64,000 nt of DNA, taken from assembly GCF_016132545.1 (NCBI RefSeq), contig NZ_CP066167.1, positions 771,001 through 835,000 on the forward strand. The letters run 5' to 3'. The translations under genes were made by a program, and so were the position numbers. Source of the DNA: Spongiibacter nanhainus. Lineage in GTDB: Bacteria; Pseudomonadota; Gammaproteobacteria; Pseudomonadales; Spongiibacteraceae. A model generated the notes under the pieces. It was not told where the DNA came from and searched no databases. It saw nothing but the letters and a program-made list of their open reading frames with translations. Every line of letters begins with the position of its first letter. Within the stretch, counting starts at the first letter, position 1. Positions 1 through 64,000 of the stretch are shown one piece after another.

Positions 1-9
1 GCCCGGGGC

Positions 10-825
10 TCAGCGTTGGCAGCGGGGGCAAAATACGGTGCTGCGCTGGGCCAGACGGATTTCTTTCAGGGGGGTAGCGCAGCTGGGGCAGGGCTTGCCG
101 GCCCTGCCGTAGACCTGCAGCTCCTGCTTGAAATAGCCGGGCTTGCCGTCGCCGCCGATAAAATCCCGCAGTGTGGTGCCGCCCTGGTCGATGGCTTTTT
201 GCAGCACCGCTTTGGACGCCGCCACCAGCGCCTGGTAGCGGGCCCGGCTAATGCGGCCCGCGGCCCGGTCCGGGCGGATGCCGGCCATAAACAGGGCTTC
301 ATTGGCGTAAATGTTGCCGACGCCCACCACGATATGCCCGTCCATAAGCAGGCTTTTGACCGGGATTTTGCGCCCCCTTGCACACTGGTAGAGATAGTCG
401 CCACTAAAGTCGTCCGATAGCGGCTCGGGACCCAGTTTGACCAGCAGGGGGTGGCTGTTTGGCTCCGCATCGATCCAGATCACGGCGCCGAAGCGGCGCG
501 GGTCGGTGTAGCGCAGCACCCGTCCGCTGCCAAGCTGCCAGTCAATATGATCGTGGATGCCGGCGGGGGTCTCCGCCGGTACAAAATACAACCGACCAGA
601 CATGCCCAGATGAATCATCAAATGGCCTCGATCCAGTTCCAGCAGCAGGTACTTGGCACGGCGCCGCACCCCTCGGATGGTGCGCCCGGCTAGCCGTTGC
701 GGCAAGTCATCCAGTACTGGCCAGCGCAGGCGGGTGTCCCGCACGGTGACAGCATTGATGGTTTGATCGAGCAGGTGGGGGCTGACGCCCCGGCGGACCG
801 TTTCGACTTCGGGCAATTCTGGCAA
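10..825 (-). CDS. mutM: Formamidopyrimidine-DNA glycosylase (Fpg/MutM)
   Basis: Bifunctional base-excision repair enzyme that removes 8-oxoguanine and other oxidised purines and nicks the abasic site. The protein is 271 aa, the normal family length. It begins MPELPEVETV, so the catalytic Pro2 and Glu3 are in place; Lys58 in RRAKYLL matches the conserved catalytic-domain lysine. The C-terminal zinc finger is complete: CPSC, 16 residues, CPRC at the very end. The gene is divergent from the hydantoinase gene. In pseudomonads mutM lies near the ferredoxin/coaD pair, which is here about 9 kb away. Function is essentially certain. Confidence 0.97.
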   Translation of the reverse strand: MPELPEVETVRRGVSPHLLDQTINAVTVRDTRLRWPVLDDLPQRLAGRTIRGVRRRAKYLLLELDRGHLMIHLGMSGRLYFVPAETPAGIHDHIDWQLGSGRVLRYTDPRRFGAVIWIDAEPNSHPLLVKLGPEPLSDDFSGDYLYQCARGRKIPVKSLLMDGHIVVGVGNIYANEALFMAGIRPDRAAGRISRARYQALVAASKAVLQKAIDQGGTTLRDFIGGDGKPGYFKQELQVYGRAGKPCPSCATPLKEIRLAQRSTVFCPRCQR

Positions 826-939
826 GGGTTATTCCTCGGGTGTGGCAGACTCGGTGTATTCGGAGGCATGACATTGTGCTGAGCAGCGGCGACAATGGCA
901 ATTCTGTTTTTCCGCAATTCCAGTGATCTGACCCAGCCT

Positions 940-2955
940 ATGACCCGCGCACAGACGTATTCGAGTCCGCCCACGATTTTTCTTGGGGTGGATACCGGCG
1001 GTACTTTCACCGACTTTGTCGCTGTGGAGGGCGACAAGGTGCGCTTACACAAGTGTCTGTCTACTCCCGCTCAGCCCGAACAGGCAATACTGCAGGGGAT
1101 CGCGGCCCTGGGCTTGGATCAGGTGGCGCAGGCAGGGCGCCTGGTGGTGGTGCATGGTTCCACAGTGGCGACCAATGCCGCCCTTGAGGGCAAAGGCGTG
1201 CGTACCGTGTTTATCAGCAACCGGGGTTTTGCCGACATGCTGACGCTGGGGCGGCAAACCCGGGACCAGCTATACCAACTGCGTCCCGCCCTTAAACATC
1301 CGCCTGTACCCCGGGATCTGTGTTTACAAACCGGGGGGCGTCTGGCGGCGGATGGCAGTGAGGTTGAGCCACTGACCCAGGCGGATTTGCAGACTCTGCG
1401 GCGAGAGGTCGAGGCGTTGCAGCCGGAGGCGGTGGCGATCAACCTGTTGTTTTCCTTTATTGACGACCGCTTCGAACGAGCCATTGCTGAGGCCATGCCG
1501 GAGTCGGTGTTTGTGTCCCGCTCCTCGGCGGTGCTTCCTGAATATAAAGAGTATGAGCGGGGGATGGCCACGTGGCTCAATGCCTGGCTGGGCCCCTTGG
1601 TGGCCAGTTATTTACAGCGTTTGCAGCATGCTTTGGCCGATGTGCCGCTGGCGGTGATGCAGTCCTCGGGGGGCACCATTGATGCTGCCGGCGCCGGCCA
1701 GCGGGCGGTGAACTTGTTGTTGTCCGGTCCTGCTGGCGGTCTGGCAGCGGCGCGACAGTTGGGGCAGTGGGTGGAGCGACCCCGCTTGATGACCTTCGAC
1801 ATGGGGGGGACCAGCTCTGATGTGGCCCTGATTGACGGCGATATCGCACTGACCTCAGAGGGCAAAATCGGCCCCTATCCGGTGGCGGTGCCGATGGTGG
1901 ATATGCACACCATCGGTGCTGGCGGCGGTTCTCTGGCCTACGTGGATAGTGGTGGCGTGTTGCAGGTGGGGCCCGAATCTGCCGGCGCCGACCCCGGTCC
2001 CGCTTGCTATGGGCGGGGCGGCACCCGACCTACAGTGACAGATGCCAACCTGGTACTCGGCCGCCTGCCCGTCTCCTCTCGCCTGGGGGGCGAGTTGGCG
2101 CTGGACGCAAAAGCTGCTCATTGCGCAGTGGCCGAATTGGCGGCGGAGATAGGGATGTCGGTGGAGGCCGCCGCCGAGGGGATAGTGGCCATCGCCAATG
2201 AACATATGGTGCGGGCGCTGCGGGTGATTTCTGTGCAGCGGGGCTTTGACCCTGCCGATTTTAGCCTGTGTTGCTTTGGCGGTGCGGGAGGCTTGCACGT
2301 CTGCGACTTGGCCGAGGCGCTGGGGTGCAGTGACATTCTGGTTCCCAATCATGGCGGTGTATTTTCAGCTTTGGGGATGCTGCTGGCGCCCCGGGAGCGG
2401 CAGTTATCCCGAACATTAAACCGCCCGCTCAACACTTTGGACCACGCCGAGATTCAGCGCCATGCTGCGGAACTAGAGCGGGAGGGGCGCCTGGCGATGT
2501 GCGCCGAGGGCGTGGCCGGTGAGGCCATCGACGCCACGCTTACCGTGGATGTGTGTTACCAGGGGCAGTCCTTCCCTCTTAATTTGCCGTGGCAGAATGA
2601 CATTGCTGCGCTGGCCGAGGCCTTTCACCGGACTCATCAGCAACGCTATGGCCACCGCCTGGATTTGCCTTTGCAGTTGATTACCCTGCGGTTGGCGTTG
2701 CGTGCCCCTTCTGCGGTTCAGGAGCTGCCGACAAGCTCTGGCGACCGCCCCGGCGAGCCGGTGGAGTGGTGCCAGGTTGTGGGTAGTACCAACGAAGTGC
2801 CCCGCTATCACCGGCATACCCTGGTAGCGGGGCAGCGAGTGACGGGGCCGGCCTTAATCAGTGAGGCGGTGGCGACTAGTTGGGTGGCGCTGGGTTGGTA
2901 TGCCGAGGCCGACCCAAGAGGCAATCTGTGGATGCGCCCCGGCGACCCGGGATAA
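940..2955 (+). CDS. Hydantoinase/oxoprolinase family protein, HyuA (A subunit) type
   Basis: Member of the ATP-dependent hydantoinase/5-oxoprolinase A-subunit family, about 671 aa from the ATG at 940. An in-frame ATG at 895 would add 15 poorly conserved residues. The first phosphate-binding motif GVDTGGTFTDFV sits near the N-terminus, and a second actin/ASKHA-type motif (FDMGGTSSDVALIDGD) lies about 290 residues in. These mark the Hydant_A_N and Hydantoinase_A domains. Such proteins normally work with a HyuB subunit or are fused to one, as in 5-oxoprolinase or N-methylhydantoinase. No HyuB gene is beside it here. The substrate cannot be read from sequence. It is followed after about 85 bp by cyaA on the same strand. 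Confidence 0.85.
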   Translation: MTRAQTYSSPPTIFLGVDTGGTFTDFVAVEGDKVRLHKCLSTPAQPEQAILQGIAALGLDQVAQAGRLVVVHGSTVATNAALEGKGVRTVFISNRGFADMLTLGRQTRDQLYQLRPALKHPPVPRDLCLQTGGRLAADGSEVEPLTQADLQTLRREVEALQPEAVAINLLFSFIDDRFERAIAEAMPESVFVSRSSAVLPEYKEYERGMATWLNAWLGPLVASYLQRLQHALADVPLAVMQSSGGTIDAAGAGQRAVNLLLSGPAGGLAAARQLGQWVERPRLMTFDMGGTSSDVALIDGDIALTSEGKIGPYPVAVPMVDMHTIGAGGGSLAYVDSGGVLQVGPESAGADPGPACYGRGGTRPTVTDANLVLGRLPVSSRLGGELALDAKAAHCAVAELAAEIGMSVEAAAEGIVAIANEHMVRALRVISVQRGFDPADFSLCCFGGAGGLHVCDLAEALGCSDILVPNHGGVFSALGMLLAPRERQLSRTLNRPLNTLDHAEIQRHAAELEREGRLAMCAEGVAGEAIDATLTVDVCYQGQSFPLNLPWQNDIAALAEAFHRTHQQRYGHRLDLPLQLITLRLALRAPSAVQELPTSSGDRPGEPVEWCQVVGSTNEVPRYHRHTLVAGQRVTGPALISEAVATSWVALGWYAEADPRGNLWMRPGDPG

Positions 2956-3039
2956 TGCTCTGGGAATGCGGATTTCCCCAATGACCCGCTGGCGGATTCC
3001 CGATAGAGTGAAAGCTTCTGTATTGGGAGATTCGGCACT

Positions 3040-5814
3040 GTGAGTGAGCCGGAAAGCTTATCGCCCCTCTTTGACCGCGGTATTGATGTGCCGCGGATGG
3101 GGGAGATTCGCGCGCGGTTTCTGGAGCTGAATCAGCAGCGCCTGCGCCGGGCGCGCTCAGTGCTGCCCTCCCGGCAGCAGGTGTTTTTTGATCTGCTGCC
3201 GCTGCTGTTTCATATCAATCATCCCATGTTGCCCGGTTACCACAGCCAGCAGGCGCCCTGTGGCATCGATAATTACCGCGCCGATGCCAAGACCCTGGAG
3301 CGGGTTCGGCAACATATCGCCCGGGGCTTTTCCTATCCCACTCAGGCTCCAGTAGAAAACCAGATTCGCAGCCTCTTTTTGATGGGTTCCTGCGGCAGTG
3401 TCGGCCACGGCGACAGTTCGGATTTGGACGTGTGGCTCTGCCACCGCAGCGGTCTGGAGGCAAACGCCCTGCAGCAGCTCCACGACAAGGCGGCGGGGGT
3501 GGCCCGCTGGGCCGCAGAGCTGGGCCTGGATGTGCATTTCTTTTTGATGGACAGCGCCCAGTTTCGCCGCGGTGAGAATGAGCGTTTGTCCGCCGACGCG
3601 GCGGGTACCAGCCAGCACTACCTATTGTTGGATGAGTTCTACCGCAGTGCACTGCTGATGGCGGGGCGCTACCCGGTGTGGTGGTTGGTGCCGCCGGAAG
3701 AAGAGGTCAACTACCGGGAATACGTGGCACTGCTGCATACCCAGGGCTATATCGGTGCCGACGAATCTATCGATTTCGGTGGGGTGGGGCGAATTCCCGC
3801 CGGCGAGTTTATCGGTGCGGGGATCTGGCAGCTTTACAAGGCAATCGCTTCTCCCTACAAGGCCATCCTCAAGCTCCTGCTCACCGAAGCCTACGCCAGT
3901 CAGTTCCCCAAGGTTTCGCCACTGAGCCTGACGTTGAAAGAAGCGGTATATCACCAGGCGCTGAGCGCCGATCAGGCAGACCCCTATTTATTGATGTATT
4001 GGCGCTTGGAAGACTACCTCCGGGGGCGCGGTGAGTTTGACCGTTTGGAGTTGGTGCGTCGGGCCTTTTATTTTAAAACTGAGCTGCGTTTGTCGGGATC
4101 GGTGGGGCCCCGGCACGCCTGGCGACGGGATCTGCTCGCCGACCTGATTGCCCAGTGGCAATGGCCCTGGGAATCAGTACTGGGGCTGGATACCCGCCAC
4201 CGCTGGAAGCTCCGCCGAGTTAGAGAGGAACACCGTTTTTTGGTGGCCGAACTGACCCACAGTTACCGTTTTTTGCGGGAGTTCGCCACCAGTAGCAATA
4301 GTGCGGCGCTGATTCGCTCAGAGGACATGGTGCTGTTGGGACGCAAATTGTTTGCCGCCTTTGAGCGCAAGCACAACAAAATTGAGTGGCTTAATCCCGG
4401 CATTGCGCCGGACATTTCTGAGGCCCAGCTCTATGTGCACCGGGATGGTTTCGGTGAACAGCGCCGCTGGCTGGTCAGTGCCAGCAGTCAGCACAGTTTT
4501 GATGCCGATAGTGTGCTTGAGGAAAATCGCCGGCTGAGTGGTTTGCTGTGCTGGTGTATTTGCAACGGCTTGCTGACGGCTTCCAGTCGGCTGCGTTTGG
4601 TGGGGCGCCGTGACAGCCTGACCGACACCCAGCTACAGCAGTTGGCTGACCACCTGCGTCGGCACCTGCCGCCGGGATTGGCAGCAGCCGATGCCGAGCG
4701 TCACGTTGATTTTTCCCGCCCCAAGCGGGTCGAGAAGTTGCTTATCTACCCCAATGTCGACCGGGATGCCCTCAGTCATCTTGGTGGCGGGCTGGGCTAT
4801 CAGGCCAGTCACTATCCGGTATACAGCGTCGAGTTGGTCGTGGTTAACAGTTGGGGCGAGGTGGTGTCTCACGCCTGCCGGGGCAGCAGCGCCCTGTTGG
4901 ACCTGCTGCGTATCTATCAGCAGATATTGGTTTCTACCCAGCCCGGTGAGCCAGCGCCGGAGGTGGAAGTGCTGTGCCTGCACTCCGCCGATGCCCCGTT
5001 GCAGCAGCACCTGCGCGGGCTGATGACAGATATCATCCCAGTGTTTAAGCCGGCGGACGGCACTCAAGCTCGCTACTTGCTCAAGCTTCATTCCGGTTTT
5101 TACATCATCCAGTGCCAGCACGAGGAAATGCAATTGGTACTGGCACAAAATTACAGCCAGCTAGTGCAGTGTCTTGGTCGCGGACAATCTGTATACAGCC
5201 CAGTAATTTTGGACCGTTTCTGCGTGCCGGACTCGGCGCTGGCCAGCATTATCCGTCGCAGCACGGAGGCGGACTGCTATCTATTTGTTCACTGGCGGGA
5301 AGGGGAAGTGGATGTGTTTTTGCGTGACGAGCGCGGTTCGCTGGCGTTTTCATCAATGCCTTATCACAGTCGCGAACAGGTAATAATGTCGCTGAGTCGC
5401 TTTTTGCATCACAGCCGGCTTGAGCAGCAGGGCGATTACCAGATTCACCTGCTAGAGCTGAGTGCCGAAGGGGGCTGGCACAGCGAAGCCATGGACCCGC
5501 CCAGCGATCTCGACGACGGTGGCACTGCGCCGCTACATCTGGAGGCCATGGTGCAGGACTCGGCCGAGACTCCGCCGTTGTTTGATTTCAGTTGTGAGGG
5601 TCGACGTTTCCGCTATCAGGATTTCGGTGCCGACCTGATTGACCGGGTGGCTCAGGAACTATTTGCAGGGGCGGCGGAGCACTTGGCCTACCAAACCCTG
5701 GACCGCCTCAGTCTTGGGCCAGGTCAGCAAACCTCAGTGTATTGGCGCTATAAGCACTATCTTGAAGACATGCTCAATGCGGCCATTGATCAGCGCCGCT
5801 TCCATCACCGCTAA
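3040..5814 (+). CDS. cyaA: Class I adenylate cyclase
   Basis: Makes cAMP from ATP; this is the enterobacterial/pseudomonad class I enzyme. The protein is 924 aa. The N-terminal half is the catalytic nucleotidyltransferase-like domain, with the glycine/serine-rich motif GSCGSVGHGDSSDLDVW at residues 116-132, whose Asp pair is the expected metal ligand. The C-terminal half is the regulatory part of the family. The start is GTG at 3040, about 10 bp after a GGGAGA ribosome site; no better ATG lies upstream. The cyaA-lptM-lysA-dapF order is known from other gammaproteobacteria. The frataxin gene cyaY often found here is absent; a DUF2256 gene occupies its place. Confidence 0.95.
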   Translation: MSEPESLSPLFDRGIDVPRMGEIRARFLELNQQRLRRARSVLPSRQQVFFDLLPLLFHINHPMLPGYHSQQAPCGIDNYRADAKTLERVRQHIARGFSYPTQAPVENQIRSLFLMGSCGSVGHGDSSDLDVWLCHRSGLEANALQQLHDKAAGVARWAAELGLDVHFFLMDSAQFRRGENERLSADAAGTSQHYLLLDEFYRSALLMAGRYPVWWLVPPEEEVNYREYVALLHTQGYIGADESIDFGGVGRIPAGEFIGAGIWQLYKAIASPYKAILKLLLTEAYASQFPKVSPLSLTLKEAVYHQALSADQADPYLLMYWRLEDYLRGRGEFDRLELVRRAFYFKTELRLSGSVGPRHAWRRDLLADLIAQWQWPWESVLGLDTRHRWKLRRVREEHRFLVAELTHSYRFLREFATSSNSAALIRSEDMVLLGRKLFAAFERKHNKIEWLNPGIAPDISEAQLYVHRDGFGEQRRWLVSASSQHSFDADSVLEENRRLSGLLCWCICNGLLTASSRLRLVGRRDSLTDTQLQQLADHLRRHLPPGLAAADAERHVDFSRPKRVEKLLIYPNVDRDALSHLGGGLGYQASHYPVYSVELVVVNSWGEVVSHACRGSSALLDLLRIYQQILVSTQPGEPAPEVEVLCLHSADAPLQQHLRGLMTDIIPVFKPADGTQARYLLKLHSGFYIIQCQHEEMQLVLAQNYSQLVQCLGRGQSVYSPVILDRFCVPDSALASIIRRSTEADCYLFVHWREGEVDVFLRDERGSLAFSSMPYHSREQVIMSLSRFLHHSRLEQQGDYQIHLLELSAEGGWHSEAMDPPSDLDDGGTAPLHLEAMVQDSAETPPLFDFSCEGRRFRYQDFGADLIDRVAQELFAGAAEHLAYQTLDRLSLGPGQQTSVYWRYKHYLEDMLNAAIDQRRFHHR

Positions 5815-5819
5815 CCGGG

Positions 5820-5978
5820 TTATCCGTGCCCTGTTTGCTCAGCGCTGCGCTGGCGGCGGCAGCGCTCTGAGCAGTACACCACTTGGGGCCAGTTTCTGGA
5901 CCATTTCTTTCGCCAGTTGAAGGGCCTTTGGCACACCGGACAGGTTTTTTGAGGTAAATGGAGTTTGTGGTGGGGCAT
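5820..5978 (-). CDS. DUF2256 family small zinc-finger-like protein
   Basis: A 52-aa protein read on the minus strand between the convergent cyaA end and the lptM promoter region. It starts at ATG 5978 and stops at TAA 5822-5820. It contains [18 protein letters not shown] followed by [10 protein letters not shown], which is the DUF2256 signature: two Cys pairs (Cys13/Cys16 and Cys36/Cys40) around a basic, tryptophan-rich core, presumably a zinc knuckle. Function is unknown. Family members are short, 40-70 aa, so this looks complete. It lies 5 bp downstream of the cyaA stop, tail to tail. The signature match is strong. Confidence 0.85.
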
Positions 5979-6052
5979 AGGTGCTCATTTGCTAGTTTGG
6001 GCTCCAGCGCTGCTGGCGCTATAATGCGCGATCATTTTTTTGGTGGCTCCCC

Positions 6053-6229
6053 ATGTTGCGGCCTTTGAACAAACAGCGCTCGTTCTTTCTTACGCTCGTC
6101 GTCGGCTTTTGGTTGACGGCAGCAGGCTGTGGGCAGACCGGGCCGCTAATCTATCCGCCTGAGTCGGCACCTGCCAACGATCCGTCTCCGCCGGTCGGGG
6201 ACCAGTCTCAGCCAGATTCAACCGAGTAA
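6053..6229 (+). CDS. lptM: LPS assembly lipoprotein LptM (YifL/LppL)
   Basis: A 58-aa outer-membrane lipoprotein. The signal peptide has a basic start (MLRPLNKQR), a hydrophobic core (FFLTLVVGFWL) and the lipobox TAAGC, with lipidated Cys26. The mature protein starts CGQTGPLIYPP, the near-invariant LptM motif, followed by a Pro/Ser/Asp-rich tail. In E. coli LptM binds the LptD/LptE translocon and helps LptD disulfide maturation. The gene is 3 bp upstream of lysA, the usual place for it in gammaproteobacteria, and is probably cotranscribed with lysA. Confidence 0.9.
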   Translation: MLRPLNKQRSFFLTLVVGFWLTAAGCGQTGPLIYPPESAPANDPSPPVGDQSQPDSTE

Positions 6230-6232
6230 ATC

Positions 6233-7483
6233 ATGACAGCTTTCCACTACCAACAAGGCGAGTTGTTCGCCGAATCTTTGTCGCTCCGTGAACTTGCCCG
6301 GCATTACGGAACGCCTTTGTATGTGTACTCCCGGCAGCATTTCGAGCACAGCTATCGGGAGTACAGTGACGCCCTGCAGGGCTGTGATCATCTGATTTGC
6401 TATGCGGTAAAGGCAAACTCCAATATTGCGGTACTGAACGTGCTGGCTCGGCTCGGCGCGGGCTTTGATATCGTGTCTGTGGGTGAGCTGGAGCGTGTGC
6501 TGGCCGCCGGTGGCATGCCGGAGCGGATCGTCTTCTCGGGCGTTGGCAAGAAGGCGGACGAAATGCGCCGCGCCCTCGAGGTGGGGATTCGCTGTTTTAA
6601 TGTTGAGTCCGAGGCTGAGCTGGAGCGCCTTAACCGTGTTGCCGGCGAAATGGGCATGAAGGCGCCGGTGTCGATCCGCGTGAACCCGGACGTCGACGCC
6701 CAGACTCACCCCTACATTTCCACTGGTCTGCGGGACAATAAATTCGGTATTGATATTGCCAAGGCACCGGAGGTGTATGCCCGGGCGGCAGAAATGGTAA
6801 ATATCGAGGTGGTGGGGGTGGACTGCCATATCGGTTCCCAGTTGACAGATACCCGGCCATTTCTCGATACCTTGGATCGGCTGCTGGCGCTGATTGACCG
6901 CCTGGAGGCCGATGGTATTGCCCTGCACCACGTCGATCTTGGCGGAGGCCTGGGCGTGCGCTATCGAGACGAAGTGCCGCCTTCAACCGCCGATTACATC
7001 GCCGCGGTGCGTAAAGGGCTGGGAGAGCGTGCGCTGACGGTCATGTTTGAGCCCGGTCGCTCCATCGCCGCCAATGGCGGTGTGTTGCTGACTGAGGTGG
7101 AATATCTGAAGCTCAATCCCCACAAAAATTTTGCGGTGGTGGATGCGGCCATGAACGACAATATTCGCCCCGCACTCTACGGTGCCTGGACCGAGATTCT
7201 GCCGCTGAGTCCCCGCAGTGACGGTGAGGAACGTCACTACGATATCGTTGGGCCGGTGTGTGAAACCGGTGATTTTCTCGCCAAAGATCGTGCTTTGCGC
7301 ATTGAGCAGGGCGATCTATTGGCGGTGGCATCCTGCGGCGCCTATGGATTTACCATGAGTTCCAATTACAATACCCGGGGACGCGCCGCTGAAATCATGG
7401 TCGATGGTGATCAGCATTACCTGATTCGCGAGCGCGAAACTGTCGCCGACCTGATGCGGGGCGAACACGTGTTGCCAGAGTGA
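6233..7483 (+). CDS. lysA: Diaminopimelate decarboxylase
   Basis: Last step of lysine synthesis: PLP-dependent decarboxylation of meso-diaminopimelate. The protein is 416 aa, normal for the family. The PLP-binding lysine is Lys60 in CYAVKANSN. Further family motifs are GVDCHIGSQL, EPGRSIAANGG (PLP phosphate and substrate contacts) and the catalytic cysteine segment GPVCETGDFLA. It follows lptM by 3 bp and precedes dapF by about 100 bp, so the gene just downstream makes its substrate. Confidence 0.97.
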   Translation: MTAFHYQQGELFAESLSLRELARHYGTPLYVYSRQHFEHSYREYSDALQGCDHLICYAVKANSNIAVLNVLARLGAGFDIVSVGELERVLAAGGMPERIVFSGVGKKADEMRRALEVGIRCFNVESEAELERLNRVAGEMGMKAPVSIRVNPDVDAQTHPYISTGLRDNKFGIDIAKAPEVYARAAEMVNIEVVGVDCHIGSQLTDTRPFLDTLDRLLALIDRLEADGIALHHVDLGGGLGVRYRDEVPPSTADYIAAVRKGLGERALTVMFEPGRSIAANGGVLLTEVEYLKLNPHKNFAVVDAAMNDNIRPALYGAWTEILPLSPRSDGEERHYDIVGPVCETGDFLAKDRALRIEQGDLLAVASCGAYGFTMSSNYNTRGRAAEIMVDGDQHYLIRERETVADLMRGEHVLPE

Positions 7484-7489
7484 GTGCCC

Positions 7490-7512
7490 GGCCGGTTTTG
7501 TTGAAACCAGCC
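7490..7512 (+). other. Imperfect hairpin in the lysA-dapF spacer
   Basis: GGCCGGTTT and AAACCAGCC form an inverted repeat with one mismatch around a 5-base loop, starting 7 bases after the lysA stop. A second, shorter GCGCC/GGCGC stem lies at 7552-7569. Neither is followed by a T-run, so they are not clear intrinsic terminators; they may modulate readthrough or mRNA decay. Confidence 0.3.
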
Positions 7513-7584
7513 GCCTGACTGACATAACAACAACGCTCGCATCGAGATAACGCGCCACCGGCGAGGCGCCCAACAGGTAATCCG

Positions 7585-8415
7585 ATGCAGCTACGCTTTA
7601 CGAAAATGCACGGCCTGGGTAATGATTTTGTGGTGATCGATTTGATCACCCAGCGCTTCAAACTCAAGCCCCACCATATACGCAAAATCGCCGATCGCCA
7701 TTTTGGTATCGGTTGCGACCAGGTCTTGGCGGTGGAGATCCCCACTCAGCCGGACGTGGATTTCCGTTATCGAATCTACAACGCTGAGGGCAGTGAGGTT
7801 GAGCAGTGTGGCAACGGCGCTCGCTGCTTTGCCCGTTTTGTTCGGGACAAAAGACTCACCGGCAAACAGCAAATCAAAGTGGAAACCCTGGGCGGTATTA
7901 TCCAGCTGGAAGTTGCCAACAATCGCGAAGTCCGGGTGGATATGGGTGAGCCCCAATTAGACCCCAAGCGTATTCCCTTTACTGCGGATCAGCAGGCGGC
8001 TGACTATGCCTTGGATGTGGCCGGCGAACAGTGGCAAGTCGGTGCGGTATCCATGGGCAACCCTCACGTGGTGCTGACAGTGGACAACGTCGACAGTGCG
8101 CCGGTGGAGCGCCTGGGGCCCATCATTGAAAGTCATCCACGATTTCCGCAGCGGGTAAATGTGGGCTTTATGCAGGTCGTGGATCGGGATCACGTCCGCC
8201 TGCGGGTCTTTGAGCGAGGAGTCGGCGAGACTCTGGCCTGTGGCACGGGCGCCTGTGCCGCTGCTGTCAGTGGTGTTGTGCAGGGGCGCTTAGACGATAC
8301 GGTGACCGTCGACCTACCCGGAGGCAGCTTGCGTATCCATTGGCCGGGAGCGGGCCAGCCGGTTATTATGACGGGTCCGGCCACCACCGTGTTTGAAGGT
8401 CAAATTCAACTATAG
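7585..8415 (+). CDS. dapF: Diaminopimelate epimerase
   Basis: Converts LL- to meso-diaminopimelate, needed for lysine and peptidoglycan. The protein is 276 aa, full length. Both catalytic cysteines are present: Cys75 in EQCGNGARC and Cys219 in LACGTGACA, the two-base racemase pair. The N-terminus [17 protein letters not shown] is typical. The gene is followed after 9 bp by the DUF484 gene, an arrangement kept in many gammaproteobacteria. Confidence 0.97.
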
Positions 8416-8424
8416 GATCGCCCA

Positions 8425-9126
8425 GTGGATACTGCCAACAACAGCGCCAGCAAGAAAAATGACTCCCCCTCTGAAGAAGAAGTGGGACGCTACCTGCGCA
8501 ACCACCCCGGCTTCTTTCTCAACAACGAGGATATCCTCGCCGAGTTGAAGTTAGCCCACAAAAGCGGCAAGGCGGTGAGTTTGCTGGAGCGTCAGGTGGA
8601 AGTGTTGCGGGAGCGCAATATGGATATGCGCAATCGCCTCAGTACACTGCTGGACAATGCCCAGCACAACGACCTGTTGTTCGAGCAGAGCAAGGCCTTG
8701 ATTCTCGGCTTGCTGGAAGCCAAGCGGCCAGAGGAGTTGAGCAATACCCTGTGTCGGCGCCTGGTGGCCGATTTTGAGAGCATCGACTACGCCAGTCTGA
8801 TTCTATTTGGCGACCCGACCCGAATGGGCAATCAACAGCTTCGGGTGGTCAGTGCCGCTGAGGCGGATCGCCATATCGGTGGTTTGCTGCGCGGCGGCAA
8901 GGGTGTGTGCGGTGTCTTGCGAGGTGAAGAATTGAGCTTTCTGTTTGGCCGTGCTGCCGATCATATTGGTTCAGCAGCCTTGATCCCCATTCACCCCGGT
9001 GGCATGCAGGGTGTTCTGGCCATCGCCAGCAAAGACCCACAGCACTTTAAGTCCAGTATGGGTACTTTATTTCTGGACTATATTGGCGATGTGATTGACC
9101 GGGTGCTGCCGCGCTTAATTCGCTAA
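8425..9126 (+). CDS. DUF484 family protein (GAF-like)
   Basis: A 233-aa protein of the DUF484 family, predicted GAF-like with an N-terminal helical part. The opening segment EEEVGRYLRNHPGFFLNNEDILAEL (residues 13-37) is characteristic, followed by a long helix (SLLERQVEVLRERN). The start is GTG at 8425, nine bases after dapF. Its molecular role is unknown. In pseudomonads and enterobacteria it sits between dapF and the recombinase gene xerC. Here xerC is missing and a transposase-like gene follows in the opposite direction. Confidence 0.88.
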   Translation: MDTANNSASKKNDSPSEEEVGRYLRNHPGFFLNNEDILAELKLAHKSGKAVSLLERQVEVLRERNMDMRNRLSTLLDNAQHNDLLFEQSKALILGLLEAKRPEELSNTLCRRLVADFESIDYASLILFGDPTRMGNQQLRVVSAAEADRHIGGLLRGGKGVCGVLRGEELSFLFGRAADHIGSAALIPIHPGGMQGVLAIASKDPQHFKSSMGTLFLDYIGDVIDRVLPRLIR

Positions 9127-9150
9127 GCTTTGCCAGATTGTGAGCAGTCC

Positions 9151-9654
9151 CTAATCTTTCAGCAGACCTTGCCATAGTTCCCCGGCCTGGGTTTCCCCCA
9201 TAAACCCGGCGTCCCAGTGGGGATAATCGCCGATACTCGACACTAGTCCAGCGCGTTTTGGGCTGGTAATGATGTGCAGTGCAATATCTCGAATGTTCTC
9301 GTTTTCACCAATAGCGCGTTCATCCCAGGCTCTGTGCCAGAGCGGGCTGGTGCTGCCAGTGAGGGCTTGATAGCGCTGAGTGGATTGGCTTCTGACTCGA
9401 GCGATGGTGCGGGGCAAAGGGGTTGTTCCACGAGGCAGTACTAACCAGTGCAGGCAGTCTGGGAGGATTGCGAAAGCAATGGTGAAGGCGCGGTCGTGGT
9501 GATCTTTCAGGACGTTGATAACGCAGCGACCGGTAAATAGTGAGTCGAGTAAAGGTCGCTTGCCTAGGGTATGGATAACAATGTAGTAATACGGCTTGGC
9601 TTCGAGTCCGGCTTCGAGGCTATGCCGGCGGTGTAGATGCCTGTCCTTAGGCAT
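9151..9654 (-). CDS. REP-associated tyrosine transposase-like protein (Y1 family), probably inactive
   Basis: A 167-aa protein resembling RAYTs, the single-copy IS200/IS605-type (Y1) transposases linked to REP hairpins. Recognisable blocks are an early IVIHTLGKRPLL strand, AFAILPDCLHWLVLP where the metal-binding His-x-His stands in active relatives, LWHRAWDERAI, and IALHIITSPKRAGLV where relatives usually have a Tyr-Ile-x-x-Asn-Pro motif. Here Cys67 replaces the first His and His127 stands at the expected tyrosine. The reading frame is nonetheless intact. No REP-like hairpins flank it. It may be a decayed or repurposed DNA-binding relative. Confidence 0.75.
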   Translation of the reverse strand: MPKDRHLHRRHSLEAGLEAKPYYYIVIHTLGKRPLLDSLFTGRCVINVLKDHHDRAFTIAFAILPDCLHWLVLPRGTTPLPRTIARVRSQSTQRYQALTGSTSPLWHRAWDERAIGENENIRDIALHIITSPKRAGLVSSIGDYPHWDAGFMGETQAGELWQGLLKD

Positions 9655-9707
9655 AATACCTCCATGCTGTGTGTCTCTATTTTTTAAGCGCTTCCTTTCT
9701 TTTTATT

Positions 9708-10450
<743 letters not shown>

Positions 10451-10575
10451 GGGCTGCCGATACAGTTACAATATAGGAGTGGATGGTAGCGAATTGCAGG
10501 TATTCCAGCAAATCGACACTGTAACAGACTTGTTGCCTAATCGTGGTAAAGTCCGCGCCATTTTACAGGGTCTGG

Positions 10576-10603
10576 ATTACTTGGGTGCGATTACTTGGGT
10601 GCG
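10576..10603. repeat. Perfect 14-bp tandem duplication upstream of ugd
   Basis: The unit ATTACTTGGGTGCG occurs twice back to back (10576-10589 and 10590-10603), and the next two bases (AT) continue the unit. It lies in the 285-bp region between coaD and ugd, about 130 bp ahead of the ugd start. No other gene is seen in this spacer. It may be a simple slippage product. Confidence 0.85.
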
Positions 10604-10735
10604 ATCCAGGGTGTGGTTAATAAGGGCTGGGTGTTAGTGTACGGCTGCTGAGTGATAAATGGCCTTTTACGTTGTCTGTAGTACTCCACCGCGATTGCTG
10701 GGAAAAGTCACGAGTTATAAGGAATTAAAGTAACA

Positions 10736-12085
10736 ATGAAAGTTACCGTATTTGGAATCGGTTATGTTGGTCTGGTGCAGGCCGCTGTGCTGGCTGGCGT
10801 CGGACACAATGTGGTTTGCGTAGACGTAAACGAAAAACGTGTTGAAGAACTCAAAAATGGTCAAATCCCCATCTACGAACCTGGCTTGACCCCTTTGGTA
10901 CAGGACAACGTCAGTGCCGGTCGCTTGGATTTCACTACCGATGCCAAACGCGGTGTCGAACACGGCAAGATTCAGTTTATTGCCGTGGGTACCCCGCCCG
11001 ATGAGGATGGTTCCGCCGATTTGCAATATGTGCTCAATGTCGCTCGCACTATTGCTGAATACATGCAGGAGCACCGTATCGTGGTGGATAAATCCACGGT
11101 ACCGGTAGGAACCGCAGATAAAGTCAGCGCTCAAATGCGCGAGGTGCTGGCGCGGCGTGGAGTCGATCTGGGCTTTGATGTGGTGTCTAACCCCGAGTTT
11201 CTCAAGGAGGGCGCCGCGGTAGCTGATTGTCAGCGTCCGGACCGGATTATTATCGGTACCGACTCCGCCGCGGTGGAAGAAAAAATGCGGGAGCTGTACG
11301 CGCCATTTAACCGCAATCACGACCGCATTATTGTGATGGATGTGCGCAGCGCGGAACTCACCAAATACGCTGCCAACTGTATGCTGGCCACCAAAATTAG
11401 TTTTATGAATGAAATTGCCAATTTGGCAGAACGTCTTGGGGCCGATATTGAGCACGTTCGCCAGGGTATCGGTTCTGACCCTCGTATCGGTTATTCATTT
11501 ATCTATCCGGGTTGCGGATACGGTGGTTCTTGTTTTCCCAAAGATGTACAGGCATTGGTCCGCACCGCTGAAAAAACCGGCTACCAGCCGGAATTGTTGA
11601 AAAGTGTCGAAGCGGTAAACTACCGCCAGAAAAACAAACTTTTTGAACATTTAAGCCATTACTTTGATGGTGATTTGGCAGGTAAGAAAATTGCCCTGTG
11701 GGGACTGTCCTTTAAACCCAACACCGACGACATGAGAGATGCTTCATCGCGGGTGTTGATGGAGGCGCTATGGGAAGTGGGGGCAAGCGTACAGGCCTAT
11801 GATCCCGAGGCGATGAATGAGACTCAGCGTATTTACGGTAATCGTGCGGACCTGTCGCTTATGGGGACCAAAGAGGCAGCCTTAAACGGTGCCGATGCTT
11901 TGGTGATTTGTACAGAGTGGAATATTTTTAAGGCCCCCGATTTTGATGTTATTAAAGATGCGCTGAATTATCCGCTAATTGTTGATGGAAGAAACCAATA
12001 CGAACCCAGTATTGTCGAGTCATATGGTTTGGCTTACTACGGTATTGGTAGAGGGCGAAGTGTATCGGTTTCCAATGAAGCTTAA
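10736..12085 (+). CDS. ugd: UDP-glucose 6-dehydrogenase family protein
   Basis: NAD-dependent four-electron oxidation of a UDP- (or GDP-) sugar to the uronate, supplying UDP-glucuronate for surface polysaccharides. The protein is 449 aa. It has an N-terminal Rossmann motif [14 protein letters not shown], the central helix [19 protein letters not shown], and the catalytic cysteine Cys266 in GGSCFPKD. The C-terminal UDP-binding domain contains [13 protein letters not shown]. The closest family is UDP-glucose dehydrogenase; GDP-mannose dehydrogenase is a less likely reading. No glycosyltransferase cluster is adjacent. The last 150 bases are AT-richer than the rest of the gene. Confidence 0.9.
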
Positions 12086-12116
12086 TTTAATAAGGATTTC
12101 TTTAATAAGAGCTTCC

Positions 12117-12165
12117 CTGTAGAAATTTAACTACAGTGGTAATAATAAAACCATGTGGTATTATT
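12117..12165 (+). other. AT-rich inverted repeats between ugd and the H-NS-like gene
   Basis: Two palindromes lie in the AT-rich spacer: CTGTAG/CTACAG around an 8-base loop (12117-12136), and AATAAT/ATTATT enclosing ACCATGTGGT (12141-12165). There is no T-run directly after either. They could be regulatory or part of a weak terminator. AT-rich DNA before an H-NS-type gene would fit autoregulation, but that is inference. Confidence 0.3.
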
Positions 12166-12307
12166 GCGGCCGAATTTTATTAGCTGTGTCGCTATAAGAT
12201 GAATTCGCCCAGCTTTATTGCTAGCGCTTAATTGCTGGTGTGTAGTGGTGAGACACGAAATCATCTTGTAGATAAAAAGAACATTTACATATACAAAAGG
12301 GATATTC

Positions 12308-12688
12308 ATGGATATATCGAAAGTTCAAAAGCAACTTGAAGCCGAGCATAAAGCCCTCGATCAGAAATATAAGTTTATTACTGAACTGACAGCTTTGATG
12401 AAAAAGCACAATCAGTCTTCAGAGAGCTTGCTGGAGATTCTGAGCGAAGGTTCTTCCGCGCCCGCTAAGCGCGGCCGCAAGCCTGGTCGTCCAAGCAAAA
12501 AGGCTGCTGCTGCGGCGCCGGCCAAGAAAAAGGCCAAGGCCAGAAAGAAATCCCCTGCGCGTCCACTGCGTAAATTTAAAAACCCCAAAACTGGTGAAGT
12601 TGCACAAAGCCGTGCCCCTCAAGTTGATAAAACGATCAAATCTTGGGCTGCGGATTTGAAGATGGACTGGCGCAAGTTGGAAATCTAA
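12308..12688 (+). CDS. H-NS/MvaT-like basic DNA-binding protein
   Basis: A 126-aa basic protein built like a xenogeneic silencer. The N-terminus is a helical oligomerisation-type segment (residues 1-46, MDISKVQKQLEAEHKALDQK...). An AT-hook-like RGRKPGRPSK (55-64) and a Lys/Ala-rich linker (65-82) follow. The C-terminal module (88-126) has KFKNPKTGEVAQSR, resembling the YKNPxTGE part of MvaT and related H-NS proteins. Predicted role: binds AT-rich DNA and silences it. The start ATG follows an AAGGG ribosome site. It stands alone, flanked by an AT-rich leader and a strong terminator. A generic histone-like nucleoid protein is the alternative. Confidence 0.7.
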   Translation: MDISKVQKQLEAEHKALDQKYKFITELTALMKKHNQSSESLLEILSEGSSAPAKRGRKPGRPSKKAAAAAPAKKKAKARKKSPARPLRKFKNPKTGEVAQSRAPQVDKTIKSWAADLKMDWRKLEI

Positions 12689-12708
12689 ACCAGCTGGGCC
12701 TAGAGTTG

Positions 12709-12740
12709 AAAAGCCGCTCCTCAGTGGGCGGCTTTTTTTT
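12709..12740 (+). terminator. Intrinsic terminator after the H-NS-like gene
   Basis: AAAAGCCGC (12709-12717) pairs with GCGGCTTTT (12728-12736) across a 10-base loop, and a run of eight T follows. It starts 20 bases after the stop codon. The A-run on the other side could also serve rsmD, which converges from the right. Confidence 0.9.
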
Positions 12741-12762
12741 GCCTGCTTTTTAAAAGAAGGTC

Positions 12763-13359
12763 TTACTCAATTGGATTTTCCCACAGGCTGTAACGAACCT
12801 GGCCGCTGATTTTTTGTTTCACCTCTCGCCACTGGGTAGGCGCAATATACGGGGTGTTTTTATCCACTTCGATGTAAATAAAGCGTGCCGCATTGGTATT
12901 GTCGTCCAGCTGGCGAAGAGTCGGTTCCAGCAGGTTTTGACTAAACGGTGGGTCGAGAAAAATGATATCCCAAGTGGCGGGGTTGGCGTTGAGAAAGTGC
13001 TCCGCCCGTTGACAGTGGGTTGAGCCCAAGGAGCATTGCAGGGTGCTGAGGTGGGTGTTGATTTGCTCAATGCTTCGAGCCTGGCTATCGATGAAGTCGC
13101 AGGACGCGGCGCCCCGGGACAGCGCTTCGAGACCCAGTGCACCGGAGCCGGCAAACAGGTCCAGGCAGCGAGCGCCTTCAATATAGGGGGCCAGCCAGTT
13201 GAATACCGTTTCCCGAATGCGATCGCCGGTGGGTCGCAGGCCCTCTGCGCTGTAGAAGGGAAGCTTTCGGCCCCGCCACTGCCCGCCAATAATGCGCACA
13301 ACGCCGTCGGCGGATTGTTTTCCTGGTGGGCGAGGGCGGCCTCGGGAGGGTTTGGGCAT
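12763..13359 (-). CDS. rsmD: 16S rRNA (guanine966-N2)-methyltransferase
   Basis: Methylates G966 of 16S rRNA in the 30S particle using SAM. The protein is 198 aa. The SAM-binding motif LDLFAGSGALGLEAL is at residues 66-80 and the amino-methyltransferase motif DPPF at 136-139. The conserved RIIGGQWRGRKL segment near the N-terminus is typical. It is divergent from ftsY, as in many proteobacteria. The N-terminal 20 residues are Arg/Pro-rich and probably disordered. Confidence 0.95.
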   Translation of the reverse strand: MPKPSRGRPRPPGKQSADGVVRIIGGQWRGRKLPFYSAEGLRPTGDRIRETVFNWLAPYIEGARCLDLFAGSGALGLEALSRGAASCDFIDSQARSIEQINTHLSTLQCSLGSTHCQRAEHFLNANPATWDIIFLDPPFSQNLLEPTLRQLDDNTNAARFIYIEVDKNTPYIAPTQWREVKQKISGQVRYSLWENPIE

Positions 13360-13370
13360 TGTCTAATCCG

Positions 13371-13399
13371 GTGCCAGTTGGTGACGAAAATGGTAGGAT
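13371..13399 (+). promoter_or_regulatory. Predicted sigma-70 promoter of ftsYEX
   Basis: A -35-like GTGCCA (13371-13376), a 17-base spacer and TAGGAT (13394-13399) preceded by TGG, giving an extended -10. It lies about 45 bp ahead of the ftsY start in the rsmD/ftsY divergent gap. Both boxes are 4/6 matches, so support is moderate. Confidence 0.4.
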
Positions 13400-13442
13400 A
13401 CGGCTTTTGTTGCAGTCGTAAAACCAGTCGCTTGGACCCTTC

Positions 13443-14570
13443 ATGACAGACCACTCTTCCGATACCTCCAATGCGCCGGAGGACAATGGCGTTGAACCTC
13501 CAGTAAAGAAAAAAGGGCTGTTCGCACGCCTGAAGGAATCCTTTGTCGGCTCCGAGGAAGAGCTGGCGGCGGCGGAAGGCTTTATTGCCGACGAGGAAGT
13601 GGCACCGTGGCAGCACCTTGAGCTGTCACCAGAGGAGCAGGCATCACTGCTGGTACGCTTCCGAGAGGGCCTGAGTAAGACGGGCGCCCAGCTGGGCGAG
13701 GGTATGGCCAACCTCTTTCTCGGTCGCAAAGAAATCGACGAAGAGCTGCTGGAAGAGATAGAAACCCACCTGCTGATGGCAGATGTGGGGGTAGACGCCA
13801 CCTCGGAAATCATTGGCAATTTGACCCAGCGGATGTCCCGCAATGAGTTGGACAACCCTGAGGCCTTGTACGTCGCGCTGCAAGAAGAGCTGCGGGTGAT
13901 GTTGGAGCCCGCAGAGCAGGAACTGCAGATACCAGAAAGCGAGAACCCCTATGTCATTTTGATGGTGGGGGTGAACGGTGTGGGTAAAACCACTACCATC
14001 GGTAAATTGGCCAAGCAGTTTCAGGCCGGTGGCCGCTCGGTGATGCTGGCGGCCGGGGATACCTTCCGTGCGGCGGCAGTGGAGCAGCTGCAAGTCTGGG
14101 GTGAGCGCAACGATGTGCCGGTTATTGCACAACATACTGGCGCCGACAGCGCCTCGGTGTTGTTTGATGGTTTGCAGGCGGCAAAGGCCAGGGGGGTGGA
14201 TATCCTGATCGCCGATACCGCTGGTCGCCTGCACAATAAAGACAACCTGATGGAAGAGTTGAAAAAGGTCGTGCGAGTGTTGAAAAAGCTCGACCCCGAT
14301 GCGCCCCACGAAGTCATGTTAGTGCTGGATGCCGGCACCGGCCAAAATGCCATGGCTCAGGCCAAACACTTCCAGGAGGCGGTAGGGGTAACCGGCCTGA
14401 CGCTGACAAAATTAGATGGCACTGCAAAGGGGGGGATCGTGTTTGCCATCAGCAAGCAGTTGGGTATCCCCATTCGTTTTATTGGCGTGGGAGAGGGGAT
14501 TCTCGACCTGCGCCCCTTCCGCGCTGATGAATTTGTCGGCGCTCTGTTTGGCTGGCAGCGCGCACAATGA
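13443..14570 (+). CDS. ftsY: Signal recognition particle receptor FtsY
   Basis: SRP-receptor GTPase that docks ribosome-nascent-chain-SRP complexes at the inner membrane. The protein is 375 aa. An acidic N-terminal A region (about residues 1-75) is followed by the N domain and the G domain. The P-loop GVNGVGKTT is at 176-184; DTAGR and TKLDGTAKGG are further GTPase motifs. Its last bases overlap the ftsE start (ATGA), the classic ftsYEX operon. Confidence 0.96.
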   Translation: MTDHSSDTSNAPEDNGVEPPVKKKGLFARLKESFVGSEEELAAAEGFIADEEVAPWQHLELSPEEQASLLVRFREGLSKTGAQLGEGMANLFLGRKEIDEELLEEIETHLLMADVGVDATSEIIGNLTQRMSRNELDNPEALYVALQEELRVMLEPAEQELQIPESENPYVILMVGVNGVGKTTTIGKLAKQFQAGGRSVMLAAGDTFRAAAVEQLQVWGERNDVPVIAQHTGADSASVLFDGLQAAKARGVDILIADTAGRLHNKDNLMEELKKVVRVLKKLDPDAPHEVMLVLDAGTGQNAMAQAKHFQEAVGVTGLTLTKLDGTAKGGIVFAISKQLGIPIRFIGVGEGILDLRPFRADEFVGALFGWQRAQ

Positions 14571-15247
14571 TTGAATTCGACCAGGTCAGCAAGCGTTACC
14601 CCGGCGGCCACGAGGCGCTAAAGCAACTGAGCTTCCAGATGCCAGCTGGGGACATGCGCTTTTTGACCGGTCACAGCGGTGCCGGTAAGAGTACCCTGCT
14701 CAAGCTGATTATGGTGATGGAGCGGGCTACCTCGGGTCAGGTGGTGGTCAATGGCCACAACCTAACGCGGCTGCCGGCTCGCCGCATTCCGGAGTTGCGC
14801 CGCCGTATCGGAGTGGTCTTTCAAAACCACCAGCTGCTGTTTGACCGCTCGGTGTTTGACAATGTGGCCTTGCCCCTGGTGATCGCCGGCTATGGTCACC
14901 GGGATATCGGCCGCCGGGTGCGGGCAGCGCTGGACAAGGTGGGGCTGCTGGACAAAGAGAGGCAGAACCCAATCAGCTTGTCCGGGGGTGAGCAGCAGCG
15001 AGTGGGCATTGCTCGCGCGGTAGTCAATAAACCTGCCTTGCTGTTGGCAGACGAGCCCACCGGTAACCTAGACCCCCAGCTTTCCGCAGAGATCATGCAT
15101 CTGTTTGAGCAATTTAAACAGGTCGGGGTCACGGTGCTGATAGCCACTCACGATCTGTCCCTGATCGCCCGCATGCCATATCGACTACTGAGTTTGCGCA
15201 ACGGCCAACTGGTTACTGCCGGTGGGGGGGATGATGTCGCCCAATAA
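14567..15247 (+). CDS. ftsE: Cell division ATP-binding protein FtsE
   Basis: ABC-type ATPase that works with FtsX at the divisome to control peptidoglycan amidases through EnvC-like activators. The protein is 226 aa. Walker A is GHSGAGKST (35-43), the signature is [14 protein letters not shown] and Walker B is [12 protein letters not shown]. It overlaps ftsY by 4 bp and ftsX by about 14 bp, which suggests translational coupling. Confidence 0.96.
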
Positions 15248-16280
15248 GCGCAATGCCGGCGCCACAAAACGCCGTTCAGCCCGGGCGCCATCTGCCAGCC
15301 GCGGCGCCGCCAAGGAGGCTCGCCGGGATCTGGCCGGCGCTCGTTTGCATCGCACTGGCCTCAAGGATCGGCTGGCGAGCTACCGAAGTCATCACAAGCA
15401 GGTTGCCCTGGACAGTTTGCGCCGTTTGCTGCGCCGGCCATTCGCCTCGGCGATGACCAGCCTGGTGCTGGCGATTGCCATGGCGCTGCCGGCGGGCTTG
15501 TACGTCGCGCTGAATAATCTCGTCGCGGTGAGCGAGGGATGGGAAGGCGCCAGCCGGGTATCGGTATTTTTAAAAATGGAGATTGGCAGCCGTCAGGGAA
15601 AGGCCTTGCGAGATCAGCTGGCCGCCCGGGACGATATAAAGGATGCGGTGTTTATTTCCGCAGAGGCTGCGCTGGAGGAGTTCCGAGAGCGCTCCGGTTT
15701 TGGCGAAGTGCTGGAGCAACTGGATGATAATCCCCTGCCGGGCCTGATTGTCATCACTCCGGCCTCCGATGCCGCCGCTGATGTTGATGCCTTGCAGCGG
15801 GATTTGTCCGCCTTGCCGGAGGCGGATCAGGTCAAGCTGGATATGGCGTGGCTGCAGCGCCTCAATCAACTCACCGAGCTGGCTCGCAAAATGACGCTGG
15901 CCCTGGCGGCGATGCTGGGGGCAGGGGTGCTGCTGATTTTGGGCAATACCATCAAGCTGGCGATAGAAAACCGTCGCGACGAAATTCTGGTGGTGAAGCT
16001 GGTGGGGGGCACCAATGCTTTTGTCCGTCGCCCCTTCCTCTACATGGGGCTGTGGTACGGGCTGGCGGGTGGAATACTGGGGTGGCTGTTGGTGCAGGGC
16101 AGTTTGTTGTGGTTGAGAAGTACGGTGGCGGCCTTGTCATCCCTCTACGACAGCGACTTTTCTCTGATGGGGCTGGGCCTTGTCGATACCCTGCTGATGT
16201 GGGTGTTGGCGGCCGGTTTGGGTTTGCTGGGTGCGGCACTGGTCGTGGGTCGGGAACTGGCTGCCATCGAGCCCCGCTAA
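15234..16280 (+). CDS. ftsX: Cell division protein FtsX
   Basis: Membrane partner of FtsE. The protein is about 348 aa, with four predicted membrane segments: one near residues 75-100, then an extracytoplasmic domain, then three more (LALAAMLGAGVLLILGN, YMGLWYGLAGGILGWLL, TLLMWVLAAGLGLLGAA). The first 60 or so residues are an unusually long basic extension rich in Arg, Lys and Ala. The start is ATG 15234 or 15231, both inside the end of ftsE. The sigma-32 gene rpoH, often next after ftsX, is not present; corC converges instead. Confidence 0.94.
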   Translation: MSPNKRNAGATKRRSARAPSASRGAAKEARRDLAGARLHRTGLKDRLASYRSHHKQVALDSLRRLLRRPFASAMTSLVLAIAMALPAGLYVALNNLVAVSEGWEGASRVSVFLKMEIGSRQGKALRDQLAARDDIKDAVFISAEAALEEFRERSGFGEVLEQLDDNPLPGLIVITPASDAAADVDALQRDLSALPEADQVKLDMAWLQRLNQLTELARKMTLALAAMLGAGVLLILGNTIKLAIENRRDEILVVKLVGGTNAFVRRPFLYMGLWYGLAGGILGWLLVQGSLLWLRSTVAALSSLYDSDFSLMGLGLVDTLLMWVLAAGLGLLGAALVVGRELAAIEPR

Positions 16281-16329
16281 GCGGGCGGGGCGCTGTGTGG
16301 AATTGCTCTGGCAGCGTGCAAAAAACCGC

Positions 16330-17187
16330 TTAGCTGTTGAGCCCCTCGATAGATCGCATTCTCAGTAGGTGAATTTGCCGATGGTCGGCATTGACCACCT
16401 TAAATTCAAAGCGATCGAGCTGGGTCACTTCGTTGCGGCTGGGTAAGTGGCCAAAAGCTTTCAGCAGCAAGCCGCCCACGGTATCAAACTCTTCGTCTGA
16501 AAATGCCGCGTCGAAGTATTCATTAAAATCATCGATGGGGGTGAGGGCCTGAACCACAAAGTCGTTATCGGCGATTTTGCGGATCGGCAGATCGTCTTCC
16601 TCGTCGTACTCGTCCTCAATTTCACCGACGATCTGTTCGAGGATATCTTCAATGGTGATCAGACCTGCGGCGCCGCCGTATTCGTCGATCACCACCGCCA
16701 TGTGATTGCGCTTTTCGCGGAAGTCCCGCAACAGCACGTTGAGTCGCTTGCTCTCGGGAACCAGAGTGGCGGGGCGCAGTAGCGAGCGGATATCCACCTC
16801 TTCACACTTTTCATTGCGCCATAGCAGCGGCAACAAGTCTTTGGACAGGAGGATCCCCTGGACGTCGTCCAGGTTGTCTCCCACTACCGGGTAGCGGGAG
16901 TGGCCGGTCTCGATAATGATGGGCAGCAGTTCAGAGAGAGGCTGATCGGCTTTTAGCACCACCATCTGCGGCCGCGGAATCATGATTTCCCGGGCCTGCA
17001 TATCGCTGATGTGCATGGCGCCCTCGACAATGCTGATGGCATCGTCGTCGATCACTTCATTTTGCTTGGCTACCGAAAGTACCTCGAGCAGGTCTTCGCG
17101 GGTCTTCGGTTCGGAGGAAAATGCATGGGCAATACGCTCGATCCAGGACTTATCGCCTGGATCGTTGCTAGATCGGTCTTCGCTCAT
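16330..17187 (-). CDS. corC: CorC/HlyC family CBS-domain protein (YbeX)
   Basis: A soluble CorC/YbeX protein of about 285 aa from the ATG at 17187; a GTG 7 codons upstream is possible. It has two CBS domains (from about residue 60, beginning MIPRPQMVVLKADQPL, with VVIDEYGGAAGLITIEDILE in the second) and a C-terminal CorC_HlyC domain. There is no DUF21 membrane domain. The family has been linked to Mg/Co tolerance and, for YbeX, to ribosome assembly. It lies downstream of ybeY and phoH in the same orientation, the conserved phoH-ybeY-ybeX cluster. Confidence 0.92.
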   Translation of the reverse strand: MSEDRSSNDPGDKSWIERIAHAFSSEPKTREDLLEVLSVAKQNEVIDDDAISIVEGAMHISDMQAREIMIPRPQMVVLKADQPLSELLPIIIETGHSRYPVVGDNLDDVQGILLSKDLLPLLWRNEKCEEVDIRSLLRPATLVPESKRLNVLLRDFREKRNHMAVVIDEYGGAAGLITIEDILEQIVGEIEDEYDEEDDLPIRKIADNDFVVQALTPIDDFNEYFDAAFSDEEFDTVGGLLLKAFGHLPSRNEVTQLDRFEFKVVNADHRQIHLLRMRSIEGLNS

Positions 17188-17238
17188 GATTTTGGGTGCT
17201 GTCCTCACACATATTGGATAGGTCGACAGTGATGACTG

Positions 17239-17688
17239 TCAGCGATAGGGGTTGTCGATGTTCAATTCGGCCAATAAGGCTATTTCCAGTGCTTCCATCT
17301 GCTGCGCATCCCGGTCATCGATGTGATCGTAGCCGAGCAAATGGAGTGTACCGTGAATCACCAGGTGCGCCCAGTGGTCCAGTTCTGCCTTTTGTTGTTG
17401 CTGGGCTTCCCGGCTCACCACTTGCCGGCAGATGATCAAGTCCCCCAGTAGAGGCAGGTCGATAGGCTCGGGGACGTCGGCGGGGAAGGAAAGCACATTG
17501 GTGGGGCGATTCTTGCCCCGGTAGCGATGGTTGAGCTCGGTGCTCTCCGATTCATCGACCAATCGCACCGTCATTTCTGCTTCATCCCGGTGGTCTCGCA
17601 GGGCGAGGCTGGCCCATTGGCGAAACAGCCTTGCCTCAGGCAGACCCAGTGGGTCGCAGGCGATTTGCAAATCGAGTTCCAGGTTCAT
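17239..17688 (-). CDS. ybeY: Endoribonuclease YbeY
   Basis: A 149-aa metal-dependent RNase involved in 16S rRNA 3'-end maturation and ribosome quality control. The zinc-binding signature is complete: [11 protein letters not shown], three histidines in the H-x3-H-x5-H pattern. [13 protein letters not shown] is also family-typical. It sits between phoH and corC on the minus strand. Confidence 0.96.
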
Positions 17689-17708
17689 GATGGTTTAATG
17701 GCGCTCGC

Positions 17709-18683
17709 TTAGCCCGGCTCGCCGTCAAAGCGATCGTAGGCTTCGACGATTTTTTGCACCAGGGGGTGCCGCACCACGTCCTTGGCCTGAAAGTAGGTCA
17801 TGCTGATGCCGTCGATATCGGCCAGCACATTGAGCACGTGCTTAAGGCCCGACGGCGTGCCCCGGGGCAGGTCGACCTGGGTGGCGTCGCCGGTAATCAC
17901 CGCCGTGGAGCCAAAACCAATACGGGTCAGGAACATCTTCATCTGCTCCCGGGTGGTGTTCTGAGCTTCGTCGAGAATAATGAAAGAATCATTCAGGGTG
18001 CGGCCGCGCATGTAGGCCAGTGGCGCAATCTCAATGACGTTGCGCTCAATCAGTTTGGTAACGGTCTCGTTGCCCAGCATTTCGTAAAGGGCATCGTAGA
18101 GTGGGCGAAGGTAGGGGTCGATTTTCTGCGCTAAGTCGCCAGGCAGAAAGCCCAGCTTCTCACCCGCCTCTACCGCCGGGCGAACCAGCAGAATACGCTG
18201 AACTTGATTGGCGATCAGCGCCTCCACCGCGCAGGCTACGGCCAGATAGGTCTTGCCGGTACCGGCGGGGCCAATCCCGAAATTGACATCGCAAGCCTGT
18301 ATCGCTTTGACATAGAGCTGCTGGTTGCCGCCCCGGGGTTTGATGGTGCCCTTTTTGGTGCGGATGACCACCGGCGCGTTGTCGTCGGCGGGTTTGGTGA
18401 GCTGGGCAAGGTGGGACTGTTGCATACGCAGGTGGATGGCCTCGGGGTTGATGGTGGTGCCAGAGCGACACTCCCGATACAGCAGGTGGAGAAGTTGCAC
18501 CGCCTCTTCAACGGCGCCCTGTTCACCGCTGACCTGAAAGGTGTTGCCCCGGGCGGCGATATGGACCTTGAGGCGCGATTCGATCAGCTTCAAGTGCTCG
18601 TCAAACTGGCCGCATAGGCATGCCAGGTGCTCGCTGTCGCTGGGCTCCAGAGTGAGTACGCGCTGTATCGCTGTTGCCGTCAA
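17709..18683 (-). CDS. phoH: PhoH-like ATPase (YbeZ)
   Basis: A 324-aa PhoH/YbeZ NTPase, probably an RNA helicase-like partner of YbeY. Residues 1-80 form the KH-like N-terminal part. The P-loop GPAGTGKT is at 138-145 and the Walker B/DEAQNTT segment follows about 90 residues later. It is the first gene of the phoH-ybeY-corC run, 20 bp from ybeY. miaB lies upstream on the same strand, separated by about 90 bp. Confidence 0.95.
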   Translation of the reverse strand: MTATAIQRVLTLEPSDSEHLACLCGQFDEHLKLIESRLKVHIAARGNTFQVSGEQGAVEEAVQLLHLLYRECRSGTTINPEAIHLRMQQSHLAQLTKPADDNAPVVIRTKKGTIKPRGGNQQLYVKAIQACDVNFGIGPAGTGKTYLAVACAVEALIANQVQRILLVRPAVEAGEKLGFLPGDLAQKIDPYLRPLYDALYEMLGNETVTKLIERNVIEIAPLAYMRGRTLNDSFIILDEAQNTTREQMKMFLTRIGFGSTAVITGDATQVDLPRGTPSGLKHVLNVLADIDGISMTYFQAKDVVRHPLVQKIVEAYDRFDGEPG

Positions 18684-18772
18684 TGTGTCTCCGCCGACCG
18701 TTTAGAGGTCGTTTGCCAGGTGATTAAACAAAACAATACGTCGATGGCTTGGCGCTGATAAGGGGAGAGCCT

Positions 18773-20110
18773 TCAATGGATCAGCTCGCCGCGCAGTGAA
18801 TTGGGCAGCGCCTCGGTAATGGCAACGTCGGCAAATTCGCCGATCAGCTTGCGGTCTGTGCAAGCAAAGTTGACCACCCGGTTGTTCTCGGTGCGGCCCT
18901 GCAAGGCCCCGGGGTCTTTTTTGGAAACACCGGTGATCAGCACCCGCTGGCGGCTTCCCACCATTTGCCGGCTGATCTGCTGGGCGTGCTGATTAATACG
19001 GTGCTGCAGGCGTTGCAGGCGCTCCTTCTTGACGCTCTCTGGAGTGTCATCGTCCAGCTGGGCTGCCGGAGTGCCGGGACGGGCACTGTAAACAAAGCTG
19101 AATGAGTGGTCGAAGCCGATATCGGCGATCAGCGCCATGGTGTCGTTAAAATCCTCTTCGGTTTCACCGGGAAAGCCGATGATAAAGTCAGAGGACAAGC
19201 TGATATTGGGGCGAATGGCCCGCAGCTTGGCGATTTTTTCCCGGTATTCGGCCTGGGTATGACCCCGCTTCATGGCGCTGAGAATGCGGTCGCTGCCACT
19301 TTGCACCGGCAGGTGCAGGTGATCTACCAGTTGGGGAATATCCCGGTAGGCCTCGATCAGGGCATCGCTGAACTCCACCGGGTGGGAGGTGGTGTAGCGG
19401 ATGCGCTCAATGCCGGGCACCTGGGCCACAAAGGCCAGTAATTCGGCAAAGTCGATGATGTCGCCATCGACATTCTCGCCCCGGTAGGCGTTGACGTTCT
19501 GGCCCAGCAGGTTCACTTCCCGCACCCCTTTTTCCGCTAGTTGGGCGATTTCGGCAATCACATCGTCAAAGGGGCGGCTGACTTCCTCGCCGCGGGTGTA
19601 GGGCACCACGCAAAACGTGCAGTACTTGCTGCAACCTTCCATGATGGAGACAAACGCGCTGGGGCCGTCCACGCTGGGCTCTGGCAGGCTGTCGAACTTC
19701 TCGATCTCGGGGAAGGTGACGTCCACGACCGCCGGGCCGTCAATGCGCTTGGCATTGATCATGTCGGGGACCCGGTGCAGGGTTTGAGGGCCAAAAATCA
19801 TGTCCACATAGGGCGCCCGGGCGCCGATATCCGCGCCTTCCTGGCTGGCCACACAGCCGCCGACGCCGATCAGCAGATTGGGGTTTTTGTCCTTGAGGTG
19901 TTTCCAGCGGCCCAGTTGATGGAAGACCTTCTCCTGGGCCTTTTCCCGTATCGAGCAGGTATTGAGGAGCAATACGTCGGCTTCGTCGGGGTTGTCGGTG
20001 GGTTCCAGGTCGTGACTTACCCCCAGCAAATCGCGAATACGGGCGGAGTCGTATTCGTTCATCTGGCAGCCGTGGGTTTTAATGTAGAGCTTTTTGCGCT
20101 GTTCGCTCAT
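18773..20110 (-). CDS. miaB: tRNA-2-methylthio-N6-isopentenyladenosine synthase
   Basis: Radical-SAM methylthiotransferase that adds the 2-methylthio group to i6A37 of tRNAs. The protein is 445 aa from ATG 20110; an upstream in-frame ATG at 20224 would add unconserved residues and cross the promoter. Auxiliary-cluster cysteines are Cys15, Cys52 and Cys86; the radical-SAM motif Cys160-x3-Cys164-x2-Cys167 is in [22 protein letters not shown] domain closes the protein. Confidence 0.96.
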
Positions 20111-20143
20111 TCGCGTCCTGGGCCCGGAATAAAATGGGCCGGT

Positions 20144-20172
20144 ATTATAGCGATGTGTCGGCGCTATGCCCA
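20144..20172 (-). promoter_or_regulatory. Predicted sigma-70 promoter of miaB
   Basis: On the minus strand, TGGGCA (20172-20167), a 17-base spacer and a perfect TATAAT (20149-20144). The start site would fall near 20136, giving a leader of about 26 bases to the miaB ATG. This also supports the shorter miaB start. Confidence 0.65.
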
Positions 20173-20199
20173 ATAATTCGGCGTGTTTCCGGCGATTTG

Positions 20200-20208
20200 T
20201 GGTATCAT
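20200..20208 (+). promoter_or_regulatory. Predicted extended -10 promoter of the DUF1820 gene
   Basis: TGGTATCAT is an extended -10 (TGn plus a 5/6 TATAAT match). No convincing -35 is seen. The leader to the ATG at 20288 would be about 73 bases and contains a perfect palindrome CCGGCGCCGG at 20231-20240. Confidence 0.5.
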
Positions 20209-20287
20209 CCGCGCCCAATTTCAATCCGCTCCGGCGCCGGCCAGTGTTCCGCTGTTTGGGCGCAAGCTTCGAAGCAGACCGTGGAAA

Positions 20288-20623
20288 ATGCCTAAGTCAC
20301 CGATTTACAAGGTTATTTTTTATAACAACAACAAGGTGTACGAGTTGTACGCCCGAGCCATCTTTCAAAGCGATATGTACGGCTTCATCGAAGTCGAAGA
20401 GTTCGTCTTTGGGGATCAGGGCCAATTGGTGGTGGATCCCAGTGAAGAGAAGCTTAAAAACGAGTTTGCCGGTGTGGTGCGCAGCTATATTCCCATGCAC
20501 TCCCTGGTGCGCATCGATGAAGTGGAGAAAGAAGGCGCCGGTAAAATTCTCGATGGCGAGGCCGGCAATAATATTCGCGCCTTTCCCATGGCCAGTGGCC
20601 GGCCAAGCCCCGACAAAGACTGA
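20288..20623 (+). CDS. DUF1820 family protein
   Basis: A 111-aa soluble protein of the DUF1820 family, found widely in gammaproteobacteria near miaB. The diagnostic opening is [37 protein letters not shown] and [17 protein letters not shown] follow. Function is unknown. The start at 20288 is chosen because conservation begins there and longer versions run into the promoter. It is divergent from miaB and converges on tatC. Confidence 0.9.
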
Positions 20624-20659
20624 CGCGGGCGGATATTGCTCCTGCGTAGCGATACCGGT

Positions 20660-20680
20660 GGGGCCGATTGTTTAGGCCCC
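20660..20680. other. GC hairpin between the DUF1820 gene and tatC
   Basis: GGGGCC and GGCCCC pair around a 9-base loop in the 69-bp convergent gap. No T-run follows on either strand, so it is at best a weak or factor-assisted terminator. Confidence 0.35.
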
Positions 20681-20692
20681 GGACGATTAACG

Positions 20693-21454
20693 CTATTCGC
20701 TCTCTTCCTGCTGTTCTCGTTCTGCCCGCTGCTTGTCCACCAGGCGGCCGAATAGTATTCCCACCTCAAACAGTAGCCACATCGGCAGTGCCAGGAGCAT
20801 CTGGGAGATCACATCCGGCGGTGTTAGCAGCATGCCAAATACAAAGCAGGTGACGATAACGTAGGCTCGCTTACCCGCCAGATCGTGGGCACTGATCACC
20901 CCGGCGCTAATCAGTAGCACCGTGGCGATGGGGATTTCAAAGGCGATACCAAAGGCGAGAAAGAGCTTGAGGGCGGTATCCAAAAAGCGGGCGATGTCCG
21001 GGGTGTAGGCGACCCCTTCGGGGGTGATGCCACTGAAAAAGCCGAACACCAAGGGGAAGACTACATAGTAGGCAAAGGCGAGTCCCGCGTAGAACAACAC
21101 CACGCTGGATAGCAGCAGCGGACCTGCCAGGCGCTGCTCATGGCGATACATACCCGGCGCAATAAAGCGCCAGGCCTGATGCAAAATCACCGGGATGGCC
21201 AAACAGAAGGCCGCGACCAGTACCAGTTTAAAGGGCGTCAAAAACGTTGATGCCACCTCGGTGGCAATCATGCTGCTGCCTTCGGGTAGATACTGGCGCA
21301 GCGGTTTGGCCACGAAGCTGTAGATTTCTCCCGAGAAGGGCATCAGCGCCAGCGCGCAGACCAGGATGGCCAGTACGCAGCGCAGTAGTCGGTCGCGGAG
21401 TTCGGTCAGGTGGGCGACAAGCGGTTGCCCGTTGTCTTGATCGGCACTTGTCAT
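20693..21454 (-). CDS. tatC: Sec-independent translocase subunit TatC
   Basis: Core receptor of the twin-arginine translocase; binds RR signal peptides. The protein is 253 aa with six predicted membrane helices. The N-terminal [16 protein letters not shown] and [12 protein letters not shown] segments are family hallmarks. Its start overlaps the tatB stop by 4 bp. A probable client in this window is the molybdo-hydroxylase subunit at 58483-60720. Confidence 0.96.
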
Positions 21455-21954
21455 TGGGGTTTGTCGTTGTCGCTCTTTTTATCCGTTGCCGGCGCGCTGT
21501 CGTCGCTGGCGGGCGGTTGGATACGGTTTTCGCTGTCGTCGGTCAGATCGGAACTCTCGGCCCGCTCCGGCTGGCTTTGCTCAGATTGAGCAGTGTCGAG
21601 GGCGTCGTCAGGCGTGATATCTGCTTCCGTTGCCGGGGCCGACTCGCCGGTAATCTCCCGCTCAAAGTCCCGTTCCATGGATTTCAGCTTTTGCTGGGAT
21701 TTGCGCAGGTCGCGATCGAGCTTGTCCTTGCCTTCCTGCAGCGACGCCATGATGGACTCATTGTGGAGCTGCTGGCGGATCTCGTCGGCACCGACCTCCC
21801 GCTCGATATCCTGGCGGATATCGTTAAAGCTTCGGCGCAGCCGACCCAGCCACAGGGATACGGTGCGAATAGCCTTGGGTAAGCGCTCTGGGCCCAGGAT
21901 CAACAGGCCCAGCACGGCGATCATCAGCAGCTCGGCAAAGCCGATATCGAACAT
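21451..21954 (-). CDS. tatB: Sec-independent translocase subunit TatB
   Basis: A 167-aa TatB. A single N-terminal membrane helix ([20 protein letters not shown]) leads to the GPERLP hinge and an amphipathic helix. A long acidic Ser/Asp-rich tail follows, which is TatB-like and unlike short TatA. Together with TatC it forms the receptor complex. It is 3 bp from tatA and overlaps tatC. Confidence 0.95.
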
Positions 21955-21957
21955 GGC

Positions 21958-22206
21958 TTACTTGCTCTCGGTTTTCTGTTCGCTGCCGGCTTCGGTGCTG
22001 CTCTCTGCCTGTTTCTTTTCAAGGTTGGCGTTTTCCTGCTCTTCAGGGGTGCCTTCCTCTTCGTCCTTGCCCATGCTGTCTTTAAAGCCCTTCACGGCGC
22101 CGCCTAAGTCGGTGCCGATGTTTTTCAGCTTTTTAGTGCCAAACAGCAGGACCACAATGGCCAGAATAATCAGCAGTTGCCAGATACTAATGCCGCCCAA
22201 ACCCAT
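21958..22206 (-). CDS. tatA: Sec-independent translocase subunit TatA
   Basis: An 82-aa pore-forming TatA. The short N-terminal membrane helix ([15 protein letters not shown]) is followed by [19 protein letters not shown], the amphipathic helix, and a Glu-rich tail. It is first in the tatABC run and about 50 bp downstream of hisE on the same strand. Confidence 0.95.
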
Positions 22207-22254
22207 GACGATTACCTCTACTCATATATTGTTTAATCAGTATTGTTAGCAGCG

Positions 22255-22590
22255 TTATTGTTGCTGTCGAGCGGCCTTTTCGTCGAGCCCCGACAGGCCA
22301 AAACGCTGCGCCAATTCGTTCAGTACATCCCTGTGATCACAATCCAGGTGCGCCAGCATCACCAGGCTGTGAAACCACAGATCAGCGGTTTCGCCAATCA
22401 GCGCCGATTTGTCTTCGGCGCGCTCGGCATCCTTGGCCGCGAGTACAGTTTCTACCGCCTCTTCGCCGACTTTTTCCAGTATCTTGTTCAGTCCCTTATG
22501 GTACAAGCTGGCCACATAGGAGGACTCCGGTGAGGCACCTTTGCGGGATTCCAGCACGTCGCTCAACTGATCGAGAATACTCTGGCTCAT
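22255..22590 (-). CDS. hisE: Phosphoribosyl-ATP pyrophosphatase
   Basis: Second step of histidine synthesis: hydrolyses phosphoribosyl-ATP to phosphoribosyl-AMP. The protein is 111 aa, with the MazG-like helical motif [14 protein letters not shown] and a second ETADLWFH metal-binding helix. It overlaps hisI by 4 bp, so the two activities fused in enterobacteria are separate coupled genes here, as in pseudomonads. Confidence 0.96.
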
Positions 22591-23042
22591 TGCGTGTTTC
22601 CTTTGTCGCTGGTGCTGCCGTGATTGCCGGACTCCGCTGTGTCACCATACAGCGCGGTGGGGTCCTTGATCACCGCCTCGCGGCTGTGCCAGTGACCGTC
22701 GTCCAGGCCTCGGTAAAAACAGCTTTCCCGTCCTGTATGGCAGGCAATGCCGCCAATTTGCTGGACCTGTAGCAGCACGGTGTCGCCGTCGCAATCCAGA
22801 GCAATATCCCGCAGTTGCTGTACGTTGCCGGAGCTCTCGCCCTTGCGCCACAGCGCCTTGCGGGAGCGCGACCAATAGACGGCCCGGCCTTCTGCAACAG
22901 TGAGCTGGAGCGATTCCCGGTTCATCCACGCCATCATCAACACCCTGCCACTGCTGGCATCCTGAGCAATAGCGGCCACTAGGCCATCCTCGTTCCAGGT
23001 GACCTCATCAAGCCAGTCGGCGGATGTGGAGTGTGCGGTCAT
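22587..23042 (-). CDS. hisI: Phosphoribosyl-AMP cyclohydrolase
   Basis: Third step of histidine synthesis: opens the purine ring of phosphoribosyl-AMP. The protein is 151 aa from ATG 23042; an upstream in-frame start at 23072 adds ten unconserved residues. Metal ligands are visible: LDCDGDT (Asp83, Asp85, Asp87, with Cys84), then Cys101-His and Cys108. Typical segments are [11 protein letters not shown] and [14 protein letters not shown]. Confidence 0.95.
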
Positions 23043-23142
23043 ATTCTTACCTTTGTATGACAGCCAAATCATTCGGTCATTATCTTGGCGCTGGTGCGGT
23101 GGCTTGCATTCCAGCTGGGGCTGCCAGGGGGGCTACTTTACC

Positions 23143-24777
23143 TCAGCGTTGCCTAATAAAGAAATACACTGCGACAACAGCCAGCAGAATGCTGGCAGGG
23201 GGGAGTTCTGCCAAGCCCTCGCGGATGCCCGGATCGGATAGCAGCGCCGCGCCCAGCAGGGCCAGTATTGCCGCGCGCTGGTTGCGCGCCCGCCGGTCGC
23301 GGCGCTCCGCCGCCTGCTCTACCAGGGCCAAGCGTTGTTCCAGCTCCCGGTGGGTGCGCTCGCCACTGTGCCCGGGGCGCTGCTCCAGCAGCGTGTCGGG
23401 CAAGTGGGGTAGCTGCTCTAACCAGCCCGGCAGGCGGTGACTCATGCGCCGCAGTAGCGACTGGGGCGCATAGCGATCTTTAACCCACTGCTCCAGAAAT
23501 GGCATCGCCGTGGCCCAGAGATCGAGTTGGGGATAGAGTTGACGACCCAGGCCCTCGATATTGAGCAGGGTTTTTTGTAGCAGCACCAAGGAAGGCTGCA
23601 CTTCCATATCGAAGCGGCGGGCGGTTTGAAACAGGTAGACCAAAAGCTGGCCGAAGGAAATTTCCGACAGGGGTTTTTCGAAGATGGGCTCGCTGACACT
23701 GCGGATGGCCGCTTCAAATTCGTGGACCCGGGTTTCCGGGGGGACCCAGCCGCACTCCACATGCAGTTCGGCCACTTCCCGGTAATTGCGCTGGAAGATG
23801 GCGAGGAGGTTGCGGGCCAGGTAGTACTGGTCGAAGTCGCTGAGGCTGCCGATAATGGCGCAGTCGATAGCGATGTACTGGGGCGACTGGGGGCGGCCCT
23901 CGGCCACAAAGATATTGCCGGGGTGCATGTCGGCGTGAAAAAAGCTGTCCCGGAAGACCTGGGTGAAAAAAATCTCCACACCCCGCTCGGCGAGCTTTTT
24001 CATATCGGTACCCTGGGCTTTCAGGGTGTCCACGTCGGTGACCGGGATGCCGTGGATGCGCTCCATAACCAGCACATTGCGGCGGGTGTAGTCCCAGTAA
24101 ACGTCGGGGACGTAAAGAATTTCAGAGTGGGTAAAGTTGCGGCGAAGCTGGGAGGTGTTGGCCCCTTCCCGCTGCAGGTCCAGCTCGTCGTAGATGGTCA
24201 GACGATAGTCCTCCACCACTTCCACGGGGCGCAGGCGACGGCCATCGGGAAACAGGCGCTGCACCAGTCGGGCCAAGGTGGTGAGCAGGCGCAGATCCTG
24301 CTCGATCACTTTTTCGATGCCGGGACGGACTACCTTCACGACAACCTGTTTGCCGTCGGGCAGGGTGGCGGCGTGAACCTGGGCGATGGAGGCCGAGGCC
24401 AGTGCCTGGTTGTCAAAGCTGGCGAATAGCTCCCCCACCGGACGGCCCAGGGCTTTCTCTATTACTGACACGGCGAGTTCGCTGGAAAACGGTGGAACCC
24501 GGTCCTGTAGGTAGGCCAATTCTGCAGATATATCCGCGGGCAAAAGGTCCCGCCGGGTGGAGAGAATCTGGCCAAATTTGATAAAGATCGAACCGAGGGA
24601 TTCCAGTGCTAGGCGCAGGCGGGCGCCGCGACTCTCTTTGGGGGTGGGCATCAGCCGCCAGGGTCCCAGTGCCAGGAGAAGTCTGGCCCGCAGGGGAAGA
24701 GAGTTTGTCGGTATTAGCGTATCCAGGCGGTAGCGGCAGAAAATCCAGACGATGGCGAGTAGGCGGCGCAGCCCCAT
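23143..24777 (-). CDS. ubiB: Ubiquinone biosynthesis accessory ATPase UbiB
   Basis: Atypical protein-kinase-like (ADCK/COQ8) ATPase needed for ubiquinone synthesis. The protein is 544 aa. The family KxGQ motif is in [16 protein letters not shown] and the Ala-rich loop region is [13 protein letters not shown]. Catalytic-loop and metal segments ([17 protein letters not shown]) follow. Two short hydrophobic stretches at the C-terminus anchor it to the membrane. It lies 15 bp after ubiJ in the ubiE-ubiJ-ubiB operon. Confidence 0.96.
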
Positions 24778-24792
24778 GTTGGTGAGTCCCGG

Positions 24793-25428
24793 TTATTGGT
24801 GTTGTGGTGGATGAATGCGTTGGGCCAGGCGGCGCAATCTCGCTTCCAGTCGTTCGCTGCGGGCCTTGAGGTCGTCCACCTCCCGGTAAAAATGCTCGGC
24901 CTGATAGGGGTGGGGCAGCAGGCGGCTCTCTTCCAACAAAAAGTCCCGGGCCTGGCGCTGCAGGTTGCGACCGCTGCCCAGCAGCCAGCGGTGACCGGCT
25001 CGCAAGCCTTTGCCGATCTGGTGCCCGGCAACATCGCCAAAGGCCCGGGACAGCGGCTGTTCCCAATCCAGCTCCAAGCTGGCCAGAATGCCTCGCAGCT
25101 CCAGCAGTGGGCCGGTATCGCCGGTGACTTGAACGTCGCCATTAATCAGCGCTGCGGCGGGATCGTCGGCGGAGGCAATGCGGGCGAACTCGCTCCAGCG
25201 GCCGCTCAAACGGGTGGTGAAGTCCCCTTGGTCAGATTCGATCAAGCCAATTTGCTCGCCGCGAATGGCAATGCCGATAAAAAGGTCGGGTTGCTGGAGG
25301 GAGAGGGCAAAGCGGCGGCCATCCAGTTGCTGCAATTGACGACCACAAGCGGGATCCAGCTGCAGCGCCCGGTTGATGGCCTGCTCCAATCCGGCGATGG
25401 CAGTCCCCCGAAGCATGGGGGGAATCAC
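24793..25428 (-). CDS. ubiJ: Ubiquinone biosynthesis accessory factor UbiJ
   Basis: A 211-aa lipid-binding scaffold of the soluble Ubi complex. The N-terminal half is an SCP2-like sterol carrier fold. The C-terminus is a predicted coiled coil ([22 protein letters not shown]). It overlaps ubiE by 4 bp, the standard ubiE-ubiJ-ubiB order. Confidence 0.92.
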
Positions 25429-26174
25429 GGCTTGATACCCCGGTGCACGGCCACCACGCCGGCGGTAAGGTTGTGATAGCGCACTTCGGCGAAACCGACG
25501 CCCTCCATCATGCCCTTCAGGGTGTCCTGGTCGGGGTGCATGCGAATGCTCTCCGCCAGGTAGCGATAGCTGTCAGCATCATTGGCTACCAGTTGGCCCA
25601 TTCGGGGCAATATGTCGAAGGAATAACGATCGTAGAGCTTTTCCACTACCGGGTTTACCGGCTTGGAAAACTCCAGAATCAATAATCGGCCACCGGGTTT
25701 AAGAACGCGCAGCATCGACGCCAGCGCTTTGTCTTTGTCGGTGACGTTGCGCAGACCAAAAGCAATTGTGATGCAGTCAAAGTGATTGTCTGGAAAGGGC
25801 AGGCACTCGGCGTCGGCCTGGACGTATTCGATGTTGCCCACCACGCCGTGGTCGGTGAGCTTTTCCCGGCCCACTTCCAGCATGGAGCTGTTGATGTCGG
25901 CCAGTATGACCTGCCCCTCGGGGCCTACCAGGCGACTGAATTTGGCCGCCAGGTCGCCGGTGCCACCGGCGATATCCAGTACCCGGTTACCCCGGCGCAC
26001 GCCCGACAACTCAATGGTGAAACGCTTCCACAGACGGTGAACGCCGCCGGACATCAGGTCGTTCATCAGGTCGTACTTGCCGGCCACAGAGTGGAATACC
26101 CCGGCGACCAGTCCGGCTTTTTCCTTGCTGTCGACATTGCGATAGCCAAAGTGGGTGGTTTTATCGTCGCTCAT
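25425..26174 (-). CDS. ubiE: Ubiquinone/menaquinone C-methyltransferase UbiE
   Basis: SAM-dependent C-methyltransferase of ubiquinone synthesis. The protein is 249 aa. It has the N-terminal [20 protein letters not shown] segment, the SAM motif [14 protein letters not shown], and the UbiE signature regions [17 protein letters not shown] and [17 protein letters not shown]. It is first gene of the ubi-his-tat minus-strand array. Confidence 0.97.
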
Positions 26175-26238
26175 GCTGTGGGTCCCGAAAGTGAAGGGTC
26201 GTTATTGTAGCGGCTGCAGGGGAGGCGTGCGAGAACTG

Positions 26239-26910
26239 CTAGATGTTGAGCTTGCGGCGCATTTCCCGCATGCGCTCCTTTTGTTGTTCGGGGCTCAGTG
26301 GCTTGGCAGCGGCTTTGGGCAGTGCAGGGGCTTCCGGAGGGGGGAGAGTTTCGCCCCGGCGAACCCGTTCACAGAGTTGCTCGTAATTGCGCCGGAATAC
26401 CGGGTAGGCCTGCTGCTCCGCGGTGCTGGCTAGAAAAAACCAGTCGCTATCCCGGCCGGCGTGGTAAACGGCGGGGTGGGACCAGTGGTATTCGGCTTTG
26501 GGGCTGGGCGCGCGGCAGGCTTCCAGATACGCACTGTGGCTGTCGGGCAGGCCCAGCTCCCGGTCGTCCGGCTCACAGAATTTCAGTATGCCTTTGATAG
26601 TGGGCAAAAACTCGGACTCGCGGATAGCCCGGTGGCAGGCGCTGGTAATGCGCTGGGGAGGGATATGGCAAAGGTTGCTAAACCAGAGTTTTTTGGCGTA
26701 ACCGAGCTTTTCCTCGGTGGGAAAGGCTTTGTTGTACTGGTTGTGGTAGACCAGCTCAAATTCGGCAAACATCTGGTTGATGGCATCGACCACCGCTTCG
26801 CGGTCGGGCAGAGGCTGTTCAGAGGCCTTCTGCCCAGCTGCGGTCGGTGTGTTTTTCGATGAAGCCAGTTGCTTGTTGGCCTGGTCCAGTAGCGTGTTGC
26901 TGTCGCGCAT
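26239..26910 (-). CDS. Lambda P-like replication protein (possible helicase loader)
   Basis: A 223-aa protein resembling phage lambda P-type replication proteins. The recognisable core runs from about residue 45 to 115: VDAINQMFAEFELVYHNQYN, then KLGYAKKLWFSNL, IPPQRITSACHRAI, and FLPTIKGILKFC. In lambda, P recruits the host replicative helicase to the initiator. A Pro/Ala-rich linker and a basic C-terminal tail (QQKERMREMRRKLNI) follow. The gene overlaps the upstream DnaT-like gene by 92 bp in another frame, so the two are surely coexpressed. No other phage genes are near. The specific function is inferred. Confidence 0.7.
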   Translation of the reverse strand: MRDSNTLLDQANKQLASSKNTPTAAGQKASEQPLPDREAVVDAINQMFAEFELVYHNQYNKAFPTEEKLGYAKKLWFSNLCHIPPQRITSACHRAIRESEFLPTIKGILKFCEPDDRELGLPDSHSAYLEACRAPSPKAEYHWSHPAVYHAGRDSDWFFLASTAEQQAYPVFRRNYEQLCERVRRGETLPPPEAPALPKAAAKPLSPEQQKERMREMRRKLNI

Positions 26911-27973
26911 TGCCGCTTCCCATTTGGTGGCTGTGGGCCCACCGGTATTTTACATGTTGTAGAAACTTTGTATTCCAAGAGCGCTGTGCCTGGCCGCTGT
27001 CCCGCCAATACAGAATGAATTCGGGAATCTGCGCACGAGCAAAATCGGCGTCGATGCAAGCCATGCGCAGAATATCAAATACCGCCTCGCTGGGTTGCCA
27101 GTCGGCCCGCATAGGCGTGAATTCCTGCTCTTCGCCTACGGTATTGCGATAGCGCGCCCACTGCAATCGAATATGTTGGATAAAGCGGGAGTTCCAGTTG
27201 TTATCGACGGTACCCCGTTCCTGCCAGTAGAGAATGAATTCGGGAATGGCGTCCTCGATAAAATGCTGAGTCACACCGTCGCGAAGCAGAATTTCCAAGG
27301 CGTCGGCGCTGGGCCGCCAGCTGGAGGCGAGGCTCTGCTGCTTGGCCTGTTCAACTTGCTGGTATTGATGGCGTTTCCAGCGTCGGCTGACATATTGTGA
27401 AAAGGTACTGCTCCAGGAGCTGCGGGCCTCGCCAGTCTCCCGGTAGTGGGCGATAAACTCTGATAATGACGCCTCGATAAAGCTGGGTTCAATACCATTA
27501 AAGCGGGTCAGGTAGTCCACCGCAGCGCTGTCGGGCCGCCAGTCGGCGGGAATCATTTGCTGGCCGGGGACTGGGCTGCGGGGCGGGCGAGTTGTCGGCC
27601 CTTTAGAGACTGTGCCTTGACTGGCGGATGTTGGCGTGGGCTGCTGCGACGACGCGGAGGAGTGATCGTCGGCGCGGCGAAGCGCCAGGCGGATATTCTG
27701 GGCGTTGTCCAGCAGTGCGCCACCGAGCACTATCAGGCCCTGATCTGCCAGAGTTCGCAGCGTCGATTCGATTTGCGAGCGATCCCAGAACGGCAGTTGG
27801 GTTTCCAGGCGCGATTTGTCGATCACCTGCCAGTTGAGCCCGTCGCGGTGATGGCTGTCCAGTAGAGGCAGCCAGTCACTGAGTAGCTGGTATAGTAGAG
27901 CCGCCTCCAGGCCGAGGGTGGCGGCGAGCGTTGGAGAAACCAGCAGGGGGCGTTCCAAAAGGGGATCGGGCAT
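26819..27973 (-). CDS. Triple DnaT-like domain protein with N-terminal winged-helix-like region
   Basis: A 384-aa protein from ATG 27973; an earlier in-frame start at 28006 is possible. Residues 1-85 look like the winged-helix of DnaT/phage O-type replication proteins (LEAALLYQLLSDWLPLL, SRLETQLPFWDRSQIESTL, ADQGLIVLGG). A low-complexity Ser/Thr/Pro linker follows. Then come three copies of a DnaT-like module (about 142-203, 219-277, 291-348). Each has the pattern W-x-P...A...L...F(I/A)...EFI-x-(H/Y)...W...F-x-Q(Y/H)V-like...W. DnaT normally has one such module and acts in primosome restart. Divergent from radA. Confidence 0.72.
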   Translation of the reverse strand: MPDPLLERPLLVSPTLAATLGLEAALLYQLLSDWLPLLDSHHRDGLNWQVIDKSRLETQLPFWDRSQIESTLRTLADQGLIVLGGALLDNAQNIRLALRRADDHSSASSQQPTPTSASQGTVSKGPTTRPPRSPVPGQQMIPADWRPDSAAVDYLTRFNGIEPSFIEASLSEFIAHYRETGEARSSWSSTFSQYVSRRWKRHQYQQVEQAKQQSLASSWRPSADALEILLRDGVTQHFIEDAIPEFILYWQERGTVDNNWNSRFIQHIRLQWARYRNTVGEEQEFTPMRADWQPSEAVFDILRMACIDADFARAQIPEFILYWRDSGQAQRSWNTKFLQHVKYRWAHSHQMGSGNARQQHATGPGQQATGFIEKHTDRSWAEGL

Positions 27974-28013
27974 AAACAACCTGAACACGATGTGATAAGT
28001 CGGCATTGTAAGG

Positions 28014-28067
28014 TGTCGTCGCGAGCCCTGTCAGCCCTATGTTGCGACGACATTTGTGGTGACGACA
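28014..28067. repeat. Inverted and direct GACGACA repeats between the DnaT-like gene and radA
   Basis: TGTCGTCGC (28014-28022) is the exact reverse complement of GCGACGACA (28044-28052), and a further GACGACA lies at 28061-28067, 15 bp from the previous one. All are in the 122-bp divergent gap. The arrangement looks like an operator with three half-sites that could serve either or both genes. No known regulator is assigned. Confidence 0.6.
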
Positions 28068-28095
28068 TTAGCGGTAATTAGGCAGTAGAGACGGT

Positions 28096-29460
28096 ATGGC
28101 AAAAAACAAAATCGCGTATGTGTGCAGCGACTGTGGTTCTGACCACAGCAAGTGGCAGGGGCAGTGTCAGGACTGTGGTGCCTGGAATACGCTGGCGGAA
28201 ATCAAATTGGGGCCGGCGCGGCCGGGTGGTGCTGTGCAAGCCAAGGCAGGCTATGCCGGTGCCGCTGGCGGCGATGTGCAAAGCCTGTCCAGTGTAAAAA
28301 CCGAACACCTGCCCCGTATCAGCAGTGGCTTTGAGGAGTTTGATCGGGTGCTGGGGGGCGGCCTGGTCCCCGGTTCGGCGGTGCTGCTGGGTGGCCACCC
28401 GGGAGCGGGTAAAAGTACCTTGCTGCTACAAGTGCTGTGCCGGTTGGCGGCAAGCCAGGGCTGTTTATACGTCACTGGCGAAGAATCCCTCCAGCAGGTG
28501 GCAATGCGGGCCCAGCGGCTGGGCCTGGTGGCGGACGATCTGCAACTCTACTCGGAGACCAGTCTGGAACATATCCTTACTCAGGCGGCCCGTCACGCGC
28601 CCCGGGTATTGGTAGTGGACTCGATCCAGGTGCTGCACAGCGAGCAGGTGAGCTCGGCGCCGGGCAGTGTGTCTCAGGTTCGGGAATGCGCCGCGGCGCT
28701 GACCCGCTTCGCCAAGCAGAGCGGTACCGTGCTGATTATGGTGGGCCATGTCACTAAAGATGGCAGCCTAGCGGGCCCCAAGGTGCTGGAGCACATCATC
28801 GATTGTTCGATGATGATCGAGGGCGATAGCGACAGCCGTTATCGCACCCTCCGCGGCCACAAGAATCGTTTTGGCGCGGTCAATGAGCTGGGCGTCTTTG
28901 CCATGACCGAGCAGGGTCTCAAAGAAGTGAAAAACCCCTCGGCGATTTTCCTCAATCGCGGCGAGCAGGTAGCCGCGGGCAGTGCGGTAATGGTGGTCTG
29001 GGAGGGGACTCGACCGCTGCTGGTGGAGATTCAAGCCCTAGTGGACGACTCCGGCTATGGCAATCCACGGCGGGTGGCAGTGGGGCTGGAACAGAACCGC
29101 TTGGCGATGCTATTGGCAGTGCTGCACCGCCACGGCGGCCTGCAATTGGGCGATCAGGACGTATTTGTGAATGTGGTCGGGGGCGTGAAGGTATTGGAAA
29201 CCGGGGCCGATTTGGCGCTGCTGTTCGCCATCGTGTCCAGCTTTCGCGATCAGGCCCTGCCCGAAGAGTTGGTGGTGTTTGGCGAGGTGGGGCTGTCCGG
29301 CGAGATCAGGCCTGTCCCCAGCGGGCAGGAGCGATTGCAGGAGGCCCGCAAGCACGGTTTTCGTCGGGCCATCGTGCCCAAAGGCAACGCCCCCCGGGGC
29401 GATGCCGGTATGGAGGTGGTGGCCGTCAATTCCCTGGCAGAGGCGCTGGAGGCGATATAA
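28096..29460 (+). CDS. radA: DNA repair protein RadA
   Basis: RecA-like helicase that promotes branch migration in recombination. The protein is 454 aa. An N-terminal C4 zinc finger (Cys10, Cys13, Cys24, Cys27) precedes the ATPase with Walker A GGHPGAGKST (99-108). The RadA-specific KNRFG motif is in GHKNRFGAVNELG, and the C-terminal third is the inactive Lon-like domain. A hairpin (AGCGCC/GGCGCT, 29460-29478) overlaps the stop but lacks a T-run. Confidence 0.97.
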   Translation: MAKNKIAYVCSDCGSDHSKWQGQCQDCGAWNTLAEIKLGPARPGGAVQAKAGYAGAAGGDVQSLSSVKTEHLPRISSGFEEFDRVLGGGLVPGSAVLLGGHPGAGKSTLLLQVLCRLAASQGCLYVTGEESLQQVAMRAQRLGLVADDLQLYSETSLEHILTQAARHAPRVLVVDSIQVLHSEQVSSAPGSVSQVRECAAALTRFAKQSGTVLIMVGHVTKDGSLAGPKVLEHIIDCSMMIEGDSDSRYRTLRGHKNRFGAVNELGVFAMTEQGLKEVKNPSAIFLNRGEQVAAGSAVMVVWEGTRPLLVEIQALVDDSGYGNPRRVAVGLEQNRLAMLLAVLHRHGGLQLGDQDVFVNVVGGVKVLETGADLALLFAIVSSFRDQALPEELVVFGEVGLSGEIRPVPSGQERLQEARKHGFRRAIVPKGNAPRGDAGMEVVAVNSLAEALEAI

Positions 29461-29500
29461 GCGCCACCAGCAGGCGCTAAGCAATTAGTGTGAACAGGCC

Positions 29501-31948
29501 CTAGAAGATTTCTACCGGGTCGGAGAAGTCTTCGTAACCGCCGCCGGGTTGTGAGTAGCTCTCCGTTGGGGCGTTGTCGTTGCGGAAGTACTCAAAAATA
29601 GCGTTGGCCTGGCCGGGTCCGGCCAGCTGCCCGCTGTCAGGGTCGATGCGCACGGTGACGATATTGTCGGGCTGTTCAAAGTGCCGCTCGGGGCGGTTTT
29701 GGGTGGCTACCCGCATATAATCAATCCACATTGGCAGGGCCACGGAGCCACCGTATTCCCGGCGTCCTAGCTTCTGGTTTTGGTCAAAGCCCGCCCAGGT
29801 GGAGGTCACTACGCCGCCGCTGTAGCCCGAGAACCAGGCATCCACCGGTCCGTTGGTGGTACCCGTTTTACCTGCCGCATCGTCGCGCTCCAACACCAGG
29901 GCGCGGCGTCCGGTACCCCGTTTGATGACATCCCGCAGAATGCTGTCCATTAAAAACACCACGTCGGCGCCAATGACCCGTTTAGCGCGCCGAGCCTGCA
30001 GACCCTCAGTGGCCAGCATGTCTTCCAGTGATTCAGCCTCTTTGGTGGGGAGGGCGGGTTCGTCGTCCTGTTGCTCACAGGCGCGGCAAGCGGTAACCGG
30101 GTCGGCGCGGAATACAGTGTCGCCATTGGCGTCGATGATGCGCTCGATCAAGTAAGGGGAAACTTTGAAGCCGCCGTTGGCAAATACGGCGTAGCCGGTG
30201 ACGATCTCCAGGGGTGTCAGGGAGTGACTGCCCAGTGCCAGTGACAAGTCCCGGGGCAGATTCTCGGTGTTAAAGCCAAACCGGCCTATGTAGTCAATGG
30301 CGGTACCAATACCCAGCTCCCGGAGCAGCCGAATAGATACCAGGTTGCGGGATAGATAGAGGGCCTTGCGCAGCCGCATCGGTCCATTAAAGGTACCGCT
30401 GTCGTTGCTAGGGCGCCACGTTCCCCCCAGAGAATCGTCGTCAAAAACAATGGGAGCGTCGTTAATGATGCTCGCCGGAGTGAAGCCGTTGTCCATGGCG
30501 GCGGTGTAAATAAACGGCTTAAAGTTGGAGCCGGGCTGGCGTTTAGCCTGGGTGGCGCGGTTAAAGGAGCTGCTCTGGTAGTCGTAGCCGCCGACCAAGC
30601 TCAGCAGCGCGCCGCTGTCGGCCTCAAGAGAGACAAGGGCCGCCTGAATATCCGGAACCTGGGAGAAAAGCCATTGCCGGGTGTCGCCGTCGCTGATGCG
30701 CAAACGCACCACATCGCCGGGGCTGACCAGTTCTCCAGCGTTTTCTGCGGGGTGGGTAAAGCGATCTTCGCTGATGTAACGGACGGTCCCTTTAAGGCCC
30801 TGTTCCCACTCCAGCTGCGTCTGTTGCCCGGTAGCCAGGAGTGCGGTGAAGCTTTTTTCTTCTACTGTCAGCACCAATGCCGGGTGCCAGGGTCCGACTC
30901 GGCCAATATCCTCAAGCTTTTTTGCCAGCGCCTGGCGCTGGTCGTCATCCAGAATCTCGGGGAGTTGCCACTGGGCTTCCGGTCCGCGGTAGCCGTGACG
31001 GCTGTCGTATTCGATCACTCCATCCAACACGGCGGTTTGGGCCGCGCGCTGAAGCTTGCTGTCGACGGTGGTGATAACGGTGTAGCCGTCCTCGTAGGCG
31101 CTGCGGCCAAAGCGTTGCAGCATTTCCAGGCGCACCATCTCTGCCACGTAGGCTGCATCCAGGTCGAGTTTGCTGGGGTGGGCTTTGGCGGATATCGGCT
31201 GCTGTTGGGCCTCCTCCATTTCGGCCTGAGTGATATAGCCTAAGTGATGCATCCGCCGGAGTATCCAATTGCGGCGAACTTTCGCCCTTTCAGGGTCGGC
31301 TACAGGGTTGTAGGCAGACGGCGCCTTGGGCAATCCGGCAATCATTGCCATTTGCGATAAATGTAATTCCCTTATGGGTTTTCCGTAATAGATTTGTGCT
31401 GCCGCTTCAATACCATAGGCGTGGTTGCCAAGGAAAATCTTGTTGAGGTAGAGCTCGAGGATATCGCCTTTGCTTAGCGCGCGCTCGATTTCGATGGCCA
31501 GGAAGATTTCGGTGAATTTGCGGGTGAAGGTGCGCTCTTGGCTGAGGAAATAGTTTTTTGCCACTTGCATGGTAATGGTGGAACCACCGGTTTGAATACT
31601 GCCGCTGGTGATGAGCTGGGACGCCGCTCTCAGCAGGCCGGAGATATCCACCCCGCGGTGCTGAAAGAAGTGGTCATCCTCCGCTGCCAGAAAGGCGTCG
31701 ACAAAGGTTTGCGGCACCTCCTGGATGCTGACCGGACTGCGCCGCTTCTCGCCGAATTCGCCCAGCAGTTGGCCGTCCCGGCTGTAGATGCGCAGTGGGG
31801 TCTGTAGCTGAACGTCCCGCAGTGTTTCTACTGGGGGAAGGGTCGGGGCAATGTAGAGAAAGGCCCCGGCAAACACCATGACGGCGCCACAGCCGGATAG
31901 CAGGATAAGGGATACAAGAATGCGTAAAGTGGACGCCGTGCGTGACAT
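29501..31948 (-). CDS. mrcA: Penicillin-binding protein 1A (bifunctional peptidoglycan synthase)
   Basis: Class A PBP, 815 aa from ATG 31948; a longer frame reaching 32023 would cross the divergent promoter region. An N-terminal membrane anchor (LRILVSLILLSGCGAVMVFAG) leads to the glycosyltransferase domain with AAEDDHFFQHRGVD. The transpeptidase motifs are SxxK in GSNFKPFIYT, the SxN motif in LSRNLVSIRLL, and KTGTT near the C-terminus. An OB-like insert separates the two domains. It polymerises and crosslinks peptidoglycan in the periplasm. It is divergent from pilM, as in pseudomonads. Confidence 0.96.
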   Translation of the reverse strand: MSRTASTLRILVSLILLSGCGAVMVFAGAFLYIAPTLPPVETLRDVQLQTPLRIYSRDGQLLGEFGEKRRSPVSIQEVPQTFVDAFLAAEDDHFFQHRGVDISGLLRAASQLITSGSIQTGGSTITMQVAKNYFLSQERTFTRKFTEIFLAIEIERALSKGDILELYLNKIFLGNHAYGIEAAAQIYYGKPIRELHLSQMAMIAGLPKAPSAYNPVADPERAKVRRNWILRRMHHLGYITQAEMEEAQQQPISAKAHPSKLDLDAAYVAEMVRLEMLQRFGRSAYEDGYTVITTVDSKLQRAAQTAVLDGVIEYDSRHGYRGPEAQWQLPEILDDDQRQALAKKLEDIGRVGPWHPALVLTVEEKSFTALLATGQQTQLEWEQGLKGTVRYISEDRFTHPAENAGELVSPGDVVRLRISDGDTRQWLFSQVPDIQAALVSLEADSGALLSLVGGYDYQSSSFNRATQAKRQPGSNFKPFIYTAAMDNGFTPASIINDAPIVFDDDSLGGTWRPSNDSGTFNGPMRLRKALYLSRNLVSIRLLRELGIGTAIDYIGRFGFNTENLPRDLSLALGSHSLTPLEIVTGYAVFANGGFKVSPYLIERIIDANGDTVFRADPVTACRACEQQDDEPALPTKEAESLEDMLATEGLQARRAKRVIGADVVFLMDSILRDVIKRGTGRRALVLERDDAAGKTGTTNGPVDAWFSGYSGGVVTSTWAGFDQNQKLGRREYGGSVALPMWIDYMRVATQNRPERHFEQPDNIVTVRIDPDSGQLAGPGQANAIFEYFRNDNAPTESYSQPGGGYEDFSDPVEIF

Positions 31949-32048
31949 AGAGACCCTGTATGGTACAAAACAAATGCCGATATCAACGATATGGGTGCCT
32001 AGGATACCGAAAACCGGTGCCATATCCCGGTGTTTTTTGCATAACTAT

Positions 32049-32077
32049 TTGCGGATTGCTATACACTGGTATTTAAT
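32049..32077 (+). promoter_or_regulatory. Predicted sigma-70 promoter of pilMNOPQ
   Basis: TTGCGG (32049-32054), a 17-base spacer and TTTAAT (32072-32077), about 50 bp before the pilM GTG. Matches are 4/6 and 5/6. Confidence 0.45.
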
Positions 32078-32101
32078 CTTGTGTATAAAAGAACGTCCTA
32101 A

Positions 32102-33195
<1,094 letters not shown>

Positions 33196-33196
<1 letters not shown>

Positions 33197-33762
33197 TGGC
33201 AACCATTAACTTACTGCCTTGGCGCGAAGAGCGCCGCCAGCTGATTAAGCAGCAGTTCCTGGTCGTTTTGGGTGGGGTGGCTGTGTTGGGTGCCCTGCTT
33301 GTGTTGCTGGGTGTCACTGTCATGAATTCGGCGATCAGCGACCAGGAGGGCCGCAACCGCTACATTCAAACCCATATCGACAAGCTCAATCGCGAAGTGC
33401 GGGAAATCAGCGACCTGGAAAAGCGGCGGCAGCAGCTCATTGACCGCATGAACATTATCCAGGACCTGCAAGGCACTCGGCCTTTGATTGTGCGGGTCTT
33501 CGACGAAATGGTACGGACACTGCCCGACGGGCTGTTTTTCACCTCTGTGGTGCGCCGTGGCAACAACATCAATGTTGAAGGGATTGCTGAGTCCAATAAC
33601 CGCGTCTCGAGTTTGATGCGGAAGTTAGACGGGTCGCCGTGGTTTGACGACCCGAATTTGACGGCGGTTAGTGCGGCCAGCCGTTACGGTGAGCAGGCCA
33701 GTTCCTTCCGGCTTTCTTTTAAGATCAGTGCGCCTAAGCCTGATCAGGACAAGAAAAAGTAG
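33196..33762 (+). CDS. pilN: Type IV pilus assembly protein PilN
   Basis: Inner-membrane alignment protein, 188 aa. The conserved cytoplasmic tip INLLPWREERR at residues 3-13 is the PilM-binding peptide. One membrane helix (FLVVLGGVAVLGALLVLLGV) and a periplasmic coiled coil plus ferredoxin-like domain follow. Second gene of pilMNOPQ. Confidence 0.96.
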
Positions 33763-33771
33763 GGGTGCGCA

Positions 33772-34389
33772 GTGGCGTTCCAAGAATGGATTGATGAAGT
33801 TCGGCAGTTTGATTTCGCCGACCTAGATTTGGAAAACATCGGTGCCTGGCCAGTCCTGGTTCGGGCGGCGGTGTGGGTGCTGGTGTTTGTGCTCTGTGTG
33901 GTAGGCGGCTATTTCTATTTCATTGCCGACCTTCGTGTAGAGCTGGCCGCGGCAGAAGCCAAAGAGCTCAAGCTGAAAAAAGAATTTGAGAACAAGGCCT
34001 TTCGCGCTGCCAAATTGGAGCCCCTCAAAAAGCAGATGAAGGAAATGGAGGCGTCTTTTGGCATCCTGCTCAGTCAGTTGCCGGCGGATACCGAGGTGCC
34101 GGGGCTGCTGGAGGATATGACCGAAAAAGCCGTTTCAAATGGCTTGGATATCCAAAGCATAAAACTGCAAAAAGAGCAGGTGCGGGAGTTTTATGTCGAG
34201 TTGCCCATTGCTATAGAGGTCAGCGGCACCTATCACGACCTCGCCGCGTTTGTGAGTGGCATCGCCGGCCTGCCAAGGATTGTGACCTTGCACGACTATA
34301 ACATTAAGTCCAATGATCAGCTGACCAAGCAGAGAATGTCGATTACGGCTAAAACCTATCGCTACAAAGACCTTCAGGAGGGATCGTGA
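33772..34389 (+). CDS. pilO: Type IV pilus assembly protein PilO
   Basis: Bitopic inner-membrane partner of PilN, 205 aa. It has a short cytoplasmic N-terminus, a membrane helix (VLVRAAVWVLVFVLCVVGGY), a coiled coil, and a C-terminal domain with LPADTEVPGLLEDMTEKA, typical of PilO. The start is GTG at 33772. It overlaps pilP by 4 bp (GTGA). Confidence 0.96.
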   Translation: MAFQEWIDEVRQFDFADLDLENIGAWPVLVRAAVWVLVFVLCVVGGYFYFIADLRVELAAAEAKELKLKKEFENKAFRAAKLEPLKKQMKEMEASFGILLSQLPADTEVPGLLEDMTEKAVSNGLDIQSIKLQKEQVREFYVELPIAIEVSGTYHDLAAFVSGIAGLPRIVTLHDYNIKSNDQLTKQRMSITAKTYRYKDLQEGS

Positions 34390-34922
34390 ATCATACTGTC
34401 CGATTCGTTTCCCTGGCGGCGGTTTGCCTTACTGTGGCGGCCTGCAGTGGTGGTTCTCAATACCAAGATATCGACGCCTTTTTAAAGGAAAAACGAGAAG
34501 CGCCCACTGGCCAAATTCCTCCGGTGCCGGCGTTAAAAGCCTACCGCGCGTTCACCTACAGCGCGTCCGGCATGCGCAGTCCTTTTAGTAAGCCGGTGGA
34601 TGTGAAAGAAATTGCCCGACTGGAGGCGTCGGCCTCTGTGAAGCCCGATACGAACCGGGAGCGAGAGTTCCTGGAGCAGTATTCCTTTGACGCGCTCAGA
34701 ATGGTGGGCACCTTGGAGCTGGATGGCGTGCTGTGGGCTTTGATTAAAGATCCAGAGGGTGGTGTACACCGGGTTCGGCGTGCTAACTACCTTGGGCGCA
34801 ACCACGGCAGGATCTTGGAAATCGGCGAAAATTATCTATCGGTGGTGGAGATCGTCTCCACTGGCGGTGACGGCTGGGTCGAACGACCCCGAACCCTGGA
34901 ATTGAGCACAGGCAGGCCCTGA
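34386..34922 (+). CDS. pilP: Type IV pilus assembly lipoprotein PilP
   Basis: A 178-aa inner-membrane lipoprotein connecting PilNO to the secretin PilQ. The signal ends in the lipobox VAAC followed by SGG. The mature N-terminus contains the helical/disordered PilN/O-binding part; the C-terminal beta domain has MRSPF, then MVGTLELDGVLWALIKDPEGGVHRV. The start is GTG within the pilO stop. Confidence 0.95.
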   Translation: MNHTVRFVSLAAVCLTVAACSGGSQYQDIDAFLKEKREAPTGQIPPVPALKAYRAFTYSASGMRSPFSKPVDVKEIARLEASASVKPDTNREREFLEQYSFDALRMVGTLELDGVLWALIKDPEGGVHRVRRANYLGRNHGRILEIGENYLSVVEIVSTGGDGWVERPRTLELSTGRP

Positions 34923-34945
34923 GAATTCGGAGAGCGGAGAGCTAA

Positions 34946-37129
34946 ATGAATACTGGAAACCTCACGAATAGATCGTGGCGCTGTAAGAACCGGGCAACAG
35001 GCTGGGGCGGCCGCCTGCTGGGTGCCTTGGTGCTCCTGGGTACGGCGCTATCGGCGTCGGCGACAAGTTTGACCGGGGTAGAGTTTAACGCGCTGCAAAA
35101 TGGCAGTTTCGAAGCGCGTTTCCGCTTTGAGGGCGCTGCGCCGGATGTCAAAGGCTACACCATAGAAAAACCGGCCCGTATCGCGCTGGATCTGGCGGGT
35201 ACCGAGAGCGGTTTATCTCAGAAGAAGTTTCCCCTGGCCTACGACAATGCAAGCAGCGCCGTGGTGCTGGAGGGCAATGGCCGGACCCGCATCGTGTTTA
35301 ACCTGATCAAACTGGCTCCCTACGAGACCCGGGTCGAGGGCGACGAATTAGTGGTTGCAGTGGGTTCGGGCGGCAGCCAGGCCTACCTGAAGGAAAAGTA
35401 CAACAATCCAGTTCTATCGATCTCGGACGCACCCAAGAAAGCTGGCGGCAATCGTATTACCGACCTGGATTTTCGCCGTGGTGATGAAGGCGAGGGTCGC
35501 CTGGTGGTCAGTCTGGCAGATGACAAGGCCGACATTAACGTGTTTGTCGAAGGGGCCAATATTCGCATTGATATGGCGGGCGTCGACCTGCCGGAAAACC
35601 TGCGTCGCCGTTTTGACGTCGGCGACTTTGCTACGCCGGTTAAGATGATCGATGCCAGAATGGGTGAAAAGGGCGCCAAGCTAAGCATGGAAGCCCGGGG
35701 TGAGTACGACTACCTGGCCTACCAAACTGACAATGAGTACGTGGTCAGTGTGAAGCCTTTAACCGAACAAGAACTGGAGCAGCGACGCAAAGAATTTGCC
35801 TATGTCGGCGACAAGTTGTCGCTGAACTTCCAGGATATTGAAGTGCGGTCGGTGTTACAGTTGATTGCCGATTTTACTGAGCTCAATTTGGTGGCCAGTG
35901 ATACCGTCAAAGGCAATATCACCTTGCGGCTGCAAAATGTTCCCTGGGATCAGGCACTGGATTTAGTGCTCAAAACCAAGGGCTTGGACAAGCGTCAGAT
36001 CGGTAATGTACTGATGGTAGCCCCGGCTGCAGAGATTGCCGAGCGGGAGCGCCAGCAAATCGAAGCGCAGAAACAGGTCGAAGAACTTGCGCCACTGCAG
36101 ACCGAGTTTATCCGCATTCGTTACGCCGACGCCGCTGAGCTGTTTAAGTTGTTCAAGCCCGGTGGTCGGGGCGGTAATAATGGTAATGATGAAAACTCTA
36201 CCGGCAGTATTTTGTCTCCCCGTGGTACGGTCATCGTTGATGAGCGCACAAACTCTTTGTTGATCACCGAAACCGCAGAGCGCTTGGAAGAGTTCCGCCG
36301 CTTGGTGTCGCTGATCGACGTACCAGTGCGCCAAGTGCAGATAGAGGCCCGCATTGTGCGTGCGACCTCGGATTTCGATCGCGCATTAGGGGTGCGTTGG
36401 GGCGGTGCCTATGTCGAGCAAAACGGGGATGAAATTTATACCGCCAATGGCGACCTGGAAAGCGACCAGGCCACTCAAAATAACTTCCTCAGTGCACTGC
36501 AAGCTGGCTCTCCCAATTATTCGGCGGTTCCGGGGCTGGTGACAGATCTGGGAGTACCCGGCGCAGCGGGTTCCTTCGCGGTGGGCTTTATCAGCCCGGA
36601 TGTACTGCTGAATTTGGAGCTGTCAGCACTGGAGTCCAAAGGCCGGGGTGAAATTGTTTCCCAGCCGAGAGTGGTCACTGGCGACAAGGAGCCGGCGATT
36701 ATCAAATCCGGTACAGAGATCCCCTACCCTGAGTCCTCTGCCAGCGGTGAAACTACCATTGCCTTCAAGGAGGCGGTGTTAAAGCTGGATGTTACTCCAA
36801 TTATCACCCCTGACGATCGCATTATTATGGATCTGGTGATTAATCAGGACACCGTCGGCGAGCTGGTGATTGCGACTGGGCTGGGTGGTCAGGTGCCCAC
36901 CATTGATACCACCGAGCTGCAAACACGAATTCTGGTCAGCAATGGCGAAACTGTGGTGCTGGGCGGTGTCTACGACCAGTTCGACTTACAGACGGAAACT
37001 AAAGTGCCGTTTTTAGGTGATATTCCCTTCTTGGGGCGCTTGTTTAAATCCACATCGGTGACTCGTGAGAAGCAGGAAACCCTGATCTTCATCACGCCGC
37101 GTATCTTGGCAGACAGTTTGGTTGATTGA
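34946..37129 (+). CDS. pilQ: Type IV pilus secretin PilQ
   Basis: Outer-membrane secretin through which the pilus exits, 727 aa. A signal peptide (LLGALVLLGTALSASA) is followed by AMIN-type peptidoglycan-binding domains, the STN/N0 domain (LSLNFQDIEVRSVLQLIADF), an N1 domain, and the secretin core. The core includes VPFLGDIPFLGRLFKS, the family signature near the C-terminus. A low-complexity Gly/Asn segment (GGRGGNNGNDEN) lies before the secretin part. The stop touches the aroK start (TGATG). Confidence 0.96.
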   Translation: MNTGNLTNRSWRCKNRATGWGGRLLGALVLLGTALSASATSLTGVEFNALQNGSFEARFRFEGAAPDVKGYTIEKPARIALDLAGTESGLSQKKFPLAYDNASSAVVLEGNGRTRIVFNLIKLAPYETRVEGDELVVAVGSGGSQAYLKEKYNNPVLSISDAPKKAGGNRITDLDFRRGDEGEGRLVVSLADDKADINVFVEGANIRIDMAGVDLPENLRRRFDVGDFATPVKMIDARMGEKGAKLSMEARGEYDYLAYQTDNEYVVSVKPLTEQELEQRRKEFAYVGDKLSLNFQDIEVRSVLQLIADFTELNLVASDTVKGNITLRLQNVPWDQALDLVLKTKGLDKRQIGNVLMVAPAAEIAERERQQIEAQKQVEELAPLQTEFIRIRYADAAELFKLFKPGGRGGNNGNDENSTGSILSPRGTVIVDERTNSLLITETAERLEEFRRLVSLIDVPVRQVQIEARIVRATSDFDRALGVRWGGAYVEQNGDEIYTANGDLESDQATQNNFLSALQAGSPNYSAVPGLVTDLGVPGAAGSFAVGFISPDVLLNLELSALESKGRGEIVSQPRVVTGDKEPAIIKSGTEIPYPESSASGETTIAFKEAVLKLDVTPIITPDDRIIMDLVINQDTVGELVIATGLGGQVPTIDTTELQTRILVSNGETVVLGGVYDQFDLQTETKVPFLGDIPFLGRLFKSTSVTREKQETLIFITPRILADSLVD

Positions 37130-37659
37130 TGCGCAAGGCTGGAGCGATATATTTGGTTGGCCCCATGGGGGCGGGCAAAAGTACCATTGGAAAACTGTTG
37201 GCCGACGCGCTGCGTTCCGGGTTTTACGATGTCGATCGGGAAATTGAGGCACGCAGCGGCGTGGACATCCCCTGGATTTTTGATATGGAAGGGGAGTCGG
37301 GCTTCCGGGCCAGGGAGACCAGCATGCTGCGGGATCTCAGCGAAGACCGCGACTGCGTAATTTCCACCGGTGGTGGAGCAGTGCAGCAGGATGAAAATCG
37401 CAAACTGATGGTGGCCACTGGCACGGTGATTTATCTGCGAACCTCGGTTGACGAGCAATTGCGCCGCACCGCCAAGGACCGCAAGCGCCCACTGCTGCAG
37501 CAGGGTGACCCAGAGGAAACGCTGCGCCGCCTGATGGCAGAGCGCGATCCGCTTTACCGGGAAGTCGCCGATTACACGGTGGAGACCGATCATCGCAGCC
37601 CCAAGGCGGTGGCCCTGGAGCTCGCCCAGTGGCTGCAACGCAGTGACCTGGACGGCTAG
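37129..37659 (+). CDS. aroK: Shikimate kinase
   Basis: Phosphorylates shikimate with ATP. The protein is 176 aa from ATG 37129; a TTG three bases earlier is less likely. Walker A GPMGAGKST is at residues 11-19. The shikimate-binding Asp is in DVDREIE, and the GGG segment STGGGAV follows. It is translationally linked to pilQ, and aroB for the same pathway comes next, 179 bp downstream with its own promoter. Confidence 0.96.
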   Translation: MRKAGAIYLVGPMGAGKSTIGKLLADALRSGFYDVDREIEARSGVDIPWIFDMEGESGFRARETSMLRDLSEDRDCVISTGGGAVQQDENRKLMVATGTVIYLRTSVDEQLRRTAKDRKRPLLQQGDPEETLRRLMAERDPLYREVADYTVETDHRSPKAVALELAQWLQRSDLDG

Positions 37660-37731
37660 AAGCCCCACCCTCGCTCCTTCTTTCCCTGTTTTTTGTCCAG
37701 CTGCCGCCTCAGGCTGGCTTGCCGTGGGGTC

Positions 37732-37740
37732 TGGTATAAT
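37732..37740 (+). promoter_or_regulatory. Predicted extended -10 promoter of aroB
   Basis: TGGTATAAT is a perfect -10 hexamer with the TGn extension. No good -35 is seen, which is acceptable for extended -10 promoters. The leader to the aroB ATG would be about 90 bases and is filled by the 17-bp repeats. Confidence 0.65.
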
Positions 37741-37752
37741 CGTCTAGTAATA

Positions 37753-37820
37753 TCCGTATTTGGATTGGCCTGGTATCCGAAATAAACCGGTATCTGAAAT
37801 AACCCTGTATTTGCAATGAC
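37753..37820. repeat. Four imperfect 17-bp tandem repeats in the aroB leader
   Basis: Units start at 37753, 37770, 37787 and 37804, each exactly 17 bp. The two middle ones, CTGGTATCCGAAATAAA and CCGGTATCTGAAATAAC, are most alike; the outer two (TCCGTATTTGGATTGGC and CCTGTATTTGCAATGAC) are diverged but in register. The shared core is (T/C)nGTAT(C/T)nG. The array lies between the predicted promoter and the aroB start codon. Confidence 0.8.
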
Positions 37821-37838
37821 ACTCTGCGTGGAAAGATT

Positions 37839-38924
37839 ATGAAACGACTCGACGTCGATCTCGGCGATCGCAGCTACCCTATTTATATCGGTCGGGGCTT
37901 GATTAGGCAGCCCGAGCTGTGGGCTGGGCATATACCGGGGCAGCAAGTCTGCGTGGTCAGTAATGAGACCATCGCGCCGCTTTACCTGGAGTCCGTGCTG
38001 GCAGGTTTGAGCGATAAGTCGGTGTGCCGGGCCATACTCCCCGATGGCGAATCCTATAAAACCCTCGCCACGCTGAGTGGTATATACGATGCGTTGCTGG
38101 AAGCCGGCCACGGTCGTGGCACGACGCTGCTGGCCCTGGGTGGCGGTGTCGTTGGAGATATGTGTGGCTTCGCCGCTGCCAGTTACCAGCGCGGCGTGGA
38201 TTTTATCCAGATGCCCACTACGCTGCTGTCGATGGTGGATTCCTCTGTGGGCGGTAAAACCGGCGTGAATCATCCGCTGGGCAAGAATATGATCGGTGCT
38301 TTCCATCAGCCCAAATGCGTGGTGGCGGACCTGGCCCTACTGGATACCCTGCCGGCCAGGGAGTACGCTGCGGGCCTGGCAGAGGTGGTAAAATATGGGT
38401 TGATCTCCGATGCGCCATTTTTTGAATGGCTGGAAGATAATCTGGATGCGCTGCTGGCCAGGGAGGAAGCGGCGCTCACCGAAGCGGTATACCGAAGCTG
38501 TGTGAATAAGGCTCAGGTCGTTGCCGAGGATGAGCGCGAAGGGGGGCGACGGGCCATTCTCAATCTCGGCCATACTTTTGGTCATGCGATTGAAACCGCC
38601 GAGGGCTACGGCACCTGGCTTCACGGTGAGGCGGTGGCTGCGGGCATGGTGTTGGCGCTGAATTTGTCCCGGCGTTTGGGCTGGATCGATAGTGATATCG
38701 AGGCCCGGGGGCGGCGGTTATTAGAGCGTGCCGAGCTGCCAGTGGCGCCACCGGACAGCATGGATGTGGACCAGTTCTTGCTGCTCATGGGGCGGGATAA
38801 AAAGGTTGTAGAGGGGCAGTTGCGCTTGGTACTGCTACAGGGGCTCGGAGAGGCTGTTGTAAGCAGTGAGGCGCCTGTTGAAGCTATTGTGGCTACCCTG
38901 CGAGAGGCGGGCATCAAAGGCTGA
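37839..38924 (+). CDS. aroB: 3-dehydroquinate synthase
   Basis: NAD- and metal-dependent cyclisation of DAHP to dehydroquinate. The protein is 361 aa. The glycine-rich NAD motif is [40 protein letters not shown] is split across the active site, and metal-ligand histidines lie in [12 protein letters not shown] and [10 protein letters not shown]. The usual neighbour damX is absent; gltB follows after 168 bp. Confidence 0.97.
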
Positions 38925-39092
38925 TTCCCCCAGTAGGCTTTGCTCAATAATTGTGCAAAACCCATAGCGCAATTTGTCGCGTATGTGGCATGCGTGTAGA
39001 ATGTCGGTCCTTTTTTCCGGAACGCGTGCGTTTTAAAGCATTCATTTCAACTATCTGCTTGTTTTCCTTGGTAATTTTGTGAGAGTCGTATT

Positions 39093-42000
39093 ATGAGTAC
39101 AGGCCTGTACAGACCTGATGATGTGCGCGACAACTGCGGTTTCGGCCTGATAGCCCATATGAAGGGTGAGGCCAGTCACCGCTTGTTGGAGACGGCCATC
39201 GAGGCGCTGACCTGTATGACCCACCGCGGTGGCATTGCCGCCGACGGCAAGACCGGCGATGGTTGTGGTCTGCTACTGAAGAAGCCCGATGCCTTTTTGC
39301 GCGACATTGCGCGGTCCCAACTTGGTGCCGAGCTTAGTGACGAGTACGGCATTGGCCAGATATTCCTGAGCGGGGACGAGGCCAAGGCCAGCGCGGCCCG
39401 GGCAAGTTTTGAGTCGGTACTGCGAGACAATGGCCTGGATTGTGTTGGCTGGCGGGAGGTTCCGGTAGATCCCTCGGTGTGTGGTGATATTGCCAAGGCC
39501 AGCTTGCCACGGATTGAGCAGGTCTTTATCAACGTTGAGGGCCTGTCTCGCCAGGAGCTGACAACCCGCCTGTTTGTGGTGCGTCGTTTGGCCGAGAATG
39601 CACTGGTCGACGACAGCGATTTTTACATCTGTAGTCTGTCTGCCGACGTGGTGTCCTATAAGGGCCTGGTGATGCCGGTGGATCTGCCGCGTTTCTACAA
39701 GGATCTGGCCGAGCCGGCCCTGGAAACGGCTATCTGTGTCTTCCACCAGCGCTTTTCCACCAATACCAGCCCTCGCTGGCCGCTGGCCCAGCCCTTCCGG
39801 ATGCTGGCCCACAACGGCGAAATCAACACCATTGAAGGCAACCGCAACTGGGCGTCGGCGAGAGCCAAGAATTTCACCAGCCCGCTGTTGCCGAATTCTG
39901 AGGCTCTGGCTCCGCTGGTTAATCGCACCGGCTCGGACTCTTCCAGTCTCGATAACATGCTTGAGCTACTGGTCGCTGGTGGCATGGACCTGTTCCGTGC
40001 AGTGCGGATGCTGGTTCCTCCGGCCTGGCAGAATATCGAGCACATGGATGCCGACCTCAAGGCCTTCTACGAATACAACTCCATGCATATGGAGCCCTGG
40101 GATGGCCCCGCCGGCCTGGTTATGACCGATGGTCGCTACGCCGTATGTATGCTGGACCGCAACGGTCTGCGCCCATCGCGCTGGGTGATTACCGACGACG
40201 ATTTCATCACTGTCGCCTCGGAAATTGGCACCTACAGTTATCAGCCAGAGCAAGTGGTCGCCAAGGGCCGGGTCGGCCCCGGACAGATTTTGGTGGTGGA
40301 CACCGAAAACGGCGAAGTGCTGCACACTAAAGATGTCGACGAGCGGCTGAAGCAGGCGCACCCCTACAAGCAGTGGCTGCGGGAGAACGCCAATCGACTG
40401 CAGGATCAGTTGGGTCAGGGTAATCGCCCGGCGCTGCCTGAAGGCGAAGATCTGCGCTCCCTGCAGAAGTATTTCCAAGTCACTTTTGAAGAGCGGGAGC
40501 AGGTGCTGGCGCCGTTGGCGGACAGCGGCAACGAGGCCGTCGGCTCCATGGGTGACGATACGCCGATGGCGGTGCTGTCCCGCGGTCAGCGTTCCCTGTA
40601 CGACTATTTCCGCCAGAAGTTCGCTCAGGTTACCAACCCGCCGATCGATCCGCTGCGTGAGGCCATCGTCATGAGCTTGGAGACCCTGCTGGGTGCCGAG
40701 CAAAATGTCTTTGAGCAGACTGCTGACCACGCCGACCGCTTGATTTTGACCAGCCCGGTGCTGTCGCCGGACAAGTACGATCGTTTGATGGGAGTGAACT
40801 CTGCCCGCTACCCACTGGCGCAGATTGATCTCAGCTATGACCCGGCGTCCCAGTCTTTGGCCAGCGCGGTGTCTGCCGTGGCGCAGCAGGCGGAAGAGGC
40901 TGTGCGCAATGGCAAAGTCATTTTGGTACTGACCGACCGCCACGCCAAGCCGGGCTTGTTGACCGTCCACAGCCTGTTGGCCACCGGAGCGGTTCACCAC
41001 CACCTTATCAAGCAGGGGCTGCGCTGCGACGCCAACCTGGTAATCGAGAGTGGCAGCGCGCGGGACTCCCACCAGATGGCCTGTCTGTTTGGCTTTGGCG
41101 CGACAGCAGTCTATCCCTACATGTCTTTCGCCGTGCTCAGCGATATGCTGCGCAGCGGTGAACTGTTGGGCGATGAGCAGACCGTCCACAGCAATTACTG
41201 TAAGGGCATTAATAAAGGCCTGCTGAAAATTATGTCCAAAATGGGCATATCCTCGATTTCCTCCTACCGCGGCGCGCAATTGTTCGAAGCCGTGGGTCTG
41301 GCGCCGGATGTGGTCAGCCAATGCTTTACCGGTGTCGCCAGTCGCATCGCCGGTGTCGGCTTTGCCGAACTGGAGAAAGATCAAGAGGCGCTGGCCACAC
41401 TGGCATGGCTACCGCGCAAGGCTCTGGATCAGGGCGGTTTGCTGAAGTATGTCCACGGCAAGGAATACCACGCCTTTAATCCAGATGTGGTGATGTCTCT
41501 GCAGGAAGCGGTGAAAACCGGTGACTACGCCAAGTGGAAGCACTACGCCAACTTGGTGAACGATCGCCCGGTGGCGACGCTGCGGGACCTGCTGGATTTT
41601 AAAACTGACGTTAAGCCGATCCCGCTGGAAGAAGTGGAGCCGGTGGAAAGTATCGTCCGCCGCTTTGACTCGGCAGGGATGTCTCTGGGGGCATTGAGCC
41701 CCGAGGCCCACGAGGCCTTGGCCGCAGCCATGAACCGCTTGGGCGCGCGCTCCAACTCCGGTGAGGGTGGCGAGGACCCCGAGCGCTACGGCACTGAACG
41801 TACCTCCAAGATCAAGCAGATCGCCTCTGGCCGCTTTGGTGTAACGCCCCACTATCTGGTCAACGCCGAAGTACTGCAGATCAAAGTGGCCCAGGGTGCC
41901 AAGCCCGGCGAGGGTGGTCAGTTGCCCGGCGGCAAGGTCAATGCGCTGATCGCGCGCCTGCGTTACTCGGTGCCCGGTGTGACCTTGATATCACCGCCGC

Positions 42001-43541
42001 CCCACCACGATATTTACTCCATCGAGGATTTGGCGCAGCTGATTTTTGATCTCAAACAGGTTAATCCCGATGCGCTGGTGTCGGTGAAGCTGGTCTCAGA
42101 ACCCGGTGTTGGCACTATCGCCGCCGGTGTGGCCAAGGCCTACGCGGATTTGATTACCATCTCCGGTTACGATGGCGGCACCGCAGCCAGCCCGTTGACC
42201 TCGATCCGCTATGCCGGCTCACCCTGGGAGCTGGGCTTGGCAGAAGCACAGCAAACTCTGCGCGGTAACGGTCTTCGCGGCAAGGTGAGGGTACAGACCG
42301 ATGGTGGTCTGAAAACCGGTTTGGACGTGGTCAAAGCCGCCATTCTCGGCGCCGAGAGCTTCGGTTTTGGGACCACGCCGATGGTGGCGCTGGGTTGTAA
42401 ATACCTGCGTATCTGTCACCTGAACAACTGCGCCACCGGTGTAGCAACCCAGGATGATCGCCTGCGGGATGAGCACTTTATCGGCACCGTGGATATGGTG
42501 GTGAATTTCTTCACCTTCGTTGCCACCGAAACCCGGGAGTGGATGGCTCGTATCGGCGTGCGCACCATGGACGAGTTAATCGGTCGCACCGATTTGCTTC
42601 AGCAGCACCAGGGTCACACCGAGAAACAGGCACTGTTGGATCTGGCGCCGATTCTCTGGAAGGACCCCGAGGCTCAGGGGCAGCCGGAATACTGTCAGGT
42701 GGCTCTAAACGAGCCCTTCGATAAGGGCGAGAAAGCCGAGCAAATGGTGGCTGCGGTGCTGCCAGCCATCGACGCAAAATCGGGCGGCGAGTTCGACTTT
42801 ACTGTCACTAACTGTGATCGCTCTATTGGTGCCCGCTTGTCTGGCGAGATTGCCAAGCGTCACGGCAATGCCGGTATGGAAGATGCGCCCATTACCCTGA
42901 ATTTGACTGGTACCGCTGGCCAGAGTTTTGGTGTCTGGAACGCGGGCGGCTTGCATATGCGCCTGGAAGGCGACGCCAACGACTATGTCGGCAAAGGCAT
43001 GGCCGGCGGCAAGTTGGTGATCTACCCGCCCCGGGTAAGCAGCTTTAAGAGTCAGGAAACCTCGATTATCGGTAACACCTGCCTCTACGGTGCCACCGGA
43101 GGGCGGCTGTTTGCGGCCGGTACCGCCGGTGAGCGCTTCGGCGTGCGAAACTCCGGTGCCCACGCCGTTATCGAGGGTGCCGGTGACCACTGCTGTGAAT
43201 ATATGACGGGTGGCAACATCACCGTGCTGGGTTCAACCGGGGTGAACTTTGGTGCCGGTATGACAGGCGGGTTTGCCTACGTGTTAGACGAGGCGAACTG
43301 CTTTGTCGACCGCTACAACAGCGAGTTGGTAGAGATTTGCCGGATCACCTCGGAGCCCCTCGAGGCATACCGGGCCCACCTGCGGGGCAACATAGAAGAG
43401 TATGTGGCTGAGACCGGGTCCGCCTGGGGTCAGCACATTCTCGATAATTTCGACGACTACATCGGCAAGTTCTGGATGATCAAGCCCAAGGCGGCGAGTC
43501 TCAGTCGCCTGTTGGAAACCACCAGACAGCGCCCGGAATAA
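39093..43541 (+). CDS. gltB: Glutamate synthase (NADPH) large subunit
   Basis: Large subunit of glutamate synthase, 1482 aa. It transfers the glutamine amide nitrogen to 2-oxoglutarate. The class II amidotransferase nucleophile is Cys15 in [11 protein letters not shown], so the propeptide would be only 14 residues, shorter than the E. coli one. The central and FMN domains contain [14 protein letters not shown] and GTAASPLTS. The 3Fe-4S cysteines are in [17 protein letters not shown]. The C-terminal GXGXG beta-helix closes it. gltD follows after 35 bp. Confidence 0.97.
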
Positions 43542-43561
43542 GAGCGGCCGTCGCCGAGTAG

Positions 43562-44995
<1,434 letters not shown>

Positions 44996-45060
44996 GTGCC
45001 GGGGCGCACGATCCGCGGTGCCAGCCACTGCGGTCATCCACCAAAAAGCGACGGAAAATA

Positions 45061-46125
45061 ATGACGGCTCTTAAAAACGATACCTTTCTCCGCGCGCTGC
45101 TGCGCCAGCCGGTGGATTACACTCCGGTATGGATGATGCGCCAGGCGGGCCGCTATTTGCCTGAATACCGGGCGACGCGAGCGCAAGCGGGGGATTTCCT
45201 GTCGCTGTGCAAGAATCCCGAGCTGGCCTGTGAGGTGACGCTGCAGCCTTTGGAGCGTTACCCCTTGGACGCGGCGATTCTGTTTTCGGATATCCTTACC
45301 ATTCCCGACGCCATGGGGCTAGGGCTCTACTTTGAGACTGGCGAGGGCCCTCGCTTTCGCAAGACTGTGCGCTCCATGGCGGATGTCGACGCGCTACCGG
45401 TGGTGGATGGCGAAACCCACCTTACCTACGTTTGCGATGCGGTGCGCACCATTCGTCGGGCACTCAATGGCCGTGTGCCATTGATCGGTTTTTCCGGCAG
45501 CCCCTGGACGCTGGCGACCTATATGATCGAAGGTGGCGGCTCCAAGGATCACGCCCGCAGCAAGGCGCTGGCTTTTGATCAGCCTGAAGTTGTCCACGGG
45601 TTGTTGGCCAAGCTGGCCGACAGTGTCACCGCCTACCTCAATGATCAGATTCGTGCCGGTGCCCAGGCGGTACAAATCTTTGATACCTGGGGCGGAGCTC
45701 TGAGTCACTGGGCTTATCAGGAGTTCAGTCTCCGCTATATGAAAAAAATCGTCGACGGTTTGATTCGTCAGCACGACGGTCGGGAAGTCCCCATTATCCT
45801 GTTCACCAAAAACGGTGGTCAGTGGCTGGAGGTAATGGCCGACACCGGTGCTTCAGCTTTGGGGCTGGATTGGACCACCCACCTTGGAGAAGCTCGCCGC
45901 CGGGTTGGCGACAAAGTCGCACTGCAGGGCAACATGGACCCAGCAATGCTGCGAGCCTCTCCCGCGCGCATTCGTCAGGAAGTCGCCACCATTCTCGAAG
46001 AGTTCGGCACGGGTACCGGGCATGTGTTTAACCTGGGGCACGGAATTACCCCCGAGGTTGATCCCGAACATGCCGGTGCCTTTATCAATGCGGTGAAGGA
46101 GCTGTCAGCGCCTTACCATGGTTGA
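45061..46125 (+). CDS. hemE: Uroporphyrinogen decarboxylase
   Basis: Heme pathway enzyme that decarboxylates uroporphyrinogen III to coproporphyrinogen III. The protein is 354 aa from ATG 45061, where conservation begins ([20 protein letters not shown]). The catalytic region [11 protein letters not shown] and the second signature [16 protein letters not shown] are present. It follows gltD by 65 bp and ends at a strong terminator. Confidence 0.97.
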
Positions 46126-46156
46126 TAATCGCTGATATCAGTCGATATGAGTCGCT

Positions 46157-46193
46157 AAGCAAAAACGCCCACGAAACGTGGGCGTTTTTGCTT
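46157..46193. terminator. Bidirectional intrinsic terminator after hemE
   Basis: A perfect 17-bp stem: the arm 46157-46173 (AAGCAAAAACGCCCACG) pairs fully with 46177-46193 around an AAA loop. The T-rich right arm and A-rich left arm make it usable from both directions, fitting its place between convergent hemE and the minus-strand membrane-protein gene. Confidence 0.93.
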
Positions 46194-46224
46194 TCTTGCA
46201 AATCTCATCGTGAGACCACTGGGA

Positions 46225-46779
46225 TCAGGGCATCACTTCAATAAAGTTGCGCCACTTGTTTTGCAGGTTAATAAACCAGCCAGGCGCGCCCTCGGCGGTA
46301 CCTGAGAACTCCAGTTCGGGATAGTGGGCGGTCACCCGGTTAAGCAGGTTCTGCTCCTTGTCGGTGGCATCGATAATCAGCAAGTGCCGGCCGCTTTCCA
46401 GAGCCTGTTCAAAACGTTTGAAATCGCGGTGGGGCTCCTGAATTCCAAACAATCCACCCTCCCAGGTCATGAAGCCCAGCACGACAATGCCGAGAAACAC
46501 AAAGGGTACCCAGCCCACGGCTGCCGCGGCACCGGAAAAATGTGCTGCGCCCAAGACGATGGCCAGGCCGAGGAAGCCAAACAATGCGCCCCGTTGCATG
46601 GATTGAACAACGTCCTTGCGAAGCACTGCCTCGATGTCGTTGAGGTGGTGTTGATGAACCCCGGAGTCATCGTGGCTCAATACGTGAACCTGGGGTCGGC
46701 TGAGGCCGTTGTGCTCTAAGTCGTGCTCAATGGCCTCGAGTTTTTCAAGGTTGTCCGCAAGGAAGAAGTATCGTTTCAT
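46225..46779 (-). CDS. Membrane protein of unknown function with two transmembrane segments
   Basis: A 184-aa protein from ATG 46779. An N-terminal soluble part begins MKRYFFLADNLEKLEAIEHDL, with a His-rich stretch (VHVLSHDDSGVHQHH). Two membrane segments follow in the middle (about residues 77-125; GALFGFLGLAIVLGAAHF and WVPFVFLGIVVLGFMTW). The C-terminal domain contains GRHLLIIDATDKEQ. The soluble halves resemble small regulatory or ion-sensing folds, but I do not recognise a characterised family. It is monocistronic. Confidence 0.7.
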   Translation of the reverse strand: MKRYFFLADNLEKLEAIEHDLEHNGLSRPQVHVLSHDDSGVHQHHLNDIEAVLRKDVVQSMQRGALFGFLGLAIVLGAAHFSGAAAAVGWVPFVFLGIVVLGFMTWEGGLFGIQEPHRDFKRFEQALESGRHLLIIDATDKEQNLLNRVTAHYPELEFSGTAEGAPGWFINLQNKWRNFIEVMP

Positions 46780-47063
46780 AATTGCTATTCCTCTTTTTAT
46801 CGTGGGGAATGCAATCACACGGCGAGCCCGAGATATAAGCCGAGCGCTACCTCTGCAATTGCAAACAGTAAACGCGGCTCGCGGTGGACAGTCGCCTCAA
46901 TGTAAAACGCTATCCCGAACATGCAAGACCGCGCATGGTTTGAGTCTATCAATGTCCGCCTACGCTGTATCGTGCAATGCCGAGCAGTATTATTGTATTT
47001 TTATCTAAACAGAGTGACGCAAATTCCATAATGCGCTAAACCCTGGCCAAGCGGTGGCTTGAA

Positions 47064-47606
47064 ATGAGTACAGAACATATAGAAAACGAAGTGGCCCGTT
47101 GGCTGGATGAGGTGGTCATTGGACTGCGTTTGTGCCCGTTTGCCGCGCGACCGCGGCGATTGGGGCAAATCGACATCGTGGTGAGTGAAGCCCGGGAGGG
47201 GGAGGGCTTGTTAGCGGAAATCGACGCCAAGGTTCAGCAAATGGCTTCGACACCGGCGGAGGTGCTGGATACCAGCTTATTGGTAATACCGACGCTACTG
47301 GCAGATTTCGTTGCGTATAACGATTTTATACACATCCTGGAGCACTACCTGGCAGCCTGTGGCTGGGAGGGGGAATTCCAGGTAGCGAGCTTCCATCCCC
47401 AGTACTGTTTTGCCGACGCCGAGCCTGATGACCCCGCCAATTTCACCAACCGGGCGCCCTATCCGATTGTTCACTTGCTGAGGGAGGCCAGTGTCGAGGC
47501 CGCACTGGCAGGCTACTCTGACCCCGACGAGATTCCCCAGCGCAATATTGCCTTGCTAAGAGGGCTTTCGGCCTCGCGGCTGCGGGAGTATTTTCCCTAT
47601 CTCTAA
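47064..47606 (+). CDS. DUF1415 family protein
   Basis: A 180-aa soluble protein of the DUF1415 family. The hallmarks are the N-terminal VARWLDEVVIGLRLCPFA, the VVSEAREGEGLL segment, and a central QVASFHPQYCFADAEPDDPAN with NRAPYPIVHLLRE. Conserved Cys and His suggest metal or catalytic use, but no function is established. Upstream is a 284-bp spacer in which I see no gene. Confidence 0.88.
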   Translation: MSTEHIENEVARWLDEVVIGLRLCPFAARPRRLGQIDIVVSEAREGEGLLAEIDAKVQQMASTPAEVLDTSLLVIPTLLADFVAYNDFIHILEHYLAACGWEGEFQVASFHPQYCFADAEPDDPANFTNRAPYPIVHLLREASVEAALAGYSDPDEIPQRNIALLRGLSASRLREYFPYL

Positions 47607-47707
47607 TTGCCGGCTCTGGCTGTAATCCTGAGTCCCCGTTTCAGTTCCCGGTCTCGACGTTCAGCACCGAGGCTATTTAGCCCGAGACTATGATGTCGGC
47701 CTTGAGG

Positions 47708-48259
47708 CTATTTCTGGGGTGGAAACTGCGACCAGATTTCGGCAACGGCGCTGTGCAATCGGGCCATATTGTCTTTTGGGTCTTTGTCGTTGAGCTCCAC
47801 GACCAGGGAGCCCCGCCAGCTTAGTTTTTGCGTCTCGGCATCTAACAAGTCGATCAGAATTTGCACATTGCGGTTGACCTTGTCTTTTCCAAGCGGCACA
47901 CCTACCGAAGTGCCGATGCCGACATTGCCGGAAAAGCTACCCAGGCCAATGCCCAGGCGCGGGCTGCGGTCGATGGTTTGCGCCCCTTCCGCGACATAGT
48001 AGCGCACCGCGAAGTTGGCCTGATCGGCTTTGGCGGCCAGCTTGTACTGGTCGATATTAAGCTGCTCTGCCAGCGCGGTTTTAACGTGTTCCACCACCAA
48101 GGGCGACACGGTTTTGTCGGCGCCGCTGGTTTCAGACCAGCGGTACTTCTGATAACTGGAGAAATCGGTGTAGGGATTGTAGTCGGTAACAACATCGGTG
48201 CTGCTGCAGGCGCTGAGTACCAGTACCAGCCCTAAAATAAAGCCGTGTCGAGCGCGCAT
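47708..48259 (-). CDS. DUF4136 domain lipoprotein
   Basis: A 183-aa predicted lipoprotein. The signal MRARHGFILGLVLVLSAC has lipidated Cys18. The mature domain is DUF4136-like: DYNPYTDFSSYQKYRW near the start and a late SWRGSLVVELND strand. Probable periplasmic or outer-membrane location; function unknown. Convergent with the DUF1415 gene. Confidence 0.85.
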   Translation of the reverse strand: MRARHGFILGLVLVLSACSSTDVVTDYNPYTDFSSYQKYRWSETSGADKTVSPLVVEHVKTALAEQLNIDQYKLAAKADQANFAVRYYVAEGAQTIDRSPRLGIGLGSFSGNVGIGTSVGVPLGKDKVNRNVQILIDLLDAETQKLSWRGSLVVELNDKDPKDNMARLHSAVAEIWSQFPPQK

Positions 48260-48368
48260 GTTGAAGAATCCTTATCGATGATTGTTTGATGAGCTGAAGC
48301 CGGTGGTGCCGGTTTCCTTGTCTCGGGCCACTGTTTTGACCTGACGGGCTCGGTCCGGTTCGTGCCAA

Positions 48369-48965
48369 CTATTGCCATTTTGGCGCAAATGCCTTGCCCA
48401 ATTCTGTGCAGGCCGCATGACGGGGGCAGCTGACAAGGTGGTCGTTTACAAAGCCCAAAGCCTGTAGGTGTGCGTAGCAAATGGTGCTGCCAAAAAATCG
48501 AAAACCCCGCTTCTTCATGTCTTTGCTGATCTGGTCGGACACCGCGGTAGTGGCGGGGACTTCGGCCAGGCTCTGCCAATGGTTTTGAATCGGTCGGTCA
48601 TCAAAAAATGACCACATATATCGGGCAAAGCTGCCGAACTCCCCTTGCACTTCCAGAAAACGCTGGGCATTGTTGATGGCGCTTTCTATCTTTTTACGGT
48701 TGCGAATGATGGCTGGATTGTCCAGTAACTGGGATACCTTATCCTGGTCAAACTTTGCCACCTTATTGGGGTCAAAACCGGCGAAGGCAGCGCGGTAACC
48801 TTCCCGTTTGCGCAAGATGGTAAGCCAGTTCAGGCCAGCCTGGGCAGACTCCAGCACCAGAAACTCGAACAGTTTGCCGTCGTCATCGCAGGGGACTCCC
48901 CATTCGACGTCGTGATAGCGTCTGTAGAGGGGATCGTCGCCGCACCAGGCGCAGGGCTCGCTCAT
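48369..48965 (-). CDS. tag: DNA-3-methyladenine glycosylase I
   Basis: Excises 3-methyladenine from alkylated DNA. The protein is 198 aa, the usual length. The N-terminal CAWCGDDPLYRRYHDVEWG supplies zinc-binding Cys5 and His18. The catalytic-pocket segment ESAQAGLNWLTILRKRE is conserved. The C-terminal HLVSCPRH supplies the remaining zinc ligands. Confidence 0.95.
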   Translation of the reverse strand: MSEPCAWCGDDPLYRRYHDVEWGVPCDDDGKLFEFLVLESAQAGLNWLTILRKREGYRAAFAGFDPNKVAKFDQDKVSQLLDNPAIIRNRKKIESAINNAQRFLEVQGEFGSFARYMWSFFDDRPIQNHWQSLAEVPATTAVSDQISKDMKKRGFRFFGSTICYAHLQALGFVNDHLVSCPRHAACTELGKAFAPKWQ

Positions 48966-49082
48966 GTGGGATCCTCGTTGCAGACATGCAGTTGCAGATC
49001 GTGTTTGTGGCGCAGCCTTGCGCCAAGTGCCCTTAGCCTATGCCATAATGCGAAAAAATTCTTCCATTCAGCGGAGCCAGTT

Positions 49083-49877
49083 ATGAAATTTATCTCTTCG
49101 GTCCTGCTCGTTGCGACGGTGATCGTTCTGGGTGCCTGCGCCGAGTCTCCCACCGGGCGTCGACAAATGCTGCTGTTCAATAACAGTGAAATGTCGCAGA
49201 TGGGGGCCACCGCCTTTGATCAGATGAAAGAGAAAATGACCGTCAGCACCAACGCGCGCACTAATCGCTATGTGGGCTGCGTGGCCAAGGCCATCACTGC
49301 CGGCTTAACCGGTGAGTGGCAGGGCGACTGGGAAGTGGTGGTGTTTGAAGAGGATTCTGCCAACGCCTTTGCGCTGCCCGGTAAAAAGATCGGCGTCCAC
49401 ACCGGTATTCTTAAAGTGGCCAAAACCAGCGACCAACTGGCCACGGTACTGGGGCACGAGGTGGCACACGTACTGGCCCACCACAGCGCTGAACGCATGT
49501 CTCTGCAAAGTGTGGCCGGCACCGGCAGTCAGTTGATTGCGGTGTTGCTGGGCGACAGTGCTCAGAAGCAGACGGTAATGGGGCTGTTGGGCTTGGGTGC
49601 TCAGTTTGGTGTGGTACTGCCTTACGGACGAGCTCAGGAGTCAGAGGCCGACGTGGTGGGTTTGGACCTGATGGCCAAATCTGGATTTAACCCCGAGGCC
49701 AGCGTGCAACTTTGGGAAAACATGAGCGCCGCCAGCCAGGGACAGCCGCCGGAATTTATGTCCACTCACCCTTCTCACGCTACCCGGATCAGCGATCTGC
49801 AAAAGCGGATGAAAAAGGCCAAGCCCCTGTACGAGCAGGCCAAATCATTGGGTATCCGGCCCAATTGCAGTGCCTAA
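49083..49877 (+). CDS. M48 family metalloprotease lipoprotein (LoiP-like)
   Basis: A 264-aa zinc peptidase from ATG 49083. The signal ends in the lipobox LGAC (Cys19), so it is a lipoprotein, probably outer-membrane. The catalytic motif HEVAH is at residues 125-129; the third zinc ligand lies in QESEADVVG (about Glu188). LoiP/YcaL-type enzymes act in outer-membrane protein quality control. It is monocistronic and converges on cysE. Confidence 0.9.
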   Translation: MKFISSVLLVATVIVLGACAESPTGRRQMLLFNNSEMSQMGATAFDQMKEKMTVSTNARTNRYVGCVAKAITAGLTGEWQGDWEVVVFEEDSANAFALPGKKIGVHTGILKVAKTSDQLATVLGHEVAHVLAHHSAERMSLQSVAGTGSQLIAVLLGDSAQKQTVMGLLGLGAQFGVVLPYGRAQESEADVVGLDLMAKSGFNPEASVQLWENMSAASQGQPPEFMSTHPSHATRISDLQKRMKKAKPLYEQAKSLGIRPNCSA

Positions 49878-49888
49878 GCAAAGACGCC

Positions 49889-49924
49889 AAAAAAAAGAGA
49901 CAGGAGGCTGCGGTAGAGCAGCCT
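49889..49924 (-). terminator. Probable intrinsic terminator of cysE
   Basis: On the minus strand an AGGCTGC/GCAGCCT stem (49924-49905) with a 6-base loop lies 14 bp after the cysE stop. A run of eight T (49896-49889) follows 8 bases beyond the stem. The gap between stem and T-run is longer than ideal. Confidence 0.5.
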
Positions 49925-49937
49925 TCGAAAAGATGAG

Positions 49938-50768
49938 CTATTCGTCGCAGCAGGCGCGGTGGTTCATCGATAGCGCGGGTGAGTCACAGTCCGGCTTGCC
50001 CAGTTCTTTAGCGGGGACGCCGGCCACCAGAGTATGGGGTGGGACGTCTTTGAGTACCACGCTACCGGCCCCGACGTGGGCCCCTTCGCCAATACGGATG
50101 TTGCCCAGTATCTTGGCGCCCGCACCGATCAAAACACCATCCGATACTTTGGGGTGGCGATCGCCATGCTCCTTGCCGGTGCCGCCAAGGGTAACGGATT
50201 GCATCAACGAGACGTTGTTACCCACCACCGCGGTTTCACCAATCACAATACCTGTGGCGTGATCCATCATAATGCCCCGCCCGACTCGGGCCGCCGGGTG
50301 AATATCCACACCGAATTCGCAGGAGATGCGGTTCTGCAGAAACAGCGCCAGTGACGTCCGTCCCTGATTCCACAGCCAGTGAGCAACCCGGTAGCTCTCC
50401 AATGCGTGAAAACCTTTAAAGTAGAGGAAGGGCACGGACAGGCTGTCGCAGGCGGAATCCCGTTCGTACACGGCGCAGATGTCCGAGCGAATTGCCGCGC
50501 CAATACTGGGGTCGGCGTTAAAGGCCTCCTCCAGCACTTCCCGCACCAATAGCGCCGAGGCCGCGGGACTGGCCAGATGGTGGGCAAGGTGAAAGCTCAG
50601 CGCGGTTTCCAGGGTTTGGTGGTTGAGAATTGTGGCGTGCAGAAAGCTCGCCAGCACCGGTTCGCGCTGAACGTCGCAGGCGGTCTCCTCACGGATGGTT
50701 TGCCAGATACGGTCGGCAACCGGCGTTGAGGCGTCCTGATTTTGCTGTGTGGGGCTCGCGGTACTCAT
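49938..50768 (-). CDS. cysE: Serine O-acetyltransferase
   Basis: Acetylates L-serine for cysteine synthesis. The protein is 276 aa from ATG 50768; an upstream in-frame ATG at 50834 would overlap the trmB-like gene. The N-terminal helical SATase domain (REEPACD-like ETACDVQREPVLASFL) and the C-terminal left-handed beta-helix are complete. Active-site segments are DHATGIVIGETAVVGNNV and TLGGTGKEHGDRHPKV. The long CysE type rather than the truncated EpsC type. Confidence 0.95.
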   Translation of the reverse strand: MSTASPTQQNQDASTPVADRIWQTIREETACDVQREPVLASFLHATILNHQTLETALSFHLAHHLASPAASALLVREVLEEAFNADPSIGAAIRSDICAVYERDSACDSLSVPFLYFKGFHALESYRVAHWLWNQGRTSLALFLQNRISCEFGVDIHPAARVGRGIMMDHATGIVIGETAVVGNNVSLMQSVTLGGTGKEHGDRHPKVSDGVLIGAGAKILGNIRIGEGAHVGAGSVVLKDVPPHTLVAGVPAKELGKPDCDSPALSMNHRACCDE

Positions 50769-50797
50769 AGCGGCAGTATAAACCTTTTTATCTCTCG

Positions 50798-51502
50798 TCA
50801 CAGCGACGCCGGGCTTGCCTTCTCCAGCAAGCATTGGCAGCGCCAGATCACTTGCTCGGCACGCCGGTATTTGCGCTCAAAGGGGGTTAAGGTCTCGCCG
50901 TGGTAACGCTCGGTACGGGCGTCATAGCCCGCCAAGCGCAGCGCCTGGGCAAACTCTTCAACATAGATGGGCCAGTTGCTGCGCAGTTCCACCTCGCCCC
51001 CCAGCGCGAGCAGGCTGGGGAACAGGGGAGAACCGTGAACCCGGTATTGCAGCTGCGAAGATTTGGGCCAAGGGTTGGGATAGAGCAAAAAATGACGCTG
51101 CAGCCGCCACCCGGCATCCACCGCCAGCCGCCAAAAATCGTCGACATCAGCCCGAATCAGCAAATAGTTATCCCGCGACTGCACGGCATGGGCCTGATGT
51201 TTTTCCAGCCGGGCAGCGGATTTGTCTACGCCGATTATCGCGCAATCCGGGTAGAGCTTGGCCAGTCGCGAGGTGCTCTCACCGACTCCACAAAAGGAAT
51301 CCAGTACCAGTGGTCGCCCGTCGAGCTGTGTCTGCTTCAGCCACTGCTGGGCTTGATCGAAGGCACGACGATTATGGTCGGCATAGGGTTTGCGAAAGGG
51401 GGCGGCGAGATGGCGCCTCACCCGCTCCTCCAGCTTGTCGTGAATGCCGGGTTGATTGCTGACCACGGCCCGGGAGAAGGCTTGGTTTGGGTTTTTTTTC
51501 AT
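50798..51502 (-). CDS. TrmB-like SAM-dependent methyltransferase
   Basis: A 234-aa Rossmann methyltransferase of the tRNA (guanine-N7) family. It has the SAM motif LVLDSFCGVGESTSRLA and the acidic IGVDKSAARLEK. The PNPWPK motif is in LLYPNPWPKSS. In true TrmB the Arg/His/Lys-rich KxRHxKRR segment follows PWPK; here it is replaced by SSQLQYRVHGSP. It is therefore either a divergent TrmB or a paralogue with another substrate. 30 bp upstream of cysE on the same strand. Confidence 0.75.
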   Translation of the reverse strand: MKKNPNQAFSRAVVSNQPGIHDKLEERVRRHLAAPFRKPYADHNRRAFDQAQQWLKQTQLDGRPLVLDSFCGVGESTSRLAKLYPDCAIIGVDKSAARLEKHQAHAVQSRDNYLLIRADVDDFWRLAVDAGWRLQRHFLLYPNPWPKSSQLQYRVHGSPLFPSLLALGGEVELRSNWPIYVEEFAQALRLAGYDARTERYHGETLTPFERKYRRAEQVIWRCQCLLEKASPASL

Positions 51503-51633
51503 TGCTGGGTTTTGCTACCTGACAACGCCGTACAAGGGCTGTAAACGCCCGATGCACGGTGTTTGGATTATTGCTCTCGCTATACGCGACTGCGACACTA
51601 TGGCGCCATTGACGGCAGAGATTACCAGAAACG

Positions 51634-52356
51634 ATGAGAGAAGACCGGCGCCCCTATTGGTTTAAAAAACGCTATTTGCAATTTAGAGGATGGTACACCG
51701 CACATTTCTTGGCGCCAGCCTGCGACGAGCTGGGTGAATATGCCACCGTGATGAAGCCTTGGTATGTGTCGATATCCGGGCCCAATATCCGCATCGGTCG
51801 CTCTGCCACCATCGTTGGCGAAGTGGATAGCCGGGTGAAAATTGGCGTATGGGGGCGAGACACAGGCCAGGGGTCTATCACCATTGGCGATTACGTCATG
51901 ATCAGCCCGGGTACGCGAATTTCCGCCAGCGACGAAATCACCATTGGCCACAGCGTGATGATGGCCCATGGCGTTTATATTACCGACAGTGACTGGCACG
52001 ATGTTTACGATCGCACCCAGCGCAGCGATGCGGTGTGCCCGGTGCGCATTGGCGACAACGTGTGGTTGGGTGACCGCTGCACAGTGCTTAAAGGTGTGAC
52101 CATCGGCGAAAATAGCGTGGTGGCCGCCTGCGCGGTGGTGACTCGGGATGTGCCCGCCAATGTAGTGGTAGCCGGCAATCCGGCCCGGGTGGTGAAAGAG
52201 CTCGATCCAGAGCGGGGCTACACCCCGCGAGGCGCGTTCTTTAAGGATCCGGCGGCGCTGGAAAAATTCTATGACGACGTCGATCACATGGTTCTGAGTA
52301 AAAATGGCACGCTGAATTGGTTAAGGACTTTGGTTTGGCCCCGGCGCGGAGATTAA
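51634..52356 (+). CDS. Hexapeptide-repeat acyltransferase
   Basis: A 240-aa left-handed beta-helix acyltransferase of the maltose/galactoside acetyltransferase group. Repeats with Ile at every sixth position run from about residue 45 to 190: IRIGRSATIVG, ITIGDYVMISPG, ITIGHSVMMAHG, VRIGDNVWLGDR, VTIGENSVVAAC. The catalytic-type His is in DSDWHDVYD. The tail VVVAGNPARVVKEL is typical. The acceptor is unknown. Its TAA overlaps the stop of the convergent neighbour in a shared TTAA. Confidence 0.88.
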   Translation: MREDRRPYWFKKRYLQFRGWYTAHFLAPACDELGEYATVMKPWYVSISGPNIRIGRSATIVGEVDSRVKIGVWGRDTGQGSITIGDYVMISPGTRISASDEITIGHSVMMAHGVYITDSDWHDVYDRTQRSDAVCPVRIGDNVWLGDRCTVLKGVTIGENSVVAACAVVTRDVPANVVVAGNPARVVKELDPERGYTPRGAFFKDPAALEKFYDDVDHMVLSKNGTLNWLRTLVWPRRGD

Positions 52357-53321
52357 TCGCCGCCGGTCTTGCGCGGTAACTGCATCAGCGACAATGGCGA
52401 GGGGTAGCCCTCGCTGCCCACCAAGGCCGAGTGGCCATCGACCGAGATGGCGCCGGCTTCGGTTTGCGGCATCGCCTGGGGAGTCAGCACATAGGGCGAT
52501 CGATTCAGGGCGTCCAGCCAGGGCTCTCCGGCTTGGCGGCGGAAGTAGTAACTGTGCTCCAGGGTCACCATCAGCGCCGCATGCCCCCCGGCATCAAAGG
52601 CCAGCCCGGTGGGCGAAAATTCGCTAATGTCGCCGGCGTTCTGCTGTTGGTGTCGCTCTGGTGTCGGCAGGCTTTTGACCTCGCCCACCAGCTCCAGCGT
52701 GATTGTGCCCGGGGCGCGACCGCGCAGGTCAAAGCGATACAGGCGGGGATGGGGATCGCGCTTGCTAACAATATAGGCGTGACCGCTGTGTGGATCCACC
52801 GCCAGGGCTTCGGCGTCCCGGGGGCCATCGGGATAGCGCAGTCGGTAGCGGCGCTTGATGGGCGCAGCTGTAGCGGACAGGGATTCCGGCTCAGCCAGGA
52901 GATAGACCTCGATGTATCTTCTGATCGCGTAATTGTCACCGATGTCGCCGATGACCAACCAGTGTCCTTGGTCGTCACTAAAGCTGGCCATATCTTCCCA
53001 ATCGAGGGCGTCGGCGCCGTCGATGTCCAATGCGCCCAGGGCTTCGCCTCGGTCGTTAAAACGGTACAGGGTGGCACTGTGGCCGCTGTCATTGTGACCC
53101 CAGTACACCCCGGGGTGGCGATGGCTGGCCGCCAGTCCGCTTAACTCGGTGAGTCCCGCTACATCGGTGTAGAGATCGTAGTCGTCGACGTCGATAAAGC
53201 GGGTGGCGGCCACACTACAAGCGGTGACTAACAGGGCCGCCGCAACGAGTTGGCAGAGCCTGGCGGTCGGTGTGGGGAGTATAAGTAAGTGTCTCACTAT
53301 CTGAGGGATTCCTCGCGACAT
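52353..53321 (-). CDS. Beta-propeller-like lipoprotein of unknown function
   Basis: About 322 aa from ATG 53321 (an ATG at 53342 is also possible). The signal ends in LLVTAC, giving a lipoprotein. The mature part has repeated blade-like strands: ELSGLAASHRHPGVYWGHNDSG, LDWEDMASF, LVIGDIGDNYAIR, DAEALAVDPHSGHAYIVSKRD, and PTGLAFDAGGHAALMVT. This recalls phytase-like or NHL-like propellers with metal-binding Asp clusters. I do not assign an activity. Monocistronic. Confidence 0.7.
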   Translation of the reverse strand: MSRGIPQIVRHLLILPTPTARLCQLVAAALLVTACSVAATRFIDVDDYDLYTDVAGLTELSGLAASHRHPGVYWGHNDSGHSATLYRFNDRGEALGALDIDGADALDWEDMASFSDDQGHWLVIGDIGDNYAIRRYIEVYLLAEPESLSATAAPIKRRYRLRYPDGPRDAEALAVDPHSGHAYIVSKRDPHPRLYRFDLRGRAPGTITLELVGEVKSLPTPERHQQQNAGDISEFSPTGLAFDAGGHAALMVTLEHSYYFRRQAGEPWLDALNRSPYVLTPQAMPQTEAGAISVDGHSALVGSEGYPSPLSLMQLPRKTGGD

Positions 53322-53457
53322 CCTTGGGGCGCTGGTTAGCATGCCTGTGCTTCGAGTCTACAGTGTGACAGCACAATCAGACTTGTCAGCCGCCGATTAA
53401 ATCGGGGACACTTAGCGCCATTTTTAGCATTTCACCACCCATACATAGGGGGATATT

Positions 53458-54411
53458 GTGCCACTAGCGGTAAACGTTCAGGGGGTGAACAAAGTTTATG
53501 CCTCTGGTCACCCCGCGTTGCAGGGCGTCGACCTGGAAATTCGCGACGGCGAAATTTTTGCCTTGCTGGGCCCCAACGGCGCCGGCAAAACCACCCTGAT
53601 CAGTATTATCTGCGGCATCGTTAACGCCAGTGGCGGTGCCGTTACGGTCGGCGGTCTGGATATTGTCCGCAATTTTCGTCAGGTCCGGGGCCGAGTTGGC
53701 CTGGTGCCCCAGGAGTTGTCCACCGACGGCTTTGAAAGCGTGTGGACCACGGTAAAGTTTAGTCGCGGCCTGTTTGGCAAGCCGCCCAACAACGCCTATT
53801 TGGAGCAAATCCTCCGGCAGTTGTCGCTGTGGGAGAAGCGCCACGCCCGCATTATGGAGTTGTCCGGCGGCATGAAGCGCCGGGTGATGATCGCCAAGGC
53901 CCTGTCCCACGAACCCGATGTGCTGTTCCTCGATGAGCCCACCGCCGGGGTGGATGTGGAGCTGCGCCGGGATATGTGGGAGATGGTGAGAGGGCTCAGA
54001 GAGCGGGGTGTCACCATTATCCTCACCACCCACTACATCGAAGAGGCGGAAGAAATGGCCGACCGCATTGGTGTGATCAGTAAGGGCGAAATTGTGCTGG
54101 TAGAGGACAAGGACACACTGATGGATAAGCTGGGCCAAAAACAGCTGCGCTTGCAGCTACAGCAACCCCTGACCTCTTTGCCCGACGATTTGCGTGAGCT
54201 GGCGCTGAGCCTTAGCGACGATGGTCACGAGTTGGTGTTTCACTTTGACAGCCAAAGTGAGCACACCGGTATTGCCGATGTGTTGCGGCGGCTGGATCAG
54301 CACGGCATCGACTACAAAGACTTGCAGACCCGCCAGCGCTCGTTGGAGGAAATCTTTGTCAGCCTGGTACACGAAAGCGTCGATCCAGACCCGGTCCGGG
54401 AGGCCTCATGA
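53458..54411 (+). CDS. ABC transporter ATP-binding protein (DrrA/YadG-like)
   Basis: A 317-aa ATPase of an ABC-2 exporter. Walker [14 protein letters not shown], signature [15 protein letters not shown], Walker [12 protein letters not shown] and the H-loop [15 protein letters not shown] are all present. A roughly 80-residue C-terminal domain is typical of drug/polysaccharide exporters. The start is GTG at 53458 after a strong AGGGGG site. It overlaps the permease gene by 4 bp. Confidence 0.94.
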
Positions 54412-55169
54412 ATCTTTACGCGGTTAAGGCCATCTATTCTTTCGAGATGCACCGCTGGTGGCGCACCCTGATGCAGAGTCTGGCCTCGCCGGTGATTTCC
54501 ACCTCGCTGTATTTTGTGGTGTTTGGCTCGGCGATCGGCTCGCGGATGGTGGAAATCGACGGTGTCAGTTACGGCGCTTTTATTATCCCCGGGCTGTTGA
54601 TGCTGGCCTTGCTGACCGAAAGCATCTCCAACGCGGCCTTTGGGATATTTTTCCCCAAGTACAACGGTACCATCTACGAGCTGTTATCGGCGCCGGTGTC
54701 GGTGGCAGAAATCTTACTGGGCTATGTCGGTGCTGCCGCCACTAAGTCGGTCGTGCTGGGCTTGCTGATATTGGCCACAGCCCGTCTGTTTGTGGACTAC
54801 CACATAGAGCACCCGGTCTGGATGGTCAGCTTTTTGATACTGACGGCGGTTACCTTCAGTCTGTTTGGTTTTATCATCGGGGTGTGGGCAGATGGCTTTG
54901 AAAAATTGCAGATTGTGCCGATGTTGATAGTCACGCCCCTGGCTTTTCTCGGCGGCAGCTTTTATTCCATCAGCATGCTGCCACCGCTGTGGCAGACCAT
55001 CACCTTGTTTAATCCTGTGGTTTACTTGATCAGTGGCTTCCGCTGGAGTTTTTACGGCGTGGCTGATGTGAGTGTGGCGGTCAGCTTGGGGATGACAGTG
55101 TTTTTTTTGGTAGTGTGCTTGCTGTTAGTGAACTGGATGCTGCGCACTGGCTACCGAATTAAAAGCTGA
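54408..55169 (+). CDS. ABC-2 type transporter permease
   Basis: A 253-aa inner-membrane permease with about six membrane segments, partner of the preceding ATPase. Typical elements are the [20 protein letters not shown] segment, [12 protein letters not shown], and [20 protein letters not shown] before the last helix. This matches the YadH/NodJ family, whose substrates include drugs and glycans. The substrate here is not known. Confidence 0.93.
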
Positions 55170-55288
55170 GGCATCAGAGCTTTCCACGACAGAGGCTTCG
55201 CTGCTACTTTGCTAATGTCGCAGACATAATTCTAAAACGCGGCGTCACAGGGAAAATGGGTTTTCCTGGGGCAATGCAGGCCCTGAGT

Positions 55289-56089
55289 ATGAATCAATAT
55301 CGCAACTCTCCTCCGCGCGTTGTGAACGCCGTGCTGCTACTGCTTAGCATCGTGATCACCGCTTGCGCCTCCGCCCCCACGGCGTCAACGCCGCCCGGGA
55401 GTCGATCTGGCTCGGCCAAGGGCCCGGCGGTGGCCTTGACTGATGCGACTTCGGGTAAGGGGCAGTGGTCGGTGGCTGGGTGGGATACGGCTCGATTGTC
55501 CACCGCTCAACATGCCACCTACCTCAGCCCCATGGAGCGCCGGGTTATTCTGCATTTGAATATGCTGCGCAGTGACCCCGGCCGCTACGCACGGGAGTTT
55601 ATTGAGCCCCGCATCAAGTATTACCAGCGCAATATTTATCGCCCACCATGGACGCCGGAATACTACGGCGGCACATTGACCAAAGAGGGCGTCAGCGCCT
55701 TGAGGGAGGCCATTAAAGACCTGTCGGCTGCACCGCCTGTGGGCCTGCTAATGCCTTCAAAGGGCTTGGCAATGGCAGCCAGGGATCACGCGCGGGACAA
55801 GGCACGCCACGGTGGAATGAGCCACACTGATAGCCGCGGTCGGGAGTTGGATACTCGGGTGGAGCAATACGGTTATTGGTACAAGCGGATTGCGGAAAAT
55901 ATCTCTTACGGGCGCGATGCCGCGGTAGACAATATTGTCGGCTTGCTGATCGACGATGGTGTCCCCAGCCGTGGCCACCGGAAAAGCCTGATCACTGCTG
56001 ACTTTAAAAAGGTTGGGGTGGCCATGGCAGGCCACCCGCGATTTGGTCATGTCTGCGTGATTAACTTGGCTGCCGGATTTGAGGAGTAA
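55289..56089 (+). CDS. CAP-domain (SCP/PR1-like) lipoprotein
   Basis: About 266 aa from ATG 55289, chosen because the signal peptide starts there (other in-frame ATGs at 55256 and 55274). The lipobox is VITAC. The CAP domain shows the expected His/Glu patches: DHARDKARHGGMSHTDSRG, ENISYG, and GHRKSLITADFKKVGVAM. Extracytoplasmic CAP proteins are poorly understood in bacteria. Convergent on the acyl-CoA ligase gene with a 25-bp gap. Confidence 0.87.
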   Translation: MNQYRNSPPRVVNAVLLLLSIVITACASAPTASTPPGSRSGSAKGPAVALTDATSGKGQWSVAGWDTARLSTAQHATYLSPMERRVILHLNMLRSDPGRYAREFIEPRIKYYQRNIYRPPWTPEYYGGTLTKEGVSALREAIKDLSAAPPVGLLMPSKGLAMAARDHARDKARHGGMSHTDSRGRELDTRVEQYGYWYKRIAENISYGRDAAVDNIVGLLIDDGVPSRGHRKSLITADFKKVGVAMAGHPRFGHVCVINLAAGFEE

Positions 56090-56114
56090 GGCCGGTCTCC
56101 GGCGGCGGGGCAGT

Positions 56115-57743
<1,629 letters not shown>

Positions 57744-57757
57744 TATTGCTACCTCGG

Positions 57758-57781
57758 GTTAGCAGATTAGCGGGTTAGTTA
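57758..57781. repeat. Three imperfect 8-bp tandem repeats ahead of the acyl-CoA ligase gene
   Basis: GTTAGCAG, ATTAGCGG and GTTAGTTA are contiguous (57758, 57766, 57774; plus-strand reading). They lie 15-38 bases upstream of the ligase start, directly before its ribosome site. Confidence 0.65.
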
Positions 57782-57915
57782 ATGTTTGGTGCCATGCCAT
57801 ACCGAATGGTTTTGCTTATGCAGCACCCGTGCTTAGCGGGCGCTGTTATTCTTTTCTAACTACAGATATTCGGAGATAAACCGCCAAATGTAAACGCTAT
57901 AAGTGTGGGCAGCCG

Positions 57916-58467
57916 CTAGCAGGGGCCGCCGGCGTTAACCCACAGCTCCAACAGTTCAACAAACTCGGGGTGGGGGATAGGGGGCGGTTCGCGGTCGCCC
58001 CCCGGAGTCCATCCCCATAACACCAGCGCGTCTTCCTCCATGTGGTGAAGGAGGTCGCTCAGGCTTCTATTGCCGTTTTTGTTGGTATCTTTCAGGGCCT
58101 GACACAACTCGACTGGCGACAGCCCCTCCCAGCCCATGCTCAGTGGTGCCAGCGCCCAGTGGGGAGCGCCGGGTACCTCGCCATCCGCCACATTTTCGTC
58201 CTGGTGACAGGCGCTGCACTGCAGTGTGGGGGCGCCGTGATTGTCTTCGCCCCGTATCACCAGTTGGTCGTGGCGGCGGCGCTCCATGCCCTGCCGTGGA
58301 AACTCCGTGACCGTGTGGCAGTTCATACAGCGGGGGTGAGTTAATACTTGGTATATAGGGTCGAACAGTGGCGACTGGGCGTGAACTGGTGCGCCAAATA
58401 ACAGTCCGGCAACAATCATCGCGACAGCGTGCCACGCGGTGCGCAGTGCAGGATGGCTAAATTTCAT
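57916..58467 (-). CDS. Periplasmic diheme c-type cytochrome
   Basis: A 183-aa secreted protein. A Sec signal peptide ends near Ala30 (APVHA). Two heme-binding motifs are CMNCH (Cys47, Cys50, His51) and CSACH (Cys84, Cys87, His88). The N-terminal heme is in a THPRCMNCH context seen in small cytochromes that serve dehydrogenases. It lies 15 bp downstream of the molybdo-hydroxylase subunit on the same strand, so it is probably its electron acceptor. Confidence 0.85.
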   Translation of the reverse strand: MKFSHPALRTAWHAVAMIVAGLLFGAPVHAQSPLFDPIYQVLTHPRCMNCHTVTEFPRQGMERRRHDQLVIRGEDNHGAPTLQCSACHQDENVADGEVPGAPHWALAPLSMGWEGLSPVELCQALKDTNKNGNRSLSDLLHHMEEDALVLWGWTPGGDREPPPIPHPEFVELLELWVNAGGPC

Positions 58468-58482
58468 TGTGGTCTCCCCCTG

Positions 58483-60720
58483 TTACGCGAAACGATAGCC
58501 GAGATTCTTGAGGGGCAGCTCTCGAATCGGCTCGCCAGTGGCGGCAAAAATAGCGTTGGCCAGGGCGGGTCCGACACAGGGAACACCTATCTCGCCGACG
58601 CCACCCGGATCGTTGCCACTGTCGACGATCACGGTGTCAATCTGGGGTGTTTGATACATCCGCAGGACCGGGTAATCGTCAAAATTGGTTTGCTGGACTA
58701 CGCCGTCCTCCAGAGTAATCTCACCGAACAAGACACTGGACAGGGCAAAAATCACGGCGGATTCAATCTGAGCCACCACCAGGTCGGGATTGATGGCAGT
58801 GCCGCAATCAACGGCGCTCACCACCCGGTGGATGGTGACTTCTCGCTCGCTATTGATGCTGATCTCAACCACTTGGGCTATCCAGCTTTTCCAGTGATGC
58901 ATCACCGCAATACCCTGGTGGGTGCCCTGGCTGGGAGCTCCCCAGTTGGCGGCCTGGGCGGCGGCGTCCAGCACCGCCAGATGCCGTGGCCGGTTGGCAA
59001 GCAGTTGTCGGCGGAACTGGTAGGGTTCGCGCCCCATTTGCTGGGCGACGGTGTCGAAGAAAGTCTCCTGGGCGAAGACGTCGGTAAACTTGTTCACCGA
59101 GCGCATCCACAGCGCCGGCATGTTGAGGTTGGCCTCTAGGTGGAAGTCCATCAACACGTTGTCTATGTCATAGGGCATGCCCACTTCCAAGTCGGTCAGC
59201 TCTTTCAGTGGCGGCAGTTCCGTGTCGGCGATAATGTCGACGATCTCTTCCACATAGAGCAGAGCGGTGACGTCTTGGGTCACGGAGCGGTGGGTCCAGG
59301 CAGTGATATTGCCGGCATTATCCACCGAAGCTGACAGGCGGTTGGCGGCGGCAGGTCGGTAGAAGCCACCCTTCATATCGTCTTCACGGGTCCAGATTAC
59401 TTTCACCGGTTGCTGCAGTTGACGGGCTACCTGGCAGGCGTCGCGAACATAATCGGCTACCGGGTTGCCGCGGCGACCAAAGCCACCGCCACTGGGCATG
59501 TTGTGGAAGTTGATCTGCGCTGGCAGCAAGCCCAGGGTCGCGGCGGCAAAGACCTTATCCAGCGTGGGGGACTGGCTGCCGGTCCAAATATCGGCGCGGC
59601 TGCCACGGTAGTCCACTACCACGTTGAGAGGCTCCATAGCGGCGTGGGCCATAAAGGGGAAGTGGTAGTCGGCGCTGAAGGTTTGCGAGGCCAGGGTCTG
59701 GGCCAGTAGTGCCAGACCGTCAATGCGCAGTGGCACCCCCGGTAGATTGAGTTTCAGGCCGTAGGTGCTGCGGGTTGCCTGGGAGTCGGTCCGTCCGGCC
59801 AGCAGTTCGGCCCACTGCACTTCCAGCGCCTTTCGACCTTGCTCCGCAGACCAGAAATCGTCGGCGACAATGGCGACACCAGAAACGATACTAAAGACAT
59901 CCCGCACCCCCGGCACAGCTCGGGCCGCGTTGTCATCGACACTCAAGGGCTGGCCGCCAAAGCGGGGCGGCCGCGCAATTACCGCCGTCAGCATGCCGGG
60001 CAGATCCACGTCGATGCCGTACTGCATGCTGCCGTCGACTTTACTGTCGATATCCAGGCGCTGGCGGTTGGTGCCGATAATGCGGAACTGGGAGGGGTCC
60101 TTCATGGCCGGAAAGGTGGGCACCGGCTCTTCGGCGGCGGCTGCGGCGAGCTCACCGTAGCCAGCGGTGCGGCCATTGGCCTCGTCGATGACATAGCCCC
60201 GCTCGGTGGTCAGTGTTTCCGCTGGCACTTCCCAGCGCCTGGCAGCGGCCTGGATCAACATATGCCGTACGGTGGCTCCCACTTCTCGCTGGGGATCGTA
60301 GAAGCCCCGGATCGATGAACTGGCCACCGTCCATTGCAGCAGGCTGCCAAAATAGGGGTTGTTAAATTGGGCGGCGACCGGAGAGTGCTCGGCTTTGACG
60401 CGATCCCAGTCGGCATCCATTTCCTCGGCGACAATCATGGGGATGGCGGTCAGTGCGCCCTGGCCGATTTCGCTCGCACCGACTAATACGGTGATGCTGC
60501 CGTCACTGCCGATGCGCATGAATTCGCCCAGTTCGGTTTGCTGCACCTCGCTGGGTTCGCCGCCGCCCGGGCCATCGGGTGTGTTGTTGGGGGATGACGA
60601 CCCGGAACCGCCACCACCGCAAGCGACCAGTAAACCGCCGCCGGCCAGCGCTGACAGCTGCAAAAAATGTCGGCGGCTTATGCCTTGGCTGCGGGGTAAA
60701 TTGATTTTGGATGTGCTCAT
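58483..60720 (-). CDS. Molybdopterin-binding aldehyde/xanthine-type dehydrogenase subunit (IorB-like), Tat lipoprotein
   Basis: A 745-aa large subunit of the isoquinoline 1-oxidoreductase-like branch of the xanthine oxidase family. The Tat signal has the twin arginine at 16-17 (SRRHFLQL) and ends in a lipobox LVAC (Cys34), followed by a Gly/Ser-rich linker. The two molybdopterin-binding halves are typical of IorB. The catalytic Glu is probably Glu710 in GGVGEIGVPC. It likely acts on the periplasmic side, hydroxylating a heterocycle or oxidising an aldehyde. Operon with the 2Fe-2S subunit and the cytochrome. Confidence 0.87.
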   Translation of the reverse strand: MSTSKINLPRSQGISRRHFLQLSALAGGGLLVACGGGGSGSSSPNNTPDGPGGGEPSEVQQTELGEFMRIGSDGSITVLVGASEIGQGALTAIPMIVAEEMDADWDRVKAEHSPVAAQFNNPYFGSLLQWTVASSSIRGFYDPQREVGATVRHMLIQAAARRWEVPAETLTTERGYVIDEANGRTAGYGELAAAAAEEPVPTFPAMKDPSQFRIIGTNRQRLDIDSKVDGSMQYGIDVDLPGMLTAVIARPPRFGGQPLSVDDNAARAVPGVRDVFSIVSGVAIVADDFWSAEQGRKALEVQWAELLAGRTDSQATRSTYGLKLNLPGVPLRIDGLALLAQTLASQTFSADYHFPFMAHAAMEPLNVVVDYRGSRADIWTGSQSPTLDKVFAAATLGLLPAQINFHNMPSGGGFGRRGNPVADYVRDACQVARQLQQPVKVIWTREDDMKGGFYRPAAANRLSASVDNAGNITAWTHRSVTQDVTALLYVEEIVDIIADTELPPLKELTDLEVGMPYDIDNVLMDFHLEANLNMPALWMRSVNKFTDVFAQETFFDTVAQQMGREPYQFRRQLLANRPRHLAVLDAAAQAANWGAPSQGTHQGIAVMHHWKSWIAQVVEISINSEREVTIHRVVSAVDCGTAINPDLVVAQIESAVIFALSSVLFGEITLEDGVVQQTNFDDYPVLRMYQTPQIDTVIVDSGNDPGGVGEIGVPCVGPALANAIFAATGEPIRELPLKNLGYRFA

Positions 60721-60732
60721 GTTGTCTCCCCC

Positions 60733-61191
60733 CTACAGCTGTTCGGTGGCGATTTTGTGAATCGCGCGACGGATCCTCGGATAGGTGCCACAGCGACAAA
60801 TGTTGCCGGACATGGCTTCGTCTATATCACGATCGCTGGGGCTGGGGTTGTCCTTGAGCAGGGCTGTCGCCGCCATAATTTGGCCAGACTGACAGTAACC
60901 GCACTGGGGCACGTTCAGGCTTTTCCAGGCATCCTGGACCAAACGGCCGACATTGTCCTGGCTTGCCGATTCAATGGTACGGATCTCGCGTTCGCCAACA
61001 GCCTTGACCGGCATGACGCAGGCTCGCACCGGTTGTCCGTCGACGTGGACAGTGCAGGCGCCACACAGAGCCTGACCACAGCCGTATTTGCTGCCGGTGA
61101 GTTTCAGGTTTTCCCGCAACACCCAGAGCAGGGGCTTGTCACCAGGGACATCGACGCTGTGACTTACGCCGTTAACACGAAGGGTAAACAT
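60733..61191 (-). CDS. 2Fe-2S subunit of the molybdo-hydroxylase (IorA-like)
   Basis: A 152-aa two-cluster iron-sulfur subunit. The plant-ferredoxin-type cluster uses Cys38, Cys43, Cys46 and Cys58 ([10 protein letters not shown]). The second uses Cys97, Cys100, Cys132 and Cys134 (CGYC, ICRC). It has no signal peptide, so it presumably rides with IorB through Tat. It is first in the three-gene operon. No FAD subunit is present, as expected for this branch. Confidence 0.9.
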
Positions 61192-61353
61192 AGTGCTTTA
61201 CCGTCTCACTATTATTAAGTTTAGGTCTGACGCTGGCGGCACTTCCCTGAGCTTCAGCGCGGACGGATCAATATAAAGTCTAACCCATGTTTACGGGGGT
61301 TACATCTGTTTGGATGTGTCGACGGCAGCGTTTGTGGCGGGGTTGGCATTTGT

Positions 61354-61375
61354 CAGCGCCGGCGGGCCGGCGCTG
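61354..61375 (-). terminator. GC-rich hairpin downstream of the TRL-family gene
   Basis: CAGCGCCGG and CCGGCGCTG form a perfect 9-bp stem with a 4-base loop, 12 bases beyond the TRL gene stop on the minus strand. No T-run follows, so termination would be weak or assisted. Confidence 0.4.
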
Positions 61376-61387
61376 TATCGGGGCGAC

Positions 61388-61711
61388 TTACTGTCCCCTT
61401 ACAACAGTGCAGAATTTCGAGTAGATAAACAGCACCGATGTAGAGTGATGGTCGATGGTGGAAACCTCGTTGATGCCACCGTTTCGTCGCGCTTGCTCGA
61501 TAGAGGCATCGCCAGTGGCAAAGAGCCCCAGAACATTGCTCGCGCAACTTTCGCCTACCTTGCTGACGGCGGCGTTGGGAGTGGCAGTGACGGGGCCTTG
61601 TACCGATGTGAAAAGTGCACCCTGGCCGACGGGAGACGCGACGGCAGCGCAGCCCGAGGCAGTGACAACAGTGGCAGCCACTGTGATGGTCTGCAATGAT
61701 TTTTTAAACAT
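61388..61711 (-). CDS. TRL-family small lipoprotein
   Basis: A 107-aa protein from ATG 61711 (upstream in-frame starts are not supported). The signal MFKKSLQTITVAATVVTASGC gives lipidated Cys21. The mature part follows the TRL pattern: GALFTSVQGPVTAT, SKVGESCASNVLGLFATGDAS, GGINEVSTIDHHSTSVLF and a closing KFCTVV. Such proteins are small exported beta-rich lipoproteins of unknown role. Monocistronic, between iorA and srkA. Confidence 0.8.
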   Translation of the reverse strand: MFKKSLQTITVAATVVTASGCAAVASPVGQGALFTSVQGPVTATPNAAVSKVGESCASNVLGLFATGDASIEQARRNGGINEVSTIDHHSTSVLFIYSKFCTVVRGQ

Positions 61712-61912
61712 TCCTGTTTCCTTGTTCAGAGAAATTCCTTCATGGGCGGCCGCCCGCTGTAACAAGTGGGTCTTCCTGGCCGTCCGCGTACGCTATTATT
61801 GGGCCGTGTCATAGCCGCGGCGATGACGGTACAGGTCCGTAAATAGCTCGGTGGATCATAAGTCAGAAAATAGCCGTTAATCCAGCGCCGAAATGCGTTG
61901 ACCATCCGGCGT

Positions 61913-62905
61913 CTACACCGGTAGGGCGAGGGCGGGCTCCTGTAAAGCGGCCAGTTGTTCCCGCAGTGCCAGAATGTGCTCTCCCCAAAAGCGCTCAGTA
62001 TTGAACCAGGGGAAGGCAAGGGGAAAGGCCGGATCGTGCCAGCGGCTGGCCAGCCAGCCGGCGTGGTGCATGATCCGCAGGCTGCGCAGAGGCTCGATTA
62101 GTGCCAGCTCTTTGGGAGAAAAGTCGTAGAATTCATTGTAGCCTTCAACCAGCTCCAGCAGCGCCCGCTGCTGATTGTCGCGACTGCCCGACAGGAACAT
62201 CCACAGGTCCTGAATGGCCGGGGCCATGCGACTGTCGTCCAGATCCACCAGCCAGGTCTCTTCACCCCGCCACAGAATATTGCCGACGTGGCCGTCGCCG
62301 TGGCAGCGGATGTAGGTTGGCTGCACCGCATCGATGCGAGAGCGGGTTTCGTCCAACAATTGCCGGCTCAGACCTTGATAGGCCTCCCGCAGGGAGTCGG
62401 GAATAAAGCCGTCCAGAATACGCTCCCGGCTGGTTTCGCCAAAGCTGTCGACATCCAGGGTGGGGCGGTTGTGATAAGGGCGGGTGGCGCCCACTAGATG
62501 CAGCCGGCCGAACAGGCGTCCCAATTGGAACAGGTTGTCCAGGTCATCCAGGGCGGGAGCGTGTCCGCCTCGGCGGGGAAAGACCGAGAAGCGCTGGTCT
62601 TCATAGTGAAACAGTGTTTGACCCTGGGCGTTGCGCCAGGGTGGAATCACCGGGATGTCGGCCTCGGCCAGCTCCCAGGTAAATTGGTGTTCTTCTTCAA
62701 TCTGGGCGTCGCTCCAGCGATCAGGGCGATAAAACTTCACCACGATCGGCTCGGCGTCTTCCAGCCCAAATTGATAAACCCGATTTTCGTAGCTGTTCAG
62801 AGCAAAAACTCGCAAGTCGCCGACAAAGCCTTGGCTTTCCACGGCGTCGACAACCCGGTCCGGGTTTAAGGTGGCGAAGGCCTGATGGCGATCCTGATCC
62901 CCCAT
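61913..62905 (-). CDS. srkA: Stress response serine/threonine kinase (SrkA/YihE)
   Basis: A 330-aa aminoglycoside-phosphotransferase-fold kinase. ATP-binding Lys is in PIVVKFYRPDRW, the catalytic HGDGHVGNILW carries the Brenner-type Asp, and LVDLDDSRMAPAIQDLWMFL holds the metal-binding Asp. It matches E. coli SrkA, which counters the MazF-linked stress death pathway. 71 bp downstream of comF on the same strand. Confidence 0.92.
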   Translation of the reverse strand: MGDQDRHQAFATLNPDRVVDAVESQGFVGDLRVFALNSYENRVYQFGLEDAEPIVVKFYRPDRWSDAQIEEEHQFTWELAEADIPVIPPWRNAQGQTLFHYEDQRFSVFPRRGGHAPALDDLDNLFQLGRLFGRLHLVGATRPYHNRPTLDVDSFGETSRERILDGFIPDSLREAYQGLSRQLLDETRSRIDAVQPTYIRCHGDGHVGNILWRGEETWLVDLDDSRMAPAIQDLWMFLSGSRDNQQRALLELVEGYNEFYDFSPKELALIEPLRSLRIMHHAGWLASRWHDPAFPLAFPWFNTERFWGEHILALREQLAALQEPALALPV

Positions 62906-62976
62906 AACGGCAACCCTTTGCGTGAACGAGGGTCCTTTTTAAAGGTAGTGGCGGTGTTTAGCAAGCGCTTGCCGGA

Positions 62977-63684
62977 TTATGGTGTGCGGGCCAGGCACCA
63001 GACGTCGACCCGCCGGGCGCCGCAGTCTAGCAACAGTTTTGCCAGGGTGTTGGCGGTGCTGCCAGTGGTAACAACATCGTCAACCAGGGCGATATGCCGG
63101 GCGGAAAGCTCTGCGTCTGCTTTGGCAATAAAAGCCCGGCGCAGGTTGCGGCGCCGCTGGGCCGCGCTCAGCCCCTGTTGTGGTGGTGTGGCCCGCCGCC
63201 GGCGCAGTGGGTCAATAAGAGGGATGTCCAGCGCCCGGGCCAGGTCCTCGGCGATAAAACGGGATTGGTTAAAGCCCCTGAACAATTGCCGGCGCCAGTG
63301 AAGTGGCACCGGCAGGATCAAATCCGGGGCCGAGGCCAGAGCTCGGTCTTCCAACTGTTGTAGCCACAGCTGACTCAGCACCCGGGAATAGGGCAGCCTG
63401 CCGTGATGCTTGAGGCCGGTGATAAGGCGGTCAACCGGGAAGTCGTAGCGCAGCGGGCACAGGCAGCGCTGGAAGTGGGGTGGGGTGGTCAGGCACTGTC
63501 CACACATCGCGCCATCGTCGCCGTCCAGGGGCAGGGCGCAGCGGCGGCATTGCCGTTCCAGCCAGGGCAGCGAGCGTTCGCAGTCCGCGCACAGGTCGAG
63601 GTGGCGTCTCGAGCTTGCCATGCACAGCACGCATCGCCCCGGAAAAAGCTTGTAAATCAATCTATTGAGTGAGCTGTTAACCAC
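62977..63684 (-). CDS. comF: ComF/GntX family phosphoribosyltransferase-like protein
   Basis: A 235-aa ComF-type protein. N-terminal zinc cysteines are in CVLC and LCADC, with a second CRRC set. The PRPP-binding motif is ALVDDVVTTGSTANTLA near the C-terminus. Relatives (ComF, GntX) assist DNA uptake or DNA/phosphonate use. The GTG start at 63684 is favoured because CVLC is only 16 residues in. The start codon lies inside the BirA-type operator of divergent bioB. Confidence 0.88.
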   Translation of the reverse strand: MVNSSLNRLIYKLFPGRCVLCMASSRRHLDLCADCERSLPWLERQCRRCALPLDGDDGAMCGQCLTTPPHFQRCLCPLRYDFPVDRLITGLKHHGRLPYSRVLSQLWLQQLEDRALASAPDLILPVPLHWRRQLFRGFNQSRFIAEDLARALDIPLIDPLRRRRATPPQQGLSAAQRRRNLRRAFIAKADAELSARHIALVDDVVTTGSTANTLAKLLLDCGARRVDVWCLARTP

Positions 63685-63706
63685 GGCGATCCCTGCGGGT
63701 TGACAG
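63674..63706. promoter_or_regulatory. Predicted BirA (biotin repressor) operator
   Basis: CTGTTAACC (63674-63682), a 15-base spacer and GGTTGACAG (63698-63706). The second half is the reverse complement of the first except for one base. This fits the gammaproteobacterial BirA site, TTGTAAACC-N14/15-GGTTTACAA. The right arm contains the bioB -35 box and the left arm overlaps the comF start, so binding would block both promoters. Confidence 0.75.
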
Positions 63707-63727
63707 TGGGTGCCGGCGCTTTATCAT
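63700..63727 (+). promoter_or_regulatory. Predicted sigma-70 promoter of bioB
   Basis: A perfect TTGACA (63700-63705), a 16-base spacer and TATCAT (63722-63727; 5/6). Transcription would start near 63734. The -35 lies inside the BirA-type operator. Confidence 0.78.
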
Positions 63728-63784
63728 AGGCGGTCTGCCACAGCATCGTTGCCGGCACAAAAGGGCTAGTAACACTATTGAAGA

Positions 63785-63829
63785 CTAGTACGATAAAGGC
63801 TAGTACAAACAAGGCAAGTACAAAAAGGA
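63785..63829 (+). repeat. Three 15-bp tandem repeats in the bioB leader
   Basis: Units at 63785, 63800 and 63815, each 15 bp: CTAGTACGATAAAGG, CTAGTACAAACAAGG, CAAGTACAAAAAGGA. A further CTAGTA lies at 63766, out of register by 4 bp. Each unit carries an AAGG; the last one is the bioB ribosome site, 7 bases before the ATG. Confidence 0.78.
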
Positions 63830-63836
63830 CAGCACC

Positions 63837-64000
63837 ATGACAGTTTCCCACGCCACCGAGCCACGCCAAAACTGGACACCAGAGGAAGTTCAGGCCCTGT
63901 TCGATCTGCCTTTCAACGATTTGCTGTTCCAGGCGCAAACGGTGCATCGCGCCAATTTTGACCCCAATGAGGTCCAGGTCAGCACGCTGCTGTCCATTAA
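63837..64000 (+). CDS. bioB: Biotin synthase, N-terminal fragment (gene runs off the window)
   Basis: The first 54 codons are present, from ATG 63837 to the window end. The segment [20 protein letters not shown] and the following [22 protein letters not shown] align well with biotin synthase. The radical-SAM CxxxCxxC would come just after the edge. It is divergent from comF, as in pseudomonads, and has its own promoter, BirA-type operator and repeat-rich leader. Confidence 0.93.

Follow-up and report, generated by a model that had tools for sequence, protein, structure and literature searches.

Which proteins help the replicative helicase onto DNA in Spongiibacter nanhainus, and what part might be played by two overlapping genes that resemble the replication genes O and P of phage lambda? 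The genes lie on the minus strand of the window, the whole stretch of 64,000 nucleotides analysed here, which is located at 771-835 kb of a genome consisting of a single contig of 4.08 Mb. The most probable answer, to which a probability of about 0.8 is assigned, is that they form a resident (domesticated) lambda O/P-type module of the DopC/DopE kind, which stands in for DciA in loading DnaB.

Domains and predicted folds of the two gene products

The DopE-like gene P (26239..26910, minus strand) encodes a putative lambda P-type helicase loader of 223 aa. Its product lies well over the curated cut-off of the Pfam family Phage_lambda_P (PF06992; E 1.9e-13, 51 bits vs a cut-off of 26) and is matched by PHROG 109, 'P-like helicase loader' (E 1.3e-27, 98.3 bits), as expected from the lambda P likeness that had been proposed in an earlier note on this DNA. 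A profile built from P relatives also finds the lambda P chain 8v9t by sequence (E 8.4e-11). In the AlphaFold model (mean pLDDT 82.7, pTM 0.54), the top four Foldseek matches among solved structures are all lambda P chains of DnaB-P complexes, two of them at E <= 0.001 (best 9oa1, 1.5e-4, probability 1.00). The TM values of the two best matches (0.38-0.47) indicate that the domains agree with lambda P, while the overall shape does not. By sequence profile and predicted fold, P is a relative of lambda P. Its closest named relatives among the matches listed belong to Zhongshania, Spongiibacter and Neomelitea, the best ten showing 70-75% identity. PF06992 alone reaches only 32 of the 145 genomes of the order, and the other three genomes of the same genus fall below its cut-off and need the protein as query. 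The NCBIfam search returned no family for P or D.

The DopC-like gene D (26819..27973, minus strand, 384 aa) is predicted to encode a winged helix, three DnaT domains and a C-terminal tail. The ATG at 27973 was taken as its start, with a second in-frame ATG at 28006; the chosen start fits the alignment of relatives, whose own starts were picked by a script as nearest to it. The Pfam DnaT family (PF17948) matches D in three stretches (E 3.2e-73, 241.8 bits), which bears out the three tandem DnaT-like modules described earlier. Module 1 (residues 144-203; 27365..27544, minus strand), delimited with an own profile, is by module identities the least conserved; module 2 (27140..27337, minus strand) corresponds to the PF17948 match at C1:798140-798337, and module 3 (residues 286-351; 26921..27118, minus strand) to that at C1:797921-798118 (E 3.6e-28). 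Among the PHROG families, D is matched by 2509 and 11233, 'replication initiation protein', and by 6493, 'DnaD-like helicase loader'.

The AlphaFold model of D (pLDDT 80.6, pTM 0.39), in which the relative placing of the domains is not predicted, begins with a winged-helix-like domain, which a linker of low confidence connects to three helical modules; the end, again of low confidence, contains a short helix. The winged-helix domain (about residues 14-98; 27680..27934, minus strand), also covered by PHROG 6493 and 11233, had been suspected from the sequence of the N-terminus and is now seen in the predicted fold. Its best solved matches in Foldseek are 4pql, 4pt7 ('Structure of initiator') and 5kbj ('Structure of Rep-DNA complex'), with a probability of 1.00 and E of 0.014-0.12 over the first five rows, and the named viral structural matches include replication proteins and helix-turn-helix proteins. 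The predicted likeness of D to initiators is thus structural, and weak in E-value. Phage_rep_O (PF04492) is absent both from the Pfam matches of D and from the families listed for the 35 aligned rows. D shares with lambda O an N-terminal winged helix (in the model only), the position of its gene directly before P and a C-terminal acidic-Trp tail. Inspection of 26200-28100 gave no iteron array in or around the D gene; the repeats present there are six direct-repeat families of 12-29 nt, in two or three copies each, some of which are module codons. A defence gene was also considered and rejected, PADLOC giving D only E 0.028 and 0.054, and P nothing.

Occurrence of the pair, of DciA and of neighbouring genes

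The earlier note had named dciA, dnaC and dnaT as genes to be sought in the rest of the genome. DciA (PF05258) has no match in the whole 4.08 Mb. The DnaC/DnaI/IstB family (PF01695) gives three matches, all weak. The best (27 bits) falls within a frame of 495 aa, at contig bases 586-891, and is probably dnaA, because it lies at a usual contig place of that gene. The DnaT family (PF17948) likewise gives three matches, as many as D has modules; the two places listed are those of modules 2 and 3, so that no further DnaT domain is left.

At the level of the order, the P protein of the window finds a match in 91 of the 145 genomes. Two of these, G060 with a prophage-type P and G053 (E 2.6e-5), both with DciA, were left out of the resident count, and the remaining 89 are the same as all the genomes with a DnaT match. 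DciA is matched in 45 genomes. The resident pair and DciA occur together in none of the 145, and 11 have neither. The Fisher p of 2e-27 for this exclusion is overstated, since the genomes are kin; the exclusion is clustered by kinship, and the effective sample amounts to a few events. Among the 11 genomes with neither, six are less than 90% complete and four belong to families f35 and f43, other members of which have DciA at or near threshold. The last, G088, is 96% complete and shows no P, DnaT or DciA match, while three other sampled members of its family (f14) carry the pair; it may represent an assembly gap or a further loader. PF01695 matches 144 of the 145 genomes, with transposition proteins and loaders unsorted, and in some pair-bearing genomes the matches are strong (E to 1e-83).

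In the class as a whole (274 genomes), DciA is matched in 221 and the P profile in 16, the window genome included; eight of the 15 other P-profile genomes were fetched. Three of these, all outside the order (G147, G189 and G318), have beside P a D with two or three DnaT modules and an acidic-Trp tail, and no DciA match. G246 and G304 show a P-like frame with neither a DnaT nor a DciA match. DciA is present in G227, G232 and G410, the last of which (locus L407) has a weak DnaT match and the tail DTSW. The locus of G318 (L402, C1:186416-194982) lies in a single-contig genome of 1.19 Mb and encodes a D with two DnaT modules and the tail NDKEW next to a P matched by the P profile at E 1.2e-52; the system thus occurs in a small genome too.

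The genes tested around the pair are TatA, HisE, HisI, UbiB, UbiJ (below its cut-off) and UbiE on one side, and RadA, a PBP1A-family protein and PilM on the other. None of the nine is a phage gene, in agreement with the earlier description of a locus next to radA with no phage genes around. Across the order, radA is found in the fetched stretch of 48 of the 89 pair genomes, some stretches ending at contig ends, and in 0 of the 25 single-module genomes. The linkage of the pair with radA, proposed as a check, is clade-specific. As a partner of the pair radA was rejected, being divergent in the window and found in the stretch in only those 48 genomes.

Two other explanations have to be weighed against a resident loader module. 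According to one, the pair would act only in replication restart, as a PriA/PriB/DnaT-like primosome at stalled forks, with initiation at oriC left to something else. The DnaT protein of E. coli is a restart primosome protein, its DnaT domain is common to D, and radA, near which many relatives of the pair lie (48/89), is a repair gene. However, radA is missing from the stretches of all 25 single-module genomes, the tail and winged helix of D are of the O type and not of the DnaT type, and no other loader family is clearly found in the genome, so that a restart-only role leaves oriC without a known loader; this explanation is considered unlikely. Next to no weight is given to the other, a phage relic or cryptic prophage genes without a cell function, for which it can be said that P and D both come from phage-type genes and that prophage-like extra P matches occur in the same order (G128, for instance, has 10 P matches). 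The pair is nevertheless present in all four searched genomes of the genus and in 89/145 of the order, with overlap, tail and host neighbours conserved, and only one of 88 D genes is broken (G116). In G064 and G096 there are stops within the stretch that P matches; these are taken to lie upstream of the true start. A prophage relic is rejected on the grounds of conservation, and the strain-specific presence that the earlier note had held up as the alternative is not what is found. The reading of the pair as a resident module standing in for DciA is the one followed below.

The C-terminal tail and the gene overlap

D ends in the peptide TDRSWAEGL (26822..26848, minus strand), which follows a low-confidence and probably disordered linker. 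Across 35 aligned orthologues, D377, S379, W380 and A381 are invariant, while the linker before them is variable. The motif [DN]x[SDN]W is found at the tail of 85 out of 87 resident relatives, whatever their module number (one to four), the exceptions being DRGW and YQW. It also occurs in 78 of 79 named loci taken from the best 80 of 499 relatives. In three loci (L064, L066 and L172, the last from Dasania), D has been reduced to about 200 aa, a length that leaves no space for a winged helix beside its two diverged DnaT modules; these genes no longer overlap with P, yet D keeps the tail TDTSW.

The C-terminal end of lambda O, LTNTDWIYGVDL, closes with TNTDWIYGVDL (LTNTDW near the end) and resembles the tail of D; the last five residues of lambda O, those needed, lie just past NTDWI and outside the NTDW motif. 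The end of E. coli DnaT, unlike that of D, carries no DxSW tail. A sequence search of solved structures with lambda O gave no match. Viral contigs were inspected at 82 P-like loci, among them two found with the P of the prophage-type relative L151; a scan with lambda P itself yielded 80 copies at 97-100% identity, which were left out of the counts. In 63 of the 82 an upstream frame lay within the script limits; only 4 of these 63 genes have the strict motif [DNE]x[SDN]W, and 24 have a Trp among their last 14 residues. A tail rule common to all phage O-P pairs is not supported by these counts; the upstream genes without a tail may be P partners of another kind. For D, the sequence evidence suggests that the tail is perhaps a DopE-docking peptide, gripping DopE-DnaB.

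As the earlier note had stated, the two minus-strand reading frames share 92 nt in different frames (26819..26910), which encode the D tail in one frame and the N-terminus of P in the other. With P starts chosen by a script, 80 of the 87 relatives show an overlap of 25 nt or more, the median being 89. Judged by this recurrence among relatives, the D/P overlap is not a chance arrangement. The D codons for DRSW are read in the P frame as T-x-A-G, within PTAAG (26833..26847, minus strand), and 78 of the 80 relatives with an overlap of at least 25 nt have the corresponding pattern [TI]x[AVTP]G among the first 60 residues of P.

Selection in this stretch might in principle act on the P-frame T-x-A-G and not on the D tail. 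This is regarded as highly improbable, even though alignment A3 shows hardly any variation at T23 and G26 of P. The seven relatives with an overlap below 25 nt all keep the D tail [DN]x[SDN]W, whereas the P pattern is present in only one; among them G103 has an uncertain P start, the rest spanning four families without it, and the single P match (IAAG, in G141) is probably away from the aligned place. Furthermore, G108 and G112, the only relatives with the overlap in which the P pattern is lacking, are also the two that have no strict D tail, and lambda O bears the tail although the O/P overlap is 4 nt. Because low-overlap D proteins keep the tail in 7/7 while 6/7 of their P proteins are without the motif, what selection preserves in the overlap is probably the tail of D, with the P motif as its shadow.

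Module number and origin of the pair

The number of DnaT modules was determined in 87 resident D proteins, i.e. the 89 residents minus G116 (D split by a stop) and G120 (D on another contig), with no prophage-type rows. In G116 (locus L081), a single TGA lies between modules 2 and 3; it is the only broken D among 88 and may be a sequencing error. Three modules are present in 58 proteins, one in 25, two in 2 and four in 2. The single-module proteins are either long (268-336 aa stop to stop; families f6, f26 and f37) or short (144-181 aa stop to stop, too short for a winged helix; f2, f8 and f34). D lay within the fetched piece in 79 of the 80 named loci, and these have three modules in 66 cases, four in 10 (eight Microbulbifer, one Marinibactrum and one Cellvibrionaceae bin) and two in 3, Dasania among them. 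The triple module, which the earlier note had presented as an oddity, is indeed present here, but by these sequence counts three modules are the rule in one clade.

A module tree was built from one or two genomes for each combination of family and architecture. It unites the second modules of three-module proteins in one group (95) and places the third modules together with the last module of four-module proteins (99); with 63 columns, 59 of 90 inner branches are unresolved and the first modules are scattered. Mean identity within a position is 0.56 for the second module, 0.54 for the third and 0.38 for the first, against 0.32-0.37 between positions. On this comparison the modules are orthologous by position; the triplication is thus an old event, after which each position came under a constraint of its own, module 1 being the least constrained.

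The P tree (86 rows) contains three resident groups: multi-module (94/90), short single-module (100/99) and long single-module (100/97). A first version took P pieces of at least 160 aa, viral P sequences scoring more than 110 bits over more than 140 residues (39 of them) and, for three-module proteins, a single row from each family together with the window; for the final version 15 further rows were dropped (long branches, duplicates, lambda P, L320 and two incomplete). By the AU test, a common clade of all residents is compatible with the data (p 0.378), and the pair may have been captured once or more than once. In a quick tree, the P-like protein of L320, a contig of a viral collection, falls inside the resident multi-module clade; the contig may be a piece of host DNA misplaced among viruses, or else a phage with a DopE-type loader. 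Besides the resident pair, genomes of family f34 contain further P-type matches (nine more in G128; loci L123 and L130 and the prophage-type loci L151 and L152), which point to phages whose loader is apparently of the same type as that of their host.

Two prophage-type relatives from the same order bear on the ancestry of D. In L152, Phage_rep_O (9.5e-21) and DnaT (7.3e-21) are joined in one protein directly before the P gene, and L151 has HTH_36 and DnaT; both loci are taken as prophages because of their multiple copies. The earlier view of a multi-module DnaT beside P holds as far as the three DnaT domains are concerned. The label of a lambda-O-type protein that carries DnaT domains nevertheless suits D better than that of a multiplied DnaT, because L152 fuses phage-O and DnaT beside P and because the tail of D is lambda-O-like.

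Proposed role and comparison with known systems

In the proposed mechanism, DopE (P) would act on DnaB like lambda P, binding the ring and opening it. DopC (D) would provide a platform that holds origin or fork DNA through its winged helix and its three DnaT domains, the latter sitting on single strands. The flexible tail, kept from a lambda-O-like ancestor, would then grip DopE, so that DnaB is delivered to the DNA bound by DopC. The analysis itself establishes the homology, the domain architecture, the exclusion of DciA within the sampled order, the conservation of the tail and the overlap; helicase loading, binding of DNA, contact of the tail with DopE and a role at oriC are inferred. A broader scenario is put forward tentatively and considered possible, though rather doubtful: the lambda O-to-P handover would have been domesticated whole, with the DxSW tail as a general DopE-DnaB docking site. 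The DnaT arms would have been tripled after capture in one clade, and made fourfold in Microbulbifer and others, one DopC at a DnaA-opened origin thereby corresponding to several iteron-bound O dimers at ori-lambda, while the overlap would tie tail and loader together.

Brezellec, in 2017, is said to have given the names dopC and dopE to a domesticated pair derived from lambda O and lambda P, respectively, which reportedly occurs in bacteria without dciA and dnaC/dnaI. Likewise, the resident pair is found here where dciA is missing, both in the genome itself and in the order. The pair is very probably this published DopC/DopE system, as judged from the title under which the work is cited in reference lists, 'Domestication of Lambda phage genes...' (Genome Biol Evol, Brezellec et al., doi 10.1093/gbe/evx111), and from one passage elsewhere, which places DopE beside DciA as a loader family (PMC13326638). 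The earlier proposal of a captured, domesticated loader therefore stands with regard to conservation, the lack of relic features and the missing DciA match, and not with regard to novelty; the system is already known, and only details may be new, namely the three DnaT modules and the lambda-O-like tail. The literature searched gave no experiment on DopC or DopE; no title or abstract start on the domain number or tail of DopC was found, in searches that did not name the tail.

The pair agrees with lambda O/P in gene order, in the fold of P and in the C-terminal NTDW (here DRSW), and lambda O has a winged-helix DNA-binding domain, as D does. It differs in that lambda O has no DnaT match in Pfam, compared with three in D, and in that the lambda O gene carries annotated iterons, while the D gene has no iteron array; the 4-nt overlap of lambda compares with 92 nt here, where the pair is chromosomal and conserved. 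E. coli DnaT has the DnaT domain (PF17948, 3.7e-21) and, like D, is encoded beside a loader gene (dnaT-dnaC); it has one module and no DxSW tail, in contrast to the three modules and the tail of D. The E. coli loader DnaC is described in a passage of PMC6391071 as an AAA+ protein, unrelated in sequence to lambda P. DciA (PF05258) has the same presumed job of helping the replicative helicase onto DNA, but forms a separate Pfam family and is never found with the resident pair in the 145 genomes. A passage of PMC5109545 reports that on depletion of DciA new rounds from oriC stop and running forks finish.

The present genome sample backs the claim that some bacteria replicate their chromosome with captured lambda-type genes. 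It reduces the cooperation of DopC and DopE to small questions, concerning one tail peptide and a defined number of DNA-binding modules, for which natural DopC variants with one, two, three and four modules exist. The same tail question arises for lambda O itself.
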